A stretch of 56,067 nucleotides of DNA from Helicobacteraceae bacterium (GTDB lineage Bacteria > Campylobacterota > Campylobacteria > Campylobacterales > Sulfurimonadaceae), in the NCBI GenBank assembly GCA_026988515.1, contig JALSLA010000040.1:1-56067 (forward strand), given 5' to 3'. The position numbers and the translations under genes were made by a program. Numbering within the stretch: the first letter of the stretch is position 1; every line of letters starts with the position of its first letter. The notes beneath the pieces were generated by a model that saw only the letters and a program-made list of their open reading frames with translations, was not told where the DNA came from and did no database searches. Shown here in pieces: positions 1 through 56,067 of this stretch.

Positions 1-38
1 TACACACTACACTAATGGTGAACTCGCTGTTTTTATGG

Positions 39-44
39 TACAAT
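39..44 (+). promoter_or_regulatory. Possible -10 box of the pilus operon
   Basis: TACAAT lies 51 bases before the GTG start at 96, with a weak -35-like TGGTGA at 16-21 (17-base spacing). A strong ribosome binding site AAAAGGAG at 83-90 precedes the GTG. The window begins here, so an upstream gene in the same operon cannot be excluded. Confidence 0.3.
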
Positions 45-95
45 TAACACAAATCTTAACTTTTTAACACTCAAACTATTGCAAAAGGAGTTCTA

Positions 96-3000
96 GTGTC
101 ACTGTTTCGCTACGCCGTTCTTCTGTTACTTGTATGGTGGTTTCACACCACTGGCCTATCGGCAGCGACACTTGTTGCAGAGTACCGTTTTGACTCATGC
201 TTATGGAACGGCAGTACCGGCGAAATCAAAGATAATATCTTAGGTGATAACAACGGTACCCCTACCGGAACAAACGTCTCAACGACAACACTAAAACGCA
301 AAGTTTGCCACAGTGCTCAGTTTAGCGGTGATGCCATCGATATTGACAATCTTGACATAAACACAAGCCTCGGTGCCAAAAACTCCGTAGCCTTTTGGAT
401 GTATTGGGACGGTACCGGCGGTGTCATGCCCTTTGGCTGGTATGCGCATGACCTGTGGTTTACACGAGGTGCTTTTGGTTTTAACAGTTTCAACAGTGAT
501 ATTTACGGCATCAGCTCTGCCGGACTTGAAAACGGATGGCACCATGTCGCTGCCGTCTTTACCAATGGCGATATGCATGCCAATACGCTCTATATTGACG
601 GAGTGGAACAAAATCTGACTCAGCGATACAGTTCTCCTGTCAATGCTCGCAGTGTTGCTAACAGCAGTGCGCGCATCGGCGGATGTCGGGTGAGTAACGG
701 TTACCGATTTAAAGGCTATCTCGATGAAATGCGCATCTATAACGGAGAGATCAATGCTTCTGCTGTTAACGCTATAATGAACACAACCCATACCTGTCGG
801 TGTGTTGAACCTTTGGGAGACTGGCGATTGGATGAGTGTCTTTGGGAGGGTAGCAACAATGAAGTCCAAGACAGTAGCGGCAACGGCTACCACGGTACCG
901 CGCAACGTGGTGCAACGACCCAAAGTGCTGCCGATGCACTCGGTGGTCAATGCCGTACGGGACTGCTTCACGACCAGTACATCACCCTGCCGACGTTCCC
1001 GCATCTTACCCACTCACGCAGCATTACCGCATGGTTTAAAACGACCGATATTTCCCAACGGGGGCAGCGCATCTTTGCCGATGATGAATACAACAGTCTG
1101 GGTTCATACGCATTGAGTGTCGGCGATCCGGGATCCGGAAAAATACGCTTCTATATTCGAGGGCTCAATGCCGTCTCGCTCGACAGTGCCGCTGTTATTC
1201 AAAACAATCAGTGGTACTTCGCCGCAGCAACGTTTGATGCGAACAGTATGACCAAACGGTTACGGCTCTATGACAGTAGCGGCACGCTCATTAGTGATGT
1301 TCAAGCAACGGTTTCCGGAGTACTCCATACTCAAAACGGTACACCCTCTCTTGGAGGAGAAACCGCAAATGGCGAAGTAGCAAATCGTTTCAACGGAAAC
1401 ATTGATGAGGTGAAAGTCTTCGATGCCGCTATAGATACGGATCAGATTCAGGCCATCATGGTGCAATCACACCCGTGCGGATGTGCTCAGGCGATTGCCT
1501 CTTACCGATTTGACGAATGTTTTTGGGACGGTAGCGTCGCAGAAGTCGGCGATGACATAGGCAAAGACAATAACGGCACACGTACCGGTAGCAATGCTAC
1601 CACAAGCACTACACAACGTCAAGTATGCCGCAGTGCCTTTTTAGACGGTGATGTCATCGATATTGACAATCTTGATGTTGACACGGCCCTCGGTGCCAAA
1701 AACTCCGTAGCCTTTTGGATGTATTGGGACGGTACCGGCGGTGTCATGCCCTTTGGCTGGTATGCGCATGACCTGTGGTTTACACGAGGTGCTTTTGGTT
1801 TTAACAGTTTCAACAGTGATATTTACGGCATCAGCTCTGCCGGACTTGAAAACGGATGGCACCATGTCGCTGCCGTCTTTACCAATGGCGATATGCATGC
1901 CAATACGCTCTATATTGACGGTGTGGAGCAAAACCTGACTCAGATATACAGTTCTCCAAGAAGTTACCGCAGCGTTGCTAACAGCAGTGCGCGCATCGGC
2001 GGATGTCGGGTGAGTAACGGTTACCGATTTAGAGGCTACCTGGATGAATTTTACATTTTCAAAGGGGAACTCAAAGCAGTAGAGATCCAAAAATTAATGT
2101 TTGCCACACACCCTTGTCAGTCGTGCGGCCTTGAATTTACCAATACACACTTTAATGCATGGGACACCTTCCGATCTCTCACTGACCAAAACATCTCTAC
2201 CAAATATGCTCAAAACACTTTTTCACTGACACTAGCAGCACTGAATCCTACCCATGACAATTTTCAAGAGTTTAACGGCACTGTCTGTACTCAAATTATT
2301 GATACCGACCATGCCAATGCCGCTAAAAGCAGCTGGGTAAAATCTTTTTTTAACGAAGCCAACGCAACAGTTGTCACGTTAAACAGCAACGGTGCCGTTA
2401 AAAATGCCCGTCTTGTCATGGCATGGAAACGTAATGTCAATGAGTCCTGTCCGCTGGTCAACGAAGACAATAGCACTCTCTCTGCCGATAACTTTGCTCT
2501 GCGCCCTGAACGCTTTCATCTCTCCCTCTCCGCCGCACCCTATTATGCTGCAGAAGCTTTTCGTTTGCATACCACTGCCCTATCGCCTCTTGGCACTACA
2601 ATACTTGATTACAATGAAACACAAGGAAGCTCTTATATTATTGATGCCAATGAAACACGAAGGGAATGCCGCACCTCAACCGAACAGTTTCATGTTGCCA
2701 ATAACGCTTTTGTTCATGGAGAACGTAGCGACATCAACGCAAGTTTTAGTGGGCTTGCTTCCTATTTAACGATTCGTATCCATGAGATCAACGGCAGTGA
2801 ATTTGCTACGGTCGATCGTGACGATACCAACGACACCCAGCGTCTTATTACACCGTACGAACACAATATTACGGTGCTGCCCTATGAACTCAATGTGACA
2901 CAGACACGTCTGTATGCCAGTACCGTTACAGACTGGCTCTATATGGCCGATATAAACGATATGAATGCCAGTTTACATGTAAAATTGCAAGCCTTCAATA

Positions 3001-3899
3001 AAGAACATCATCTCCTGGAAGATTTTAACGCCAGTTGCTATGCGCACGATATCGGAATTCGCTTCGGCGTCACCTCTGACGGTAATCAGAGTATCGACAT
3101 GAACTACAGTGCCGCCGAAGGTACTTTTAGCGACGGTAGCTTAAAAAAACATGCCACTTTGGGAGAGATCAATCAGAGCATGACCATTCCTTCGGGAAAT
3201 TTTGAAGAGGGTATCGGCTATGCGGTCATGGACTTTAACGTCAATCGAAAGTTTGATGCACCGATCAACCCGTTTCGTATTAACGGTCTTGCAGCAACCA
3301 TTACCACGACAACGGCATCAAAGGAGTACCATAACAATACCCATCTCAATGACGGCAGACTCATCTTCTATTATGCCCGTCTTAACACAAACGACATGAA
3401 AACCTCTGAAGACAATGCCCAAAACAGCATCGACATTGAGGTATACGACACAACAACCAGTACCTACACCAACAGTTTTAAGCGGAACTCTTTGGCATGG
3501 TGGCGCAATCAAAAACACGATAGTTCACCCTTGGGTACGATTCACGCTGTTGATGCAACCAACAGCACGCTCTACGCCCCGCCGATTCAGTTCTCACTGG
3601 CGGCTTCCAATATATCCGCTCCGACAAACGGTACCATTACCCTCACCCTTCCTCGGAACGACGGACGTCATGTTTTACATGTAAAAACCGACTCGTGGCT
3701 TTGGTATATTCCTAAAAAATTCGGATCGGACTACAGTGATGCCATCAACTCAAAATGTACCGCTCACCCCTGTTTTATCTATGTATTTGATAATCCCGCC
3801 GCAGAAGAGAATATCGCTTCAGGAGCTTACAAAGGGGGCAACACAAAAGTTTATGATCGCGGCACGTACAACAAACAGGGTGTCAAGGTGTTTCGATAA
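96..3899 (+). CDS. MshQ-like multi-LamG surface protein of the MSHA-type pilus operon
   Basis: A 1267-residue exported protein starting at GTG after AAAAGGAG. Residues 1-23 form a signal peptide. Three concanavalin-A-like LamG units follow (about 25-235, 240-465 and 470-685), each opening with a pattern like YRFDeClWdGs and ending in a HxCxC-type cysteine motif. The remaining 580 residues are Asn/Thr-rich and resemble the large C-terminal part of MshQ-type proteins (DUF6701-like); that match is from memory of the family. LamG units 1 and 3 are almost identical, even in DNA. The gene opens an operon whose next genes are prepilins and pilus assembly factors, so a pilus-associated adhesin or tip protein is likely. 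Its ligand is unknown. It contains two copies of the TTTACATGTAAA palindrome. Confidence 0.75.
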   Translation: MSLFRYAVLLLLVWWFHTTGLSAATLVAEYRFDSCLWNGSTGEIKDNILGDNNGTPTGTNVSTTTLKRKVCHSAQFSGDAIDIDNLDINTSLGAKNSVAFWMYWDGTGGVMPFGWYAHDLWFTRGAFGFNSFNSDIYGISSAGLENGWHHVAAVFTNGDMHANTLYIDGVEQNLTQRYSSPVNARSVANSSARIGGCRVSNGYRFKGYLDEMRIYNGEINASAVNAIMNTTHTCRCVEPLGDWRLDECLWEGSNNEVQDSSGNGYHGTAQRGATTQSAADALGGQCRTGLLHDQYITLPTFPHLTHSRSITAWFKTTDISQRGQRIFADDEYNSLGSYALSVGDPGSGKIRFYIRGLNAVSLDSAAVIQNNQWYFAAATFDANSMTKRLRLYDSSGTLISDVQATVSGVLHTQNGTPSLGGETANGEVANRFNGNIDEVKVFDAAIDTDQIQAIMVQSHPCGCAQAIASYRFDECFWDGSVAEVGDDIGKDNNGTRTGSNATTSTTQRQVCRSAFLDGDVIDIDNLDVDTALGAKNSVAFWMYWDGTGGVMPFGWYAHDLWFTRGAFGFNSFNSDIYGISSAGLENGWHHVAAVFTNGDMHANTLYIDGVEQNLTQIYSSPRSYRSVANSSARIGGCRVSNGYRFRGYLDEFYIFKGELKAVEIQKLMFATHPCQSCGLEFTNTHFNAWDTFRSLTDQNISTKYAQNTFSLTLAALNPTHDNFQEFNGTVCTQIIDTDHANAAKSSWVKSFFNEANATVVTLNSNGAVKNARLVMAWKRNVNESCPLVNEDNSTLSADNFALRPERFHLSLSAAPYYAAEAFRLHTTALSPLGTTILDYNETQGSSYIIDANETRRECRTSTEQFHVANNAFVHGERSDINASFSGLASYLTIRIHEINGSEFATVDRDDTNDTQRLITPYEHNITVLPYELNVTQTRLYASTVTDWLYMADINDMNASLHVKLQAFNKEHHLLEDFNASCYAHDIGIRFGVTSDGNQSIDMNYSAAEGTFSDGSLKKHATLGEINQSMTIPSGNFEEGIGYAVMDFNVNRKFDAPINPFRINGLAATITTTTASKEYHNNTHLNDGRLIFYYARLNTNDMKTSEDNAQNSIDIEVYDTTTSTYTNSFKRNSLAWWRNQKHDSSPLGTIHAVDATNSTLYAPPIQFSLAASNISAPTNGTITLTLPRNDGRHVLHVKTDSWLWYIPKKFGSDYSDAINSKCTAHPCFIYVFDNPAAEENIASGAYKGGNTKVYDRGTYNKQGVKVFR
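368..601 (+). repeat. Long near-tandem repeat, copy 1 (LamG unit 1)
   Basis: These 234 bases are identical base for base to 1688-1921, at an offset of exactly 1320 (440 codons). A second identical block, 654-711 versus 1974-2031, continues the match after a short divergent stretch. Confidence 0.95.
1688..1921 (+). repeat. Long near-tandem repeat, copy 2 (LamG unit 3)
   Basis: Partner of the copy at 368-601. The LamG unit between them is clearly divergent, so the identity suggests recent duplication or gene conversion rather than slow divergence of a triplicated domain. Confidence 0.95.
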
Positions 3900-4457
3900 A
3901 TGTGCCGCCGTGCCCTGACCCTCATTGAGATGATTGTTACTATTCTCATTATTGCTGTCGTCTTTACCGTCGTTCCCAAAATTATTTTTGCCTCCAACAA
4001 AGCAATAACCTTAAGTATGAAAGAGGATGCTCTCTTCCATGCCTATGTACTTATTGGCTCTATAAGCAAATTGGCATGGGATGAGAACACCCTGACTGCC
4101 GGTAAAATTCTCAGTACTACCGATCATACGTGTAGCGACTATCGTATCGGCGGTTTTTTAGGCTCCCGCAACTGTATTGACTCCGCACTTTTTGCTTCGA
4201 CACTCGGTTCAGAAGGCGGCGATGCCGATGATATTGACGACTACAACAACTATCTAGAACCCATTAGCGTCGGTACCCAAAATCGCTACAATCTCTCTGC
4301 TACCGTTACCTATACCGCGACACAGGAACTCAAACGCATTACCGTCACCGTTGCGTCACATGCCCAAAATACTAAAATCAAACAGTTTCAATCGAGCTTT
4401 TTTTACGACTCTGCAAACTTGGGACAGATTCAAATTAAAAAAGAGCCATGGCAATGA
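3900..4457 (+). CDS. Type IV prepilin-like protein (minor pilin)
   Basis: 185 residues, with ATG directly after the stop of the adhesin gene (TAAATG). The N-terminus has the prepilin pattern: a short basic leader (MCRRA), then LTLIEM with Glu at mature position 5, then about 20 hydrophobic residues. The leader would be cut by a prepilin peptidase not encoded here, and the mature protein would join the pilus or pseudopilus through its N-terminal helix. The globular part has a Cys pair (CSDYR, NCIDS). Probably one of the MshO/P/C/D-type minor pilins, but which one cannot be decided. Confidence 0.75.
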   Translation: MCRRALTLIEMIVTILIIAVVFTVVPKIIFASNKAITLSMKEDALFHAYVLIGSISKLAWDENTLTAGKILSTTDHTCSDYRIGGFLGSRNCIDSALFASTLGSEGGDADDIDDYNNYLEPISVGTQNRYNLSATVTYTATQELKRITVTVASHAQNTKIKQFQSSFFYDSANLGQIQIKKEPWQ

Positions 4458-5341
4458 GAGGCGCTTTTACTTTAATAGAGATGATTTTTGTCATCGTTAT
4501 TGCCGCTGTACTCTCCGTAGGAAGTTTCAAAGCAATGCAGGCTCTTTTTGTTCGCAGTGCTCAAGCCAAAGCCGTTGGCGACTTGACACTGCGCTCACAA
4601 ATTGTTCTTGATCAGCTCAATGCCCTCCTCTACAACCGCGTTCCCAACAGCGTTATCGGCTATACTCCCGGAGATATTTGTGAGCCCATAGCCCAACTCT
4701 CGGTATCACGTCCCGTTCTGGAGTGGCTGGGCACTATGGACGACGACCTGTTGCAACGCCGCTATGACGGTTTTGTCAACATGGGAGAGAGCAATCGTAC
4801 CACTGCAACACTCGCGACTCCCCACATTGACGCCACCCTCAATGCCGCTACGCTCAATCTAATTTTTTCAGGCAGTCTCGATGACGGTTCCGATGAGAGC
4901 TTTAGTGCCTGCGGCGGTGCATTCGGCTGGCACGGGCAGCAGAGCCGCCTGAGTTTTGATGTCGCTATCGGCACCGATACAATCCGCATTACCGATACCG
5001 TACAACCACAGTTTATTTATGAAAAATTCTATCTGAGCGACACCGCATATGCCGTTGCCCGTGGTGCCGATGTCAGTAATTTAAACAATTGTTCCTACGA
5101 CACCTCATTACTGAAAGATGTCGCCAATACCCTCTTTCTCTTTTACAACTACCGACCGTTTCAAGGCGAAACATTTTGCGCCGACGGCGGTGTGGGAAAT
5201 GTTGTCGTACTCGCCGAAGATGTCAGCGCTTTTCGTGCAGAAAACGTTAATGATGCTATTGTTCTGAGTATCGATATGAATCGCTCCATTCGCGGCTCAC
5301 ACGCTACTGTGCATATTACCAAACAAAAGGCAGTTTTTTAA
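4448..5341 (+). CDS. Type IV prepilin-like protein (large minor pilin, MshO-like)
   Basis: 297 residues, overlapping the previous gene by 10 bases. The N-terminus MAMRGAFTLIEM is a classic prepilin leader with cleavage before FTLIE and a hydrophobic helix to about residue 30. Another ATG six bases later gives MRGAFTLIE and is equally possible. The size and N-terminus fit the larger minor pilins of MSHA or type II secretion systems (MshO or GspJ class). Cysteines occur in the body (GDIC, SACGG, NNCS, ETFCADGG). Confidence 0.72.
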   Translation: MAMRGAFTLIEMIFVIVIAAVLSVGSFKAMQALFVRSAQAKAVGDLTLRSQIVLDQLNALLYNRVPNSVIGYTPGDICEPIAQLSVSRPVLEWLGTMDDDLLQRRYDGFVNMGESNRTTATLATPHIDATLNAATLNLIFSGSLDDGSDESFSACGGAFGWHGQQSRLSFDVAIGTDTIRITDTVQPQFIYEKFYLSDTAYAVARGADVSNLNNCSYDTSLLKDVANTLFLFYNYRPFQGETFCADGGVGNVVVLAEDVSAFRAENVNDAIVLSIDMNRSIRGSHATVHITKQKAVF

Positions 5342-5790
5342 TGCGTCGCGCTATGGGAATTTGGCAAGCCATTATGATGATTCTTCTCATCAGCGGTATG
5401 ATGATGATTGTCTTAAAATATGCTTCCGTCTCCTCAAAACATGTCGCCGCCACCTACATAAGAGAACAGAGCGAACTTTTTTTAAACAGTGCCGTAGAAC
5501 AGACACTTTTGGCCATTGCGTTTCACGATCGAAGCAGCGGCTGCTTAAGCAATTTTTCACCGCCGGACGTGACTGTTCGTGCCACCACATACCATGCGAC
5601 TGTTGCCATAACACGCTACTACCTTCAAGAAGGCAGCGACGATCTGGCACACTGTAGCGCGCTGGGTGTTGCCATAAGCCCCGGCAGTGCGCTGAGTCAC
5701 GGTATGGCACTGCTGGAAATCACCGTTACGGCAAAACGAAACGGCACCATTGTGAGCAGACTTTTACGCAGGACATTACAGCAGCCATGA
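5341..5790 (+). CDS. Divergent pseudopilin-like protein with N-terminal membrane helix
   Basis: 149 residues, coupled to the preceding gene by TAATG. A single hydrophobic segment (about 8-28) follows MRRAMG, but the FTLIE signature is missing. In this operon slot MSHA and type II systems often carry a degenerate minor pilin (MshP or GspK-like), and that is the likeliest role. Processing by prepilin peptidase is doubtful. Assigned mainly by position and topology. Confidence 0.55.
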   Translation: MRRAMGIWQAIMMILLISGMMMIVLKYASVSSKHVAATYIREQSELFLNSAVEQTLLAIAFHDRSSGCLSNFSPPDVTVRATTYHATVAITRYYLQEGSDDLAHCSALGVAISPGSALSHGMALLEITVTAKRNGTIVSRLLRRTLQQP

Positions 5791-6245
5791 AAAAAGCATT
5801 TACACTTATTGAACTGATTTTTGTTATTGTAATTATCGGCATTATGGCCGCAGTGGGAAGCTCTTTTTTTCGTTCCGACTATCTGCGTAACGACGTTCAG
5901 TTTATTCTAAGCAAGATTCAAGAAGCACACTATAGAGGCATTGGCTATGAACATAACGATTTTGGCATCGAATCCAGTACTCCCGATTACCAAAACGGAT
6001 GCATCGAGTTGAAAAAAAATCGTCTTAACGACAGCGTCACCAACGCTACGGCTCACTACCATTTACATGTAGATGATTTTGACTATGGTGTCCTCTGTTT
6101 TGATGCCAAAGGGCGACCTCACCACGATAATTTTAAAAAATCCACACTATTAACTACCCAAAAAGTACTAAATTTCACATATTCTGGAAAATCTCAGTCA
6201 ATTATCATTGAACCTGTGAGTGGATATGCTATAATAAAGCAGTAG
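5787..6245 (+). CDS. Type IV prepilin-like protein
   Basis: 152 residues, overlapping the previous stop by ATGA. The N-terminus MKKAFTLIELIFVIVIIG is a textbook prepilin leader and helix, cut between Ala and Phe. The body has a Cys pair (GCIEL, VLCFD) that could form the C-terminal disulphide loop, and one TTTACATGTAGA copy (LHVD). Fits a GspH/MshC-type minor pilin. Confidence 0.75.
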   Translation: MKKAFTLIELIFVIVIIGIMAAVGSSFFRSDYLRNDVQFILSKIQEAHYRGIGYEHNDFGIESSTPDYQNGCIELKKNRLNDSVTNATAHYHLHVDDFDYGVLCFDAKGRPHHDNFKKSTLLTTQKVLNFTYSGKSQSIIIEPVSGYAIIKQ

Positions 6246-6283
6246 TAGTTACATATTAATTAAAAATAATTTTAAGAGTTAAA

Positions 6284-7762
6284 ATGATCACCGACTCCAT
6301 TCTCTATCTTCTTCACAATGATGAGACATTGCTCTTTGACGGTACCCGTTTTAGTGCACCTCCGACGACAAAAAAAGCCGCTTATTACAGTGTTGCAACA
6401 CTGCCGATTTCACTGATTCGTACGCACGGCTTTAAAGTTTCTAAAGAAATTAGCAGTGAAAAGCTTGCCATTCAAACAGAGATCAGTATGTATGAAGAGG
6501 GGGGACTCAACCCTGATGTTGATTTTAAAATTGGTTCACAAAGTATCCCTTTAGAGCATGATGAGAGTCTGTATATTGAATCGTATGCGGTCGAAATTGA
6601 GACTATTCATCATAAATTTGACACTTTCGTGAAAAAAAACCGACTCATTGATGCCATTATTTTACCTTCATTGAGCTACAAGGCTCTCTACGCATTTGAA
6701 TATCTTGAAAGCCAAAACGACCTCTTTATCCATTTCGGTGAATTTAGTGCTTACGCCGTTATTTTTAAAAACGGTCACTATATTGCTACGCGCTCCATTA
6801 GTACCTTGAGCGATCTGGCTGAAAAACTTGGTATTTCTGTTGAAAGAGTACGCAAACTTCTCAGCACCAAAGGTGTTGAAAGTGACCGCTACACTCCCGA
6901 TGAACTGTTACAGATGCACACCATTCAAGAGGAACTCTCCAAAGTTGTAGAGCGCATTGCACACTCCATCAGCCATAAACGCGGTATTTTTCGACTCGAT
7001 CATATTGACCGCTTTTTTATTGACTTTGAAGGCAGCACAATTCCGGGATTTTTAGAGATGTTTGACAGCTACGGGCATGAGGCATCACGTAAAGAGGTTC
7101 TTGACGTATTTGACGCCGTTGCACCCGGTCAGAAGCATGATGCGCTCAATGCCCTTTATGCCTTGGGCGGTTTGTCACAACGGTATCCTCTTGTCAATCT
7201 GAGCATCTACGAACGAAAACCCGCTTTTTTCAAAACCCATGCGGGACAGTTTGCACTGGTCCTGATACTTGCCTCTCTTCTTGCACTTGCGTATCCTCTA
7301 TATGCTCAGTTAGAATATGTTCGCTTACAAGCCGAACATGCTGCATTGAAAGAAGAAGTAAGCACTATGGAATCTATGACACAAAAACTTCGCGCTACAC
7401 TCAAAGAAGAGCGCCAAAAACGCGATCGACTTCAAGAGCAGTATCGGACACTTGTCGGTACTATCGAGGGGTATGACCATATGCTCGACGCTTTAGTCGA
7501 TTTCGATACTGAAAAACTCTCACGACAAGAGATGATGAAAGATATTAATCTGGCCATGCGGCGTTATGCCCTCTCCTCAAAGCATCTGGAACAAAACGGT
7601 TCCCAATCCATGAGAGTGCATATTATCACCCCGTATGCCAAACGCGATAATATTGCCAAGTTTATGAAGCATCTCATCAACAAAGGCTACAGCCATGTCG
7701 AAACTCAAAAAATCGAACGTGATGACACACTTTATGAAAGTCTGGTGGAGATACGTCCATGA
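6284..7762 (+). CDS. MshI-like pilus assembly protein (PilM/PilN-like inner-membrane component)
   Basis: 492 residues. The N-terminal 300 residues look like an actin-fold cytoplasmic domain of the PilM/GspL/MshI type. A single membrane segment follows at about 322-344, then a charged coiled coil (about 345-395) and a small periplasmic domain. This is the layout expected of PilM fused to PilN, the assembly-platform part that links the ATPase to the periplasmic alignment complex. It begins 38 bases after the last prepilin and overlaps the next gene by ATGA. The identification rests on topology and order. Confidence 0.65.
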   Translation: MITDSILYLLHNDETLLFDGTRFSAPPTTKKAAYYSVATLPISLIRTHGFKVSKEISSEKLAIQTEISMYEEGGLNPDVDFKIGSQSIPLEHDESLYIESYAVEIETIHHKFDTFVKKNRLIDAIILPSLSYKALYAFEYLESQNDLFIHFGEFSAYAVIFKNGHYIATRSISTLSDLAEKLGISVERVRKLLSTKGVESDRYTPDELLQMHTIQEELSKVVERIAHSISHKRGIFRLDHIDRFFIDFEGSTIPGFLEMFDSYGHEASRKEVLDVFDAVAPGQKHDALNALYALGGLSQRYPLVNLSIYERKPAFFKTHAGQFALVLILASLLALAYPLYAQLEYVRLQAEHAALKEEVSTMESMTQKLRATLKEERQKRDRLQEQYRTLVGTIEGYDHMLDALVDFDTEKLSRQEMMKDINLAMRRYALSSKHLEQNGSQSMRVHIITPYAKRDNIAKFMKHLINKGYSHVETQKIERDDTLYESLVEIRP

Positions 7763-8382
7763 ATGAACAGTTTGAACTTCTGGAGTCCCAACTCAGCGAG
7801 ATGTCTGCTGTAAAACGGATCGGTATCTATGTTACTATTGTTGCAGCGCTTCTTTTTATGAGCTGGAATTTTTTCGGTGAACCGTTATACCATGATATCG
7901 AACGCGAACGTCACGCCATTGCATCATTGGAACATAAACTGCAACAGCGCGGTACCCACTCGTTAGAACGTGCTATTTCCAAATGCCGTAACAAGATATT
8001 GACCCTTCAAGACGACCTTACAAACGTCCATTTTAAAAATCAGTTCTTACGTACCAAGCTGGAGTCGATCGGATTTATTCTCTACAGTCAAGAAGGTGCG
8101 GCACAGATACTCGACGATCTTTTGAAACAGTCGGTGAATCACGGCATTACGATCGATCTGATCGAATCAGAAAAAAAAGAGCACTCATATCTGCCCTATA
8201 TCCAGGAAAAATCGCAAATTCATGTCACCGGAAACGGCAGTTTTAAAAGTATTATTGCACTGATGCAGTATATTGACAGCCTCAATGTTCTTATGCGTAC
8301 CCAATCCGTCATTATCGGTATTGACGACAATAACGCCACCCGATTCGACATGAATCTCTCACATTACGGAGTCGAACTATGA
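7759..8382 (+). CDS. MshJ/PilO-like inner-membrane assembly protein
   Basis: 207 residues: short cytoplasmic tail, one membrane helix (about 20-42), a coiled coil (about 50-95) and an alpha/beta periplasmic domain, as in PilO, GspM and MshJ. It overlaps both neighbours by ATGA, which suggests translational coupling with the MshI-like and MshK-like proteins it should contact. The assignment comes from topology and gene order. Confidence 0.65.
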   Translation: MNEQFELLESQLSEMSAVKRIGIYVTIVAALLFMSWNFFGEPLYHDIERERHAIASLEHKLQQRGTHSLERAISKCRNKILTLQDDLTNVHFKNQFLRTKLESIGFILYSQEGAAQILDDLLKQSVNHGITIDLIESEKKEHSYLPYIQEKSQIHVTGNGSFKSIIALMQYIDSLNVLMRTQSVIIGIDDNNATRFDMNLSHYGVEL

Positions 8383-8792
8383 GAGTATTTCTAATTGGAC
8401 TGTCTCTGCTGTCTGCTGCAAAACTCATTGCCGTAAATCTTGACATCACTCCTATTGTCCATAAAATCGACTCCCTTCAACAGAGCAGACAGACCTCGCC
8501 TACAGTGGACTATGATGTTTTTGACCCGTTTGCCAAAGCCAAGCCTCTATTGGCACAAAAAAAACAGCCGCCTATTACAAAAAAAAGAATTCGACCGATT
8601 ATAGTTCAGACCATACTCAATCGCCGTGCCCTCATTGACGGGAAATGGTACGCGGTGGGAAGTCGTATTTACGGCAGTACCGTTACTGCAGTCAAACAGA
8701 ACCATATTGTCCTTGCCAAAAACGGCAAAACCGTTACGATTCCGCTTAAAACGGGCAAACGTATTATAATTACCAAGGAACCTGACCAATGA
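8379..8792 (+). CDS. MshK/PilP-like periplasmic protein
   Basis: 137 residues. An N-terminal signal or anchor segment (1-20) is followed by a basic linker with a DPFAKAKPLL motif and a C-terminal beta domain (RRALIDGKWYAVGSRIYG, then a turn and VTIPLK). That resembles the homology region with which PilP, GspC and MshK contact the secretin. Overlaps by four bases with the genes on either side, directly before the secretin gene. Confidence 0.6.
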   Translation: MRVFLIGLSLLSAAKLIAVNLDITPIVHKIDSLQQSRQTSPTVDYDVFDPFAKAKPLLAQKKQPPITKKRIRPIIVQTILNRRALIDGKWYAVGSRIYGSTVTAVKQNHIVLAKNGKTVTIPLKTGKRIIITKEPDQ

Positions 8793-10285
8793 AGCTGTTT
8801 TTGATCTTTCTGTGCAGCGTGATGCTTCTAGCGGCCTCTGAACACTCTTGTGACGAGACACTTTTTACCTTTGACGTCACCCCGCAAAGCGGTAATGTAC
8901 GTATTATCGATATTGTTGAAAATGTCGCACATGAGTGCCGTTTTTCCGTTAGAATCACTGATGATGAAGCCAAAAAAGTACTCAATACGCCGCTCTTTCT
9001 GGTACACATTAAAGACTATACTTTAGACAATATTTTTGATTTTCTCTTTACTCAGCACAATATGTTCTATACTTTTGATGCCGTTAAAAATGTCTTAACA
9101 CTCTCCTACCTTGAAACCCGATCTTTTATTATTGATTATGTCAATTTAACCGAGCACTCTACCGACTCGACCAAAACCATTACCGTAGGTGCTGCCTCAA
9201 TGTCCAATAACAATAGTCAAAACGGCTCACAGAATCGCAGCAACAATACACAGCAACGTTCAAGCAATGCCGACTACACGACAGTCATTTCCAAATCAAA
9301 ATTCGAGTTTTGGGACAAACTCAGCCATGAGATCGACACCATCTTGTCACGTGACGGCGACATCATGCAGATTGAAAGCAAGTCAATCATTAATCGTGAA
9401 GCCGGTATTGTTACCATCACCGGTACCAAAGATCAGATTGATCGAATCAGCAGTTATCTTGAAAAAGTCAAAGGCCGCCTGCACAAACAGGTGATGCTTG
9501 AGACCAAAGTATTTGAACTGCGCTACAGCAACAAAGAGAGTACCGGTGTGGATTGGAGCAAATTCAACCTCTCTCTTAAGGGTGATACCAAGAACCTCTT
9601 TACCAACAGTGCCAATGACTCCGGCTACTCCTTCAGCTATCAATTCTCTATGGACGGATTGATTGATTTTTTAAATCAATACGGTCATTTGAGTGTTCTC
9701 TCGACTCCTAAAATTTTAACACTCAACAATCAACCCGCTGTCATTAACGTCGGCAATCAAATTAACTACCGCTACGAAACCGGCAGTGTCAGTGCCACCA
9801 ATGTCGGAGCCTCTACGACCAATACCTATTTGATGAGTTCGGTATTTATTGGACTGACACTCAATATTGTGCCTGAAATTACCGATGACGGTTTTGTCAT
9901 TTTACGTATCAACCCCGTTATCAGCGAAGAGCTGGACGAGAGTGATCGTCTCAACACGGACAACCCTAACAGCGGTGTCGATGCCAACGGCATTCGTATT
10001 ATGCCGCCCGATATTAAGATTAAGCAGCTCTCTTCCATTGTTAAAGCTAAAAACGGCAGCCGTGTCGTCATCGGCGGGCTCATCTCAACCACCAAACAGG
10101 ACATTGACACCTCCATTCCGCTTTTAAGCGCTCTTCCCGTATTAGGCGGACTGTTTCAGCACAACAGCAAAGAGAGTTTCAAAACCGAACTCATCATTGT
10201 AGTTACACCTAAAATTATTGACTATAACAACTTTCCTTCCATCGACAACATTGAAGACCTTCTTGAGGAGTCACTGCATGAGTAG
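8789..10285 (+). CDS. mshL: MshL-like outer-membrane secretin
   Basis: 498 residues with a signal peptide (1-16), an N-terminal secretin domain (about 35-115), an Asn/Ser/Gln-rich linker (about 130-160), and a conserved C-terminal secretin domain (about 270-480). The latter includes VLSTPKILTLNNQPAVINVG and the closing VVIGGLI and ELIIVVTPKII stretches typical of GspD/PilQ/MshL. It forms the ring through which the pilus or pseudopilus crosses the outer membrane. A lipoprotein pilotin is not obvious nearby. Confidence 0.85.
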   Translation: MKLFLIFLCSVMLLAASEHSCDETLFTFDVTPQSGNVRIIDIVENVAHECRFSVRITDDEAKKVLNTPLFLVHIKDYTLDNIFDFLFTQHNMFYTFDAVKNVLTLSYLETRSFIIDYVNLTEHSTDSTKTITVGAASMSNNNSQNGSQNRSNNTQQRSSNADYTTVISKSKFEFWDKLSHEIDTILSRDGDIMQIESKSIINREAGIVTITGTKDQIDRISSYLEKVKGRLHKQVMLETKVFELRYSNKESTGVDWSKFNLSLKGDTKNLFTNSANDSGYSFSYQFSMDGLIDFLNQYGHLSVLSTPKILTLNNQPAVINVGNQINYRYETGSVSATNVGASTTNTYLMSSVFIGLTLNIVPEITDDGFVILRINPVISEELDESDRLNTDNPNSGVDANGIRIMPPDIKIKQLSSIVKAKNGSRVVIGGLISTTKQDIDTSIPLLSALPVLGGLFQHNSKESFKTELIIVVTPKIIDYNNFPSIDNIEDLLEESLHE

Positions 10286-11069
10286 TTTTCAAGAGGCATC
10301 GGCTATTTTCGACACAACATTTGACACTCAAGAGTATTTTGAGAGTTTAAGTGCCGAGTTTGCCAAAAACTCTCTTATTGAAAGTATTGAGTCACGGCAG
10401 ACCCCTTTGCTTTTTTTACTCGGCGAACCCGGTGTCGGAAAAACGTACCTGCTTCATATGCTGCAGCAGCGTTTTCCCGATACAACAATCCTTTTTGCTA
10501 CCGACCCCTTTTCGACTCCGGAAGCCTTATTGCATTTTTTGCTACAGGAACATGTTTCAGGAAACGAAACAACGCTGAGTCGTCTCAAAGAGTCTGCAAT
10601 TGCTCGGTTTAAAGAACAGAGCAATCATCTCATTATTATCGACGAAGCACAACTGCTCGATGAGCGTGTTTTAGAGTTTATTCGACTCCTTACCGATACC
10701 GGACATTTCTATTTTTTGCTCGCAATGCACCAAGAAGACGGTATGAAAATCGTTAAAAAACGTCATTTTGCATCACGAAATCACCGCGTAATTACGCTTG
10801 GAACACTTCAAAACAATGAAATTGAGCAATATATTCAAGCACAGCTGCTTGCCCATTCGCTGGGCAACCTAAGTGATCTGTTTCAAAATAAACAGATTCG
10901 TGCCATTGAACATTTTTCACAGGGAAATTTTCGACTGGTCAAGCAGATGCTCAAACATATATTTTCAATTATGGACTATGCCAAAAACCACGGTCACCCT
11001 CGGTATGCTACTCCTACATCCTGTGTTATCACCATGGCAGCTATTGATTTAGGAATTATTGATGCATAA
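10278..11069 (+). CDS. mshM: MshM/ExeA-like AAA ATPase
   Basis: 263 residues from the ATG at 10278, which overlaps the secretin gene by eight bases and follows GAGGAG; an upstream in-frame start lies inside the secretin gene. Walker A GEPGVGKTY at about 51-59 and Walker B LIIIDEAQLL at about 118-127 define an AAA domain of the ExeA/MshM family. In Aeromonas ExeA helps place the secretin in the cell wall. Here a peptidoglycan-binding tail is missing, which is the MshM form. Confidence 0.8.
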   Translation: MSSFQEASAIFDTTFDTQEYFESLSAEFAKNSLIESIESRQTPLLFLLGEPGVGKTYLLHMLQQRFPDTTILFATDPFSTPEALLHFLLQEHVSGNETTLSRLKESAIARFKEQSNHLIIIDEAQLLDERVLEFIRLLTDTGHFYFLLAMHQEDGMKIVKKRHFASRNHRVITLGTLQNNEIEQYIQAQLLAHSLGNLSDLFQNKQIRAIEHFSQGNFRLVKQMLKHIFSIMDYAKNHGHPRYATPTSCVITMAAIDLGIIDA

Positions 11070-11805
11070 CAGTTTTGAAACGCTTCAGCAACGATGCCGT
11101 CGCTACCGGATGCGACGCCTCCTCTCCAAAAGTATGATTTTACTTGTCAGCGTCGGACTTCTGGCAGTGGCAGTTTATGCTTACATGTATTTTTTCAATA
11201 AGATCCCCGCTACTGAAACAGCTGAAAAAGTCATTGTAAAAAGCAATGAAACTCTTGAGGCAAACCTGACATCCAAAGCCTCCCTGCCCGTTGCACTGCC
11301 GCCGGTAACAGCTGCTAAAGACATGAACTACAATTTACATGTAGATGCTGACTATATTCCACCCCGATCACCGAAAATTCCCAAAAAAGAGAGACAGGCA
11401 ACACCACTGAAAGAGACAGAACAACCGATCCCTTCCAAAGAGCCAATATCGGCAATGCCAACCAAACCGGTGCCGGCTCCGCCGAAATCCCTCTCCATGT
11501 CCGTTACAAAAATTGACACGCTTAAGGCAATGCAGCAGCTTTATACGAAAGAACCCAGCTATGCGCAAGCACTTAAAATTGCACAGACATACTACCGTAA
11601 CGGTCGCTATTCCAAAGCATCGCTCTGGGCAAAAAAAGCCAATATTTTAGATCGTGAACGTGCCGGTGCATGGATTCTTTATGCCAAATCGGAATATGCC
11701 AAAGGACACCGACAGCGTGCCGTTGAAATCTTGAGGCTCTATCTTGCCAATGCCCACTCTGATGAAGGCGATGCACTGCTTCGCCACTGGATGAAAGGAG
11801 AATAA
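11062..11805 (+). CDS. MshN-like TPR protein
   Basis: 247 residues starting at ATG 11062 (AGGAA upstream), overlapping mshM by eight bases. It has a basic N-terminus, one membrane helix (about 22-43), a Pro/Lys/Glu-rich linker across the periplasm (about 85-150), and tetratricopeptide-like helices (about 155-245; YAQALKIAQTYYRNGRYSKA). This is the MshN layout. Two TACATGTA palindromes occur within 160 bases (11182-11189 and 11336-11343). Confidence 0.65.
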   Translation: MHNSFETLQQRCRRYRMRRLLSKSMILLVSVGLLAVAVYAYMYFFNKIPATETAEKVIVKSNETLEANLTSKASLPVALPPVTAAKDMNYNLHVDADYIPPRSPKIPKKERQATPLKETEQPIPSKEPISAMPTKPVPAPPKSLSMSVTKIDTLKAMQQLYTKEPSYAQALKIAQTYYRNGRYSKASLWAKKANILDRERAGAWILYAKSEYAKGHRQRAVEILRLYLANAHSDEGDALLRHWMKGE

Positions 11806-11807
11806 CC

Positions 11808-12347
11808 ATGAAACAAATTCTGACACTGTTCCTGCTGTCTGCTGCAGTATATGCCACGCCCTATACTGACTTTTCCAAAGCCTACAAAGCAAAAGAGTAT
11901 ATTAAAGCGTGTCAAATCGGAAAAAAGCTATTTACCTACGAGCGTGATGAAAAATTCCTCTCGCTTATTGGGCATGCGTGCCTGCAAGCAGACTACATCG
12001 ATACGCTTGCCATGATTCAAAGCCGACTCAGAAGTTCTGCCGAAGCCCGGGAAAATGCCGTTGTCTTTGCTTCTATTTTATTGCAAAAGCGGTTGATTTA
12101 TCAGTATATGTACGACAATACGGATCTCTCGCGTTTGAGCCTTCCTATTGGTAAGCATCCGCTCTCATATGCTTTTGTTGCCATACGAGACGGCAATATC
12201 ACCCTCACATCCCAAACTCCCAAAGTCATTGAGTTTCAACACGACGGTATTCGCTACAAGCTCTATATTGACCGACAACAAAAAGGTAAAGTCATTATTG
12301 AAGCCCACCATACCGACAACACTACAACAATCCACAGGTACCTCTAA
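11808..12347 (+). CDS. Exported protein of unknown function in the pilus operon
   Basis: 179 residues: signal peptide (about 1-17, cut near VYATPYTD), then helical TPR-like sequence (KAYKAKEYIKACQIGKKLF) and a small beta-rich end. It lies two bases after mshN and overlaps mshE by one base (TAATG), so it belongs to the pilus operon. I do not recognise it as a standard Msh protein. It may be a periplasmic partner of MshN. Confidence 0.6.
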   Translation: MKQILTLFLLSAAVYATPYTDFSKAYKAKEYIKACQIGKKLFTYERDEKFLSLIGHACLQADYIDTLAMIQSRLRSSAEARENAVVFASILLQKRLIYQYMYDNTDLSRLSLPIGKHPLSYAFVAIRDGNITLTSQTPKVIEFQHDGIRYKLYIDRQQKGKVIIEAHHTDNTTTIHRYL

Positions 12348-14017
12348 TGATTAAACAAGTTGTACGCCTCGGCGATCTGTTAATCGACAAAGGACTCATT
12401 ACCCAAGAACAACTCATGCATGTCCTGAGCTTGCAAAAAGAGTCCAACTTTACCAAAAAACTGGGCGAATTGCTCATTCAAGAGGGCTATGTTACCTACA
12501 AAGAGATTGCCCGCGAGCTTTCGGCACAGCTCAACATTGAATTTATTGACATTTACGGCGAAGAACTCGACTTTAAACTCATTGCCCGATACCCGGTACA
12601 TGTCCTTGAAAATGCCGAAGCAATTCCGTTGCGTGAAGATGAGGAGTACATTCATATTGCCACATCCAATCCGTTAAACTATGATGTCTTGGAAGCGCTG
12701 GAACATATTGTTATTGCCAAGCCCATTAAGCTCTATCTTGCACTCGATGAAGATGTTCGTAATATTTTTCAGAGAATTGAGATAATTCAAAATACCAAAA
12801 CCATTGCCGAAGAGGTGAAACGCGAAATTTCCGATGAAGCCTATAAAAGCGACAGCGACGAAAGCGCGGTCATGCGTCTTATTACGCTCATTATTAAAGA
12901 TGCCATCATGCGTAATGCAAGCGATATTCACATTGAACCCGATGCACACGAAGTTTCGGTTCGCTGTCGCGTTGATGGGATCTTGCACGAAATTTTTGTT
13001 TTTGAACTGGCCATTTACAATGCGATTGCCTCCCGCATTAAAATTCTGGGAAATTTAGATATTTCCGAACGACGCAAAGCTCAAGACGGACGTTTTTCCA
13101 TGAAAATTGACCAAGGCATGTACGATTTTCGTCTCTCAACCACGCCTACCTTTTTCGGCGAATCAATTGTCATGCGAATTTTAGATCAGCAAAAAATACT
13201 GCTAAAGCTCACCGATTTAGGGATGGAAGAGAACAATTTGCATGTTTTTGAAAACATTATCAATTCCCCGTTTGGCATTGTTCTCATTACCGGCCCCACC
13301 GGAAGTGGTAAGACCACCACACTCTATGCGGCACTTAATGAAATTAAGAGCTTAGAAAACAAAATTTTAACGGTTGAAGATCCTATTGAATATCAGCTGC
13401 CTCTTGTACAGCAGGTACAGGTGAATGAGAAAGTCGGATTTAACTTTTTTGCCGCATTAAAATCCTTTTTACGTCAAGATCCCGATGTCATTATGGTAGG
13501 TGAAATTCGCGACATGGAGACCCTCAATGCTGCGGCACAAGCATCCTTGACAGGTCATTTGGTTTTCTCCACCCTTCATACCAACGACGCTCCGAGTGCC
13601 ATTAGCCGTATGGTACAGATGGGTCTTGAACCCTATCTAATTGCCGATTCACTTTTAGCCATTGTCGCACAGCGTCTGGTACGTAAAAACTGTGAATATT
13701 GTAAAAGTGAGTACAAACCTCATAAAAACCTCTTGGCCAAAGTCGCCCCTTATATTGATTCGAGTGCGCTCTTTTACAAAGGTAAAGGGTGTCCCAAATG
13801 CAATATGAGCGGCTACAGCGGACGTATTATGATTGTTGAAATTTTACAGGTTAACGATACCATCTCACTCATGATCTCCACCAATGCAAGCAAATTTGAA
13901 ATTGCCAAGAAGGCAGAAGAAGAAGGAATATTCACTCCGATGATTGCCGACGGTGTACACAAGGCACTTCAAGGAATCATCCCTCTTGAAGAGGTCATGC
14001 GGGTTACCAAAGGCTAA
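12347..14017 (+). CDS. mshE: MshE-type pilus assembly ATPase (GspE/PilB family)
   Basis: 556 residues. An N-terminal MshEN-type domain (about 1-150; RLGDLLIDKGLITQEQL), which in MshE can bind c-di-GMP, precedes a GspE/PilB ATPase core. Walker A is GPTGSGKTTT (about 316), the Walker B region is DPDVIMVGEIRD, and a His box is TGHLVFSTLHTNDA. A zinc tetracysteine (CEYC then CPKC, about 447-486) is present. It powers pilus extension from the cytoplasm. The HD-GYP gene at 54324 makes c-di-GMP control plausible, but that link is inference. No PilT-type retraction ATPase is in the window. Confidence 0.9.
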   Translation: MIKQVVRLGDLLIDKGLITQEQLMHVLSLQKESNFTKKLGELLIQEGYVTYKEIARELSAQLNIEFIDIYGEELDFKLIARYPVHVLENAEAIPLREDEEYIHIATSNPLNYDVLEALEHIVIAKPIKLYLALDEDVRNIFQRIEIIQNTKTIAEEVKREISDEAYKSDSDESAVMRLITLIIKDAIMRNASDIHIEPDAHEVSVRCRVDGILHEIFVFELAIYNAIASRIKILGNLDISERRKAQDGRFSMKIDQGMYDFRLSTTPTFFGESIVMRILDQQKILLKLTDLGMEENNLHVFENIINSPFGIVLITGPTGSGKTTTLYAALNEIKSLENKILTVEDPIEYQLPLVQQVQVNEKVGFNFFAALKSFLRQDPDVIMVGEIRDMETLNAAAQASLTGHLVFSTLHTNDAPSAISRMVQMGLEPYLIADSLLAIVAQRLVRKNCEYCKSEYKPHKNLLAKVAPYIDSSALFYKGKGCPKCNMSGYSGRIMIVEILQVNDTISLMISTNASKFEIAKKAEEEGIFTPMIADGVHKALQGIIPLEEVMRVTKG

Positions 14018-14020
14018 TGT

Positions 14021-15262
14021 GTGAAATTTTTTGAGATCTATTACCGTCACGGCAAACGGAAAAGTACGATTGTATTGGAAACTTCCAATAAACTCGATGC
14101 CATGCAAAAATTTCAAAAAATGGAACTGGGTGTTATTGTTACCGTGAAAGAGGTCTCCGAACCGCTGAAACTGAAGGTTCGCAAGCTTATTGAACAGCAG
14201 AACAATCCCATTAAGAACAAACGCATTCCGATTGAAAGCTACATTGCCGCACTGCGCCAACTCAGCGTTATGCTCGATGCGGGTATGCCTATCAATGTCT
14301 GTCTGGCAGAAGCAAACAAATCAACTCAAGAACCCATGCTCAAAGCAATCTTACAGCATGCAACCGAAGATATTGAAGGCGGCATCAGTCTTACTGATGC
14401 ACTCAAACCCTACGCTCCTCAATTGGGAAATCTGTCGATCTCTATGATTCATTTGGGAGAGCAGACCGGAACACTTGCCGAATCAATCACGCGACTTGCC
14501 GAGATTTTGCAAAATATTCATGACAACCGTGTCAAGCTCCGTAAAGCAACCCGATACCCGCTTATTACCATTGTGGCAATGATGATCGCCTTTACCATTG
14601 TCATTATCTTCGTTGTACCGCAATTTGAAGAACTGTTTCGCGAAAGTAATGCCGAACTGCCTTTTCCAACGCTACTGCTGCTCTGGACGGAAAACGCTTT
14701 AACGCACTATGGACCTTATATTGCTGTTGTCGGTCTCTTTTTTGCAGCGCTCTACTCCTACTTTTACAAAAAAAGTGCCGCATTGGCACTTCAAAGTGAC
14801 CGATGGCTTTTAAAGATCTATATTGTCGGTGCTGTCACCCGTTACGCCATGCTGGGACGCTTTGTCTATATTTTCAATGTTTTGGTTCATGCGGGCATTC
14901 CTATTGTTGATGCACTCAAAGCTGCCATAGGTGTTGTGGACAATCGCTACATGAAACAGCAGTTTTCCAAAATTACCGAAGCTGTAGAAGAGGGACGCTC
15001 CCTTCACAGCGGTTTTGAATCGTCAGAATTTTTTGAAAGCATGGTGTTGCAGATGCTAAAAGCCGGTGAAGATGCCGGCGCACTCAATACGATGCTCGAG
15101 AAAATTACAACATACTATAATGACAAGTATGATAACATTATTGACAATGTCTCTTCAATGATTGAACCCATTCTCATTGCCGCTATTGCGGGGTTTGTAC
15201 TCGTCTTAGCACTGGGTATCTTTTTGCCGATGTGGACCATGGCCGAAGCGATGGGAATGTAA
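14021..15262 (+). CDS. mshG: MshG-type pilus platform protein (GspF/PilC family)
   Basis: 413 residues from GTG 14021, three bases after the mshE stop; a nearby ATG is in another frame and soon stops. Two repeated GspF domains (about 70-195 and 275-400), each ending in hydrophobic segments, and a final membrane helix (about 380-405) identify the inner-membrane platform that passes motion from MshE to the growing pilus. Characteristic stretches are LSVMLDAGMPINVCLAEA and MLKAGEDAGALNTML. Confidence 0.88.
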   Translation: MKFFEIYYRHGKRKSTIVLETSNKLDAMQKFQKMELGVIVTVKEVSEPLKLKVRKLIEQQNNPIKNKRIPIESYIAALRQLSVMLDAGMPINVCLAEANKSTQEPMLKAILQHATEDIEGGISLTDALKPYAPQLGNLSISMIHLGEQTGTLAESITRLAEILQNIHDNRVKLRKATRYPLITIVAMMIAFTIVIIFVVPQFEELFRESNAELPFPTLLLLWTENALTHYGPYIAVVGLFFAALYSYFYKKSAALALQSDRWLLKIYIVGAVTRYAMLGRFVYIFNVLVHAGIPIVDALKAAIGVVDNRYMKQQFSKITEAVEEGRSLHSGFESSEFFESMVLQMLKAGEDAGALNTMLEKITTYYNDKYDNIIDNVSSMIEPILIAAIAGFVLVLALGIFLPMWTMAEAMGM

Positions 15263-15291
15263 TGAAACCGAATTTTTCTTAAGGCTCTATT

Positions 15292-15387
15292 ATGGAATAT
15301 GAAACCGGAACCCTTACCATTGCCGTCATCTCATCAATTGTTCTAGGATTCGCGTTGTGGATTATTCATAAGATTAATGAAATATAG
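15292..15387 (+). CDS. Predicted 31-residue single-pass membrane microprotein
   Basis: ATG 15292 to TAG 15387 encodes 31 residues with one hydrophobic helix (TLTIAVISSIVLGFALWII) and a polar tail (HKINEI). It lies 29 bases after mshG on the same strand, at the end of the pilus operon. The upstream TTAAGG is a usable but weak ribosome site. No family recognised. It could be a small stabilising subunit of the platform, or a chance ORF. Confidence 0.45.
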   Translation: MEYETGTLTIAVISSIVLGFALWIIHKINEI

Positions 15388-15404
15388 ATACAAATACCGT
15401 TCGA

Positions 15405-15851
15405 TCAGTCATCCACCAAGGTAAAGGTTCCGTTAGTGCTATCGTAAACCCAGTGTTTCGAGGTACACGGCTTCCCTGTCTTGCAGGTATTCACCCCTTT
15501 GGTATCGTTCGATGCAGGGCCCCAATATGACGTACCGCTCTGTGTCCATCCTATAGCAGAAGCATTTTTTAAGATAGCATCAAGAGGGTTACCCAAAGAG
15601 TCGGGAAAGCCGTTGCTGTTGAGATCGGCTTGCGTAATGGAGGCACCACAGGTAAAACTCCCTTCGTTAATAATCCACTCACCGTTACATGCATCAAGTG
15701 CTGCTTGAACCGATGCGGCGGTAGAGAGTTCTGCGGCAATTTTAGAGTTGTCGCTCAGCCCTGAAAACTTGGGAATGGCAACTGAAGCCAACACCCCAAT
15801 AATGACAATAGCAAAAATCAGCTCAATAAGGGTGAACGCTTTCGTCTTCAT
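15405..15851 (-). CDS. Type IV pilin (MshA/MshB-like)
   Basis: 148 residues on the strand opposite the pilus operon. The N-terminus MKTKAFTLIELIFAIVIIG has the prepilin leader, Glu5 and helix. Four cysteines could form two disulphides (CNGEW with FTCGA; NTCKT with KPCTS). Its start overlaps the stop of the upstream pilin gene by one base (TAATG), so the two pilins share a transcript. Confidence 0.8.
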   Translation of the reverse strand: MKTKAFTLIELIFAIVIIGVLASVAIPKFSGLSDNSKIAAELSTAASVQAALDACNGEWIINEGSFTCGASITQADLNSNGFPDSLGNPLDAILKNASAIGWTQSGTSYWGPASNDTKGVNTCKTGKPCTSKHWVYDSTNGTFTLVDD

Positions 15852-16294
15852 TAGAAGTCAATAACTTGACCCGTTGCACCGGAGTTGGTACATTTTGTCT
15901 GTGCTTTGGTGTCGTTAAAGTTGGCGCAGGTAATGACCGTCGTTATGGTTCGATTGGCGGCATTTAGCGTAATAGTAGCCGCATCGGAAGTACCGTTGTC
16001 TCGGTAGGCGTACGATCCGCCGCCCGCAGCTGACGTATAACTCCAGTTTTTACCGTTAATGGTGACCAAGTCACTCAGCTCTACGGTGGCGGATGTCTCC
16101 GCCTCATCCACGTCAACCACACTCAAGTAGGCTGACGGTGCCGCACTTTCAGTATCTTTGACAATTTTAATCACATTGTTGGCAACGGCGTTCTCTTTGA
16201 GGTTTTTAAACTTGGGAACCGCTACGGCTGCCAGCACTCCAATAATGACAATGACAAAAATCAATTCAATCAGTGTAAAACCGCTTCGTCTCAT
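15851..16294 (-). CDS. Type IV pilin (candidate major MshA-like pilin)
   Basis: 147 residues: leader MRRSG, then FTLIELIFVIVIIGVLAAVA and a beta-rich, Gly/Ser/Thr-rich body. A Cys pair near the end (TTVITCAN and TKCTN) fits the D-region loop of MSHA-type pilins. It is first in a two-gene unit with its own promoter region, transcribed toward the assembly operon. A separate promoter is usual for a major pilin needed in excess; that it is the major subunit is inference. Confidence 0.78.
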   Translation of the reverse strand: MRRSGFTLIELIFVIVIIGVLAAVAVPKFKNLKENAVANNVIKIVKDTESAAPSAYLSVVDVDEAETSATVELSDLVTINGKNWSYTSAAGGGSYAYRDNGTSDAATITLNAANRTITTVITCANFNDTKAQTKCTNSGATGQVIDF

Positions 16295-16330
16295 TTTTGC
16301 TACCTTTTTTTGTTAAATTTTAATGTTTTT

Positions 16331-16336
16331 AGTATA
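16331..16336 (-). promoter_or_regulatory. Possible -10 box of the pilin genes
   Basis: Read on the - strand this is TATACT, 37 bases upstream of the pilin start at 16294, in an AT-rich divergent intergenic region. No convincing -35 box is visible. Confidence 0.3.
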
Positions 16337-16438
16337 GATAAGTTGTAATTAAAACTACCTTAACTTGACTGTATATCGACACTTGTTTAAAATTCTTAAT
16401 GCCACTGTAAGCATATTTTCCTATGATGTCTTACAAAA

Positions 16439-16450
16439 TTTACATGTAAA
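16439..16450. repeat. Perfect TTTACATGTAAA palindrome (intergenic)
   Basis: Ends 11 bases before the ATG at 16462, so it takes the place where a ribosome site would sit. One of 21 copies of the TACATGTA core in the window; see findings. Confidence 0.9.
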
Positions 16451-16461
16451 AAGACGTAACC

Positions 16462-18372
16462 ATGCCTAACCGACTACAATACGAAGACTCCCCCTATTTA
16501 CAACAACATCAAAACAATCCGCTTGACTGGTACCCGTGGTGTGACGAAGCCTTTGAAAAAGCGCTTGAAGAGAACAAGCCTATTTTCATCTCTATCGGCT
16601 ACAGTGCTTGCCACTGGTGCCACGTGATGGAACATGAAGTGTTTGAGAACGAGCATGTTGCGGCATTTATGAATGCACATTTTATTAGCATTAAAGTAGA
16701 CCGTGAAGAGCGTCCCGATATTGACAAATATTACCAAGAGGTACACCTGTTGCTCAACCGCCGTCCCGGAGGCTGGCCGACTTCGATTTTTTGCACACCG
16801 CAAAATCAACCTATTTTTGCCGCTACCTACCTAAGTGTTGAAAGTCGCAACCAATCCATGGGTTTTGCCGAACTTACCAAGATCATTAGCACCAAAGTTC
16901 AGGAAAAAGACCCAAAACTTTACGAAAATGCCGAAGAGATTCAAGGGTTTTTAACCACAGCCACCCACCCCAAAGAGGCGACACGACTTAAACTTGAAAT
17001 TTCAAATACATTTTTACAGCAGTGCGAACACAATTTTGAAAACCGTTTCGGAGGCTTTAGCGTGCAGCCGAAATTCCCCCATACCTCTACTCTGACGGCA
17101 CTGAGTAATCTCTTTTTGCTTACTCAAGACGATACCGCCAAAACCATGGTCACCAAAACCCTGCATGCCATGCAGCGCGGCGGACTGTATGACCTCATAG
17201 ACGGCGGTTTTTGCCGTTACAGCGTCGATACAGCGTGGCTGGTACCGCATTTTGAAAAGATGACTTACGACAATGCCCTGCTCTGTTCACTTTACGCCAA
17301 AGCATTTCACATCTTTAATGATGACACATTCCGACGTACCGCCATTGAAACCGCAACATTTATGCTGGAGTTTATGAGCGAAGACCATCTCTTCTACTCT
17401 GCCAGTGATGCCGACAGTGACGGTGACGAAGGCAAATATTTTGTCTATGACTACCACGACACTTTGACACACTTGCAAGAACACGGTTTTAGCGCTAAAA
17501 AGAGTGAAGCGATTTTGGCACAATTAGGTATTACCCCCGAAGGTAATTTTGAAGGTCACTCTATTGTGCGTATTGATGACAACTCACGACCCGAATGGTT
17601 TGAGAACGTACAGCACCTGTTACGTAGCATACGCTCCAAACGCAACTATCCTTTCATTGATAAAAAAATACAGACCTCATGGAATGCCATGATGATTCAA
17701 GCGTTGTTTACATTAAGCAGCATCGAACCACGGTTCCAAGAGATTGCCGTGGCACATCTAAAAGCCCTGCTTCACACCATGCTGGTAGATGAGTGTCTCT
17801 ACCACTCCACTCTCATCCACAAATCTCCAAAAGTAAAAGCCTTTCTGGAAGATTATGCCTATTTGGGCGTCGCACTTATTAGTGCATACGAAGAGACATA
17901 TGATGAACATTATCTCATTGAAGCACAGAAAATGGCAAACCGTGCGCTGGAACAGTTTTACAACAACGGAATGTGGTATTTTAGCAAAGGGGAGTTTGAA
18001 ACCAAGGCCGACACAACCGACAGCTCTTACCCCGGCTCCGTCGGAGTTATTGTCGACTTGCTGCTCTCCTTAGGCTCTTTAGTCGATGAAAAATATCGCC
18101 GTTTTGCCTTTAAAACATTGGAATACTACTCGTACGATCTTGCTCGCCGTCCTATTAACGCACCCTATCTGTTTAATCAAATGATGCGTTACCTTAAAGA
18201 AGATCGCATTGTCAAAAGCAAATTACATGTAAAACAGGTATTGCGCTACCCTTTCAGCCTAAAACAATTTGATGCCGACGTAGAAGGTTATCTGGTCTGC
18301 GGCATGCAACACTGTTTTGCCCAAACATCACACAGCAGCGAACTGGATGCTTTGATTGACAAATCGCTTTAA
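16462..18372 (+). CDS. DUF255 thioredoxin-domain protein (YyaL/SPATA20 family)
   Basis: 636 residues. The N-terminal 160 residues are the conserved DUF255 thioredoxin fold with the redox pair CHWC at 50-53 and the family signatures NPLDWYPW and [13 protein letters not shown]. The rest is an alpha/alpha barrel like that of N-acylglucosamine epimerases. No signal peptide, so it should be cytoplasmic. The family is widespread and its substrate is unproven. Stands alone, with no operon partner. Confidence 0.88.
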
Positions 18373-18429
18373 TATTATGACGGATGGCACGGCAACATTG
18401 TTCACAACTCTTTTTAAACCTTTCTGTTT

Positions 18430-18435
18430 TATAAT
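18430..18435 (+). promoter_or_regulatory. Possible -10 box before ppk2
   Basis: TATAAT, 29 bases before the ATG at 18464, with a purine-rich ribosome site (AGGAAGAAGGAA, 18447-18458) between. No good -35 box. Confidence 0.35.
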
Positions 18436-18463
18436 AAACGTTATATAGGAAGAAGGAATATTT

Positions 18464-19417
18464 ATGGGAACCAAACGTGATATGATCGAAGATGAATTCA
18501 AAGAAGATACCAAACTCGATGACCTGCTGCACGAAGAGCGGCGTAAACAAAAATCCAAAAAGAAAAAAAATGACAAGCGTGGCAGCAATAAAAAGAAAAA
18601 TCGTGTTGCCGTTTGGGTTAAAAAAGAGGTTTTAGAGTACGAAAAAGAGTTGCGTATCCTGCAAATTGAACTCTTGAAAATGCAAAACCATCTCAAAGAT
18701 ACGGGTCAAAAACTGCTCATGATCTTTGAAGGGCGTGATGCTGCGGGAAAAGGCGGTACCATTAAACGTATTACCGAACATATCAATCCAAGGGGTGCCC
18801 GTGTCGTTGCACTCAACAAACCCTCAGATACCGAACGCTCCCAATGGTATTTTCAACGCTATGCCTCCCACCTGCCCTCTGAAAGTGAAATTGTCCTCTT
18901 TGACAGGAGCTGGTACAATCGCGGCGGCGTTGAACCCGTCATGGGGTTTTGTACGCAAGAAGAGCATAAAGAGTTTTTACACGAAGTACCCGAGTTTGAA
19001 CGCATGCTGGTCAACTCCGATATTACACTGTTTAAATTCTATTTTTCGGTTTCTAAAAAAGAGCAGGCCCGCCGTTTTGAAAAACGTAAAACCGATCCGC
19101 TCAAGCAGTACAAACTCTCTCCGGTCGATCAAAAATCTCAAGAACTTTGGGACAAATACACCATTGCCAAATATTCAATGCTTCTGGCTTCTCATACAAC
19201 TCATGCCCCATGGACCGTTATTAAATCCGATAACAAGAAAAAAGCGCGTATTGAGTGCATTAAACATATTTTACGCCATATCGACTATCCCGATAAAATC
19301 TCCAAAAAAGCACTTAAAGCCAATTCAGAAATTCTATTTTCGGGCGATATTGAAATTAAGAACATGGAAAACAGCATGTCCTTGAAAAAAAATGAGAGGG
19401 GAGGAATCATGGAATGA
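18464..19417 (+). CDS. ppk2: Polyphosphate kinase 2 family protein
   Basis: 317 residues. A very Lys-rich N-terminal tail (about 25-47) precedes the P-loop-like PPK2 domain. Walker A is GRDAAGKGG (about 90-98), the lid or helix region is RGARVVALNKPSDTE, and Walker B is LFDRSWYNRGG (about 145-155). The enzyme transfers phosphate between polyphosphate and nucleoside diphosphates; whether ADP or GDP is used cannot be read from sequence. The end overlaps a micro-lipoprotein gene by four bases. Confidence 0.9.
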   Translation: MGTKRDMIEDEFKEDTKLDDLLHEERRKQKSKKKKNDKRGSNKKKNRVAVWVKKEVLEYEKELRILQIELLKMQNHLKDTGQKLLMIFEGRDAAGKGGTIKRITEHINPRGARVVALNKPSDTERSQWYFQRYASHLPSESEIVLFDRSWYNRGGVEPVMGFCTQEEHKEFLHEVPEFERMLVNSDITLFKFYFSVSKKEQARRFEKRKTDPLKQYKLSPVDQKSQELWDKYTIAKYSMLLASHTTHAPWTVIKSDNKKKARIECIKHILRHIDYPDKISKKALKANSEILFSGDIEIKNMENSMSLKKNERGGIME

Positions 19418-19518
19418 TTCGATTGCTTCTACTGAGTCTGGTACTCTTTGGCGTTGCGATGCTCCAAAGCGGTTGTGAACGCAACGACTACCAGCACCCG
19501 CTTCACCGCAATAAATAA
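19414..19518 (+). CDS. Predicted 34-residue micro-lipoprotein
   Basis: ATG 19414 overlaps the ppk2 stop (ATGGAATGA) and follows GGGGAGGAAT, a strong ribosome site. It encodes a hydrophobic leader and a lipobox-like end (MLQSGC), then only a short polar tail rich in Asn, His and Arg. Probably a very small lipoprotein translated with ppk2. The lipobox is not ideal (Gln at -3). Confidence 0.5.
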   Translation: MIRLLLLSLVLFGVAMLQSGCERNDYQHPLHRNK

Positions 19519-19526
19519 CACTGCTG

Positions 19527-19551
19527 TTCTCTCTTTACAGAAAAGAGAGAA
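19527..19551. terminator. Hairpin between convergent ppk2 unit and thrC
   Basis: TTCTCTCTTT (19527-19536) pairs perfectly with AAAGAGAGAA (19542-19551) around a five-base loop, at the convergent ends of the micro-lipoprotein gene and thrC, and covers the last thrC codons. The U-tract is poor on both sides, so it could stabilise mRNA ends instead of terminating. Confidence 0.5.
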
Positions 19552-21007
19552 TCGCCTCTTCTATATTCTCTTTTTCAACAACCGTCGTATGTACCGCTTT
19601 TTTATTGAAAAGTGCTTCAATCATCGGCGGAATCGTAACGTTTGCTTCTTTTGAAATGGCATGTAACGCGTCAATGTCTCGCGTATCCGTTTCACCGGTA
19701 AGAGCATTGGCAATAGTGGGTGAGAACTTTGTCCACTCTGCCGTAGAATAGACAATCATTACCAAAGGCTTCTCTTTAGATGTTTCATACGCTTTCAAAC
19801 AGGTTGCCGTATGCGGATCCATCAGGTAACCCGTCTCTTCAAAGGTTGTTTTAATATATGCCTTGCCTTCGGCATCACTACAATAATCAGCTGCAAAGAT
19901 CTCTTGCAGTCGTGCCAATTCATTGACATTCAGACGATACACCTGCTTCGTATCGAGATCGTGCATAAGCTCACGAGTACGCTCGGCACCCAGTAGCGAA
20001 TATAACACTCGCTCAACATTGGAAGATTTTAAAATATCCATTGCCGGCGATGTTGTCGCAATGAGTCGGCTTTCGCGCAGATCATACACACCGGTATGAA
20101 TAAGACGGGTTAAAATATTGTTCTCATTTGACGAAACTACCAGTTTTTCAACCGGAAGCCCCATCTGCATGGCATAGAAGGCACCTAGAATATTGCCGAA
20201 ATTACCGCTGGGTATATTGAGATAAACCTTCTCACCCATAGCAATGACCTCGGCTCTTACCAACTCAAGATAGCTGTGAATGTGATAGATAATCTGAAAA
20301 ATAATACGTCCGAAATTGACCGAATTGGCTGCTGAGAGCGAAATATGTTTTGCATTGAGCGTTGCTTTAAACCGCTCCGATGCCAACAGCGTTTTAAGTG
20401 CATTTTGCGCATCGTCGAAATTACCTTTAATACCGATAACTTTAAGATTTTCCGCATCTTCCGTAACCATCTGAAGACGCTGTACATCGGAGGTTCCCTT
20501 TTCCGGATAAAGACAGGCGACTTTGACGTTTTGTTGATTTTTAAACGTCTCAAGTGCCGCCGGACCGGTGTCACCGCTGGTAGCTGCTAAAATAAGATAG
20601 TTTTCATTTCGCTCTTGAGCGATGGCCGAAAGCACTTTGCCAAAAGGTTGCAGTGCCATATCTTTAAAAGCACGGGTCGGACCGTGATAGAGTTCACTGA
20701 CGTATAAGTCGTCATAAACCTTAACAACGGGAACCGGATTGCCGGGGTCATCAAACGCATCATAAAGCGCCAGTGCCTCGTCAATAACCTCTTGGGCTAT
20801 GTCAATATTAAATACATGTAAAAAATCACGTGCCAACGCTTTGTAGTGTGATTTGCGATGTTTTTCTAAAAAATCAATGCCCAAAGCAGGAAGCGTTTCG
20901 GGTACATAAAGACCGCCAAAAGAAGCAATTGGACTTAAAATCGCCTCGGAAAACGTGACGCTCTTTGGGTGTTTTCCATCATTTCCGCGTGTTTCAATAA
21001 AGTTCAT
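19535..21007 (-). CDS. thrC: Threonine synthase
   Basis: 490 residues from the ATG at 21007 (MNFIETRGND), preceded by AGAGTGAG; the longer ORF start adds a non-conserved leader. PLP-dependent enzyme that converts O-phosphohomoserine to threonine. The PLP lysine is K115 in HGPTRAFKDMALQPF, and the phosphate loop is ATSGDTGPAALETF. The N-terminal pattern (TRG near the start, GLYVPE) is typical of the family. Monocistronic, divergent from the TlpA-DUF3570 operon. Holds one TACATGTA copy (LHV). Confidence 0.93.
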   Translation of the reverse strand: MNFIETRGNDGKHPKSVTFSEAILSPIASFGGLYVPETLPALGIDFLEKHRKSHYKALARDFLHVFNIDIAQEVIDEALALYDAFDDPGNPVPVVKVYDDLYVSELYHGPTRAFKDMALQPFGKVLSAIAQERNENYLILAATSGDTGPAALETFKNQQNVKVACLYPEKGTSDVQRLQMVTEDAENLKVIGIKGNFDDAQNALKTLLASERFKATLNAKHISLSAANSVNFGRIIFQIIYHIHSYLELVRAEVIAMGEKVYLNIPSGNFGNILGAFYAMQMGLPVEKLVVSSNENNILTRLIHTGVYDLRESRLIATTSPAMDILKSSNVERVLYSLLGAERTRELMHDLDTKQVYRLNVNELARLQEIFAADYCSDAEGKAYIKTTFEETGYLMDPHTATCLKAYETSKEKPLVMIVYSTAEWTKFSPTIANALTGETDTRDIDALHAISKEANVTIPPMIEALFNKKAVHTTVVEKENIEEAILSFL

Positions 21008-21101
21008 ACTCACTCTTATTGTAGTTTTTTCGGCATTATATCTAAAAACGCTTGCTATAGACATGACAACACCTCTTCATCTGCGCTTCATCTTTCAATG
21101 G

Positions 21102-21107
21102 TATGAT
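21102..21107 (+). promoter_or_regulatory. Possible -10 box of the TlpA-DUF3570-ApbE operon
   Basis: TATGAT preceded by GG, 34 bases before the start at 21142, in the divergent region shared with thrC. No clear -35. Confidence 0.3.
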
Positions 21108-21141
21108 GCTCCTTTCATCTTTACGATTTCAAAGGATTTTT

Positions 21142-21603
21142 ATGCGTTTTGTTCTTCCGGTACTGCTTCTCTTCACGGTCACTCTCTTTGCCTACAGTAC
21201 CAACGACACCATCAGCACAAAGATGCAGCAGACGTTGCAACTCGACCCCAAAAAAATCACCATAGTCGATTTTTTTGCGTCATGGTGCGGTTCATGTAAA
21301 AAAGAGATTCCTCATATTTCCAAAGTCAATGCACAGCTTGACCCAAACAAATATGAAATTATCGGTATTGACGTTGATAAAAAACTTTCGGAAGGCATTG
21401 CCTTTCAAGAAGCGCTTAAAGCTAAGGGGCACCTGAACTTTCGTGTTATTAACGACCCTGAAAACAACATTGTCAAAGCATTTAACCCCATCGGTATGCC
21501 CGCACTCTATTATATTAGAGATCATAAAGTACTCAAAGTGCTCTACGGAGCCATCGATGATATCGACGATGTTATTCGTAACGATTTAAAAGCATTGGAG
21601 TAG
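21142..21603 (+). CDS. TlpA-like periplasmic thioredoxin
   Basis: 153 residues from ATG 21142 (ribosome site AAAGGA), with a signal peptide (about 1-17). A thioredoxin fold follows, with active site WCGSC (C49 and C52) and a cis-Pro region (GMPALYYI). Expected to reduce or exchange disulphides in the periplasm. It opens a four-gene unit with DUF4266, DUF3570 and ApbE (gaps of three bases, a 10-base overlap, and seven bases), so its client is probably the Cys-bearing DUF4266 lipoprotein or the barrel. The longer upstream ORF start has no ribosome site. Confidence 0.85.
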   Translation: MRFVLPVLLLFTVTLFAYSTNDTISTKMQQTLQLDPKKITIVDFFASWCGSCKKEIPHISKVNAQLDPNKYEIIGIDVDKKLSEGIAFQEALKAKGHLNFRVINDPENNIVKAFNPIGMPALYYIRDHKVLKVLYGAIDDIDDVIRNDLKALE

Positions 21604-21606
21604 CCC

Positions 21607-21825
21607 GTGAATGCCATAGTCCTTGTTCTAACGGCACTGCTTGTTGGCGGTTGCAGTGGTATTGTCGATGTCAAACCCTGGGAGAAAGAGCGTCTCTCCC
21701 GTGAAAGTATGCAAAACTCGGCCGGTAACGGTCTTGTGAGCAAGTTCGATGCACATGTCTATTTCTCTAAAGAAGCAAGCAAAGGCGGCGGTGGAGTTGC
21801 CGGAGGGGGATGCGGATGCAACTAG
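21607..21825 (+). CDS. DUF4266 small lipoprotein
   Basis: 72 residues from GTG (GGAG seven bases upstream). Lipoprotein signal with lipobox VGGC (C16), then SGIVDVKPWEKERLSR, the hallmark of DUF4266, and a Gly-rich tail ending GGGCGCN. The C-terminal Cys pair in a Gly-rich tail could be the target of the neighbouring thioredoxin or a ligand site. Family function is unknown. The tight link to DUF3570 and ApbE points to a shared envelope redox role. Confidence 0.82.
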   Translation: MNAIVLVLTALLVGGCSGIVDVKPWEKERLSRESMQNSAGNGLVSKFDAHVYFSKEASKGGGGVAGGGCGCN

Positions 21826-23009
21826 CTACCAAACTCTCCTTGTTTACATGCGGTTTGCTTGCCGTCGGAACGCTTCAGGCAGAAGATTACGTCAGTGTAC
21901 AGTATGTTCATTACGATGAAGAGAGCGGACGAACAACCGTCATGTCACCGGCTCTTGAAGTCAGCAAAGATTTCGGCACCGACTACACACTCAAAGCCTC
22001 ATTGGTTCTTGACAGCATCAGCGGTGCCAGTCCGTCATGGTATGACAGCTCCAGCGGTGCTTCGGCATTTTCGCGCGGCACTACCTCGAGTGATCGTGTT
22101 GTTTACGGTAATATCGATTATGATGACACCCGAACTGCCGGATCTGTCGCATTAACAACACGTTTTGCATCGCGTGACGAGCTCACCGTCGGCTATAGCC
22201 GCTCTTACGAAAGCGACTATGAGGCCAATGAACTCTCTGCCGAATATCTCTACAATCTTGACAGCAGCCGTAACCGTACCCTCTCGTTTGGACTCTCGTA
22301 CCAATTTAATCGCGTATTGGTTGAAGAGTACGCGAGCAATACCAACCGTTTTAGAGACGATGATGATGACGATGACGATGATTACGACTCCAGTAGCGGG
22401 GCAAGCCAATCATTTGATATTAACGTGCTCACTGCCGAGATCGGTGTTACCCAGATAATCAACCCGACTTCACTGGCAAAAATTTCGGTTTTCTACATTA
22501 ACGAAGACGGTTATTTGAGTAACCCCTACATGAATGTTGTACGCAACTACAACCTCAATAACAGCGCTACAGCAGAGGTAACGGCAGAGAGCAAGCCCGA
22601 CACCCGAACCGCCTATGGCATGACACTTCAGTACATTAGTGCGCTTAGCGACACACTCAGTACGAATACATCCTACCGTTTGTACCGTGATGACTGGGGT
22701 ATTTTGTCTCATACCGTCAATACCGAACTCTATTATGAATACGGCGACAATTGGCTGTTAGGTCTGGGATTGCGCTACTATAAGCAAAACGAAGCCGATT
22801 TTTACAGTGAAAGCAAAACCTTTTTTACCAATGAAACCTATGCCAGCAGTGACCGGCGCATGAGTGATTTTCATGCCCTTTCCTACAAAGCAAATGCACG
22901 CTACCGTGTCAATGACGACTGGAGTGTCAACGGCGGTATTACCTATTATGACCAAAGCAAACATTTTGATGCTCTGTACTATACTCTGGGGCTAAAATAC
23001 AACTTCTAG
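21816..23009 (+). CDS. DUF3570 outer-membrane beta-barrel protein with three candidate flavinylation motifs
   Basis: 397 residues from ATG 21816, which suits the GGAGG at 21802-21806 better than the ATG at 21810. Signal peptide cut near LQA-ED. The rest alternates as beta strands with a C-terminal aromatic (YNF), so it should be an outer-membrane barrel. Three copies of D-x-x-S-G-A-S occur: DSISGAS at 22011-22031, DSSSGAS at 22044-22064 and DSSSGAS at 22386-22406. Each fits the Dxx(S/T)GA(S/T) pattern at which ApbE attaches FMN to NqrB/NqrC/RnfG-type proteins. An ApbE gene follows directly. A run of nine Asp codons (about 22357-22382) precedes the third motif. Confidence 0.85.
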   Translation: MQLATKLSLFTCGLLAVGTLQAEDYVSVQYVHYDEESGRTTVMSPALEVSKDFGTDYTLKASLVLDSISGASPSWYDSSSGASAFSRGTTSSDRVVYGNIDYDDTRTAGSVALTTRFASRDELTVGYSRSYESDYEANELSAEYLYNLDSSRNRTLSFGLSYQFNRVLVEEYASNTNRFRDDDDDDDDDYDSSSGASQSFDINVLTAEIGVTQIINPTSLAKISVFYINEDGYLSNPYMNVVRNYNLNNSATAEVTAESKPDTRTAYGMTLQYISALSDTLSTNTSYRLYRDDWGILSHTVNTELYYEYGDNWLLGLGLRYYKQNEADFYSESKTFFTNETYASSDRRMSDFHALSYKANARYRVNDDWSVNGGITYYDQSKHFDALYYTLGLKYNF

Positions 23010-23016
23010 GGTTTCA

Positions 23017-23841
23017 ATGCAGCAGTTCATCTACCGTTTTGAGAGTATGAGCACACCATGTGAGCTTCTGCTCTTTAGCAGATCCAAACATCAATCCGAT
23101 ACAGTGGCACAAGCCATTGTCAAAGAGAGTAAACGCCTGGAACACAAATACAACTACTACAGTTCCCATTCGTTTCTGCAACGTATTAACAGTCGCGACG
23201 CACAGCATCTCGATGCCGAAACAAAAACACTTCTTCAGCGTGCCAAACAGTACTACCGAGCAACAAACGGAATCTTTGACATTACCGTGGCAACCGTTAA
23301 AGAACTCTACACAACCCTGGCAAGCCGGAGCGAACTTGAGAGACAAAAAGCGCAACTGCTCCCTTTTGTCGGATGCGAACATTTCAGTATAAAAAAAGAG
23401 AACATCGTCTTTGACAACCCCTACACTAAAATTGATCTTGGCGGTTTTGTCAAAGAGTATGCCGTCGATCGTGCGGTTACTCTGGTTAAAAAACATAAAA
23501 TGACGGCGGCACTCATTAATTTTGGCGGCGATATTTACGCCTACGGTACAAAACCTGACGGCACAAAATTTAAAGTCGGTATTAAAGATCCTGAAAATCG
23601 TGCCGTTCACGCAATGTTTCTTGAACTTAACAATGAAGCACTGACCACTTCCGCATCGTATGAACGCCATTATATTATTGAAGAGAAAACCTACTCGCAT
23701 ATTATTTCAAAAAACGAGATTTCTCAAACACCCCGATCTGTCAGCGTTATTTCACCAAATTGTGTTGAAAGCGGTGTCTATTCAACCGCACTCATGATCA
23801 ATCCTGATCTCCGGACAAAAAATCGTGTCGTTATGCTCTAA
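23017..23841 (+). CDS. apbE: FAD:protein FMN transferase (ApbE)
   Basis: 274 residues. ApbE signatures in order: MSTPCELLLF (the usual MGT region), FDITVATVKELY, KIDLGGFVKEYAVDRA, LINFGGDIYAYG, TTSASYERHY and a closing SGVYSTALM. The enzyme moves FMN from FAD to a Thr or Ser of target proteins. Unlike most ApbE it has no visible signal peptide or lipobox, so either it acts in the cytoplasm before export or an export signal is unconventional. Seven bases after the DUF3570 barrel gene, whose SGAS motifs are the obvious candidate targets. Confidence 0.88.
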   Translation: MQQFIYRFESMSTPCELLLFSRSKHQSDTVAQAIVKESKRLEHKYNYYSSHSFLQRINSRDAQHLDAETKTLLQRAKQYYRATNGIFDITVATVKELYTTLASRSELERQKAQLLPFVGCEHFSIKKENIVFDNPYTKIDLGGFVKEYAVDRAVTLVKKHKMTAALINFGGDIYAYGTKPDGTKFKVGIKDPENRAVHAMFLELNNEALTTSASYERHYIIEEKTYSHIISKNEISQTPRSVSVISPNCVESGVYSTALMINPDLRTKNRVVML

Positions 23842-24166
23842 AGAGCTCCTTGTATTTTGTTTCAATATACAAAGCGCACTCTTGGTATTTTTTTACATGT
23901 AACGACTCAATCGTATCAATCAGGGGGCGGTACTTCACATAAGTCTGCCAGACACGCGCTGCACTCTCACGCCCGCGGCGTTTCAGTTCAAACGCCGTAG
24001 CTGCGTTGATGAAACCTTTTAAAATATTGCTCTCGTCTCGGTCTCCTCTACTACGGTACGCTTTCCAGTCGGTTTCAAGCACTTCGTGCGCCTGAGCAAA
24101 TGCACTATCTTCAAGCATCTGCATAAATTCATCGATATTATGTTGTGGCATTGGCGACGCTTTCAT
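23831..24166 (-). CDS. DUF309 family protein
   Basis: 111 residues, all-helical. It has the DUF309 pattern of a helix with HEVLETDWKAYR (about residues 23-34) and a following KGFINAATAFELKRRG helix. The family is small, cytoplasmic and of unknown function. Its start abuts the stop of the deformylase-like gene (TAAATG), and its 3' end overlaps apbE convergently by 11 bases. Holds TTTACATGTAAC (LHVK). Confidence 0.8.
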   Translation of the reverse strand: MKASPMPQHNIDEFMQMLEDSAFAQAHEVLETDWKAYRSRGDRDESNILKGFINAATAFELKRRGRESAARVWQTYVKYRPLIDTIESLHVKKYQECALYIETKYKELFRA

Positions 24167-24988
24167 TTAAAGCAGCGGCTTTAAAATATAGTAACTTGCG
24201 CCAAACATTGCCAGAGTCAATGCCAAGAATTTCAGACTCACACTCATAAAGCTCACAACCTGACACCCAGTGCATGACACGACACGGCTTGCTTCATATT
24301 TTGCATAGGCAAAGTAACCAATATTAAGCAATATTAGAGCTACTGTGGCATATACATTAAACGTATAAAACATTTGCAATGTACTTTGTTCAAAGGAAAA
24401 CAGCGGTGTAAACAGCGTTAGAAACTCCAAGACTAAGAGTTTGGTCATCATACTTTTAAAATATTCTCGTCCCGAAACGGGAGCATTTGAATCAAAACTG
24501 CCGACCACCCCCGAATACGCCAGCTCTTTTTCCAGATTTTTACGCTCTTTGGCATTCATTTTTGTTGCAAAACTACCGCCGAATATATAATCGAACTTTC
24601 GCTGTATACGCCGTGACAATGCTCCTTCAGCCTGTAAGGCATGTTGGTTGCCATCACGATCCTGATAGATTAAAGAGATACTCTCATAACGATGAATGGT
24701 ACGTTGAACATCCGGAAGATACAGTGTGGTTTCCAGCGATGGCACCCACCCCTTTTTTTTAATAATTCTCGGATTGATCAGCTCTAAAAAATTTCCTTCA
24801 TCATCTTTAACCACCACAACGGCAAGGGGGTAGGCAATCTGTATGGCAGCCAAGCCGTCGGCATTGTTAGCTTTGGCTGTATCTTTCATATCTTCTATGA
24901 GGTCATGAAGCGCATCGTCAAATACCCTGACATCGGAAGAGACCAAATCAATACGACTGTCAGGGTATACTACTATATCTCGAACCAT
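24167..24988 (-). CDS. Peptide-deformylase-like pseudoenzyme fused to a membrane domain
   Basis: 273 residues. The first 145 follow the peptide deformylase fold: motif 1 ADGLAAIQ (43-50, usual GxGLAAxQ), motif 2 ETTLY (86-90, usual EGCLS), motif 3 QRKFDY (129-134, usual QHExDH). The metal-binding Cys and both His and the catalytic Glu are therefore all replaced (T, R, Y, K), so it cannot be an ordinary metal deformylase. Residues 180-270 add about three membrane helices and a CTGC motif (239-242). It may have been kept as a binding domain, for example for nascent N-termini at the membrane; that is speculation. Coupled to a DUF309 gene. Confidence 0.72.
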   Translation of the reverse strand: MVRDIVVYPDSRIDLVSSDVRVFDDALHDLIEDMKDTAKANNADGLAAIQIAYPLAVVVVKDDEGNFLELINPRIIKKKGWVPSLETTLYLPDVQRTIHRYESISLIYQDRDGNQHALQAEGALSRRIQRKFDYIFGGSFATKMNAKERKNLEKELAYSGVVGSFDSNAPVSGREYFKSMMTKLLVLEFLTLFTPLFSFEQSTLQMFYTFNVYATVALILLNIGYFAYAKYEASRVVSCTGCQVVSFMSVSLKFLALTLAMFGASYYILKPLL

Positions 24989-25091
24989 GATATATTCTAC
25001 TCCTATTAAAGAGTATTATTATAGAGTGTCATCATAAAAAAGGGCTTATAGGAAGATGTTCCATGCAGTAATGGCAGACTCCACAAAGGAA

Positions 25092-25103
25092 TCTACATGT
25101 AAA
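25092..25103. repeat. TACATGTA palindrome copy (TCTACATGTAAA, intergenic)
   Basis: Ends one base before the 3' end of the DUF4332 gene (stop at 25105-25107). Confidence 0.8.
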
Positions 25104-25104
25104 T

Positions 25105-25509
25105 TTAGTAGGTTAAAATACGCGGCAATTCTTTGGCTTGAGCAATCCACCCTTCAACTTGTGAGAGTACCGGAACTTTACGTACCAGTTTCCGTTCGGC
25201 ATTGACCGCTTCCATTTTCGCCGTTAGATTTTCGGCATTACGCGTTGCCAGTTGCGGAATGGTGTTGACATTGGCAAATTCTAACAGATCGGCATATTGC
25301 GAGCTGATTCCTTTAACACGTGCCAAGTCTGCTTTATTGACCCATGTTAAAATCAATTTTTGGCTAATGCCCGACTCTTTAGCCAAATTGGCACGACCTG
25401 CCGGTTTTGCTCCCGCTTCAAGAAGTTTTTCAAGTGAACCAATACCGATCTCTTTAAGTTTCTTCTCGTACGTTGCACCGATGCCTTCAATATCTGAAAG
25501 TTTTGCCAT
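25105..25509 (-). CDS. DUF4332 helix-hairpin-helix protein
   Basis: 134 residues. Two helix-hairpin-helix-like halves (IEGIGATYEKKLKEIGIGSL at about 7-26 and ARVKGISSQYADLLEFANV at about 63-81) match DUF4332. Such domains bind DNA or act as adaptors; the role is unknown. Its start is read from GGGGAT just upstream. Single gene, with its own promoter region. Confidence 0.82.
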   Translation of the reverse strand: MAKLSDIEGIGATYEKKLKEIGIGSLEKLLEAGAKPAGRANLAKESGISQKLILTWVNKADLARVKGISSQYADLLEFANVNTIPQLATRNAENLTAKMEAVNAERKLVRKVPVLSQVEGWIAQAKELPRILTY

Positions 25510-25545
25510 GGTATCCCCTTTTTTTAGATTATTATCTATAGTTAC

Positions 25546-25561
25546 AACTTAAAACTAAGTT
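25546..25561 (-). promoter_or_regulatory. Perfect inverted repeat upstream of the DUF4332 gene
   Basis: AACTTA-aaac-TAAGTT lies 37-52 bases upstream of the DUF4332 start, where an operator could sit. The region is AT-rich and chance is possible. Confidence 0.35.
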
Positions 25562-25611
25562 AAATTAAATTTTTTAAGCTTAAAAACGTATTGTTTTATA
25601 GATTTTTTTAA

Positions 25612-25623
25612 TTTACATGTAAT
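25612..25623. repeat. TTACATGTAA palindrome copy (intergenic)
   Basis: TTTACATGTAAT in the 180-base gap between the DUF4332 gene and the 3' end of the znuB-like gene. Confidence 0.85.
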
Positions 25624-25689
25624 TTTGATGCAGAATATATACTCATTGAAAAAAAGACTCCCAATACAAAACGCCGCTTAAAGCAACAT

Positions 25690-26430
25690 CTATTTTCCTC
25701 TCCCTAATGCCCCGATAATTCCGCACAACGAACCAACAAATACAATGGTATAGCCTGTAGGTAAATCAAATACATAAGAGAGCACCATAGCAACAATAAT
25801 AACGATTGAGCCTGCGACCCAGGCAAAACCCAAAGGGTTAAATGTACTCTGTATCAATGCCAAGTAGGCAGGAACAATGAGTAATACAAACACTACCAGT
25901 ACGCCTGCCAACTGAACGGATGATGTTACCGTTAAAGCCAGCAGTGTGAAAAACAGCATCTCTTTGGCTACGCCGTGCAATCTATGATAGAGAGTAAAAA
26001 ACACAAAAGCCACCACCGCATAAAGAATCAAAGGCTCTGTGAGATCGCTAAGGGTGGCAAAGAGAATATCGGTAGCTTGAAGTTTATTAAACAGCTCTGT
26101 TCCTTGAGCAGTATTGGAGAGTATAACAATAATGCTGCTGGCTCCAAAAGCATACAACATACCGATAAACGCTTCAATATGTTTCACTCTGTAAGTCGCT
26201 AAAGCAATCAGCAGTGCTCCCAAGAGGGCGAAGGTCAGCGTTAACATAAAACTGTATGCTCCGTGAAAGAACAAGAGACTCACTGCCACACCGATGGCGG
26301 CAAACTGTCCGATGGCCAAGTCGGTAAAAATTACCCCTCTTTTGATGATTTCCAGTCCAAAAATAGCATGGATACAAACCAATAAAATCGCCAAAATAAA
26401 GGCGGGGTAGAGAATGGCAACTATTGACAT
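25690..26430 (-). CDS. Zinc/manganese-type ABC transporter permease (ZnuB-like)
   Basis: 246 residues with about seven to eight membrane helices and the ABC-3 family patterns: GLEIIKRGVIFTDLAIGQ near the start and SSVQLAGVLVVFVLLIVPA in the second half. Inner-membrane channel of a zinc or manganese importer. It overlaps the binding-protein gene by 10 bases. No ABC ATPase gene lies in the unit, so ZnuC must be encoded elsewhere. Confidence 0.87.
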   Translation of the reverse strand: MSIVAILYPAFILAILLVCIHAIFGLEIIKRGVIFTDLAIGQFAAIGVAVSLLFFHGAYSFMLTLTFALLGALLIALATYRVKHIEAFIGMLYAFGASSIIVILSNTAQGTELFNKLQATDILFATLSDLTEPLILYAVVAFVFFTLYHRLHGVAKEMLFFTLLALTVTSSVQLAGVLVVFVLLIVPAYLALIQSTFNPLGFAWVAGSIVIIVAMVLSYVFDLPTGYTIVFVGSLCGIIGALGRGK

Positions 26431-27299
26431 ATCGCTTTTGCTATGGCGGTGTAAAATGCCTCTAACGTATCAATTCCATCAATAGCACCGATATCATGAG
26501 GGACAACTTTGACAGTTGCACCTGTTTTTTGAGCAATAAACTTAGCCGTCTTTTTCTCATGATAGACATCTTGTAAAATGGTTTTAACCCTTTGATCTTT
26601 CATCTTTTTAATCAGTTCAATAGTGTGTTTAGAACTTGGACTAATTCCCGGAAGTGGTTCAATATTGCCTATACTCTGTACCCCATAACTCTGTAGTGCA
26701 TAGTTGAAGAGGTCATGATACTGAACCACTTTTTTACCTTTACAACTTTTGTATTTGGTAGCTAGAGCGTTGGCCAGTGCCTGCATGTTGTTTTTAAACG
26801 CTTTAAAGTTTTTTACATAACGCTCTTGATTGCTTGGGTCAATTAAAGAGAGTTTCATGCTAATGAGCTCGGCTATAGGGACAATATTATAAATATCAAT
26901 TGCAAAGTGAGGATTTCCATCAGGATGAATATCGCCATAAGCTCGTGAAACACTTCTTGGCTTATTGATCATCTCAACCGCTCCGCTGACATCGAGAAAG
27001 CCGTTAGCACCTTGAGTAATCTTGGGATTGTTGGCACTTTTTAAAAGAGGTGGAAGCCAACCAATCTCTAACTGCCCGCCATTGATAATAAGCAGATCTT
27101 CACGGCGAAGTTTACCAATGAGAGAGGGCTTAGGAGTGATGAAATGCGGGTCAAGTTTTGGATTGGATAGCGTGGTAACATTGACCAAATCGCCACCAAT
27201 GGCTTGGGTGACTTTTGTTAAGTAATTATATGTGGTTGCAATATTGACCTGTGCGAACACAGCCGTTGTCAACAGCGTTACCAGTAGTAATATTTTCAT
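26421..27299 (-). CDS. Zinc/manganese-type ABC transporter substrate-binding protein (ZnuA-like)
   Basis: 292 residues with a signal peptide (1-16, cut after VFA). Cluster A-I fold with metal-ligand candidates in the usual places: DPHFITPKP (about H52), NPHFAID (about H131), QYHDLF (about H196) and PHDIGAIDG near the end. The His-rich loop of enteric ZnuA is missing. Binds the metal in the periplasm and delivers it to the permease. AAAGGA precedes the ATG. Confidence 0.87.
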   Translation of the reverse strand: MKILLLVTLLTTAVFAQVNIATTYNYLTKVTQAIGGDLVNVTTLSNPKLDPHFITPKPSLIGKLRREDLLIINGGQLEIGWLPPLLKSANNPKITQGANGFLDVSGAVEMINKPRSVSRAYGDIHPDGNPHFAIDIYNIVPIAELISMKLSLIDPSNQERYVKNFKAFKNNMQALANALATKYKSCKGKKVVQYHDLFNYALQSYGVQSIGNIEPLPGISPSSKHTIELIKKMKDQRVKTILQDVYHEKKTAKFIAQKTGATVKVVPHDIGAIDGIDTLEAFYTAIAKAICQ

Positions 27300-27316
27300 C
27301 TGTTAATCCTTTGGTT

Positions 27317-28483
27317 TTAAAATGCGTGAGCCCCATGAGCTCCGGTTTCTACTAAAAACTCCAGTGCCAGCATATGTTCAGTTTGTCGTACTCCTCCAAA
27401 AGATTTTGATCTGTCTTTGGTAAACTGCAGTCGCAGTTTCGAAAATTCAAACGGTCTATACTGCACAATGGCGGAATATTTTCTTAAATCTTCAGGACTG
27501 TTAGCGGCATTTTTGTTCAGAGCATCATAGCGTCCTCCAAATTTCCAGTTTCTGTTGAGATCATACAGAAGTTGTGTATAGTACCCCGCTTGTTTCACTC
27601 CCGCTTTGTCTCGACTCAGATACTCACTCTGCCATTTTAAAGCACTGTAACTGTCAATGATGTATTGAAGGGTCAATTCCCCACCATAAAGCGTAGCATT
27701 TTTATTATTTGTTGTTTTTCCTTTTGCTATGCTGCCTCCTACTAAAGCTGTTACGTTATCGCTGAAGTCAAATCCTGTTTTAAGGTAAGCGACAAAGAGA
27801 TTGTTGGTTTCGGGATAACCAAAACTAAGCTCATTGTTCCCTTGCATCGCTTCTACTCCTACTAAAAGGTAGTTTTCTGTCGGTGCGACCCAATGCAGTG
27901 CGATTCCTGCATCATTAATACCCTCCACCCCTAACATAGCCTCATAGACCAATGGTTGTACTACAAAATGTTGAGCATGTCGGTGAATGGCATTGATGCG
28001 CCCAAATCCACTTCGAAATTTTCCCGCTTTAATCTCCAAGTTTTCAGGTAATCTTTTAGTAGTAATGTATGCCTCTTCTATTTCAAGCCCTGTCGGGTGC
28101 AGATGAAAAATGGCATTCGCTGTAAAATAGGGACCTACATCAGAGTACATTCCAAGCTCTGCATAGTTGAAATTAAACCCTCTGTTCTTGTTAAAAGGTA
28201 TCTCATCGACAGCATCAACAAAGCCATCTATGCCATACCCCTCATAGTCGGAATTCTTAATATTCCGACTCACAGCCGAACCGCTTAAAATCAGCGATAT
28301 ATCGGGTATAAAACTTTTTTGGTTAAAACTGTTGTTTTTACTTAATGCCTTTTGTAACTTCTCTTGTTCAGTGGCTTTTTGAGCCTTTTCAAGCAGCATA
28401 ATTCGCTCTTTTAAATCGGACAGTTCATTAGCGTGCAGTATCTGTGTATACAAAACTAATGAGACCGCTATAGCTTTTCTCAT
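27317..28483 (-). CDS. Outer-membrane porin-like protein of the metal-uptake unit
   Basis: 388 residues. Signal peptide (about 1-18), a short coiled coil (about 20-48; LKERIMLLEKAQKATEQEKL), then beta-strand-rich sequence ending in Phe (HGAHAF), the usual barrel signal. It sits 17 bases upstream of the znuA-like gene, so it is probably an outer-membrane route or receptor for the same metal. The final HGAHAF and the HRHAQHF stretch are His-rich enough to consider metal contact. No TonB-receptor plug is visible. Confidence 0.72.
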   Translation of the reverse strand: MRKAIAVSLVLYTQILHANELSDLKERIMLLEKAQKATEQEKLQKALSKNNSFNQKSFIPDISLILSGSAVSRNIKNSDYEGYGIDGFVDAVDEIPFNKNRGFNFNYAELGMYSDVGPYFTANAIFHLHPTGLEIEEAYITTKRLPENLEIKAGKFRSGFGRINAIHRHAQHFVVQPLVYEAMLGVEGINDAGIALHWVAPTENYLLVGVEAMQGNNELSFGYPETNNLFVAYLKTGFDFSDNVTALVGGSIAKGKTTNNKNATLYGGELTLQYIIDSYSALKWQSEYLSRDKAGVKQAGYYTQLLYDLNRNWKFGGRYDALNKNAANSPEDLRKYSAIVQYRPFEFSKLRLQFTKDRSKSFGGVRQTEHMLALEFLVETGAHGAHAF

Positions 28484-28522
28484 TTTTTTTCCCTTGTCTA
28501 ATATATGGTTGTCTGTTTGAAC

Positions 28523-28795
28523 TTACGAGAAAAAAGGCGGTGCGTTTGCGTTAAAGTTTTTATTGAGCGTCGTTTTAAAAAACGTTGTCTCACTACAGAT
28601 AGATTGATAACAGCACTCCAAAGAATCAACAGGGTCTGTAGGCGGCAGAAGGGTGTCACTGTGAAGATTACTATGAATAACACAAACGTCGCAATCACTA
28701 TGGAGCTGAGCATCGTTGTGTATATGCGTCGTACCCATTAAAGAAGCAGTAAAGTAGATACCAATAATGAAATAGCGTATAATACTCTTTTTCAT
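28523..28795 (-). CDS. Small exported Cys/His-rich protein
   Basis: 90 residues from ATG 28795 (GGTGG upstream; a TTG three bases earlier is the other choice). One N-terminal signal or membrane segment (about 3-20) is followed by THIHNDAQLHSDCDVCVIH and a later ECCYQSIC. The His/Asp/CxxC cluster looks like a metal site. First of a four-gene unit with the porin-like protein and ABC importer, so a periplasmic metal chaperone or sensor is plausible. No named family recognised. Confidence 0.6.
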   Translation of the reverse strand: MKKSIIRYFIIGIYFTASLMGTTHIHNDAQLHSDCDVCVIHSNLHSDTLLPPTDPVDSLECCYQSICSETTFFKTTLNKNFNANAPPFFS

Positions 28796-28825
28796 CAACT
28801 ACAACCACCCTGCTTCATACGATAT

Positions 28826-29176
28826 TTATGTCGTTGTTTTGGGTTCGGTCAAGAAAGAGAGTGTTAACGTATAGATATCATCAATGATTTTTTTATTGAC
28901 ATAAAGTTTTAAACTGTAAAACAGACACAGCAACCCACTGTTGTTAATACCTAAAATAAAGCTGTAATCACCAAAGTCATACCGTTTCAAACCTTTCGGT
29001 GTCGGAGCATTTTCTATATTGTCAATCTGAAAACAGATACCGTTTGGAAAATTGTACGGATATATTGTATCATCTTCTTTAATACTCACGCTTCCCAGAT
29101 CCGAAGTCACTTGAACCGAGAGCTTGTTGTCCAGTTCGTGTACTCTTAAATTGTAAGGGCCAAAGCTCAACTGCAT
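28826..29176 (-). CDS. Hypothetical protein
   Basis: 116 residues from ATG 29176, with AAGGAG six bases upstream; the GTG at 29182 overlaps that site. Predicted mostly beta, no signal peptide or membrane segment. Family not recognised. 27 bases or so upstream of the Cys/His protein gene, it could lead the metal-uptake transcript or be the last gene of the flgS unit. Confidence 0.6.
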   Translation of the reverse strand: MQLSFGPYNLRVHELDNKLSVQVTSDLGSVSIKEDDTIYPYNFPNGICFQIDNIENAPTPKGLKRYDFGDYSFILGINNSGLLCLFYSLKLYVNKKIIDDIYTLTLSFLTEPKTTT

Positions 29177-29263
29177 CGCCACTCCTTTTATATTATATTT
29201 TTATTGGCAGTATCATACACTATTCATACCCCTCTTGGCAAAAAAACCAATCAAGTATTCCCG

Positions 29264-29545
29264 TCACTTCTTCTGAAACACTACTTTTACATCGCCATAC
29301 TCCAAAGGTGTCACCTCCCATAAAAAATAATCCTGCAGTTTGACATACAGTCCGGTCGGCTCTTGCATGTTAATCATGACCATTCGTTTGGACGTATCGT
29401 CAATCAGTTCCAGAACACGCAGAGCATTCATCATGGGAACGGGCGGTTCGCACCCTCGTGAGTCAAACTCATAATATGTAATGCCGTCATTATTATATCT
29501 GTAAACAGGAAGATTGCATCCTGTAACCTCTACTGTTTCTCTCAT
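29264..29545 (-). CDS. DUF2249/TusA-fold-like small protein
   Basis: 93 residues. The core YYEFDSRGCEPPVPMMNALR with a later NMQEPTGLYVKL resembles DUF2249 (a TusA-like fold with D-R-G then C-x-P-P-x-P). The single Cys in RGCEPP sits where TusA has its sulphur-carrying Cys. Translationally coupled to the upstream flgS (ATGA overlap), which is an unusual partner for a sulphur-relay-like protein. Confidence 0.65.
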   Translation of the reverse strand: MRETVEVTGCNLPVYRYNNDGITYYEFDSRGCEPPVPMMNALRVLELIDDTSKRMVMINMQEPTGLYVKLQDYFLWEVTPLEYGDVKVVFQKK

Positions 29546-30525
29546 TGTCGTAACCTCACTTCAAATATTTTAGTATCTCCTTGCAGCAGTGACACATCAC
29601 CGCCGTGTGCCTGTGCAATCTGTTTGGAGAGCTGTAGCCCCAGACCGTTGCCTTTCTCTTTAGTGCTTTGAAACGCTTCAAACAGCAGATCGCTGTTATC
29701 AATGGCAATGCCGCTGTCGTACATGCGAAAAATATGAAATGTTCCGTCATCTTCATGTTCCAAGCGTATCTGACCCGTATCGCTGTCATCAAGTTCAATA
29801 GCATCAATAGCATTAAAAACAAGATTGCTAAACAACATGGAAAGCAGCTCTATATCACCCTTGAGCATAAAATTTTTCTGCGGAAACTCAAAGTCAATCT
29901 CTTTGGCAAAACTGTAGTACCCAATGGCAGTATGAAGCATCTCTAAAAGCTCCTTAAAATAGATCGGTTCAATGTTTACCTTGACCCCTTTAGAGAACAG
30001 AAGTGTTGCTTTAATAATGCGCTCTATTCTGTAGATCGACTTCTGAATTTCACTGACAATAGCTCGGTTTTCCGGAATGACACGCTTCATGAGTGTCGAA
30101 CTCAACAGAGAAATGGAGCCGATAGGGTTGCGTATTTCATGACTTAGATGTGCTGCCATCTGTCCCATGGTCGCTAAGTTTTCTTTGCGTTTTTGCTCCG
30201 TAATATCGGTCGCACTCACGAGATATTTGTCTTTATAGTGCGAGGTTTTAATCAGGTAGGAAAACCCCTGATGCACGACTTCATAATCATCACTTTCAAG
30301 CTGCAGTGTCGGCAGCAGGTCTATCAGCTCTTTTGCCTTGGAGTTTTGCAGAAATACTCTGCCGTCTTGCTCTAAAATCCAGATGGCATTGGGTAAGAAC
30401 TCCACCACCTGTTCAATGGTATCTTGCAGATGCGTGTAAGATTGACGGAGTGCAACATACTCCTCCTCAACCTTATAGGTCTGTTCAATCAGCGCTTTTA
30501 ACTCATCGGCAGTAATGGGAGACAT
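29542..30525 (-). CDS. flgS: Sensor histidine kinase, FlgS-like
   Basis: 327 residues from ATG 30525, which overlaps the aminopeptidase stop (TAATG). Cytoplasmic, without membrane helices: an N-terminal coil, a PAS-like domain (about 35-108), HisKA with phospho-accepting H129 in AHLSHEIRNPIGS, and an HATPase domain (N box LVFNAIDAIE; G box GNGLGLQLSKQIAQAHGG). Sequence and soluble layout closely match Campylobacterota FlgS, the NtrB-like kinase that starts the RpoN flagellar cascade through FlgR. FlgR and flagellar genes are not in the window. Confidence 0.82.
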   Translation of the reverse strand: MSPITADELKALIEQTYKVEEEYVALRQSYTHLQDTIEQVVEFLPNAIWILEQDGRVFLQNSKAKELIDLLPTLQLESDDYEVVHQGFSYLIKTSHYKDKYLVSATDITEQKRKENLATMGQMAAHLSHEIRNPIGSISLLSSTLMKRVIPENRAIVSEIQKSIYRIERIIKATLLFSKGVKVNIEPIYFKELLEMLHTAIGYYSFAKEIDFEFPQKNFMLKGDIELLSMLFSNLVFNAIDAIELDDSDTGQIRLEHEDDGTFHIFRMYDSGIAIDNSDLLFEAFQSTKEKGNGLGLQLSKQIAQAHGGDVSLLQGDTKIFEVRLRQ

Positions 30526-31778
30526 TAGCGTTTGAGTTCTCGTAAAATGTTGTAAAGCGACCAAGCATCGTCACTTCCTGCCAACTCCCGAATGGAGTGC
30601 ATGGCATAAGTCGGCAATCCGACATCGAGTGTTTCGACTCCCAGTCGTGTTGCCGTAATGGGACCGATGGTAGAGCCACACCCCAGATCGCTTCGCGTAA
30701 CAAAAGTCTGTGTCGGCTCATGAATACGTGCAGCGGCATGAACAAAAGCACTGACCCCACGAGATGACGAGGCATACCGTTGATTGGCATTGACTTTAAC
30801 CACTACGCCTTGATTTATCTGCGGTGCATGATTGGCATCGTGTTTATCCGAAAAGTTCGGGTGCACGGCATGGGCATTGTCACAAGAGACCATTAAGGAG
30901 CGGCGCATCAAGCATGTATAAGACTCAAAATCACCGCTGATGCGCTTGAGGACACTCTCTAAAAAAGAGCCGGCCGCACCCGATGTCGATTCACTGCCCA
31001 CCTCTTCGTGATCGGAGCATACCATTAAAAAGGCATCATTGTTACTCACATTGCACAATACCCGTGTCGCTACGTAGCAACTTAAGAGGTTATCAAGCCG
31101 AGCCGAAGCAATAAATTCCTGTTCCAAACCGATAAATGCGGCATGTTGCGCATCGTAAAAGCTCAACTCGTGTGATAAAAGTTGTGTCGGCGACGGCTCT
31201 TTTAGCTGCGAAAAGAGCAATCTCTCTAAAGTAATCTCCGTGTTACATGTAACAATCGGCACCAGATCGGTTTGTGCATTGACACTGCGGTTTTTGTTGG
31301 CCTCTTTGTCTAAATGAATTGCCAGTGACGGAATCACGGCAATAGGCTCTTTAAAGTCAATATACTCTTCGCACAATTCCCCTGCTTCATTCATAAAGCT
31401 CACCCTGCCCGCAAGGCTCAGATCACGGTCAAACCACGGGTTCATCAGCAAGCCGCCGTACGGTGCCACACCAAGTTGTAACAGACCGCATTGTTTTAAA
31501 ACGGGGTTGGGCTTGAGCTTTAGGCACGGTGAATCAGTATGCGCGCCTATCATAACGTAACCCTTGCGTTGTTTAGGGTATGTAAAAGCGACAATGGAGG
31601 CGTCGTTACGGGTCACAAAATACTTCTCACCCTCTTTCAGATTCCATGGCTTATCTTCATGAAGCTCTTTAAATGCTGCCGAAACAAGGGTTTTTTTCAT
31701 TGCCGCCGTCGCATGAAACGGAGTCACGGAAACGTCTAAAAATTCCAAAAGCGCTCTATTAAAGGGTTCTTTTTGCAT
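30525..31778 (-). CDS. M18 family aminopeptidase
   Basis: 417 residues; ATG 31778 has GGTGA just upstream and is preferred over ATG 31787. Metal and catalytic motifs of the M18 (aspartyl aminopeptidase) family are in order: GAHTDSPCLKLKP, SARLDNLLS, CSDHEEVGSES, SCDNAHAVHPN and a closing PTYAMHSIRELAG. A cytosolic dinuclear zinc peptidase that trims N-terminal residues. Coupled to flgS by TAATG, though a functional link is not evident. Holds GTTACATGTAAC. Confidence 0.9.
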   Translation of the reverse strand: MQKEPFNRALLEFLDVSVTPFHATAAMKKTLVSAAFKELHEDKPWNLKEGEKYFVTRNDASIVAFTYPKQRKGYVMIGAHTDSPCLKLKPNPVLKQCGLLQLGVAPYGGLLMNPWFDRDLSLAGRVSFMNEAGELCEEYIDFKEPIAVIPSLAIHLDKEANKNRSVNAQTDLVPIVTCNTEITLERLLFSQLKEPSPTQLLSHELSFYDAQHAAFIGLEQEFIASARLDNLLSCYVATRVLCNVSNNDAFLMVCSDHEEVGSESTSGAAGSFLESVLKRISGDFESYTCLMRRSLMVSCDNAHAVHPNFSDKHDANHAPQINQGVVVKVNANQRYASSSRGVSAFVHAAARIHEPTQTFVTRSDLGCGSTIGPITATRLGVETLDVGLPTYAMHSIRELAGSDDAWSLYNILRELKR

Positions 31779-31798
31779 TATCACCATCTTTGTAAAAA

Positions 31799-31810
31799 TT
31801 TACATGTATA
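31799..31810. repeat. TACATGTA palindrome copy (TTTACATGTATA, intergenic)
   Basis: Lies in the 35-base gap between the dynamin-like gene and the aminopeptidase gene, about 20 bases before the aminopeptidase start. Confidence 0.8.
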
Positions 31811-31813
31811 ATA

Positions 31814-33196
31814 TCACAAAGCGGTGTTTACTTTTTGTGTTCCTGCAGGAGCGACAAACTGATCATTGAGTTTTTGAATGGCTTCACGTCCTTGTGTCAC
31901 CAGAGCATCAAGCCTCTTTGTTGCCCCGTGTTTCCACTGTGTTGTAAATCCGAAAAGAAGACGCCACCATGAGGCGTTATGCGCAATAGCTCGCGCTATG
32001 TCCGGCTGTTTTTCCTGCCACTTCTTCACCTCCTTGGCGGTAAAAAACTGTGTCGATTTTACATGTACGACAGCAATAATCGCTACAACAATACTGCCGC
32101 CCCATACCAAAGACTCCATAGAAGCAAAGAGATGAAACTGCCACTGCAACAGCCCTGCTATCATCAGTACCAATATGACGGCAACCGCATTACTTCGCCA
32201 TACGTTGCGACGCAGATGCCGCAGTCGCTCATGCAGCAACGGAATCTTCTGCTCCTTCATCTCCTGTGCAGTGTCTATGAGTGTTTTAATAATGCGATAG
32301 GCACGCTCTATGCCTACATGATCCATCCGTTCAAGAATACGGGTATAATCGCTGTCACGTTTTCCCTTAAGACGTTTTAGCAACGCCTCGTCACCGACGT
32401 TGGCGGCAGCGTCTTCATTGTAGATACCGAAAAAATTTCCCGATACAAGCCCCTCTTGTGCCAGTGCTCGCTGCCATGAACCGATGACATCTTCAAGGTT
32501 GTCCTCTTTGGCAGTCGTATCAATCTGGTTGAGAATATAGAGCACTTTATTGGCATCTTTGTGGGCAATGGTCGTAGCGACCAGATGCTTTAACGTATCT
32601 CGCATAGCTCCGGGTTCAGGGTGGCGGGCATCAAAAAAAATGAGCACCAGATCCGACATTTCGACAATGTGACTTGTCATTCGTAAAATAGCGTCTCGCT
32701 GGGCATCAGCGTCAAATCCCGGCGAATCAATAAGAATTTTTCCTTTGAGTTTTTCAGAATTGAGTGTTTTGAGTTGCAAGTAGAGGTTGACCCGACTCCC
32801 CTCTCCCGGATCAACTTTGTTGACTTCCTCGCTGATATTATAAAAAGGGAAACGCGGATCGGCATCGAGCGAGAGTCCGGGCAGTGTTACCGGCTCACCG
32901 TTGTGACCGTAACACATCACAGTAAATTTGTCATCTATAGCCTGATTGCCGGTCTGCTGTATGCATGCACCAACATACCCATTGACAAACGTTGATTTTC
33001 CCGCGGAAAACGTTCCCAAAATTGAAATCATCGGCCACCACGATATCTTTGCGGTATAGGTCTCTTCAGGAGCGAGTAATCCCAAATCGTATGCGATGTT
33101 ATCGAGTGCCTGATATTTCTCAATAACCTCTAAAAATACGGGATTTTCTTCGGAAAGATACTCTTGTAGTTTTGCGTATCGCTCTTTAGGCATCAT
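31814..33196 (-). CDS. Dynamin-like GTPase with membrane hairpin
   Basis: 460 residues. G1 GTFSAGKST (61-69), G3 DSPGFDA (about 158-164) and G4 NQID (about 225) mark a dynamin-family GTPase domain. Two close membrane segments (about 337-357 and 362-382) form a hairpin anchor, followed by a helical tail. The lack of a long stalk makes it closer to small bacterial dynamin-like proteins than to BDLP. Likely bends, fuses or repairs the inner membrane. No paired second dynamin gene is nearby. AGAAGG precedes the ATG. Confidence 0.78.
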   Translation of the reverse strand: MMPKERYAKLQEYLSEENPVFLEVIEKYQALDNIAYDLGLLAPEETYTAKISWWPMISILGTFSAGKSTFVNGYVGACIQQTGNQAIDDKFTVMCYGHNGEPVTLPGLSLDADPRFPFYNISEEVNKVDPGEGSRVNLYLQLKTLNSEKLKGKILIDSPGFDADAQRDAILRMTSHIVEMSDLVLIFFDARHPEPGAMRDTLKHLVATTIAHKDANKVLYILNQIDTTAKEDNLEDVIGSWQRALAQEGLVSGNFFGIYNEDAAANVGDEALLKRLKGKRDSDYTRILERMDHVGIERAYRIIKTLIDTAQEMKEQKIPLLHERLRHLRRNVWRSNAVAVILVLMIAGLLQWQFHLFASMESLVWGGSIVVAIIAVVHVKSTQFFTAKEVKKWQEKQPDIARAIAHNASWWRLLFGFTTQWKHGATKRLDALVTQGREAIQKLNDQFVAPAGTQKVNTAL

Positions 33197-33266
33197 GGTA
33201 CAGACCTTCTCTTCTTGTTTAATCTGCTTATTTTACACTCTTTTGACGACAATGTCTGCACAAATG

Positions 33267-35648
33267 TCACAGACGCGCTTCAAGATCAACAACAACCTGA
33301 CGCATTTTGAGTACCGAATCGGGATTGAGCGAAATGGAATCAATGCCGTTTTGAACCAGAAACGCCGTTATTTCAGGATAGTCTGAAGGCGCCTGTCCGC
33401 AAATTCCAACATACTTACCTGCCTGTTTGCATGCATCAATTGCCATTTTTAGCATTTTTGTAACCGCTTCGTTGCGTTCATCAAAAATATGTGCCACAAT
33501 ACGACTGTCGCGATCCACACCCAATGTCAACTGGGTCAGATCGTTTGAACCGATGCTGTAGCCGTCGAATATTGTCAAAAACTCGTCGGCAAGCATGACA
33601 TTGCTCGGTAACTCGCACATGGCATAAATTTCCAAACCGTTCACTCCTTGCACCAATCCCGTATCGTTCATCAGTGAAATCACTTTTCGCCCCTCTTCGG
33701 GCGTTCTGACAAAAGGCAACATCAGTTTTATATTGCTCAACCCCATCGTATCGCGTACTTTTTTCAGTGCTTCACACTCCCATTTAAATGCCTCTTTATA
33801 ATAAGACGAGTAGTATCGGCTCGCGCCGCGAAATCCAATCATCGGGTTCTCTTCGTCTTGTTCATACGCTTCACCGCCGAGCATGTGTTTGTACTCGTTC
33901 GATTTAAAATCACTGGTACGTACAATAACCGGTTTCGGGTAAAAAGCTGCCGCAATCGTACCGACCCCTTCGGAAAGTTTTTCAATAAAAAAATGTTTCG
34001 CATTATCAAACCCTTGCATCAGTTCGGTGATAGCGTCACTCCCTGCGACTCGCTTACCGCAATACATATCGTAAAGTGCCATCGGATGCGCCTTAATGTG
34101 ATTGTTAATAATAAACTCCATACGTGCCAACCCGACACCGTCGTTGGGAATTGTCGCAAAGCTAAATGCCCGTTCGGGATTGCCTAAGTTCATGTAAATC
34201 TTGGTACGGGATTTTGGTAAAGCACTCACGTCAATCTGCTCGATCGTAAATGCAATTCTCCCTTCATACACATAGCCCTCATCACCTTCGGCACAACTCA
34301 CGCTTACCTCCATACCTTCTTGCAGCACCTCCGTTGCATTGCCGGTGCCGACAACGGCACTCACACCAATTTCACGGGCAACGATTGCCGCATGACAGGT
34401 ACGGCCTCCTTTATTGGTAATCACGGCGGCAGCTTTTTTCATGAGCGGCTCCCAATCGGGATCGGTAATATCGGTCACCAGTACGTCACCCTCTTGAAAA
34501 CGTGCTGCTTCACTAAGATCATGAACGATCTTAACCCTCCCTATGCCGATCTTCTCACCGATAGCACGACCTTGCAGCAGCAGACGGCGTCGGGACGTAT
34601 CTTCGGTAACAAGATATTTGTGTATGACAGCACTGTGCGACCGTTGCGAATGTACCGTTTCCGGGCGCGCCTGAACAATGTAAAGCTTACCGTCGTACGC
34701 ATCTTTGGCCCACTCAATATCCATTGCCCTGCCGTAGTGCTGTTCAATAATGAGTGCATCATGCGCCAATGCAATGACCTCATCATCACTCAATGAAAAA
34801 CGTTTGCGTTCTGCCGGTGTTGTCGGAATATTGAGGGTACGCCATTTTTTGCTGTAAATCATCTTCATCTCTTTGGAACCGAGTTCCCGCTTGATAATAG
34901 CATGTTTTCCGGCTTGCAACGTCGGCTTAAATACATAAAACTCATCGGGGTTAATCCGTCCGCCGACAATATTCTCTCCCAAACCAAACACCGAATTTAT
35001 TGTAATAATATTCTCATTGCCGCTTTGTGTATCCAAAGTAAACATCACGCCACTGCAGGCTTTATCACTACGCACCATCTTTTGTATCGCAACGCACAGG
35101 GCAATGGACCGATGATCAAATCCCCGAGTATGTCGGTAGCTGATGGCGCGATCGGTAAAGAGTGAAGCAAAACATTTTTTTACATGTAGCAAAAGCATCT
35201 GCTCACCGTGTATGTTTAAATAGCTCTCCTGCTGACCGGCAAAAGAGGCATCGGGCAGATCTTCCGCTGTTGCCGATGAACGTACTGCAACATCAAGAAT
35301 CTCATGACCGTACTGTGCACACAGCTGCATGTAGGCATCCAAAATTTCTGTCTCCGCGGCGGGAGGCAGTGCCTCATTGAGTATAAGTTCCCGTACCTGT
35401 TTTGCCGCATGTTGCAAGGCATTGACATCTTCAATATCAAGCCCTTTGAGTACGGTTTCGATACGCTCGGAGAGTCGGTTTTGTGCAAGAAAAAGCGTAT
35501 AGGCGTCGCGCGTCGTTGAAAAACCGTTGGGAATATTCACACCCTGTTGGCTCACATGCCGATACATCTCACCCAAACTGGCGCTCTTACCGCCTACAAG
35601 TCCCACCTGATCCATACCGATATTTTCAAAGAATCTAATATATCTCAT
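33267..35648 (-). CDS. ppsA: Phosphoenolpyruvate synthase
   Basis: 793 residues, the usual length. N-terminal ATP-grasp domain (GLVGGKSASLGEM at about 16-28), phosphohistidine domain with GGRTCHAAIVAREIG (catalytic His near 420) and a C-terminal PEP/pyruvate barrel ending with GICGQAPSDYPE. Makes PEP from pyruvate and ATP, giving AMP and phosphate; needed for gluconeogenesis after autotrophic carbon fixation. Single gene with CTCC (GGAG on the coding strand) before the start. Holds a TACATGTA copy (LHVK). Confidence 0.94.
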   Translation of the reverse strand: MRYIRFFENIGMDQVGLVGGKSASLGEMYRHVSQQGVNIPNGFSTTRDAYTLFLAQNRLSERIETVLKGLDIEDVNALQHAAKQVRELILNEALPPAAETEILDAYMQLCAQYGHEILDVAVRSSATAEDLPDASFAGQQESYLNIHGEQMLLLHVKKCFASLFTDRAISYRHTRGFDHRSIALCVAIQKMVRSDKACSGVMFTLDTQSGNENIITINSVFGLGENIVGGRINPDEFYVFKPTLQAGKHAIIKRELGSKEMKMIYSKKWRTLNIPTTPAERKRFSLSDDEVIALAHDALIIEQHYGRAMDIEWAKDAYDGKLYIVQARPETVHSQRSHSAVIHKYLVTEDTSRRRLLLQGRAIGEKIGIGRVKIVHDLSEAARFQEGDVLVTDITDPDWEPLMKKAAAVITNKGGRTCHAAIVAREIGVSAVVGTGNATEVLQEGMEVSVSCAEGDEGYVYEGRIAFTIEQIDVSALPKSRTKIYMNLGNPERAFSFATIPNDGVGLARMEFIINNHIKAHPMALYDMYCGKRVAGSDAITELMQGFDNAKHFFIEKLSEGVGTIAAAFYPKPVIVRTSDFKSNEYKHMLGGEAYEQDEENPMIGFRGASRYYSSYYKEAFKWECEALKKVRDTMGLSNIKLMLPFVRTPEEGRKVISLMNDTGLVQGVNGLEIYAMCELPSNVMLADEFLTIFDGYSIGSNDLTQLTLGVDRDSRIVAHIFDERNEAVTKMLKMAIDACKQAGKYVGICGQAPSDYPEITAFLVQNGIDSISLNPDSVLKMRQVVVDLEARL

Positions 35649-35692
35649 AGCTACTCCTTTGATATTACGACTGACACATATAATAACGTAAG

Positions 35693-35712
35693 AAGGCTTT
35701 GTTAAAAGCCTT
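35693..35712 (-). terminator. Hairpin at the 3' end of the papain-hydrolase gene
   Basis: AAGGCTTT (35693-35700) pairs with AAAGCCTT (35705-35712) around a four-base loop, straddling the stop codon at 35702. On the - strand it is followed by a moderately T-rich stretch. Confidence 0.5.
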
Positions 35713-37807
35713 GAAGGTTTTCAACCCTCACCGCCAACTGTTTTGTTGCCGTGATTTTTTGGAGTGTCTGCTCGATTACTTCAATATCGTTGTCGAACGA
35801 TCCGTGCGAAAGATCAATAGAATCACCGTTACGCGATGTATTGACTTTACTGTGAGATTTGTCAAAAACAATGCGATGCACCCCTACAGCAAATGCATTC
35901 CATTTTTTAATATCGTTGTAGGTTGCATCATTGAAAATATCATGTGCTTTTGCATAGTCGTATTCCCATGCTGCCGCCATACCCAGTAACGGTGTTTTAT
36001 GAATATTCTCCAATGCGCGACTCACCAGATAGAGTAACGACTTTCTATATATTGCGACGCTGTCCGCACGTTCACGTTCGTCATCCATCATATAGATCGT
36101 TATGGTCTCTGTAGCAAGAATTGCTTTTTTACAGGCTTTCATATAGTGTCGGTTGGCAAATGCTACCGTACAGGCGGGTGCATACAACGTCAGCGATGCT
36201 ACGGCAAGCTGCCGTTTTGTCAGTTCATCCAACCAGTGTCCCAATAAAATGGCACCGGCAGAGTGCCCGACCAAATGAATATCGCAATGAAATTCACTTT
36301 TAAGTCGATGCAACGCTTCAGAAAGAATCACCATAGCACCCGGTTTGGTATTGCCGTGTTGCGGATATCCCGGTACCGCTCTATCACTGGCAAATGCAGC
36401 ATTTTCTTTCATTTCCGACCACACTCCTTTCACGGCAATACGACGTGAAAAACTCTCAATAGAGCGGTCAATAGCATCATGAAGTTTATCCATAAGCCCT
36501 TTGGCACGGCTGCTTGAAGGCTCCATGCCCGCACTGGAGAAGATCTCGCTGATGGTGTCTTTAATCTGATTGGCAATGGATTCAATAAATCCTGTTTTCC
36601 ATGTAATAAAAAGCGGATAGATTCCGTTCGCTTTAAAGTACGGTGCCAAAATACGAATACGGTTAATTGAGTCCGCTTCACTATTAAGTCCACCGTGTGC
36701 ATAAATGGCAATTTTTCGATGCTGCTTACTCTCCTGCATCCATGTTTTGATAGCGTCATAACAGACGTTACGTGCCGAGTTTTCGGGATCGGGCTCAGAA
36801 ATAATACGCAGTTTCGGTCGTCCGTCATTACCGACAACAAGCGTGTGTTGGTATGCTTTCTCTTCACTCCAAGGCATGGCTTTGCTACTCTTATAGGCAT
36901 AGTTCAAGGTACGTCGCATCATGCTGCTGCCACGTTCTGTATAGTCTGCTGCTACCGTTTGCAGCGAATGGTTTGAGAATGTATGCGGCGATGCAGCAAT
37001 ACGCACCGGAGCGCCCATCACGGCAACCCATGCATCAGTGCCGTTTTCTACCCACTCTTGGTACGACATAATTGCGAATCCGCAAAACCCCCAGGAGCTT
37101 CCCCATGAATTTTGAACAATAAAACCCTCGGCATTGTAACCGACAATGGCAAAAGCATGTCCTCCTACTGTAGCACTACCGGGCTCAATAACACGCAACG
37201 TATCACTCGTGTCAAGCCACCATCCCTCGTGAATTGTTGCCGAACAGTAAATAGCTCCTACCTCTTTAATAGCTGACTGCATGTCTACTATTGACTCTTT
37301 ATTGATACGATAATAAGCGCCCAAAGGGTTCTGAACCGCCTCTTGCGACCACGATGATTCGGGGGCACGGGTATCACCGGGAATATAAGGCCAGGTACGC
37401 TCTTTACAGACACCGTGTCGGTGCCACCCTTTCATGGCACCGCGACAACTCGACCCTTCATAGTCTTCACCCTCAAACTCATCGTAAATACGCGCCAAAT
37501 TGTAAAGCATTCGCGCACTGACTCGAAAAGAGTTTCGAGGATGCAGCTCGTTTTTTACATGTAACTGACGCTGCCACAGCAGATAATTAATGACAGCCGC
37601 CAGACCAAAGCCCGTACATGCACCTTCTTTACCTTGATCTAAAATCATTCCGTCGTCTCGATAACAAGGGAATAATGTGTTAACTTCATCATGCAACGGC
37701 CACTGCGGCGGAAGCGACTGCAATGGAGGACGGTACTCCCTATCACGCAGATCAAGCCGATCGGGTCGTGCATCTAAAAGTCTGTTGTTATAGGATTTTT
37801 TTGGCAT
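35702..37807 (-). CDS. Papain-like (C1) peptidase fused to an alpha/beta hydrolase
   Basis: 701 residues, no signal peptide. N-terminal half: C1 cysteine peptidase with LDARPDRLDLRDREY, catalytic Cys64 in DQGKEGACTGFG, His in GGHAFAIVGYN (about 215-225) and Asn in QNSWGSSWG (about 232-240). C-terminal half (about 360-650): an alpha/beta-hydrolase-like domain with oxyanion-type AIYAHGGLNSEADS and nucleophile elbow GHSAG (about 517-521). All residues for both activities seem present. Such fusions are uncommon and could be a toxin, a maturation enzyme or a storage-granule enzyme. No immunity-like or secretion neighbour seen. Single gene, with a TTTACATGTAAC copy. Confidence 0.8.
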   Translation of the reverse strand: MPKKSYNNRLLDARPDRLDLRDREYRPPLQSLPPQWPLHDEVNTLFPCYRDDGMILDQGKEGACTGFGLAAVINYLLWQRQLHVKNELHPRNSFRVSARMLYNLARIYDEFEGEDYEGSSCRGAMKGWHRHGVCKERTWPYIPGDTRAPESSWSQEAVQNPLGAYYRINKESIVDMQSAIKEVGAIYCSATIHEGWWLDTSDTLRVIEPGSATVGGHAFAIVGYNAEGFIVQNSWGSSWGFCGFAIMSYQEWVENGTDAWVAVMGAPVRIAASPHTFSNHSLQTVAADYTERGSSMMRRTLNYAYKSSKAMPWSEEKAYQHTLVVGNDGRPKLRIISEPDPENSARNVCYDAIKTWMQESKQHRKIAIYAHGGLNSEADSINRIRILAPYFKANGIYPLFITWKTGFIESIANQIKDTISEIFSSAGMEPSSSRAKGLMDKLHDAIDRSIESFSRRIAVKGVWSEMKENAAFASDRAVPGYPQHGNTKPGAMVILSEALHRLKSEFHCDIHLVGHSAGAILLGHWLDELTKRQLAVASLTLYAPACTVAFANRHYMKACKKAILATETITIYMMDDERERADSVAIYRKSLLYLVSRALENIHKTPLLGMAAAWEYDYAKAHDIFNDATYNDIKKWNAFAVGVHRIVFDKSHSKVNTSRNGDSIDLSHGSFDNDIEVIEQTLQKITATKQLAVRVENLQGF

Positions 37808-38101
37808 CGCGTCTCCTTTATGTTAGCAGTTTAACACATTGTACAGTAAATAAAAAACGGCTGCGGTTCAGGCTCTTTGTACAATAGCACCATAACAAAA
37901 TATAATATCTCTTATGCATCTCTTACGCTTCGAGGTACCCCTAAGTAAAAAACAGGTAAAATAGTAACGCAGAAGACTATTTTGCCGATATAAAAACAGT
38001 TTTCAAGATTGTTTTTATTCAATATAATATAAAATAATATCTATAATCATTGCAATTGGATTGTGTCCGTTGCAGTGCCACATCTACTAAGAAGGTTGTT
38101 T
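37808..38101. other. Divergent intergenic region without a gene
   Basis: 294 AT-rich bases between the divergent papain-hydrolase and SPOR genes. It must hold promoters for both; several TATAAT-like boxes are present (for example around 37898-37903 and 38026-38037). I see no tRNA, small gene or strong hairpin. Confidence 0.6.
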
Positions 38102-39067
38102 ATGAAACATCATCTATTACGTCTTATAGTGCCATTATTATTAGTTATGCCGGCCTTACACGCTCAAGAGAAAAAAATTATTGTCAGTTCATTAGGCACG
38201 CCTGAAAAAGCAGAGCGCGCATTAAACGAACTTCAACACTACCTTGAAGCGTATCCGGACATCTCATCCTTGCTGGATGAAAACGGTATTGCACTGCATA
38301 CGCGTCCCTCCGGAAAATACTTTATTGTCGTTATTGAACCCTTCTCCAATAAAGAACATCTTAGCAAAGTCAAACAGACAATCCAACAACGCTATCCCGG
38401 TCTTTTTGTCAATAACTATACACCCGAAACCGATCTCATTGTCGCAGAATCCACCACCCCTTCCAAAGTGACCATTCAAGAAGAGGTCACCATCGATATG
38501 GTAACCGAAGAGGTTCCGGAGTCATTACTGATTATTAAAGAGTCCGAAGATGCGGCACCGCGCGTTGTTGCAGCCGATACCGTGGAAGTTCCTCAAGTAA
38601 TTGCTCTAAACAAAGAGACGCTTGAAGAGCCTGTGAAGACAACAACGTCTACAGAAGCAACAGCTCCCAAGACTAAAGCCGTTATTGAAAAAGTTGTTGA
38701 AAAGACAGCTCCTGTCGTTTCCAAAACCGTTAATGCTACTCAAGAAAGTGTTAACGCCAAGGTGCAAGAGGTATCTAAAGCGGTTGATAGCATGGAACAC
38801 AATATCAGCACTGCATCTAAAATCGCTGCCAAAACAAAAGAGCCTGTTGCCAACGCTGCACATAATGCCTCTGCAACTGCTGCCAGAGTAGAAACGTCAC
38901 TTGCCGGCGTCAGTAAAGAGAATTTTATTAACCACAATCCCGATCATCAAACTACATCGCATCACTCCGTCTTTCCACCGTGGTGGGTGCTGCTTTCAGT
39001 GCTTGTACTGATTCTTTCACCGATTGGAAGCTACATCGACAACCGAAACAATAAGTTCCATCGTTAA
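38102..39067 (+). CDS. Exported SPOR-like protein with C-terminal membrane anchor
   Basis: 321 residues from ATG 38102 (GAAGG upstream; the longer ORF start has none). Signal peptide (about 1-22), then a SPOR-like domain (about 24-110; IIVSSLGTPEKAERALNELQ and KYFIVVIEPFSNKEHLSKVKQ). A long low-complexity Ala/Thr/Lys/Val-rich region (about 130-270) resembles a periplasm-spanning stalk. The end has one membrane helix (WWVLLSVLVLILSPIG) and a short basic tail. SPOR domains bind denuded peptidoglycan, but here the domain would face it from an anchor at the opposite end. Function unknown. Confidence 0.68.
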   Translation: MKHHLLRLIVPLLLVMPALHAQEKKIIVSSLGTPEKAERALNELQHYLEAYPDISSLLDENGIALHTRPSGKYFIVVIEPFSNKEHLSKVKQTIQQRYPGLFVNNYTPETDLIVAESTTPSKVTIQEEVTIDMVTEEVPESLLIIKESEDAAPRVVAADTVEVPQVIALNKETLEEPVKTTTSTEATAPKTKAVIEKVVEKTAPVVSKTVNATQESVNAKVQEVSKAVDSMEHNISTASKIAAKTKEPVANAAHNASATAARVETSLAGVSKENFINHNPDHQTTSHHSVFPPWWVLLSVLVLILSPIGSYIDNRNNKFHR

Positions 39068-39070
39068 TTA

Positions 39071-39093
39071 GAGCCTTTTGGCTCGCTCTTTTT
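39071..39093. terminator. Rho-independent terminator
   Basis: GAGCC-TTTT-GGCTC followed by GCTCTTTTT, four bases after the SPOR-gene stop. The stem is symmetric, so it may also serve the convergent cytochrome operon. Confidence 0.7.
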
Positions 39094-39104
39094 ACCCTTA
39101 CCGG

Positions 39105-40124
39105 CTACTTCTTATGACAGCGACTGCAAAGCGACATGAGCGTATCGCTCTGCAAGAGAAACGGTGCATTGGAGACATGAGGATTGTGACAACTGACACA
39201 GCTGAGTTCATCTCCTTGTTTTGATGACGGATCTTTTACCTTGTGTGTCGGATGCATCTTACGACCAAAGGTTTTGACCACGTGAGCGCCGTCTATTTTA
39301 TCTTTGTGACATCCCGTACACAGATCCCATGCCGGTTTTCTTAAATAGTTGTTGTTATCCGAAGCATGGGGATTGTGACATTTGTTACAACGCCCCGAGT
39401 CTGCCGGTTCGTGATGAAACCGTTTGTTTTTCCAAAGTTCGGCTTTTTTATCATGGCAATCCAGACAGATGGGTTCAACCGGATCGGCAACAAGAAACTT
39501 TGTTTTATTGGCATCTTGCGCGTTAAAGCTGCCTGCCTTACCGTTATGGCATGAAGTACAGAGCCAGTTTACCGAAGGGGCATGCGCAAATTTTTTAAAA
39601 TTAATTTTGACATGACATAAAAAACAGTTTGATTTTGAAACATCTTCAAATGCTGTTCCGGGAATCTCATTGACGCTCATGTCATGGCATTTACTACAGA
39701 CTTTCTCTTGAGCATCGGTATGCAGAAAGCTTTTTTCATACACTTCCGGTGCAAAATGAAACTCTTTGTATACCTTAGAAGTAACATACACTTTACGTAT
39801 ATACGACTTCATCACTTTGCCGTCGCGCATTGCAGCAATATCAATAATATTCTCGCCCAAATGCAGCATAAAATTATGGCAGTAGTGACTTCGACTTTTA
39901 CTCACGCGGGTCTTATAGGTCTCGCTCGAATCCGTTGTCATGACAATTTCATCGACCGCTTCATGTTGCGGTGAAACAACAACGGTGACCAGCTCTTCCT
40001 CATAAACAATCGCCTCTTTTTTTGGATAGGTAATTTCAAGTACCGGATCGGTAGATGTTCCTAACAAGGTCGTAACCATCCCACTTAACAGTAGTGCGAC
40101 AAGGCAGTATGCATACTTCATCAT
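39105..40124 (-). CDS. Octahaem c-type cytochrome with N-terminal Ig-like domain
   Basis: 339 residues with a signal peptide (about 1-22). A beta-sandwich-like stretch (about 28-125) precedes eight CxxCH haem sites: CSKCH, CFLCH, CTSCH, CLDCH, CNKCH, CTGCH, CVSCH and CSRCH, several as CHNPH as in doubled-CxxCH cytochromes. Last gene of a five-gene cytochrome operon and a paralogue of the gene before it, which it overlaps by ATGA. Probably a periplasmic or outer-surface electron carrier. Confidence 0.88.
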   Translation of the reverse strand: MMKYAYCLVALLLSGMVTTLLGTSTDPVLEITYPKKEAIVYEEELVTVVVSPQHEAVDEIVMTTDSSETYKTRVSKSRSHYCHNFMLHLGENIIDIAAMRDGKVMKSYIRKVYVTSKVYKEFHFAPEVYEKSFLHTDAQEKVCSKCHDMSVNEIPGTAFEDVSKSNCFLCHVKINFKKFAHAPSVNWLCTSCHNGKAGSFNAQDANKTKFLVADPVEPICLDCHDKKAELWKNKRFHHEPADSGRCNKCHNPHASDNNNYLRKPAWDLCTGCHKDKIDGAHVVKTFGRKMHPTHKVKDPSSKQGDELSCVSCHNPHVSNAPFLLQSDTLMSLCSRCHKK

Positions 40125-41107
40125 CGCTCCCTTCCATGCTGCTTACTCTCAAGTTTTTTTCGCTCCTCTTCATCCATTAAAAAGAACTGTTTGTTTGAAG
40201 CATGCGGAGAGTGGCATGCAACACACTCTTTGCCTTTAATGGTACCTTCACAATCTGAATCGCGCTGTTTTACTCGCATGCGCTTGTCTTTATGGCATCC
40301 CAGACAGATGCTATTAACCGGTTTTCGTACGAACATCTTATAGGGTGTCGAATGCGAGTTATGGCACTTGTTACAACGCCCTGAATCGAGCGGTTCATGA
40401 CGAAAACGATACGATTTCCAAAGTTTGGCATTTTTTTTGTGACAGCTAAAACACAGACTGTTAACCGGCTTGGAAACCAAAAATTTCGAGCGCCCTTTTT
40501 GCCATGCGTTGTCGCTGCCTACCTTACCGTTATGGCATGAAGTACAGAGCCAATTAACCGAAGGTGCATGGGCATATTTCTCGTTGGTTAGCTGATGATG
40601 GCAAGCATAGCAGTTCGATTCTTTCACATCAATAAAGGCAATTCCTTGTTTCTCGTTAACGCTCATATCATGACATGAACGGCACAACGATTCGTTTCTG
40701 TCGGTATGGAAAAACTGCCGTTTGTATTGTGTAGGAGGGTATTTATATTGCGAATAGAGCGGCGACGTTACATAGAGATGACGCTTCTGCTCATCAATAA
40801 GCTGTCCCTTTTTGTAAGAGCGAATATGAAGCGTATTATCTCCTAGCACCAAGGCAATCGTTTTGCAATAGATCGCCTTGGAACCGTTAATGTCGATTGT
40901 TTTCTCACCGGAAGCATTCAAAATTTTCACGGCATCGACGGCATTAGAATCAACCTTTACAACCACGCTTAGCGGGAGCTCATGCACTAGCGTATTCTCT
41001 TGCGGTAACACAATCACCGTAGGCGGTTTGTTTTCTGTGACGGATGCACCCTGTGCCACCGCTAGCAGTAGTACAAGCACTGCCAAGAGTCTCTGTAACA
41101 TGTTCAT
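40121..41107 (-). CDS. Heptahaem c-type cytochrome with N-terminal Ig-like domain
   Basis: 328 residues, signal peptide (about 1-20), Ig-like stretch, then seven CxxCH sites: CRSCH, CYACH, CTSCH, CFSCH, CNKCH, CLGCH and CVACH. Matches the octahaem neighbour along its length (shared HDMSVNE, HAPSVNWLCTSCHNGK and DSGRCNKCHN), but lacks the last haem and ends in a charged tail. A tandem duplicate, coupled by ATGA at both ends. Confidence 0.88.
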   Translation of the reverse strand: MNMLQRLLAVLVLLLAVAQGASVTENKPPTVIVLPQENTLVHELPLSVVVKVDSNAVDAVKILNASGEKTIDINGSKAIYCKTIALVLGDNTLHIRSYKKGQLIDEQKRHLYVTSPLYSQYKYPPTQYKRQFFHTDRNESLCRSCHDMSVNEKQGIAFIDVKESNCYACHHQLTNEKYAHAPSVNWLCTSCHNGKVGSDNAWQKGRSKFLVSKPVNSLCFSCHKKNAKLWKSYRFRHEPLDSGRCNKCHNSHSTPYKMFVRKPVNSICLGCHKDKRMRVKQRDSDCEGTIKGKECVACHSPHASNKQFFLMDEEERKKLESKQHGRER

Positions 41108-42615
41108 CTTCCAATGCCTTTCGGGTCAATGCGATCATACTCGAATTTTTTATGACATGCCGGAGCACACGACCCACCGTCTTGCTCATCAATAAAACGC
41201 AACGGAAACTTAATACCGTTAAAATCGGTATAGTCACGTATGAGGTGCTTATATTTCGAAGCGTGCTCATCGTGACATGCCCGACAACTTCGCCCTTTTC
41301 TGTCATTTACATGTAAATAGTGCAAATTCACGTCCCCGTCACGGAACTTCGTAATTTTATCGTTAATCGTATACTGTTCCAGTACTTTTTTCTGTTCATG
41401 ACATTTGAAACAGAAAAATTCTTTATTCTCAAAGTTATCATAAAAGTTTTTAGTAAACGACTTACGCAAAATACTAAAGTTGTTCGAACCGTGCGGATCG
41501 TGGCAGGCAACACACCCTCCCTCTTTGGCAACATCTTTAATGGGACCGTGCCAGTTCGGGTTCTCTTTGAGATGCTTTTTCATATTCATCAGCATGCCGC
41601 CGTCTTCATCGGACTTTACCTCTTTGTCATGACACGTCAGACACATAGAGGTCTGATCTTTTTTAAGCAATTTTTTATGCTTGGTCGCATGCGGATTGTG
41701 GCACTCCAAACAGCGTTTTTTACTGTTGTTGACACCGCCGTGTTTATATTTGGAATCGTGGATCTTGTCTTTAATGTCATCATGACAATCCAAACACAAA
41801 TCCATCTTCGCATCGAGGTTTAACAGCATTTTATGATCTGCCGTATGTGCATCATGACACTCTAAACAGCTCTTTTTGACAATCGGCTTGTGTTTGACCG
41901 GCAGCTTCATGTTGACAAACTGTTTACGCGCTTTGTCTTTAAACGTACTCTTTTTATCATGACATTTCAGACACAAATTATTGATGGAGTCGGCTTTGAG
42001 CAGTTTTTTGGTATCTGACTGGTGCGGGTCATGACAATCCATACATTTGCCCTCTTTAACCGGTTTATGGTCAAACTTTTTGGTATAGCGTGTTTTATGA
42101 CACTCATAACAGATCTCATGAATATTTTTACGTACCAAGTCGCCGGGTTTATTGGTATTGGCAACATGACAGATTTGACACGCACCCATTTTAAACGGCT
42201 CATGCAGATGTTTTTTAAGCGGTTTGAATTTTGCCGGAAGATCCTCAAGACGCACCAGTTTTGCTTTAGCTGCTCGAGCTTTGTTATGTATTGGTTTCTC
42301 TTCGGCACGGATTTCATCAACGGCAACAGCTGCGGGCGCTACACGAGGCACAACGGGTTTTTCCTCTTTTTTCTTGTCAAGAGAACTTTTCATCTCTTGA
42401 GAGATTTTGGTAATGTTGATTTCGCTGAGTTCGTCATCAGAAATGTTGATATCGACTTCATAAGCATGTTTGGCATGCTGTAGATTATGAGCAATATTCC
42501 CCATAATGGCTACAAATCGATCCAGTTTTTCACCGACATTGTATGTCTGGTAAAAATAGATACCTGAACCTACTAAAAGTACTAAAAACAGCGTCTGAAT
42601 TATATTTTTATTCAT
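41104..42615 (-). CDS. Membrane-anchored multihaem cytochrome (11 CxxCH plus one CX3CH)
   Basis: 503 residues. One N-terminal helix (about 7-24) probably anchors it or is a signal. A Lys/Glu/Ala-rich linker leads to eleven canonical sites: CQICH, CYECH, CMDCH, CLKCH, CLECH, CLDCH, CLECH, CLTCH, CVACH, CFKCH and CRACH. A twelfth-like motif CAPACH lies near residues 483-488 (41152-41169). Repeated HDPH/HDAH/HNPH spacing gives a doubled-CxxCH wire. Likely passes electrons from the NapC-type protein across the periplasm. Holds ATTTACATGTAAAT (LHV). Confidence 0.88.
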   Translation of the reverse strand: MNKNIIQTLFLVLLVGSGIYFYQTYNVGEKLDRFVAIMGNIAHNLQHAKHAYEVDINISDDELSEINITKISQEMKSSLDKKKEEKPVVPRVAPAAVAVDEIRAEEKPIHNKARAAKAKLVRLEDLPAKFKPLKKHLHEPFKMGACQICHVANTNKPGDLVRKNIHEICYECHKTRYTKKFDHKPVKEGKCMDCHDPHQSDTKKLLKADSINNLCLKCHDKKSTFKDKARKQFVNMKLPVKHKPIVKKSCLECHDAHTADHKMLLNLDAKMDLCLDCHDDIKDKIHDSKYKHGGVNNSKKRCLECHNPHATKHKKLLKKDQTSMCLTCHDKEVKSDEDGGMLMNMKKHLKENPNWHGPIKDVAKEGGCVACHDPHGSNNFSILRKSFTKNFYDNFENKEFFCFKCHEQKKVLEQYTINDKITKFRDGDVNLHYLHVNDRKGRSCRACHDEHASKYKHLIRDYTDFNGIKFPLRFIDEQDGGSCAPACHKKFEYDRIDPKGIGR

Positions 42616-42647
42616 ACTAAACCTTCATTACCGACAACATTTTTTTA

Positions 42648-43169
42648 TTAATTCGATTGAAACTCGCCAACCGGACACTCTTCTTCCGTCACTTTTGCAC
42701 GTACTAACTTCTCTCTATCTGCATGGTGCGGACTGTGACACTTGTTACAATCCAATGCTGCCATACGATTGTCAATCTCTTCTACCGGAATATGACACTT
42801 ATAGCACAATTGCGCTACCGTTTTCGTTACGATTGCTGCAGGCTTTGAGCGCTTTGGTGCATGACATACGTTACACGCTCCCATACCAAATGGCGGATGC
42901 AGATGCTCTTTGAGCGGAACAAATGCTTTGGGCAACTCTTTGACGTCTACCTTATTGGTACTGCCCGTAATCTCTTTAATATGCTCTTTGGTCATTTCGT
43001 CAAGCGGACGGGGATCCCCATGAGAAGCATGCGCAAGATTGGTGGCAATATTAGCACCGATGGTACCTAAACGTGCAAACTTTTCACCGGCATTATTCAC
43101 TGCCAGGAAAATGACCAAAAGAACAAGAACACCGATCGCTACGACTACTTTAATATGTTTCTTTTCCAT
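42648..43169 (-). CDS. Membrane-anchored trihaem c-type cytochrome
   Basis: 173 residues: N-terminal helix (about 8-25), linker, and three CxxCH sites (CNVCH, CYKCH and CNKCH with SPHH). N-terminal region and first haems resemble the start of the 503-residue neighbour (EHLHPPFGMGACNVCHAPK versus the corresponding LHEPFKMGACQICH region), so the two share ancestry. Second gene of the operon, 11 bases after the NapC-like gene. Confidence 0.86.
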   Translation of the reverse strand: MEKKHIKVVVAIGVLVLLVIFLAVNNAGEKFARLGTIGANIATNLAHASHGDPRPLDEMTKEHIKEITGSTNKVDVKELPKAFVPLKEHLHPPFGMGACNVCHAPKRSKPAAIVTKTVAQLCYKCHIPVEEIDNRMAALDCNKCHSPHHADREKLVRAKVTEEECPVGEFQSN

Positions 43170-43180
43170 CGCTATGCTCC

Positions 43181-43804
43181 TTAGTGTTCGTTAGTTTCAT
43201 CTGAAAATTCTACTTCTTCCGGCGGTGGCGGCAGATGTTTCTCTAGCTCATAATGACCGACATTGCGATGGCAGTCAACACATTTTGCACGCTCTTTTCC
43301 ATGCTCACCGACAACAATAAGTTTTTTGGCAAAATATGCTTTGTGTGCCGTAAACGCTTTTTTGTTGGGTCGTGTACCGCGAAGGAGATTTTCATGACAA
43401 TGCAGACATCCGGAATCATATACCCAGTTTCGACGCTCTTCACGACGCTCATGCCAATCTATTTTAGAAGTATCGTGCGTTGTCTCGACCCAGACATCCC
43501 ACATACCGGTTTTTATTTTTTGGATCATATAACCCATGGTAGATTCATGAGGAAGATGACAATCGGCGCAGGTTGCCATGATACCGCTATCACCGTAACC
43601 GCCATGCACACTGTTACGATATGCTGCTGCCATCGGCTTCATTGAGTGACATGAGCCGCAAAAGTTGACATCCGACGTATGTTTTACTGCAACTACCGTG
43701 ACAAAAGACGTTGCCATCCCAATAATGAGACCTACTACAATCAATGCAATAATTACCCATATCCCCAGAGAAAATTTCTTTTTGGTTCCATTCTCTTGTT
43801 CCAT
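43181..43804 (-). CDS. NapC/NirT-type tetrahaem quinol dehydrogenase
   Basis: 207 residues with a single N-terminal membrane helix (about 13-36) and four haem sites: CGSCH with SMKP, CADCH, CLHCH and CVDCH. This is the NapC/NrfH/CymA layout, which takes electrons from the quinone pool and passes them to periplasmic cytochromes. Leads the cytochrome operon. No nitrate or nitrite reductase gene is adjacent, so the terminal acceptor is open; the four downstream multihaem proteins are its likely partners. Confidence 0.9.
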   Translation of the reverse strand: MEQENGTKKKFSLGIWVIIALIVVGLIIGMATSFVTVVAVKHTSDVNFCGSCHSMKPMAAAYRNSVHGGYGDSGIMATCADCHLPHESTMGYMIQKIKTGMWDVWVETTHDTSKIDWHERREERRNWVYDSGCLHCHENLLRGTRPNKKAFTAHKAYFAKKLIVVGEHGKERAKCVDCHRNVGHYELEKHLPPPPEEVEFSDETNEH

Positions 43805-43926
43805 GAAAATATCCTTCCTTTTCTATACCGTCTTAACGACATGTATTCATTTCAATAAAGAATATACACGAATTTTCAATAAAGTTACACTAAACATAAA
43901 AAATAAAACTAATTTTTTTATTAATG

Positions 43927-43942
43927 TGTTGTTTCTACAACA
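43927..43942 (-). promoter_or_regulatory. Perfect inverted repeat TGTTGT-ttct-ACAACA, candidate operator
   Basis: Six-base arms around four bases, 123 bases upstream of the cytochrome operon start. The spacing resembles dimeric helix-turn-helix regulator sites, but the half-site is not the FNR one. Confidence 0.4.
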
Positions 43943-44151
43943 TCGAAACACTTATAATTAATATTTTAAAATATTTATTAATTATTATATCGCTTGAAGC
44001 ACCGTGAAGTACGGGTCTATAGCTATTTCTTATATTATATAGTTATAATTAGTATAAGACAAGGTTGTATCACTATATTATAAAAAGAAGTAATAGACAA
44101 AAAGGGAGAAGATACTACCTTGCTATAAGCTTTTACAATAGCCTTTTTACT

Positions 44152-44163
44152 TTTACATGTAAA
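44152..44163. repeat. Perfect TTTACATGTAAA palindrome (intergenic)
   Basis: Within the long AT-rich gap between the cytochrome operon and the topoisomerase-repeat gene, 37 bases from the 3' end of the latter. Confidence 0.9.
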
Positions 44164-44199
44164 TTATAAATAAAAAATTATTATAGTTTAAAAGTTTAT

Positions 44200-44544
44200 T
44201 TATGATGCGACCTCTTCATTAAAGAGAACGGTAATACCATATTCGTAATGCGCCACCACTGTTTTACGGTATGCAACGCCATTTTTGCTATGTAGAACAG
44301 CTGTAAAAGATCCTGAACTCAGCAACGCTTTCACTTCACGCTCACCAATAGCACGTTTTCCGTATTTCGCAAGTGAATTTCCCCAAATGCGGTACGAGCA
44401 ACTCCCTACCGATTCAAAACACTCGCCATCTTCAGTATAAAACCGTGTATTGGAGCAAGAGTAGACTTTTGTCTGTTTTCCCAACACTGTTTTTTTTGCC
44501 ACCGTTACGTTACCATCATTACAATAAGGGCACTTGCCAAGCAC
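44200..44544 (-). CDS. Topoisomerase C-terminal-repeat zinc protein
   Basis: 114 residues from GTG 44544 (AAGGAG upstream). An N-terminal zinc-ribbon CPYC with later CSNTRFYTEDGECF is followed by NSLAKYGKRAIGEREVKALL and a beta stretch. This matches the small repeat found at the C-terminus of type IA topoisomerases (Toprim_Crpt), here as a free-standing protein. Probably binds single-stranded nucleic acid. No catalytic domain is present. Confidence 0.65.
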   Translation of the reverse strand: MLGKCPYCNDGNVTVAKKTVLGKQTKVYSCSNTRFYTEDGECFESVGSCSYRIWGNSLAKYGKRAIGEREVKALLSSGSFTAVLHSKNGVAYRKTVVAHYEYGITVLFNEEVAS

Positions 44545-44627
44545 AACAACTCCTTTTTACAGCGCAGTATAATAGATGATCTGATCGATATGTTAAAAGT
44601 ATGGCATCTTGTCATATTTTTACGCTA

Positions 44628-47600
44628 TTAGACGATATCTACATAGTCGAGTTGTTCCAACTCCTCAATGATTTTGCCGTCAACACGAATGGCTGACTCC
44701 AAGACAACGTTTTGAAGCTTAGAAATAATAATTAATTTTAATGGACGCCTTCCGGGATATCGCCGAATTAGTTGATAGAGTGCCTCTAACCTCTCGGTAT
44801 CGCTACTCAGACGAATAGAAAGAAGTAGCGGTTCAGGCGGTTTTTCTGCAATAACCGTTTTTACCTTTTTAGACTCTTTTTTTACCTCGTTAAGCGTAAA
44901 AATTTTCAAGACACTTATGCGTGTAAACATTTCGGTATGGGTAATCTTCACTTTAAAAGCAACCGGTTCGTTTAAATCCATAGCCTCAAGCTGTTCGAGT
45001 TTGTCACTAAAAAGCATCATCTCAATATTGCCGTGAAGGTCCATAAGGTTGACAATACCAAAAGCATTTCCCTTTTTTGAAATCTTTTTCGTAATCTCTT
45101 CGACTTTACCAATAAATATTGCCGTAGAGCCGTCAGAAATATTGCCAATATCACTTGAAAGGGTGTAATTTAACGCATCCATAGCCTCTCGATAATCATC
45201 AAGAGGATGTCCTGAGACGTAAAATCCCAACGTCTCTTTTTCAAACTCCAAAATTTCCTTAAGTCCGTACTCTTGGGCATTGTTTAAATCCAAAGCCACG
45301 GTAGTAACCTCGGCATCGTCGCCAAAAAGGCTGCCTAAAGCATTTTTCTTGGCATTGGAAGCATTTTTAGCAGTCTCAATAATAGTATCAATCTGTTCTA
45401 AAACAGCGCGACGCGAAAACGGAAACGCATCAAATCCGCCCGATTTGCAGATGCTCTCGAGAACACGCTTATTGACTTTAGAAGGTTCAATGCGGTTTAC
45501 GAAGTCCTGCATGGAATGAAACTCACCCGTTTGACGTACCTCTAAAATGGATTCTACCGCAGCACTGCCGACCCCTTTAATGGCACCTAAACCAAAAAGA
45601 ATAGAAGGCTTGCCTTCTTTAAGCACCGGAGCAAATTCAAGATGTGAGTGGTTAATGTCCGGCGGTGAAAGCGTGATACCCATACGCTTCACCTCATCAA
45701 TATACTTTACAATCTTCTCCGTATTATCACGCTCGGAGGTCAGCAGTGCCGACATAAATTCAGCCGGATAATACACTTTAAGCCATGCCGTCTGAAACGT
45801 AATCATGGCATACGCCGCCGAATGTGACTTGTTAAATCCGTAGCCGGCAAACTTCTCAATAAGATCAAAAAGCTCGGAAGCTTTATGGTAATCATATCCT
45901 TGTCGCTGTGCCCCTTCGGAGAATTCGGCATTGTATTGCGCCATATCTTTTTTCTTCCCCATAGCACGACGAATAATGTCGGAATACCCCAATGAAAAAC
46001 CACCAATACTCTGCACAATTTGCATGACCTGTTCTTGGTAAACAATAACCCCGTATGTCGGTTTTAAAATACTTTCCATACTCTCAAAGGTGTATTCAAT
46101 AGCTTCACGGCCGTGCTTTCGTTCAATAAAACTGTCTAACATTCCCGAATCCATCGGTCCGGGTCTGTAAAGCGCCAACACCGCAATAAGGTCTTCAAAA
46201 TTGTCGGGTTTGAGCCGCTTGTTGAGATCTTGCATCCCCGAACTCTCAATCTGGAACATACCGATGGTATCACCGTGTTGAATGGTTTCGTAAACTTTGG
46301 GATCGTTCTCGTCAATCTCATGCCAATTAATCTCGACATGATGCAGCGTCTTAATGAGTGTCATCGCATTTTGAATGACGTCAAGAGTTTTCAGCCCTAA
46401 AAAGTCAAACTTTATAAGATCAATGTCTTCCAAATAGTTCAATGAGTACTGCGTTACAAAAGGCTGATCATCCCCACTGGGTTTGTAAATGGGCGTTTTG
46501 TGCCACAGCTCTTCATTAGAGATGACGACACCTGCGGCATGCATTCCGGCATTGCGTTTTAAGCCCTCGAGTTTTTTGGCAAACTCCCATACTCGCGCAG
46601 CCTGTGCATCTTGCTCAATCAATTCTTGAATTTTCGGCTCTTTTTGAAAAGCACCGGGTTGCAGTTCTCCTTTTTTCATCTTACCGTTAAGCGTAATGCC
46701 CAGCTCGTCAGGAATGAGTTTTGCCATTTTATCGGCTTGGCTTAAGGGCATATCAAGCACTCGTGCCACATCACGAATCACTCCTTTTGCCAACAGTGAA
46801 CCAAACGTAATAATCTGAGCAACCTGATTGCGTCCGTATTTTTCAACAACATAATCAATTATCTCACCGCGACGCGCCTGCATAAAGTCCATATCGATAT
46901 CGGGCATGGAGACCCGTTCAGGATTTAAAAAACGCTCAAAAAGCAGGTCGTATTTCATAGGATCGATATCGGTGATCTCAAGAGCATACGCCACCAAACT
47001 CCCCGCTGCAGAGCCCCGCCCCGGACCTACGGCAATATCCCTCTCTTTGGCAACTTTAACAAAGTCCCATACAATGAGCATGTAACCCGGAAACTTCATG
47101 GAATTAATAATCTCCATCTCAAACTCCAGACGCTCTTTGTATCTCTCATGCTCCTCGGGCGGTACGTGTCGAAGCCGCTTGTCCAACCCGACTTTACACC
47201 GGTGAATAAAATACTCAATGTCATTTTTTGTTGCTGCGTCACGCCACTGCCTGCGTTCCTTTTCGGCAGCATCTTCTCCTAAAGGGGCATCATCTTGGTT
47301 GTCTATTTGCAGCCCTTCTGCCGCGGCATACTCCTGAGTAAATTTAAAATTCGGCGGCGTCGGGTTTCCCAACTCCAGTTCGACATTACATTTGTCGACA
47401 ATCTCTTGCGTATGCTGCAGCGCTTCGGGAATGTCGGCAAAAAGCCGTTGCATCTGCTCGGGACTTTTCACATAAAACTCATGGACCGAATGGCGCATAC
47501 GGTTAGGATCGTCATAGAGCTTATTCATACCGATACACATAAATGCTTCTTGATACTGGGCATCGTCGGGAAACGTATAGTGCGTGTCATTGGTAGCCAC

Positions 47601-48230
47601 CACCTTAATACCCGTCTCATGAGCAATTCGTAAAATACTTTCATCGATATAATGTTGATCGACAATGCCGTGACGCATAATTTCCAAATAGAAATCATCA
47701 CCGAACATCTCTTGGTATTCCAACGCCACCCGCTTTGCTTCATCATAGCCGCCGGCACCGTTTTTAACATTGCGCTCATTGTTGAGATTAAGATGCCAGT
47801 TTACCTCACCTTGAAGGCATGCCGACGTACAGATGAGCCCTTCGGTATGTTCACGAAGCAGTGCTTTGTTAATACGCGGGAAATAGTAAAACCCGTCAAT
47901 ATAGGATTGCGACGAAAGGTACATTAAATTTTTGTAACCGGTCATATTCTTGGCAAACAGACAGATATGAAAACGCTGTTTGGTGGTTTTGTCGTTGAGG
48001 GTTTCACCATTGTGAATGTAACCTTCCATTCCCAAAATGGGCTTAATACCCGCCGCTTTCATCTGCTGATAAAAGTCAATGGCACCGAACATATTGCCGT
48101 GATCGGTCATGGCAACAGAACTCATACCGAGCTCTTTAACCCGTTCGACAAGATTGGAGATCTTATTGGCCCCGTCAAGCAACGAGTACTCCGTATGCAA
48201 ATGTAAATGGGTAAACGGTTGTACGCTCAT
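44628..48230 (-). CDS. dnaE: DNA polymerase III alpha subunit
   Basis: 1200 residues from ATG 48230 (TAAGG upstream); the longer ORF start adds nine unlikely residues. N-terminal PHP domain (THLHLHTEYSLLDGA), a type C polymerase core with catalytic acidic motif MPDIDMDF and GPGRGSAAGSLVAYAL, helix-hairpin-helix (about 830-900) and an OB fold near the C-terminus. Replicative DNA synthesis. Single gene. Confidence 0.95.
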   Translation of the reverse strand: MSVQPFTHLHLHTEYSLLDGANKISNLVERVKELGMSSVAMTDHGNMFGAIDFYQQMKAAGIKPILGMEGYIHNGETLNDKTTKQRFHICLFAKNMTGYKNLMYLSSQSYIDGFYYFPRINKALLREHTEGLICTSACLQGEVNWHLNLNNERNVKNGAGGYDEAKRVALEYQEMFGDDFYLEIMRHGIVDQHYIDESILRIAHETGIKVVATNDTHYTFPDDAQYQEAFMCIGMNKLYDDPNRMRHSVHEFYVKSPEQMQRLFADIPEALQHTQEIVDKCNVELELGNPTPPNFKFTQEYAAAEGLQIDNQDDAPLGEDAAEKERRQWRDAATKNDIEYFIHRCKVGLDKRLRHVPPEEHERYKERLEFEMEIINSMKFPGYMLIVWDFVKVAKERDIAVGPGRGSAAGSLVAYALEITDIDPMKYDLLFERFLNPERVSMPDIDMDFMQARRGEIIDYVVEKYGRNQVAQIITFGSLLAKGVIRDVARVLDMPLSQADKMAKLIPDELGITLNGKMKKGELQPGAFQKEPKIQELIEQDAQAARVWEFAKKLEGLKRNAGMHAAGVVISNEELWHKTPIYKPSGDDQPFVTQYSLNYLEDIDLIKFDFLGLKTLDVIQNAMTLIKTLHHVEINWHEIDENDPKVYETIQHGDTIGMFQIESSGMQDLNKRLKPDNFEDLIAVLALYRPGPMDSGMLDSFIERKHGREAIEYTFESMESILKPTYGVIVYQEQVMQIVQSIGGFSLGYSDIIRRAMGKKKDMAQYNAEFSEGAQRQGYDYHKASELFDLIEKFAGYGFNKSHSAAYAMITFQTAWLKVYYPAEFMSALLTSERDNTEKIVKYIDEVKRMGITLSPPDINHSHLEFAPVLKEGKPSILFGLGAIKGVGSAAVESILEVRQTGEFHSMQDFVNRIEPSKVNKRVLESICKSGGFDAFPFSRRAVLEQIDTIIETAKNASNAKKNALGSLFGDDAEVTTVALDLNNAQEYGLKEILEFEKETLGFYVSGHPLDDYREAMDALNYTLSSDIGNISDGSTAIFIGKVEEITKKISKKGNAFGIVNLMDLHGNIEMMLFSDKLEQLEAMDLNEPVAFKVKITHTEMFTRISVLKIFTLNEVKKESKKVKTVIAEKPPEPLLLSIRLSSDTERLEALYQLIRRYPGRRPLKLIIISKLQNVVLESAIRVDGKIIEELEQLDYVDIV

Positions 48231-48346
48231 AGAAAACCTTACGCTAGTTGAAGTCATTTATTGAATTATAATCAAGAAGCTTTAGTTTGAGCTTTTAGTA
48301 TTTATATACGGTATGCTACAATGCATTATTGAAAGGTAGTTTTACA

Positions 48347-48838
48347 GTGCACTACAACCACCCCTTTGACCCCGTTGTGTTTCCCAATACCGTACTGCTG
48401 ATTCTTGGAACCTTTCCCAGTCTGGAATCATGCAAACGACACGGCTATTATGCCCATCCGCGCAATCAGTTTTGGCGTATCCTTTCCGATCTGTTTCATG
48501 TTCCTGCTACAACGGAATTGGAAAAAACAGCCCTGCTTAACAAATACCGCATCGGACTTTGGGACATCATCGCTTCATGTGAGCGTACCAACTCCAGCGA
48601 CAACAACCTCACCAACTGTCATCTCAACGACATTCCTGCTTTACTGCAGAAATATCCGCAAATTTCACACCTTGCTTTTACCGGAAAAAAAGCAGCCCGA
48701 CTCTATCAAAAAACGTATGCAGATTTACATGTAAATTGCCAAACACTCCCCTCGCCCTCACCTGCATTTGCCACGATGAAGTATAATACGAAAAAAGAGA
48801 CGTACCGCCGCTGTTTTCAGCACGTCGGCATTTTGTAA
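48347..48838 (+). CDS. Hypoxanthine/uracil-DNA glycosylase family protein
   Basis: 163 residues from GTG 48347, which has AAAGG at a suitable distance; the longer ORF starts with TTG on top of that site. UDG-fold signatures: LILGTFPSLESCK, YYAHPRNQFWRILSDLF, GLWDIIASCERTNSSDNN, HLAFTGKKA and LPSPSPA. This is the pattern of the DNA-deoxyinosine (hypoxanthine) glycosylase branch. Removes deaminated bases. Holds ATTTACATGTAAAT (LHVN). Confidence 0.85.
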   Translation: MHYNHPFDPVVFPNTVLLILGTFPSLESCKRHGYYAHPRNQFWRILSDLFHVPATTELEKTALLNKYRIGLWDIIASCERTNSSDNNLTNCHLNDIPALLQKYPQISHLAFTGKKAARLYQKTYADLHVNCQTLPSPSPAFATMKYNTKKETYRRCFQHVGIL

Positions 48839-48857
48839 CGCATCGAGGAGATTACCG

Positions 48858-49718
48858 ATGACCTACTATACCATTTTAGCACTGCTGTTCGGCGGTCTGG
48901 GATTGAGTGCCTTGGGATTTTATTTTCTACGCAACCTCAGACATGAAGAGCGTATGCAACAAATTCGTGCCCTTCCCTTCAAAGAAGAGCATCGGACACT
49001 ACTGCAACAAACACCGCACTACAACAATCTTTGCGATCGTGACAAAGCAAAAATAGAACGCTCCATTATTGAGTTTTCCTATACCAAAGAGTTTATCGGT
49101 GTCGGCATTGACGTGACCGATGAAATGAAGGTCATTATTGGCTTTTATGCGTGCTTGCTGCTTTTACATGTAAAAACAAAAAGCTGTTACGCCGCTTTAC
49201 AAACCGTCATTGTTTACCCCTCTGCCGTTATGGTAGAGAATCTCTCGTCACAGGGAGGTATTTACACAAAAGAGGACTTCATTATTACAGGACAATCGGC
49301 CGACCATACGGTGGTCATCGTCTGGGATGAGGCAAAGCATGAAGCCTACCAACTGCGGCATCATAACGTCATTGTTCATGAATTTGCCCATGAAATTGAC
49401 TTTATGACGGGTGAACTCGACGGTGTGCCCCCGTTGGAACGCTCCAAGTACCACGAGTGGACCCGACTGCTTAGCAAAGAGTTTGCATCGCTGCACAAAC
49501 GCCTTTTACATGGCCCACATTTAGGAAAATATGAACTTTTAGGCGAGTATGCCGCCACCAATGAAGCAGAATTCTTTGCCGTTGTCAGCGAACGTTTTTT
49601 TGAGTCGCCGCACACACTGCATGAGCACTTTCCCGAAATTTACGATGCCTTGCAAAGTTTCTACAAAATCGATGCCCTTGCATTGGTGAGCCGCCATAAA
49701 ACAAACTCTGGCCGGTAG
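48858..49718 (+). CDS. MtfA-like zinc peptidase
   Basis: 286 residues. One N-terminal membrane helix (about 3-23), then an M90-type domain with NNLCDRDKAKIERSIIEF and zinc motif HEFAHEIDFMTG (about 173-184; HExxH). The C-terminal AATNEAEFFAVVSERFFE gives the third ligand. Related E. coli MtfA is cytosolic and titrates the Mlc repressor; here the membrane anchor and probably different partners make the symbol unsafe. Holds TTTACATGTAAA (LHVK). Confidence 0.85.
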   Translation: MTYYTILALLFGGLGLSALGFYFLRNLRHEERMQQIRALPFKEEHRTLLQQTPHYNNLCDRDKAKIERSIIEFSYTKEFIGVGIDVTDEMKVIIGFYACLLLLHVKTKSCYAALQTVIVYPSAVMVENLSSQGGIYTKEDFIITGQSADHTVVIVWDEAKHEAYQLRHHNVIVHEFAHEIDFMTGELDGVPPLERSKYHEWTRLLSKEFASLHKRLLHGPHLGKYELLGEYAATNEAEFFAVVSERFFESPHTLHEHFPEIYDALQSFYKIDALALVSRHKTNSGR

Positions 49719-49816
49719 CTTTTGTTGACACTGACCGAACCTTTCTTAAACTGTCAGAAAAAATGCAAAAACCCTGCTTAATCGCTTTATATAACCGTTG
49801 GAGGTCTTAAAAGGTT

Positions 49817-50641
49817 ATGAAAATCTATTTTTTACTCGCATGTGGCATCACTTGGTTTCTTCTATTGCCGGTGATTCTTTCGCATCAAGGAATTATTGCA
49901 TTAAATGTTACTGATGACTGGCATTTTCTAGGTGCTTTAGGTCCAATTCTTGCAGCCTTCTATGTAGCACGAAGGAGAGGAGTTTTTCATCTGTGGTTGG
50001 TGGGATTGCTGCGTACTCATGTTGAAACCGGCTGGCTTCTTATCTCAGTCATTAGCCCATTTATATTGTTCTTCATTGCGTATATCATTGCGCTGTTTAT
50101 TGACAGCTCCACAGAACCAATTGAGTCCTTAATAAACTCTGAAACTATTAACCTACATTGGGTAGTAATGACACTGATAGCGGCAATAGCCTATGGTATC
50201 GGTGAAGAGGCCGGATGGAGAGGATTTGCATTACCGTGGCTACAAAAAAAAGAGAATGCACTCAAGGCAACAATGCTACTGGCTATGATGCATGCTGTTT
50301 GGCATATCCCATTTTTCTTTTACAGATTTGAATTTACTGTTGGTATGGCAATAGGTTTTTTTATCGGTTTGGTAGCGGGTACCGTTTGGCTTACATTTTT
50401 ATACAACAGTACAGGAGGAAGTGCATTCGTGGCTATAATATGGCACACGGGATGGAATATAGTAAATCAGGTGGCAATATTGCTTTCAGATGTTATGTTA
50501 GCCGTAATGAGCACGTCTGTAATCATATTGGCAGTTTACATCGTATCAAAGTGGGGCTCCGAGTCGCTTTCACCCAAGCCACGTTATACGTTCCATACGA
50601 CGCATCAAGATAATAATTATGATAAAATTTTTAATTTGTAG
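49817..50641 (+). CDS. CPBP-family intramembrane metalloprotease
   Basis: 274 residues with about seven to eight membrane helices. Family motifs: GEEAGWRGFALPWLQ (EExxxR), MHAVWHIPFFFYR and a later IIWHTGWN (HxxxN). These residues bind the metal in CAAX/Abi proteases. GGAGG precedes the start. The gene and its downstream neighbour look more AT-rich than the flanks and lie in a patchy region, which suggests acquisition. In other bacteria such proteins take part in prenyl processing or bacteriocin immunity; the role here is unknown. Confidence 0.83.
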   Translation: MKIYFLLACGITWFLLLPVILSHQGIIALNVTDDWHFLGALGPILAAFYVARRRGVFHLWLVGLLRTHVETGWLLISVISPFILFFIAYIIALFIDSSTEPIESLINSETINLHWVVMTLIAAIAYGIGEEAGWRGFALPWLQKKENALKATMLLAMMHAVWHIPFFFYRFEFTVGMAIGFFIGLVAGTVWLTFLYNSTGGSAFVAIIWHTGWNIVNQVAILLSDVMLAVMSTSVIILAVYIVSKWGSESLSPKPRYTFHTTHQDNNYDKIFNL

Positions 50642-50717
50642 AGACAGGCTGTTATCTGGCACAAAAGATTTTGCAGACACATTAATCTCCTTAACCGACA
50701 TACTTTAAAGGCAGTTC

Positions 50718-51356
50718 ATGAATCAAATCATCATTTTAATATTTGTGGCTCTATCTATCACATCTTGTACAGCGGCCAAAGCGGTAGTTGCCATGAATAA
50801 GTCAACAAACCAATTTATCGCTTTGGAGCAAGATAAGCGTATATTGTATGAAAAAGGCGCTGAAAAGTATGCTGAAACAGTGGCCAATAAGATTGACACA
50901 GCAATTCAAACCGTTGAACAAAAACAGTACAAAAAATTTACAAAACCTGTCACTATTTATATTTGCAACAGCATAGAGAGCTTTACAGATTATTGTGTGA
51001 TACGCCAAGCTTCGGGGTGTGTGTTGAACGAGCGCCTGTTTTTATCGCCCAAGAACTTTCAGGCCAATCAACAAGCATTAACACATGAGCTATCGCATCT
51101 GCATATAGAGCAGCATCTTGGTATGTTCACCTGGCACTCAGGGTATCCCGCATGGTTTCAAGAAGGGTTGGCCACATATGTTTTATCGCCAAGCTTCAAT
51201 GTTTATTGAATACCTGCACAACATAGATGAAATAATGTTCAAAACCTTGTTGCTCTCTGTTGAAGCTGGAAAAATTTCGAAGCATCTTTTTCTTCTGCAT
51301 ATGGAGAACCCTTGAATGCGATATGGCACAAATTTATCCAACAGCAAAAAAACTGA
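50718..51356 (+). pseudogene. Decayed metallopeptidase lipoprotein (peptidase MA-like)
   Basis: The open part (50718-51209, 163 residues) has a lipoprotein signal (SITSC), and HELSH with downstream WFQEGLATYV, which fit a HExxH...E gluzincin. It then stops. Reading on, another frame (about 51177-51275) gives HMFYRQASMFIEYLH and LLLSVEAGKIS, and the first frame resumes at 51276 with FEASFSSAYGEPLNAIWHKF to a TGA at 51354-51356. The later segments look like the proper C-terminus. An internal deletion plus a second frameshift explains this. The truncated form keeps the metal residues, so partial function is not ruled out. Confidence 0.65.
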
Positions 51357-51443
51357 CAACGTGCTTGTCCAGACCTAAGTTAAGGAAGAAAAAAATATAA
51401 TTAATACAAAGTGCTGTATACTATATTTTAAAAGGAATGTATT

Positions 51444-51653
51444 ATGGATGCCGTAGACAAAGAGCTGCAAAGCCGAAAAACAGAGATTCAAAAAGAGCTT
51501 GAGTTGCTTTTTAAAGCCAATATGCGTATTACCGACTGGGATATTCCCGAAGCTGACGACACCAAAGTAGCAACACTGCTTCTTGAAATACTGCAAGAGG
51601 GTTTAGATCAGATAAAACACGACGTTCACGAAGGTAAATACGACAACTATTAA
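51444..51653 (+). CDS. Hypothetical small helical protein
   Basis: 69 residues, acidic and helical, no signal or membrane segment. AAAAGGAAT precedes the ATG. Family not recognised. Followed after 11 bases by another small gene, so the two are probably cotranscribed. Confidence 0.6.
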   Translation: MDAVDKELQSRKTEIQKELELLFKANMRITDWDIPEADDTKVATLLLEILQEGLDQIKHDVHEGKYDNY

Positions 51654-51664
51654 AAGGAGAACCC

Positions 51665-51874
51665 ATGAGTTCGCACAAACACCATGAAAAACTAACACAA
51701 ATTAAAGATGCCGTCATAAAATCCAAAGAGCTGAGTGAAGAAGAGAAGAGCAATACCATCAAACATATTGAAGCGTGGATTCTTGAAGACAAAGCCGAAG
51801 GAATCATTGCCGAAGAGCTCATTAGTATTGCCTCGGGGATACGCCCGATACTCAAAGAACTGGGACTGCTATAG
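51665..51874 (+). CDS. Hypothetical small helical protein
   Basis: 69 residues, charged and helical, with AAAAGGAG as a strong ribosome site. It shares length and charge pattern with the gene just before it but no clear sequence match. The arrangement of two small adjacent genes could suggest a toxin-antitoxin pair, but no known toxin motif is visible. Confidence 0.58.
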   Translation: MSSHKHHEKLTQIKDAVIKSKELSEEEKSNTIKHIEAWILEDKAEGIIAEELISIASGIRPILKELGLL

Positions 51875-51925
51875 CGTAGTCTGTCGTTCTCACCCATTAT
51901 CATATTATGAGATAATATTATAAAC

Positions 51926-51968
51926 CCTTGTGAGAGTTTGGGTACAATAGTTCCAAACTCTCACAAGG
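51926..51968 (+). promoter_or_regulatory. 16-bp perfect inverted repeat spanning the ribosome site of the beta-helix gene
   Basis: CCTTGTGAGAGTTTGG (51926-51941) is the exact reverse complement of CCAAACTCTCACAAGG (51953-51968), around an 11-base loop. The right arm runs into AAGGAG, the ribosome site of the ATG at 51976. The loop holds TACAAT (51943-51948), a -10-like box. Depending on the transcription start, it acts as an RNA hairpin that hides the ribosome site or as a DNA operator around the promoter. Confidence 0.75.
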
Positions 51969-51975
51969 AGCTCTT

Positions 51976-53655
51976 ATGTACTCTGCTATTCGCTATGGCG
52001 TTTTTTCATCATTGCTTGTCTTCTTAAGTGCTTGTCAAAGCAGTTCCGAAGCAACCGTCATTCAGGACAACGGCGCATGTGTTCCAAGCGGCCACGGTAC
52101 CGACTACCCCGTAGGTCCAGGGCAGTCCTACGCATCGCTTGGGAACGTACCGTGGGATACTCTAGGTCCGGGTGATACGGTGCGCATCTTTTACAAACCG
52201 ACTCCCTATAAAGAAAAAATTGTTATTCGAACCGGTGGAACACCCGAAAATCCGTTACGCATCTGCGGTGTGTCCGGTTCCAACGGCGAACGCCCCGTAA
52301 TTGACGGCAACGGAGCGCGCAACATACCTGCTGACAAAGCGGCATATACCGACTACACTCCTATGGAAGGGCTGGCCGTAGTAATGATTTACAACAGAGA
52401 CTATGACCTTAAAGACAGCAATATTATTATTGACAACCTGTATATTAAAAACGGTAAAAATACTTTTAATTACATACGAACAGACGGCAGCAGTAACCCT
52501 TACGAAGAGGGAGCGGCGTGCATTCGTGTTCAAGCAGGTGACAATATTGTCATTCGTAACAATGAACTTGAAAACTGCGGTAACGGTATTTTCACCATGT
52601 CACAAGGTTACAATGAAGCCCATTTAACCCGAAACATTCTCATTGAAGGCAACTACCTTCACGGACATGGGCAAGCCAACAGCGGCAGACAACATGCTCT
52701 GTATGTTCAAGCCATCGGCGCGACCTACCAATACAACCGTTTTGGTCCCAATACTCAAGATTCTCTCGGCACAACATTAAAAGAGCGTGTCGCCGGATCC
52801 TTAATACGTTACAACTGGTTTGAGAGCGGCAGCTCGCGCGCACTCGATCTGGTAGAGGTTGAAGACGCCGCTCCGTGGTATATTGAAGCAGAATATCGCC
52901 GTTGGGCCCAAGACGAAGGCGAACCGATTGATGCGGCACGTCTTGCCACGGTTCGAGAAGCCGAAGCAGCATACCGACAAACCTATGTTTACGGTAATTT
53001 TTTTGAGCATATCGGCAGCAGAACCGTCGCCGGCAGTTTGGTACATTACGGCTGGGACAATGATCCTCTTTTGTCACGAAAAGGAGTTCTCTATTTTTAC
53101 AACAATACGGTCTCGATTCGCCAAGACCGTGACGACAGTTGGCGTTTTCGGCTCTTTGATATGCGCCTTTACAATGAGACCCCTCCGGTAACACCCGCAC
53201 AAGAGACGGTTGAAGCGTTTAACAATATTGTCTATTTTGCTCATGAAACCAACGGCGCTGAAGCAGCGTATCTGTGCATGGGCAACAACAGCGGTACCAT
53301 CAATCTCGGCGTGAACTGGATAAGCAATGGATGGCAACATGCCCAAGCCGTCTCCGAATGCTACCCCTATGCCGATTCGGGAGAACATCCTGTTGTTACC
53401 GGTCTCTCCAACCTTGTTGATACCACTGACGTACCGCTACCCATCAACCTCTCAACACTCTCTTCTAACAATATTGAGAGCATTCGCAACCAATCACAAC
53501 CACTGTCTCAAGGAGCAAAAAACCACCCCGTTACCATGCAGTATGTTCCGCATCAGCAGAGCCAAGAACGCTCTCATGCCAATGATTTAGGTGCTATGCA
53601 GCTCATGACAACACGGAGATTTTTTCCGCATCTGCAGCTTTATTTGGTGGAATGA
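51976..53655 (+). CDS. Right-handed beta-helix lipoprotein (pectate-lyase-like fold)
   Basis: 559 residues. Lipoprotein signal with lipobox LSAC (about C19), then PGQSYASLGNVPWDTLGPGD and RIFYKPTPYKEKIVIRTGGT, the usual entry to a beta-helix. Repeats rich in N and I follow (SNIIIDNLYIKNG, DNIVIRNNELENCGNG, RNILIEGNYLHGHG). The fold occurs in polysaccharide lyases and surface adhesins; no lyase catalytic triad is certain. Surface-exposed or periplasmic role inferred. Controlled by the inverted repeat just upstream. Confidence 0.78.
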   Translation: MYSAIRYGVFSSLLVFLSACQSSSEATVIQDNGACVPSGHGTDYPVGPGQSYASLGNVPWDTLGPGDTVRIFYKPTPYKEKIVIRTGGTPENPLRICGVSGSNGERPVIDGNGARNIPADKAAYTDYTPMEGLAVVMIYNRDYDLKDSNIIIDNLYIKNGKNTFNYIRTDGSSNPYEEGAACIRVQAGDNIVIRNNELENCGNGIFTMSQGYNEAHLTRNILIEGNYLHGHGQANSGRQHALYVQAIGATYQYNRFGPNTQDSLGTTLKERVAGSLIRYNWFESGSSRALDLVEVEDAAPWYIEAEYRRWAQDEGEPIDAARLATVREAEAAYRQTYVYGNFFEHIGSRTVAGSLVHYGWDNDPLLSRKGVLYFYNNTVSIRQDRDDSWRFRLFDMRLYNETPPVTPAQETVEAFNNIVYFAHETNGAEAAYLCMGNNSGTINLGVNWISNGWQHAQAVSECYPYADSGEHPVVTGLSNLVDTTDVPLPINLSTLSSNNIESIRNQSQPLSQGAKNHPVTMQYVPHQQSQERSHANDLGAMQLMTTRRFFPHLQLYLVE

Positions 53656-53663
53656 AAATAGAA

Positions 53664-53679
53664 GCACTTTTAAAAGTGC
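53664..53679. terminator. Bidirectional terminator hairpin
   Basis: GCACTTTTAAAAGTGC is a perfect 16-base palindrome at the convergent ends of the beta-helix gene and the outer-membrane protein gene, and covers the stop codon of the latter. T-rich flank on the - strand side. Confidence 0.6.
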
Positions 53680-54224
53680 ATTCCTACCTTTAATAGCGTA
53701 CGATAATTGTCTAAACTTCGTTCATACCCTTTGCTCAGTTCGGCATCGGTTGTCCACTGGTAGCGTGCTTCGGCACCAACAAAGTAAGTGGCATCAATAT
53801 CATAACGCAGTGACGCGCCGACATTAATGCCGACAATAAGATCGGTTTCATCAGCATCGGTAGCAATAACGCCAAAGCCCGGACCTACTCCCAGCTGCAC
53901 TTTCTCATCCAAATCAAACATAACATGGGGGTTGAATTCCAGTGAAGTCATACGTAACCCATGCTTGCTTTGATGCACCAGACTAATTTGTTGACGAATA
54001 TCGAGCGTTTCGAGTTGCAATGCGGGACATGCCAGCGACAACTCCAATCCGTACATATAATCGCCATCAGATGCTTTTTCCCGCTCACCGTATCCGACCA
54101 GTAGTGCCACTGCCGGTTCCGGGCAGTAGTCGGCATCTGTTATGATGGGAAAGAGTGTCGTCTCGCGTTCAGCATGGGCTAATGTTGCCAACAGCAACAC
54201 GGTACTTAAAACAATTCGTTTCAT
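53670..54224 (-). CDS. Small outer-membrane beta-barrel protein
   Basis: 184 residues, signal peptide (1-18, cut after AHA) and alternating beta strands to a terminal Phe (GMHF), as in eight-stranded OmpW/OmpX-like barrels. Two Cys (YCPEP, LACPA) might form a disulphide. AAAGGAAAC precedes the start. Function unknown. Single gene. Confidence 0.7.
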   Translation of the reverse strand: MKRIVLSTVLLLATLAHAERETTLFPIITDADYCPEPAVALLVGYGEREKASDGDYMYGLELSLACPALQLETLDIRQQISLVHQSKHGLRMTSLEFNPHVMFDLDEKVQLGVGPGFGVIATDADETDLIVGINVGASLRYDIDATYFVGAEARYQWTTDAELSKGYERSLDNYRTLLKVGMHF

Positions 54225-54311
54225 TGGTTTCCTTTTGTGATAAATTAAAAAGTCATTATAGAATGATTTCCTTTAACTTGCCCATATTTTACCTATTTCT
54301 ACATACATTTT

Positions 54312-54323
54312 TTTACATGTAAA
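54312..54323. repeat. Perfect TTTACATGTAAA palindrome (intergenic)
   Basis: Directly abuts the stop codon of the HD-GYP gene (54324-54326). Confidence 0.9.
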
Positions 54324-55736
54324 TTACGCCTCAGCGTTGGAAAGATTACGAATAATATTGGCATATTCATCAAAGTGTTCCAGTGCGATATCGACCAATC
54401 TGGGGTCAAAATGTCTGCCCCGCTCTTTTTTCAGGAAGGCAATCACCTCCTCGTCAGACCAGACCTCTTTGTAAACACGCTTTGAAAGCAATGCATCGAT
54501 AACATCGACAATTGCGACAATACGCGCTATAACGGGAATGGCTTCACCTTTAAGACCTTGAGGGTATCCCGTACCGTCATATTTTTCATGGTGAGCATAC
54601 GCAATAGCCGCTGCCGCCTGAAGCACCGGTCGCTTGGAGTGTTTTAAAATTTCATAACCCAATAACGTATGCGATTTCATAAGCGAAAACTCATCGCTGG
54701 TAAGTTGAGAGGGTTTGTTTAAAACGGCATCGGCAATACCGACTTTTCCAATATCATGCATGGGTGATGCCAACTCGATAGTTTTGACTTGGACATCGTT
54801 CAATCCGTATGCGCGCGCCATTAAGCTACTGATGGTTGCAACCCGTTGCGTATGGCGCTTTGTATTGCAGGAGCGAATCTCTTCAATCGCTCCCATGGCA
54901 AGCAATGTCTCTTTAAGTGTCAGTTCTATCTCTTCGTTGAGCTGTTGCAATTGTCTGTTTTTTTCTTGAAGTTCCTCTTCTTTAAGAATCACGTTTTGAT
55001 TGAACTTGTTAATATTGTGGGCAACATCTTTAAACTCTTTACTCTCATATTTGTTATCGTCAATGCACTCATGCAGCTGGTATGCCCGCTTCCCCTCATT
55101 TATAATATTAGACAGAGGTCGACAGATATTCCTCTCAATAACATGAAACATATTGAAAATGACAATCAGTGCAAACAAAAGCAGCACGGCAACAATAATA
55201 TAACTGTATTTGAAGGCAAAGTTGCGATGCAGACCGGTATCTATCTGAATCTCTACGGCACCCAGTACCTCTCCTTCATTGACTTTGTGGCACTCCAAAC
55301 AGTTTAAACGCCCCTTGGAACTGGCAATATAAGGAACAATAACCTCAACCTTTTTGTCCCCCTCTTTCCATTCAAAATGTACCTCTTTGTTGGCAAGAAT
55401 CGTACGCAGCTCACCGGTAAGTTCTTTCTCAAAACGCTCTGAATCTCCAAACTGTCTGTTAATGGCATCGGCACGAATAATTTTAATAGAGTCAATATCA
55501 TGGATCGAGGCGATCTCATGTAAAAAATAGTCCCGCTTGTCCATAATTTCGGCTTTCATGTGCGAGGTAAGACCGGCTTTGACAATTTCGGCAACAGAGA
55601 GGGCTTTATTTTCAATGACCAGTTGTGAAAAACTGCGATAACTTAACGCAACAATGGCAATAATAATGAGCATGGCTACCAAAAACACCTGCAACAGTCG
55701 TGTTAATGTAATTTTTTTAATACTCTTCTGTTTCAT
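54324..55736 (-). CDS. Membrane HD-GYP phosphodiesterase with haem-binding periplasmic sensor
   Basis: 470 residues. Membrane helices at about 13-32 and 178-197 enclose a periplasmic domain with one CLECH haem-attachment site (146-150), like DUF3365/Tll0287-type c-haem sensors. A HAMP-like linker and coiled coil (about 200-280) lead to an HD domain (about 285-450) with HDIGK (327-331) and HHEKYDGTGYP (about 383-393), so the c-di-GMP phosphodiesterase residues are present. It should sense redox state, oxygen or NO through haem and lower c-di-GMP. Single gene, divergent from a tiny exported protein. Confidence 0.85.
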   Translation of the reverse strand: MKQKSIKKITLTRLLQVFLVAMLIIIAIVALSYRSFSQLVIENKALSVAEIVKAGLTSHMKAEIMDKRDYFLHEIASIHDIDSIKIIRADAINRQFGDSERFEKELTGELRTILANKEVHFEWKEGDKKVEVIVPYIASSKGRLNCLECHKVNEGEVLGAVEIQIDTGLHRNFAFKYSYIIVAVLLLFALIVIFNMFHVIERNICRPLSNIINEGKRAYQLHECIDDNKYESKEFKDVAHNINKFNQNVILKEEELQEKNRQLQQLNEEIELTLKETLLAMGAIEEIRSCNTKRHTQRVATISSLMARAYGLNDVQVKTIELASPMHDIGKVGIADAVLNKPSQLTSDEFSLMKSHTLLGYEILKHSKRPVLQAAAAIAYAHHEKYDGTGYPQGLKGEAIPVIARIVAIVDVIDALLSKRVYKEVWSDEEVIAFLKKERGRHFDPRLVDIALEHFDEYANIIRNLSNAEA

Positions 55737-55851
55737 GCCAATCCATTGGACAAATTTATGGGTAACAGTATAAAAATATTTCCTAAAAATATAGCTGAAA
55801 CAACCGAAAAACAGTACTTTGAGTCTAAATAAGACAAATTTTATCTTTTTA

Positions 55852-55865
55852 TTGATCTAAATCAA
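55852..55865 (+). promoter_or_regulatory. Perfect FNR/CRP-type box
   Basis: TTGATCTAAATCAA is a perfect TTGAT-N4-ATCAA palindrome. With the -10 box at 55889-55894 the box centre would sit about 42 bases before the likely start point, the class II activator position. It also lies 116 bases upstream of the divergent HD-GYP gene. Confidence 0.7.
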
Positions 55866-55888
55866 GATAAATATTGTCTTTTATTCGT

Positions 55889-55894
55889 TACAAT
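55889..55894 (+). promoter_or_regulatory. Possible -10 box
   Basis: TACAAT, 33 bases before the ATG at 55927, with a strong AAAAGGAG ribosome site (55911-55918) between. Confidence 0.5.
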
Positions 55895-55926
55895 GTCACA
55901 TACCAAACATAAAAGGAGACACACAC

Positions 55927-56064
55927 ATGACAAAAACGATTCTGGTTCTTACAGCATTGGCAGCGTTAGCACAGGCTGATGTTGTCCATTATGACGACAG
56001 AGACAAAGAGCAACCGCAGACAAGTAAACCCAATCATCCCAATAATGATTTGTACACCAAGTAG
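55927..56064 (+). CDS. Small exported protein
   Basis: 45 residues from ATG 55927 after AAAAGGAG, stop TAG at 56062-56064. Signal peptide (about 1-17, LAALAQA cut before DVVHYDDRD), then a short, polar, Asp/Pro/Asn-rich mature peptide of about 28 residues. No family recognised. The FNR-type box upstream suggests expression at low oxygen or under another redox signal. A downstream operon could follow outside the window. Confidence 0.62.
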   Translation: MTKTILVLTALAALAQADVVHYDDRDKEQPQTSKPNHPNNDLYTK

Positions 56065-56067
56065 TTG

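Follow-up and report, generated by a model that had tools for sequence, protein, structure and literature searches.

What does an ApbE-type flavin transferase modify, and in which compartment, when its gene lies beside that of a predicted outer-membrane barrel and its product has no recognizable export signal? This question is raised by a gene cluster at positions 21142-23841 of the window, that is, the whole analyzed stretch of 56,067 nucleotides from Helicobacteraceae bacterium (assembly GCA_026988515.1, contig JALSLA010000040.1, 1-56,067, forward strand). The list of open reading frames gives the order thioredoxin-like, DUF4266, DUF3570, and ApbE, with all four genes of the set together on the plus strand (Table 1). 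The initial annotation had read the cluster as a candidate flavinylated redox system, and its observations on the sequence hold well: the three D-x-x-S-G-A-S motifs reported in DUF3570 are exactly placed, the counted distance from the DUF3570 stop codon to the ApbE ATG is exactly 7 bases, and the reading frames, Pfam matches, and C-terminus agree with a unit that includes a periplasmic thioredoxin and a lipoprotein ending in GGGCGCN. The Pfam match of DUF3570 spans residues 23-383, which is the whole domain, and no other Pfam family, hence no FMN_bind (PF04205), was found in this protein at E <= 0.001. A further in-frame ATG of the thioredoxin-like frame is present upstream, at 21103. The initial annotation had noted neither the 16-nt overlap of the DUF4266 and DUF3570 genes nor the missing signal peptide of ApbE.

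Table 1. Features of the DUF3570 cluster in window coordinates
Feature	Position	Strand	Basis
Thioredoxin-like protein (TlpA/ResA-type), periplasmic, signal peptide	21142..21603	+	AhpC-TSA 2.7e-12, Thioredoxin 2e-10; weak ResA-type match
CGSC redox motif of the thioredoxin-like protein	21286-21297	+	sequence
DUF4266 lipoprotein, GTG start, lipobox LVGGC (Cys16)	21607..21825	+	PF14086 E 1.7e-19
CGC within the DUF4266 C-terminal GGGCGCN	21811-21819	+	sequence
DUF4266/DUF3570 gene overlap, 16 nt	21810..21825	+	found at this length in 13 loci
DUF3570, Sec signal, predicted to form a 16-strand outer-membrane barrel and to carry FMN	21810..23009	+	PF12094 E 5.7e-68; AlphaFold; Foldseek
Motif 1, DSISGAS (aa 68-74), predicted FMN on Ser74; end of strand b3/loop b3-b4	22011..22031	+	alignment, AlphaFold
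Motif 2, DSSSGAS (aa 79-85), predicted FMN on Ser85; loop b3-b4	22044..22064	+	alignment, AlphaFold
Nine Asp codons in a row, immediately before motif 3, loop b7-b8	22356..22382	+	sequence; model
Motif 3, DSSSGAS (aa 193-199), putative third FMN on Ser199; loop b7-b8	22386..22406	+	alignment, AlphaFold
ApbE (FAD:protein FMN transferase), no signal peptide, predicted cytosolic DUF3570 maturase	23017..23841	+	PF02424 E 2.1e-55

The core of this reading, that ApbE flavinylates DUF3570, is already published, and the locus is a member of the published system. In Chlorobium luteolum, DUF3570 is flavinylated by its cognate ApbE at [S/T]GA[S/T], and it takes mutation of the serines of both motifs to abolish the modification (Méheust et al. 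2021, eLife, PMC8238504). The same study describes the thioredoxin-like/DUF4266/ApbE gene set with DUF3570 and calls its function uncertain, which bears out the guess that surveys of ApbE-linked loci might already list these genes. Its clusters share with the window the same four families, the [S/T]GA[S/T] motifs, and the CXC tail of DUF4266; the subset without DsbD is also known, with 227 DUF3570 clusters having a neighboring DsbD and 316 lacking it (PMC8238504). The published DUF3570s have two conserved motifs, whereas the window protein has a third, and the signal peptides of the published constructs were truncated. A literature search for DUF3570, PF12094, or DUF4266 returned this paper only, and a term search of its text found mention of neither a barrel nor a cytosolic ApbE; a later structural survey in the same field does not include DUF3570 and alludes to outer-membrane sites in one sentence. 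Beyond this work, the window adds a third-site variant, and we propose flavins on the surface side and flavinylation before export.

Chance was rejected as the source of the acceptor motifs of the window protein, since 20,000 shuffles of the mature DUF3570 sequence produced at least one motif 112 times and three motifs never. In the alignment of 50 family members, the window motifs 1 and 2 align with those of homologues, and motif 2 is common. The initial annotation had proposed to check whether SGA(S/T) is conserved in the family; the Ala73-Ser74 pair of motif 1 is invariant, but in the preceding Gly column Ala or Ser is found in 13 of the 50 sequences. A Gly-to-Ala change removes about half of the flavinylation of a single model protein tested (PMC12052999). 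We also rejected the idea that DUF3570s without SGAS are non-flavinylated: they keep Ala-Ser in the relaxed motifs TAAS, SAAS, SSAS, TSAS, VGAS, or AGAS, and most of them are still encoded beside ApbE. Residues invariant among 49 sequences are Y35, A73, S74, E134, D136, G234, P263, Y292, D294, R322, and Q326. By analogy with the C. luteolum homologue, one site or more of the window DUF3570 very probably bears covalently bound FMN. The NqrC, RnfG, and NosR systems share the D-x-x-[S/T]-G-A-[S/T] acceptor motif and the ApbE chemistry, but their FMN_bind proteins have another fold, are located in the inner membrane or periplasm, and are served by an exported ApbE, whereas DUF3570 has no FMN_bind domain.

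The third motif is a more delicate case. Up to three FMN sites had been proposed, and three motifs are indeed present in the sequence, but only sites 1 and 2 match the published ones. Complete at the same position in the window protein and in L013, L016, L019, and L020, that is, in five of the eight motif-bearing or related Campylobacterota DUF3570s, motif 3 was found intact in Campylobacterota only within our sample, most homologues lacking it or having a degenerate form, such as DTASSAS in L018. The third site is thus, as far as the alignment of this sample goes, a Campylobacterota addition. The chances that it carries FMN appear evenly balanced. A reading to which we give slightly less than an even chance is that FMN is attached to motifs 1 and 2 only and that the Asp-rich third loop serves another role; the two published sites (PMC8238504) and the loss or decay of motif 3 in most homologues point this way, whereas its intact conservation in the five Campylobacterota proteins does not, and a 7-residue motif is enough for ApbE, although with a lower yield when inserted in a loop (PMC12052999). 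The run of nine Asp residues is a possible metal or cation site.

Two AlphaFold models and Foldseek speak for the predicted outer-membrane location of DUF3570. The window protein, modeled with 48 relatives, forms 16 antiparallel strands (pLDDT 79.9, pTM 0.78), and a Chlorobia homologue also forms 16 (pLDDT 86.8, pTM 0.83), with motifs 1 and 2 in the b3/b4 loop; both models draw on largely the same alignment. Every one of the top 50 PDB entries that Foldseek matched to the DUF3570 model is an outer-membrane barrel, the best being FadL (E 1.6e-10), and a sequence search of the PDB with DUF3570 gave nothing useful. The protein begins with a hydrophobic segment of the Sec type. Judged from these models, DUF3570 is almost certainly an outer-membrane barrel.

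One end of the modeled barrel holds both termini together with seven short turns, and the b3/b4 and b7/b8 loops lie at the opposite end. In bacterial outer-membrane barrels, both termini are usually periplasmic. Because the termini sit opposite the motifs, this rule would place the motif end outside the cell, and the flavins are likely to be extracellular. Conservation is concentrated at the same end: of the 40 barrel residues with the highest conservation, 38 are found there in the window model (p 8e-7; 74 of 100,000 strand-flip permutations), as are 37 of 40 in the model of the Chlorobia homologue. This bias is confined to the most conserved residues and is not seen in the mean, as average conservation correlates only weakly with height (r 0.15, a value reached by about 10% of strand flips). 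The conserved residues of the motif end include E134, D136, R266, Y289, Y292, D294, H301, R322, and Q326, and they suggest a flavin or substrate pocket at that end of the model. The motif loops themselves are of low confidence in the window model (pLDDT < 50 for residues 74-102 and 187-197), which makes the flavin positions tentative.

The window ApbE begins with MQQFIYRFESMSTPC and has neither a hydrophobic N-terminal segment nor a lipobox, the signal state of ApbEs being scored here by hydrophobicity, not by SignalP. A misannotated start hiding a signal peptide was rejected, as the stop-to-stop frame adds 7 residues before the Met. The cluster ApbEs of other Campylobacterota, Vibrio, and Chlorobia likewise have no hydrophobic N-terminus and little upstream frame; those of Flavobacteriia-type genomes have an N-terminal hydrophobic signal. 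The ApbE tree requires three changes of signal state, two of them forced by well-supported branches, and holding the signal-less ApbEs as one clade is disfavored (p-AU 0.0175, in a tree with long branches). The catalytic triad of ApbE is Ser241-His257-Asp285 in V. cholerae numbering (PMC12052999); the window protein keeps the Ser (TTSASY) and the His (YSHII) and apparently has Gly in the Asp column, as do the sampled Chlorobia ApbEs. This apparent lack of the Asp counts against the scheme proposed below; the published C. luteolum ApbE is active (PMC8238504). A cytosolic ApbE of Klebsiella pneumoniae resembles that of the window in having no signal peptide and a dedicated substrate; its substrate is a soluble cytoplasmic fumarate reductase, whereas the window substrate is a predicted outer-membrane barrel with a Sec signal (PMC12052999).

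In 21 of the 30 DUF3570 genomes examined there is one ApbE, which is signal-less, and in four more there are two, both signal-less (G295, G332, G410, and G533). No FMN_bind domain above threshold was found in the 27 DUF3570 genomes tested. The window genome has a second, exported ApbE (C72), which adjoins a cytochrome b561-like gene and a divergent FMN_bind-like protein (E 0.003, below the cut-off). Sharing of the cluster ApbE with an FMN_bind substrate was rejected, given the absence of the domain above threshold from all 27 genomes and the separate exported ApbE of the C72 protein, and the window ApbE is probably dedicated to DUF3570. Because the cluster ApbE is signal-less and signal-less ApbEs only, with no FMN_bind substrate, were found in 25 of the sampled genomes, we favor, with some reserve, a cytosolic flavinylation of the DUF3570 precursor that precedes its export by Sec; the loops would end up outside and could therefore be modified only before assembly of the barrel. 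The Flavobacteriia-type group is an exception, with signal peptides on its cluster ApbEs, so that cytosolic flavinylation is not universal. Attachment in the periplasm would require either that a signal-less ApbE is exported by an unrecognized route or that the exported C72 enzyme modifies unfolded DUF3570 in transit. The Flavobacteriia-type signals and, for the strain of the window, the presence of the C72 enzyme agree with this, as does a review according to which most ApbEs are exported (PMC12052999), but we consider it unlikely in view of the 25 signal-less-only genomes, three of which (G352, G406, and G363) have the cluster within one contig each, 2.2-2.3 Mb long, and which have no FMN_bind substrate to explain otherwise why ApbE is kept.

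The partners of DUF3570 were traced in 298 Campylobacterota genomes and in 296 genomes from the phylum of a Bacteroidota locus, where DUF3570 scored above the cut-off in 5 and 86 genomes, respectively. The Fenna-Matthews-Olson (FMO) protein is present in 26 of 30 tested genomes of the latter phylum, and these 26 are therefore green sulfur bacteria or their close kin; the system also occurs in Flavobacteriia-type genomes and Vibrio. Within the 296 genomes, DUF4266 accompanies DUF3570 in 83 of 86 cases versus none of the 210 genomes without DUF3570. ApbE is likewise found in 83 of the 86, versus 109 of the 210 others, this co-occurrence being one that the initial annotation had proposed to check. 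In 13 loci from different phyla, the DUF4266 gene runs into the DUF3570 gene by exactly 16 nt, and the last five residues of all sampled DUF4266 proteins are Gly-Cys-Gly-Cys plus Asn, Arg, or Gly, with GGCGC kept. The co-occurrence, the fixed overlap, and the constant Cys tail argue for DUF4266 as an obligate partner of DUF3570, probably in a stoichiometric ratio. In many homologous clusters ApbE is followed by a DsbD of about 620 aa; none lies beside the window cluster, and a DsbD frame of 599 aa is found elsewhere in the genome (G000:C73). A cytochrome partner was rejected as a general feature: a 655-aa CxxCH lipoprotein is encoded upstream of a second DUF3570 unit (C35) and none of the other 297 Campylobacterota genomes contains a relative of it.

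We suggest the following scheme, which as a whole, from the FMN-bearing 16-strand barrel and its maturation by ApbE in the cytosol to the surface flavins and the thiol relay, seems reasonably probable. ApbE would link FMN covalently to Ser74 of motif 1, probably to motif 2, and possibly to motif 3. The flavinylated precursor would leave the cytosol unfolded through Sec and be assembled by BAM, so that the FMN-bearing loops would end where the barrel opens to the outside of the cell, above the conserved Tyr/Arg/Asp/His/Gln pocket. DsbD, encoded elsewhere in the genome, would recharge the periplasmic thioredoxin through its CGSC motif; the thioredoxin would pass electrons to the glycine-rich tail of DUF4266 with its Cys-Gly-Cys, and this tail into the barrel to the FMNs, from which they would reach an external acceptor. 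The partnership step rests on genomics and the presence of FMN on DUF3570 on the experiment with the homologue; the membrane side, cytosolic flavinylation, the path and direction of electrons, and the acceptor are what we infer, and the chemical link of DUF4266 or thioredoxin to DUF3570 is putative. The barrel may plausibly conduct electrons or act as a reductase at the surface, as the initial annotation had suggested. Several flavins per protein, with a proposed role in surface electron transfer, also occur in multi-flavinylated surface proteins, which are found mostly in Gram-positives, but these carry them on cell-wall FMN_bind arrays, whereas DUF3570 would use acceptor loops on an outer-membrane barrel (PMC8238504).

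For the direction of transfer, we put net outward flow at a little better than even. The barrel could instead act as a flavin-gated channel or an oxidant, its flavins being reduced by periplasmic thiols or by a donor outside the cell, e.g., sulfide or polysulfide, with inward flow or thiol oxidation as the result. Thioredoxin-CGC-flavin chemistry is reversible, and the carriers include many FMO-positive green sulfur bacteria, which would suit such a function; but the frequent linkage to DsbD, which is established as supplying the periplasm with reducing equivalents, speaks against it, the occurrence of the system in Flavobacteriia-type genomes and Vibrio makes a sulfide-only role unlikely, and overall we regard this alternative as improbable. 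In its most specific form, the outward reading would be that of a Sec-exported barrel that covalently receives its FMN in the cytosol from a signal-less ApbE dedicated to it, keeps the FMN on its way through Sec and BAM, and shows two to three flavins outside; with a thiol relay as its electron source, it would be a heme-free reductase of the surface. We advance this full combination tentatively.

If cytosolic flavinylation is true, it would solve the supply of FAD outside the cytosol, and Sec and BAM would be shown to handle a precursor with a bulky cofactor. If the surface location is true, a barrel that holds its conserved site and flavin acceptors where it opens to the outside would give green sulfur bacteria, some Campylobacterota, and other carriers a heme-free electron route across the outer membrane.

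The window genome contains a second DUF3570 gene, on another contig (C35), paired with DUF4266 and carrying three motifs, DSLSGAS, DASSGAT, and DTSSGAS. Neither ApbE nor thioredoxin is encoded in its vicinity. NosL-like genes are located close to the pair, and upstream lies a gene for a 655-aa lipoprotein bearing CxxCH motifs, without a relative among the other sampled Campylobacterota genomes. The separate locus on contig C72 encodes an exported-type ApbE, a cytochrome b561-like protein, and a divergent FMN_bind-like protein (E 0.003) with the motif TITGAT.

Features outside the main cluster
Feature	Location	Strand	Remarks
Second DUF3570	G000:C35:28593-29750 (L016:9594-10751)		
DUF4266 partner	L016:9379-9609		
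Flavinylation locus	G000:C72, L017:7161-10172		
DUF3570 without [ST]GA[ST]	L021:8734-9861		
DUF3570 without [ST]GA[ST]	L022:2783-3907		
Peptide-deformylase-like protein	window 24167-24988	-	
701-aa papain-family cysteine protease domain protein	window 35702-37807	-	Pfam Peptidase_C1, 3.6e-9

Within the window, visual inspection suggests that the deformylase-like protein has neither the EGCLS cysteine motif nor the HExxH motif of active deformylases; its hydrophobic C-terminal half apparently spans the membrane. The Peptidase_C1 protein gene adjoins a PEP synthase-like gene.

In two sampled genomes with an SGAS-bearing DUF3570 (G481 and G576), ApbE was not found, possibly due to incomplete assemblies. 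Chlorobia-type genomes frequently have multiple DUF3570 copies (loci L060, L073, and L075; up to nine matches per genome, part of them split hits), together with one or two ApbE genes. In several of these proteins (L059, L061, and L062), loop b7/b8, the one in which motif 3 is located in the window protein, also contains Asp-rich runs, which are perhaps metal-binding.

SSAS/TSAS variants are present at L095, L096, and L098. The L021 and L022 proteins have DAITAAS/DTVVGAS and DAISAAS/DTVAGAS, respectively, in place of [ST]GA[ST]; both genes still adjoin a signal-less ApbE, at L021 together with DsbD. These sequences represent a candidate relaxed flavinylation motif.
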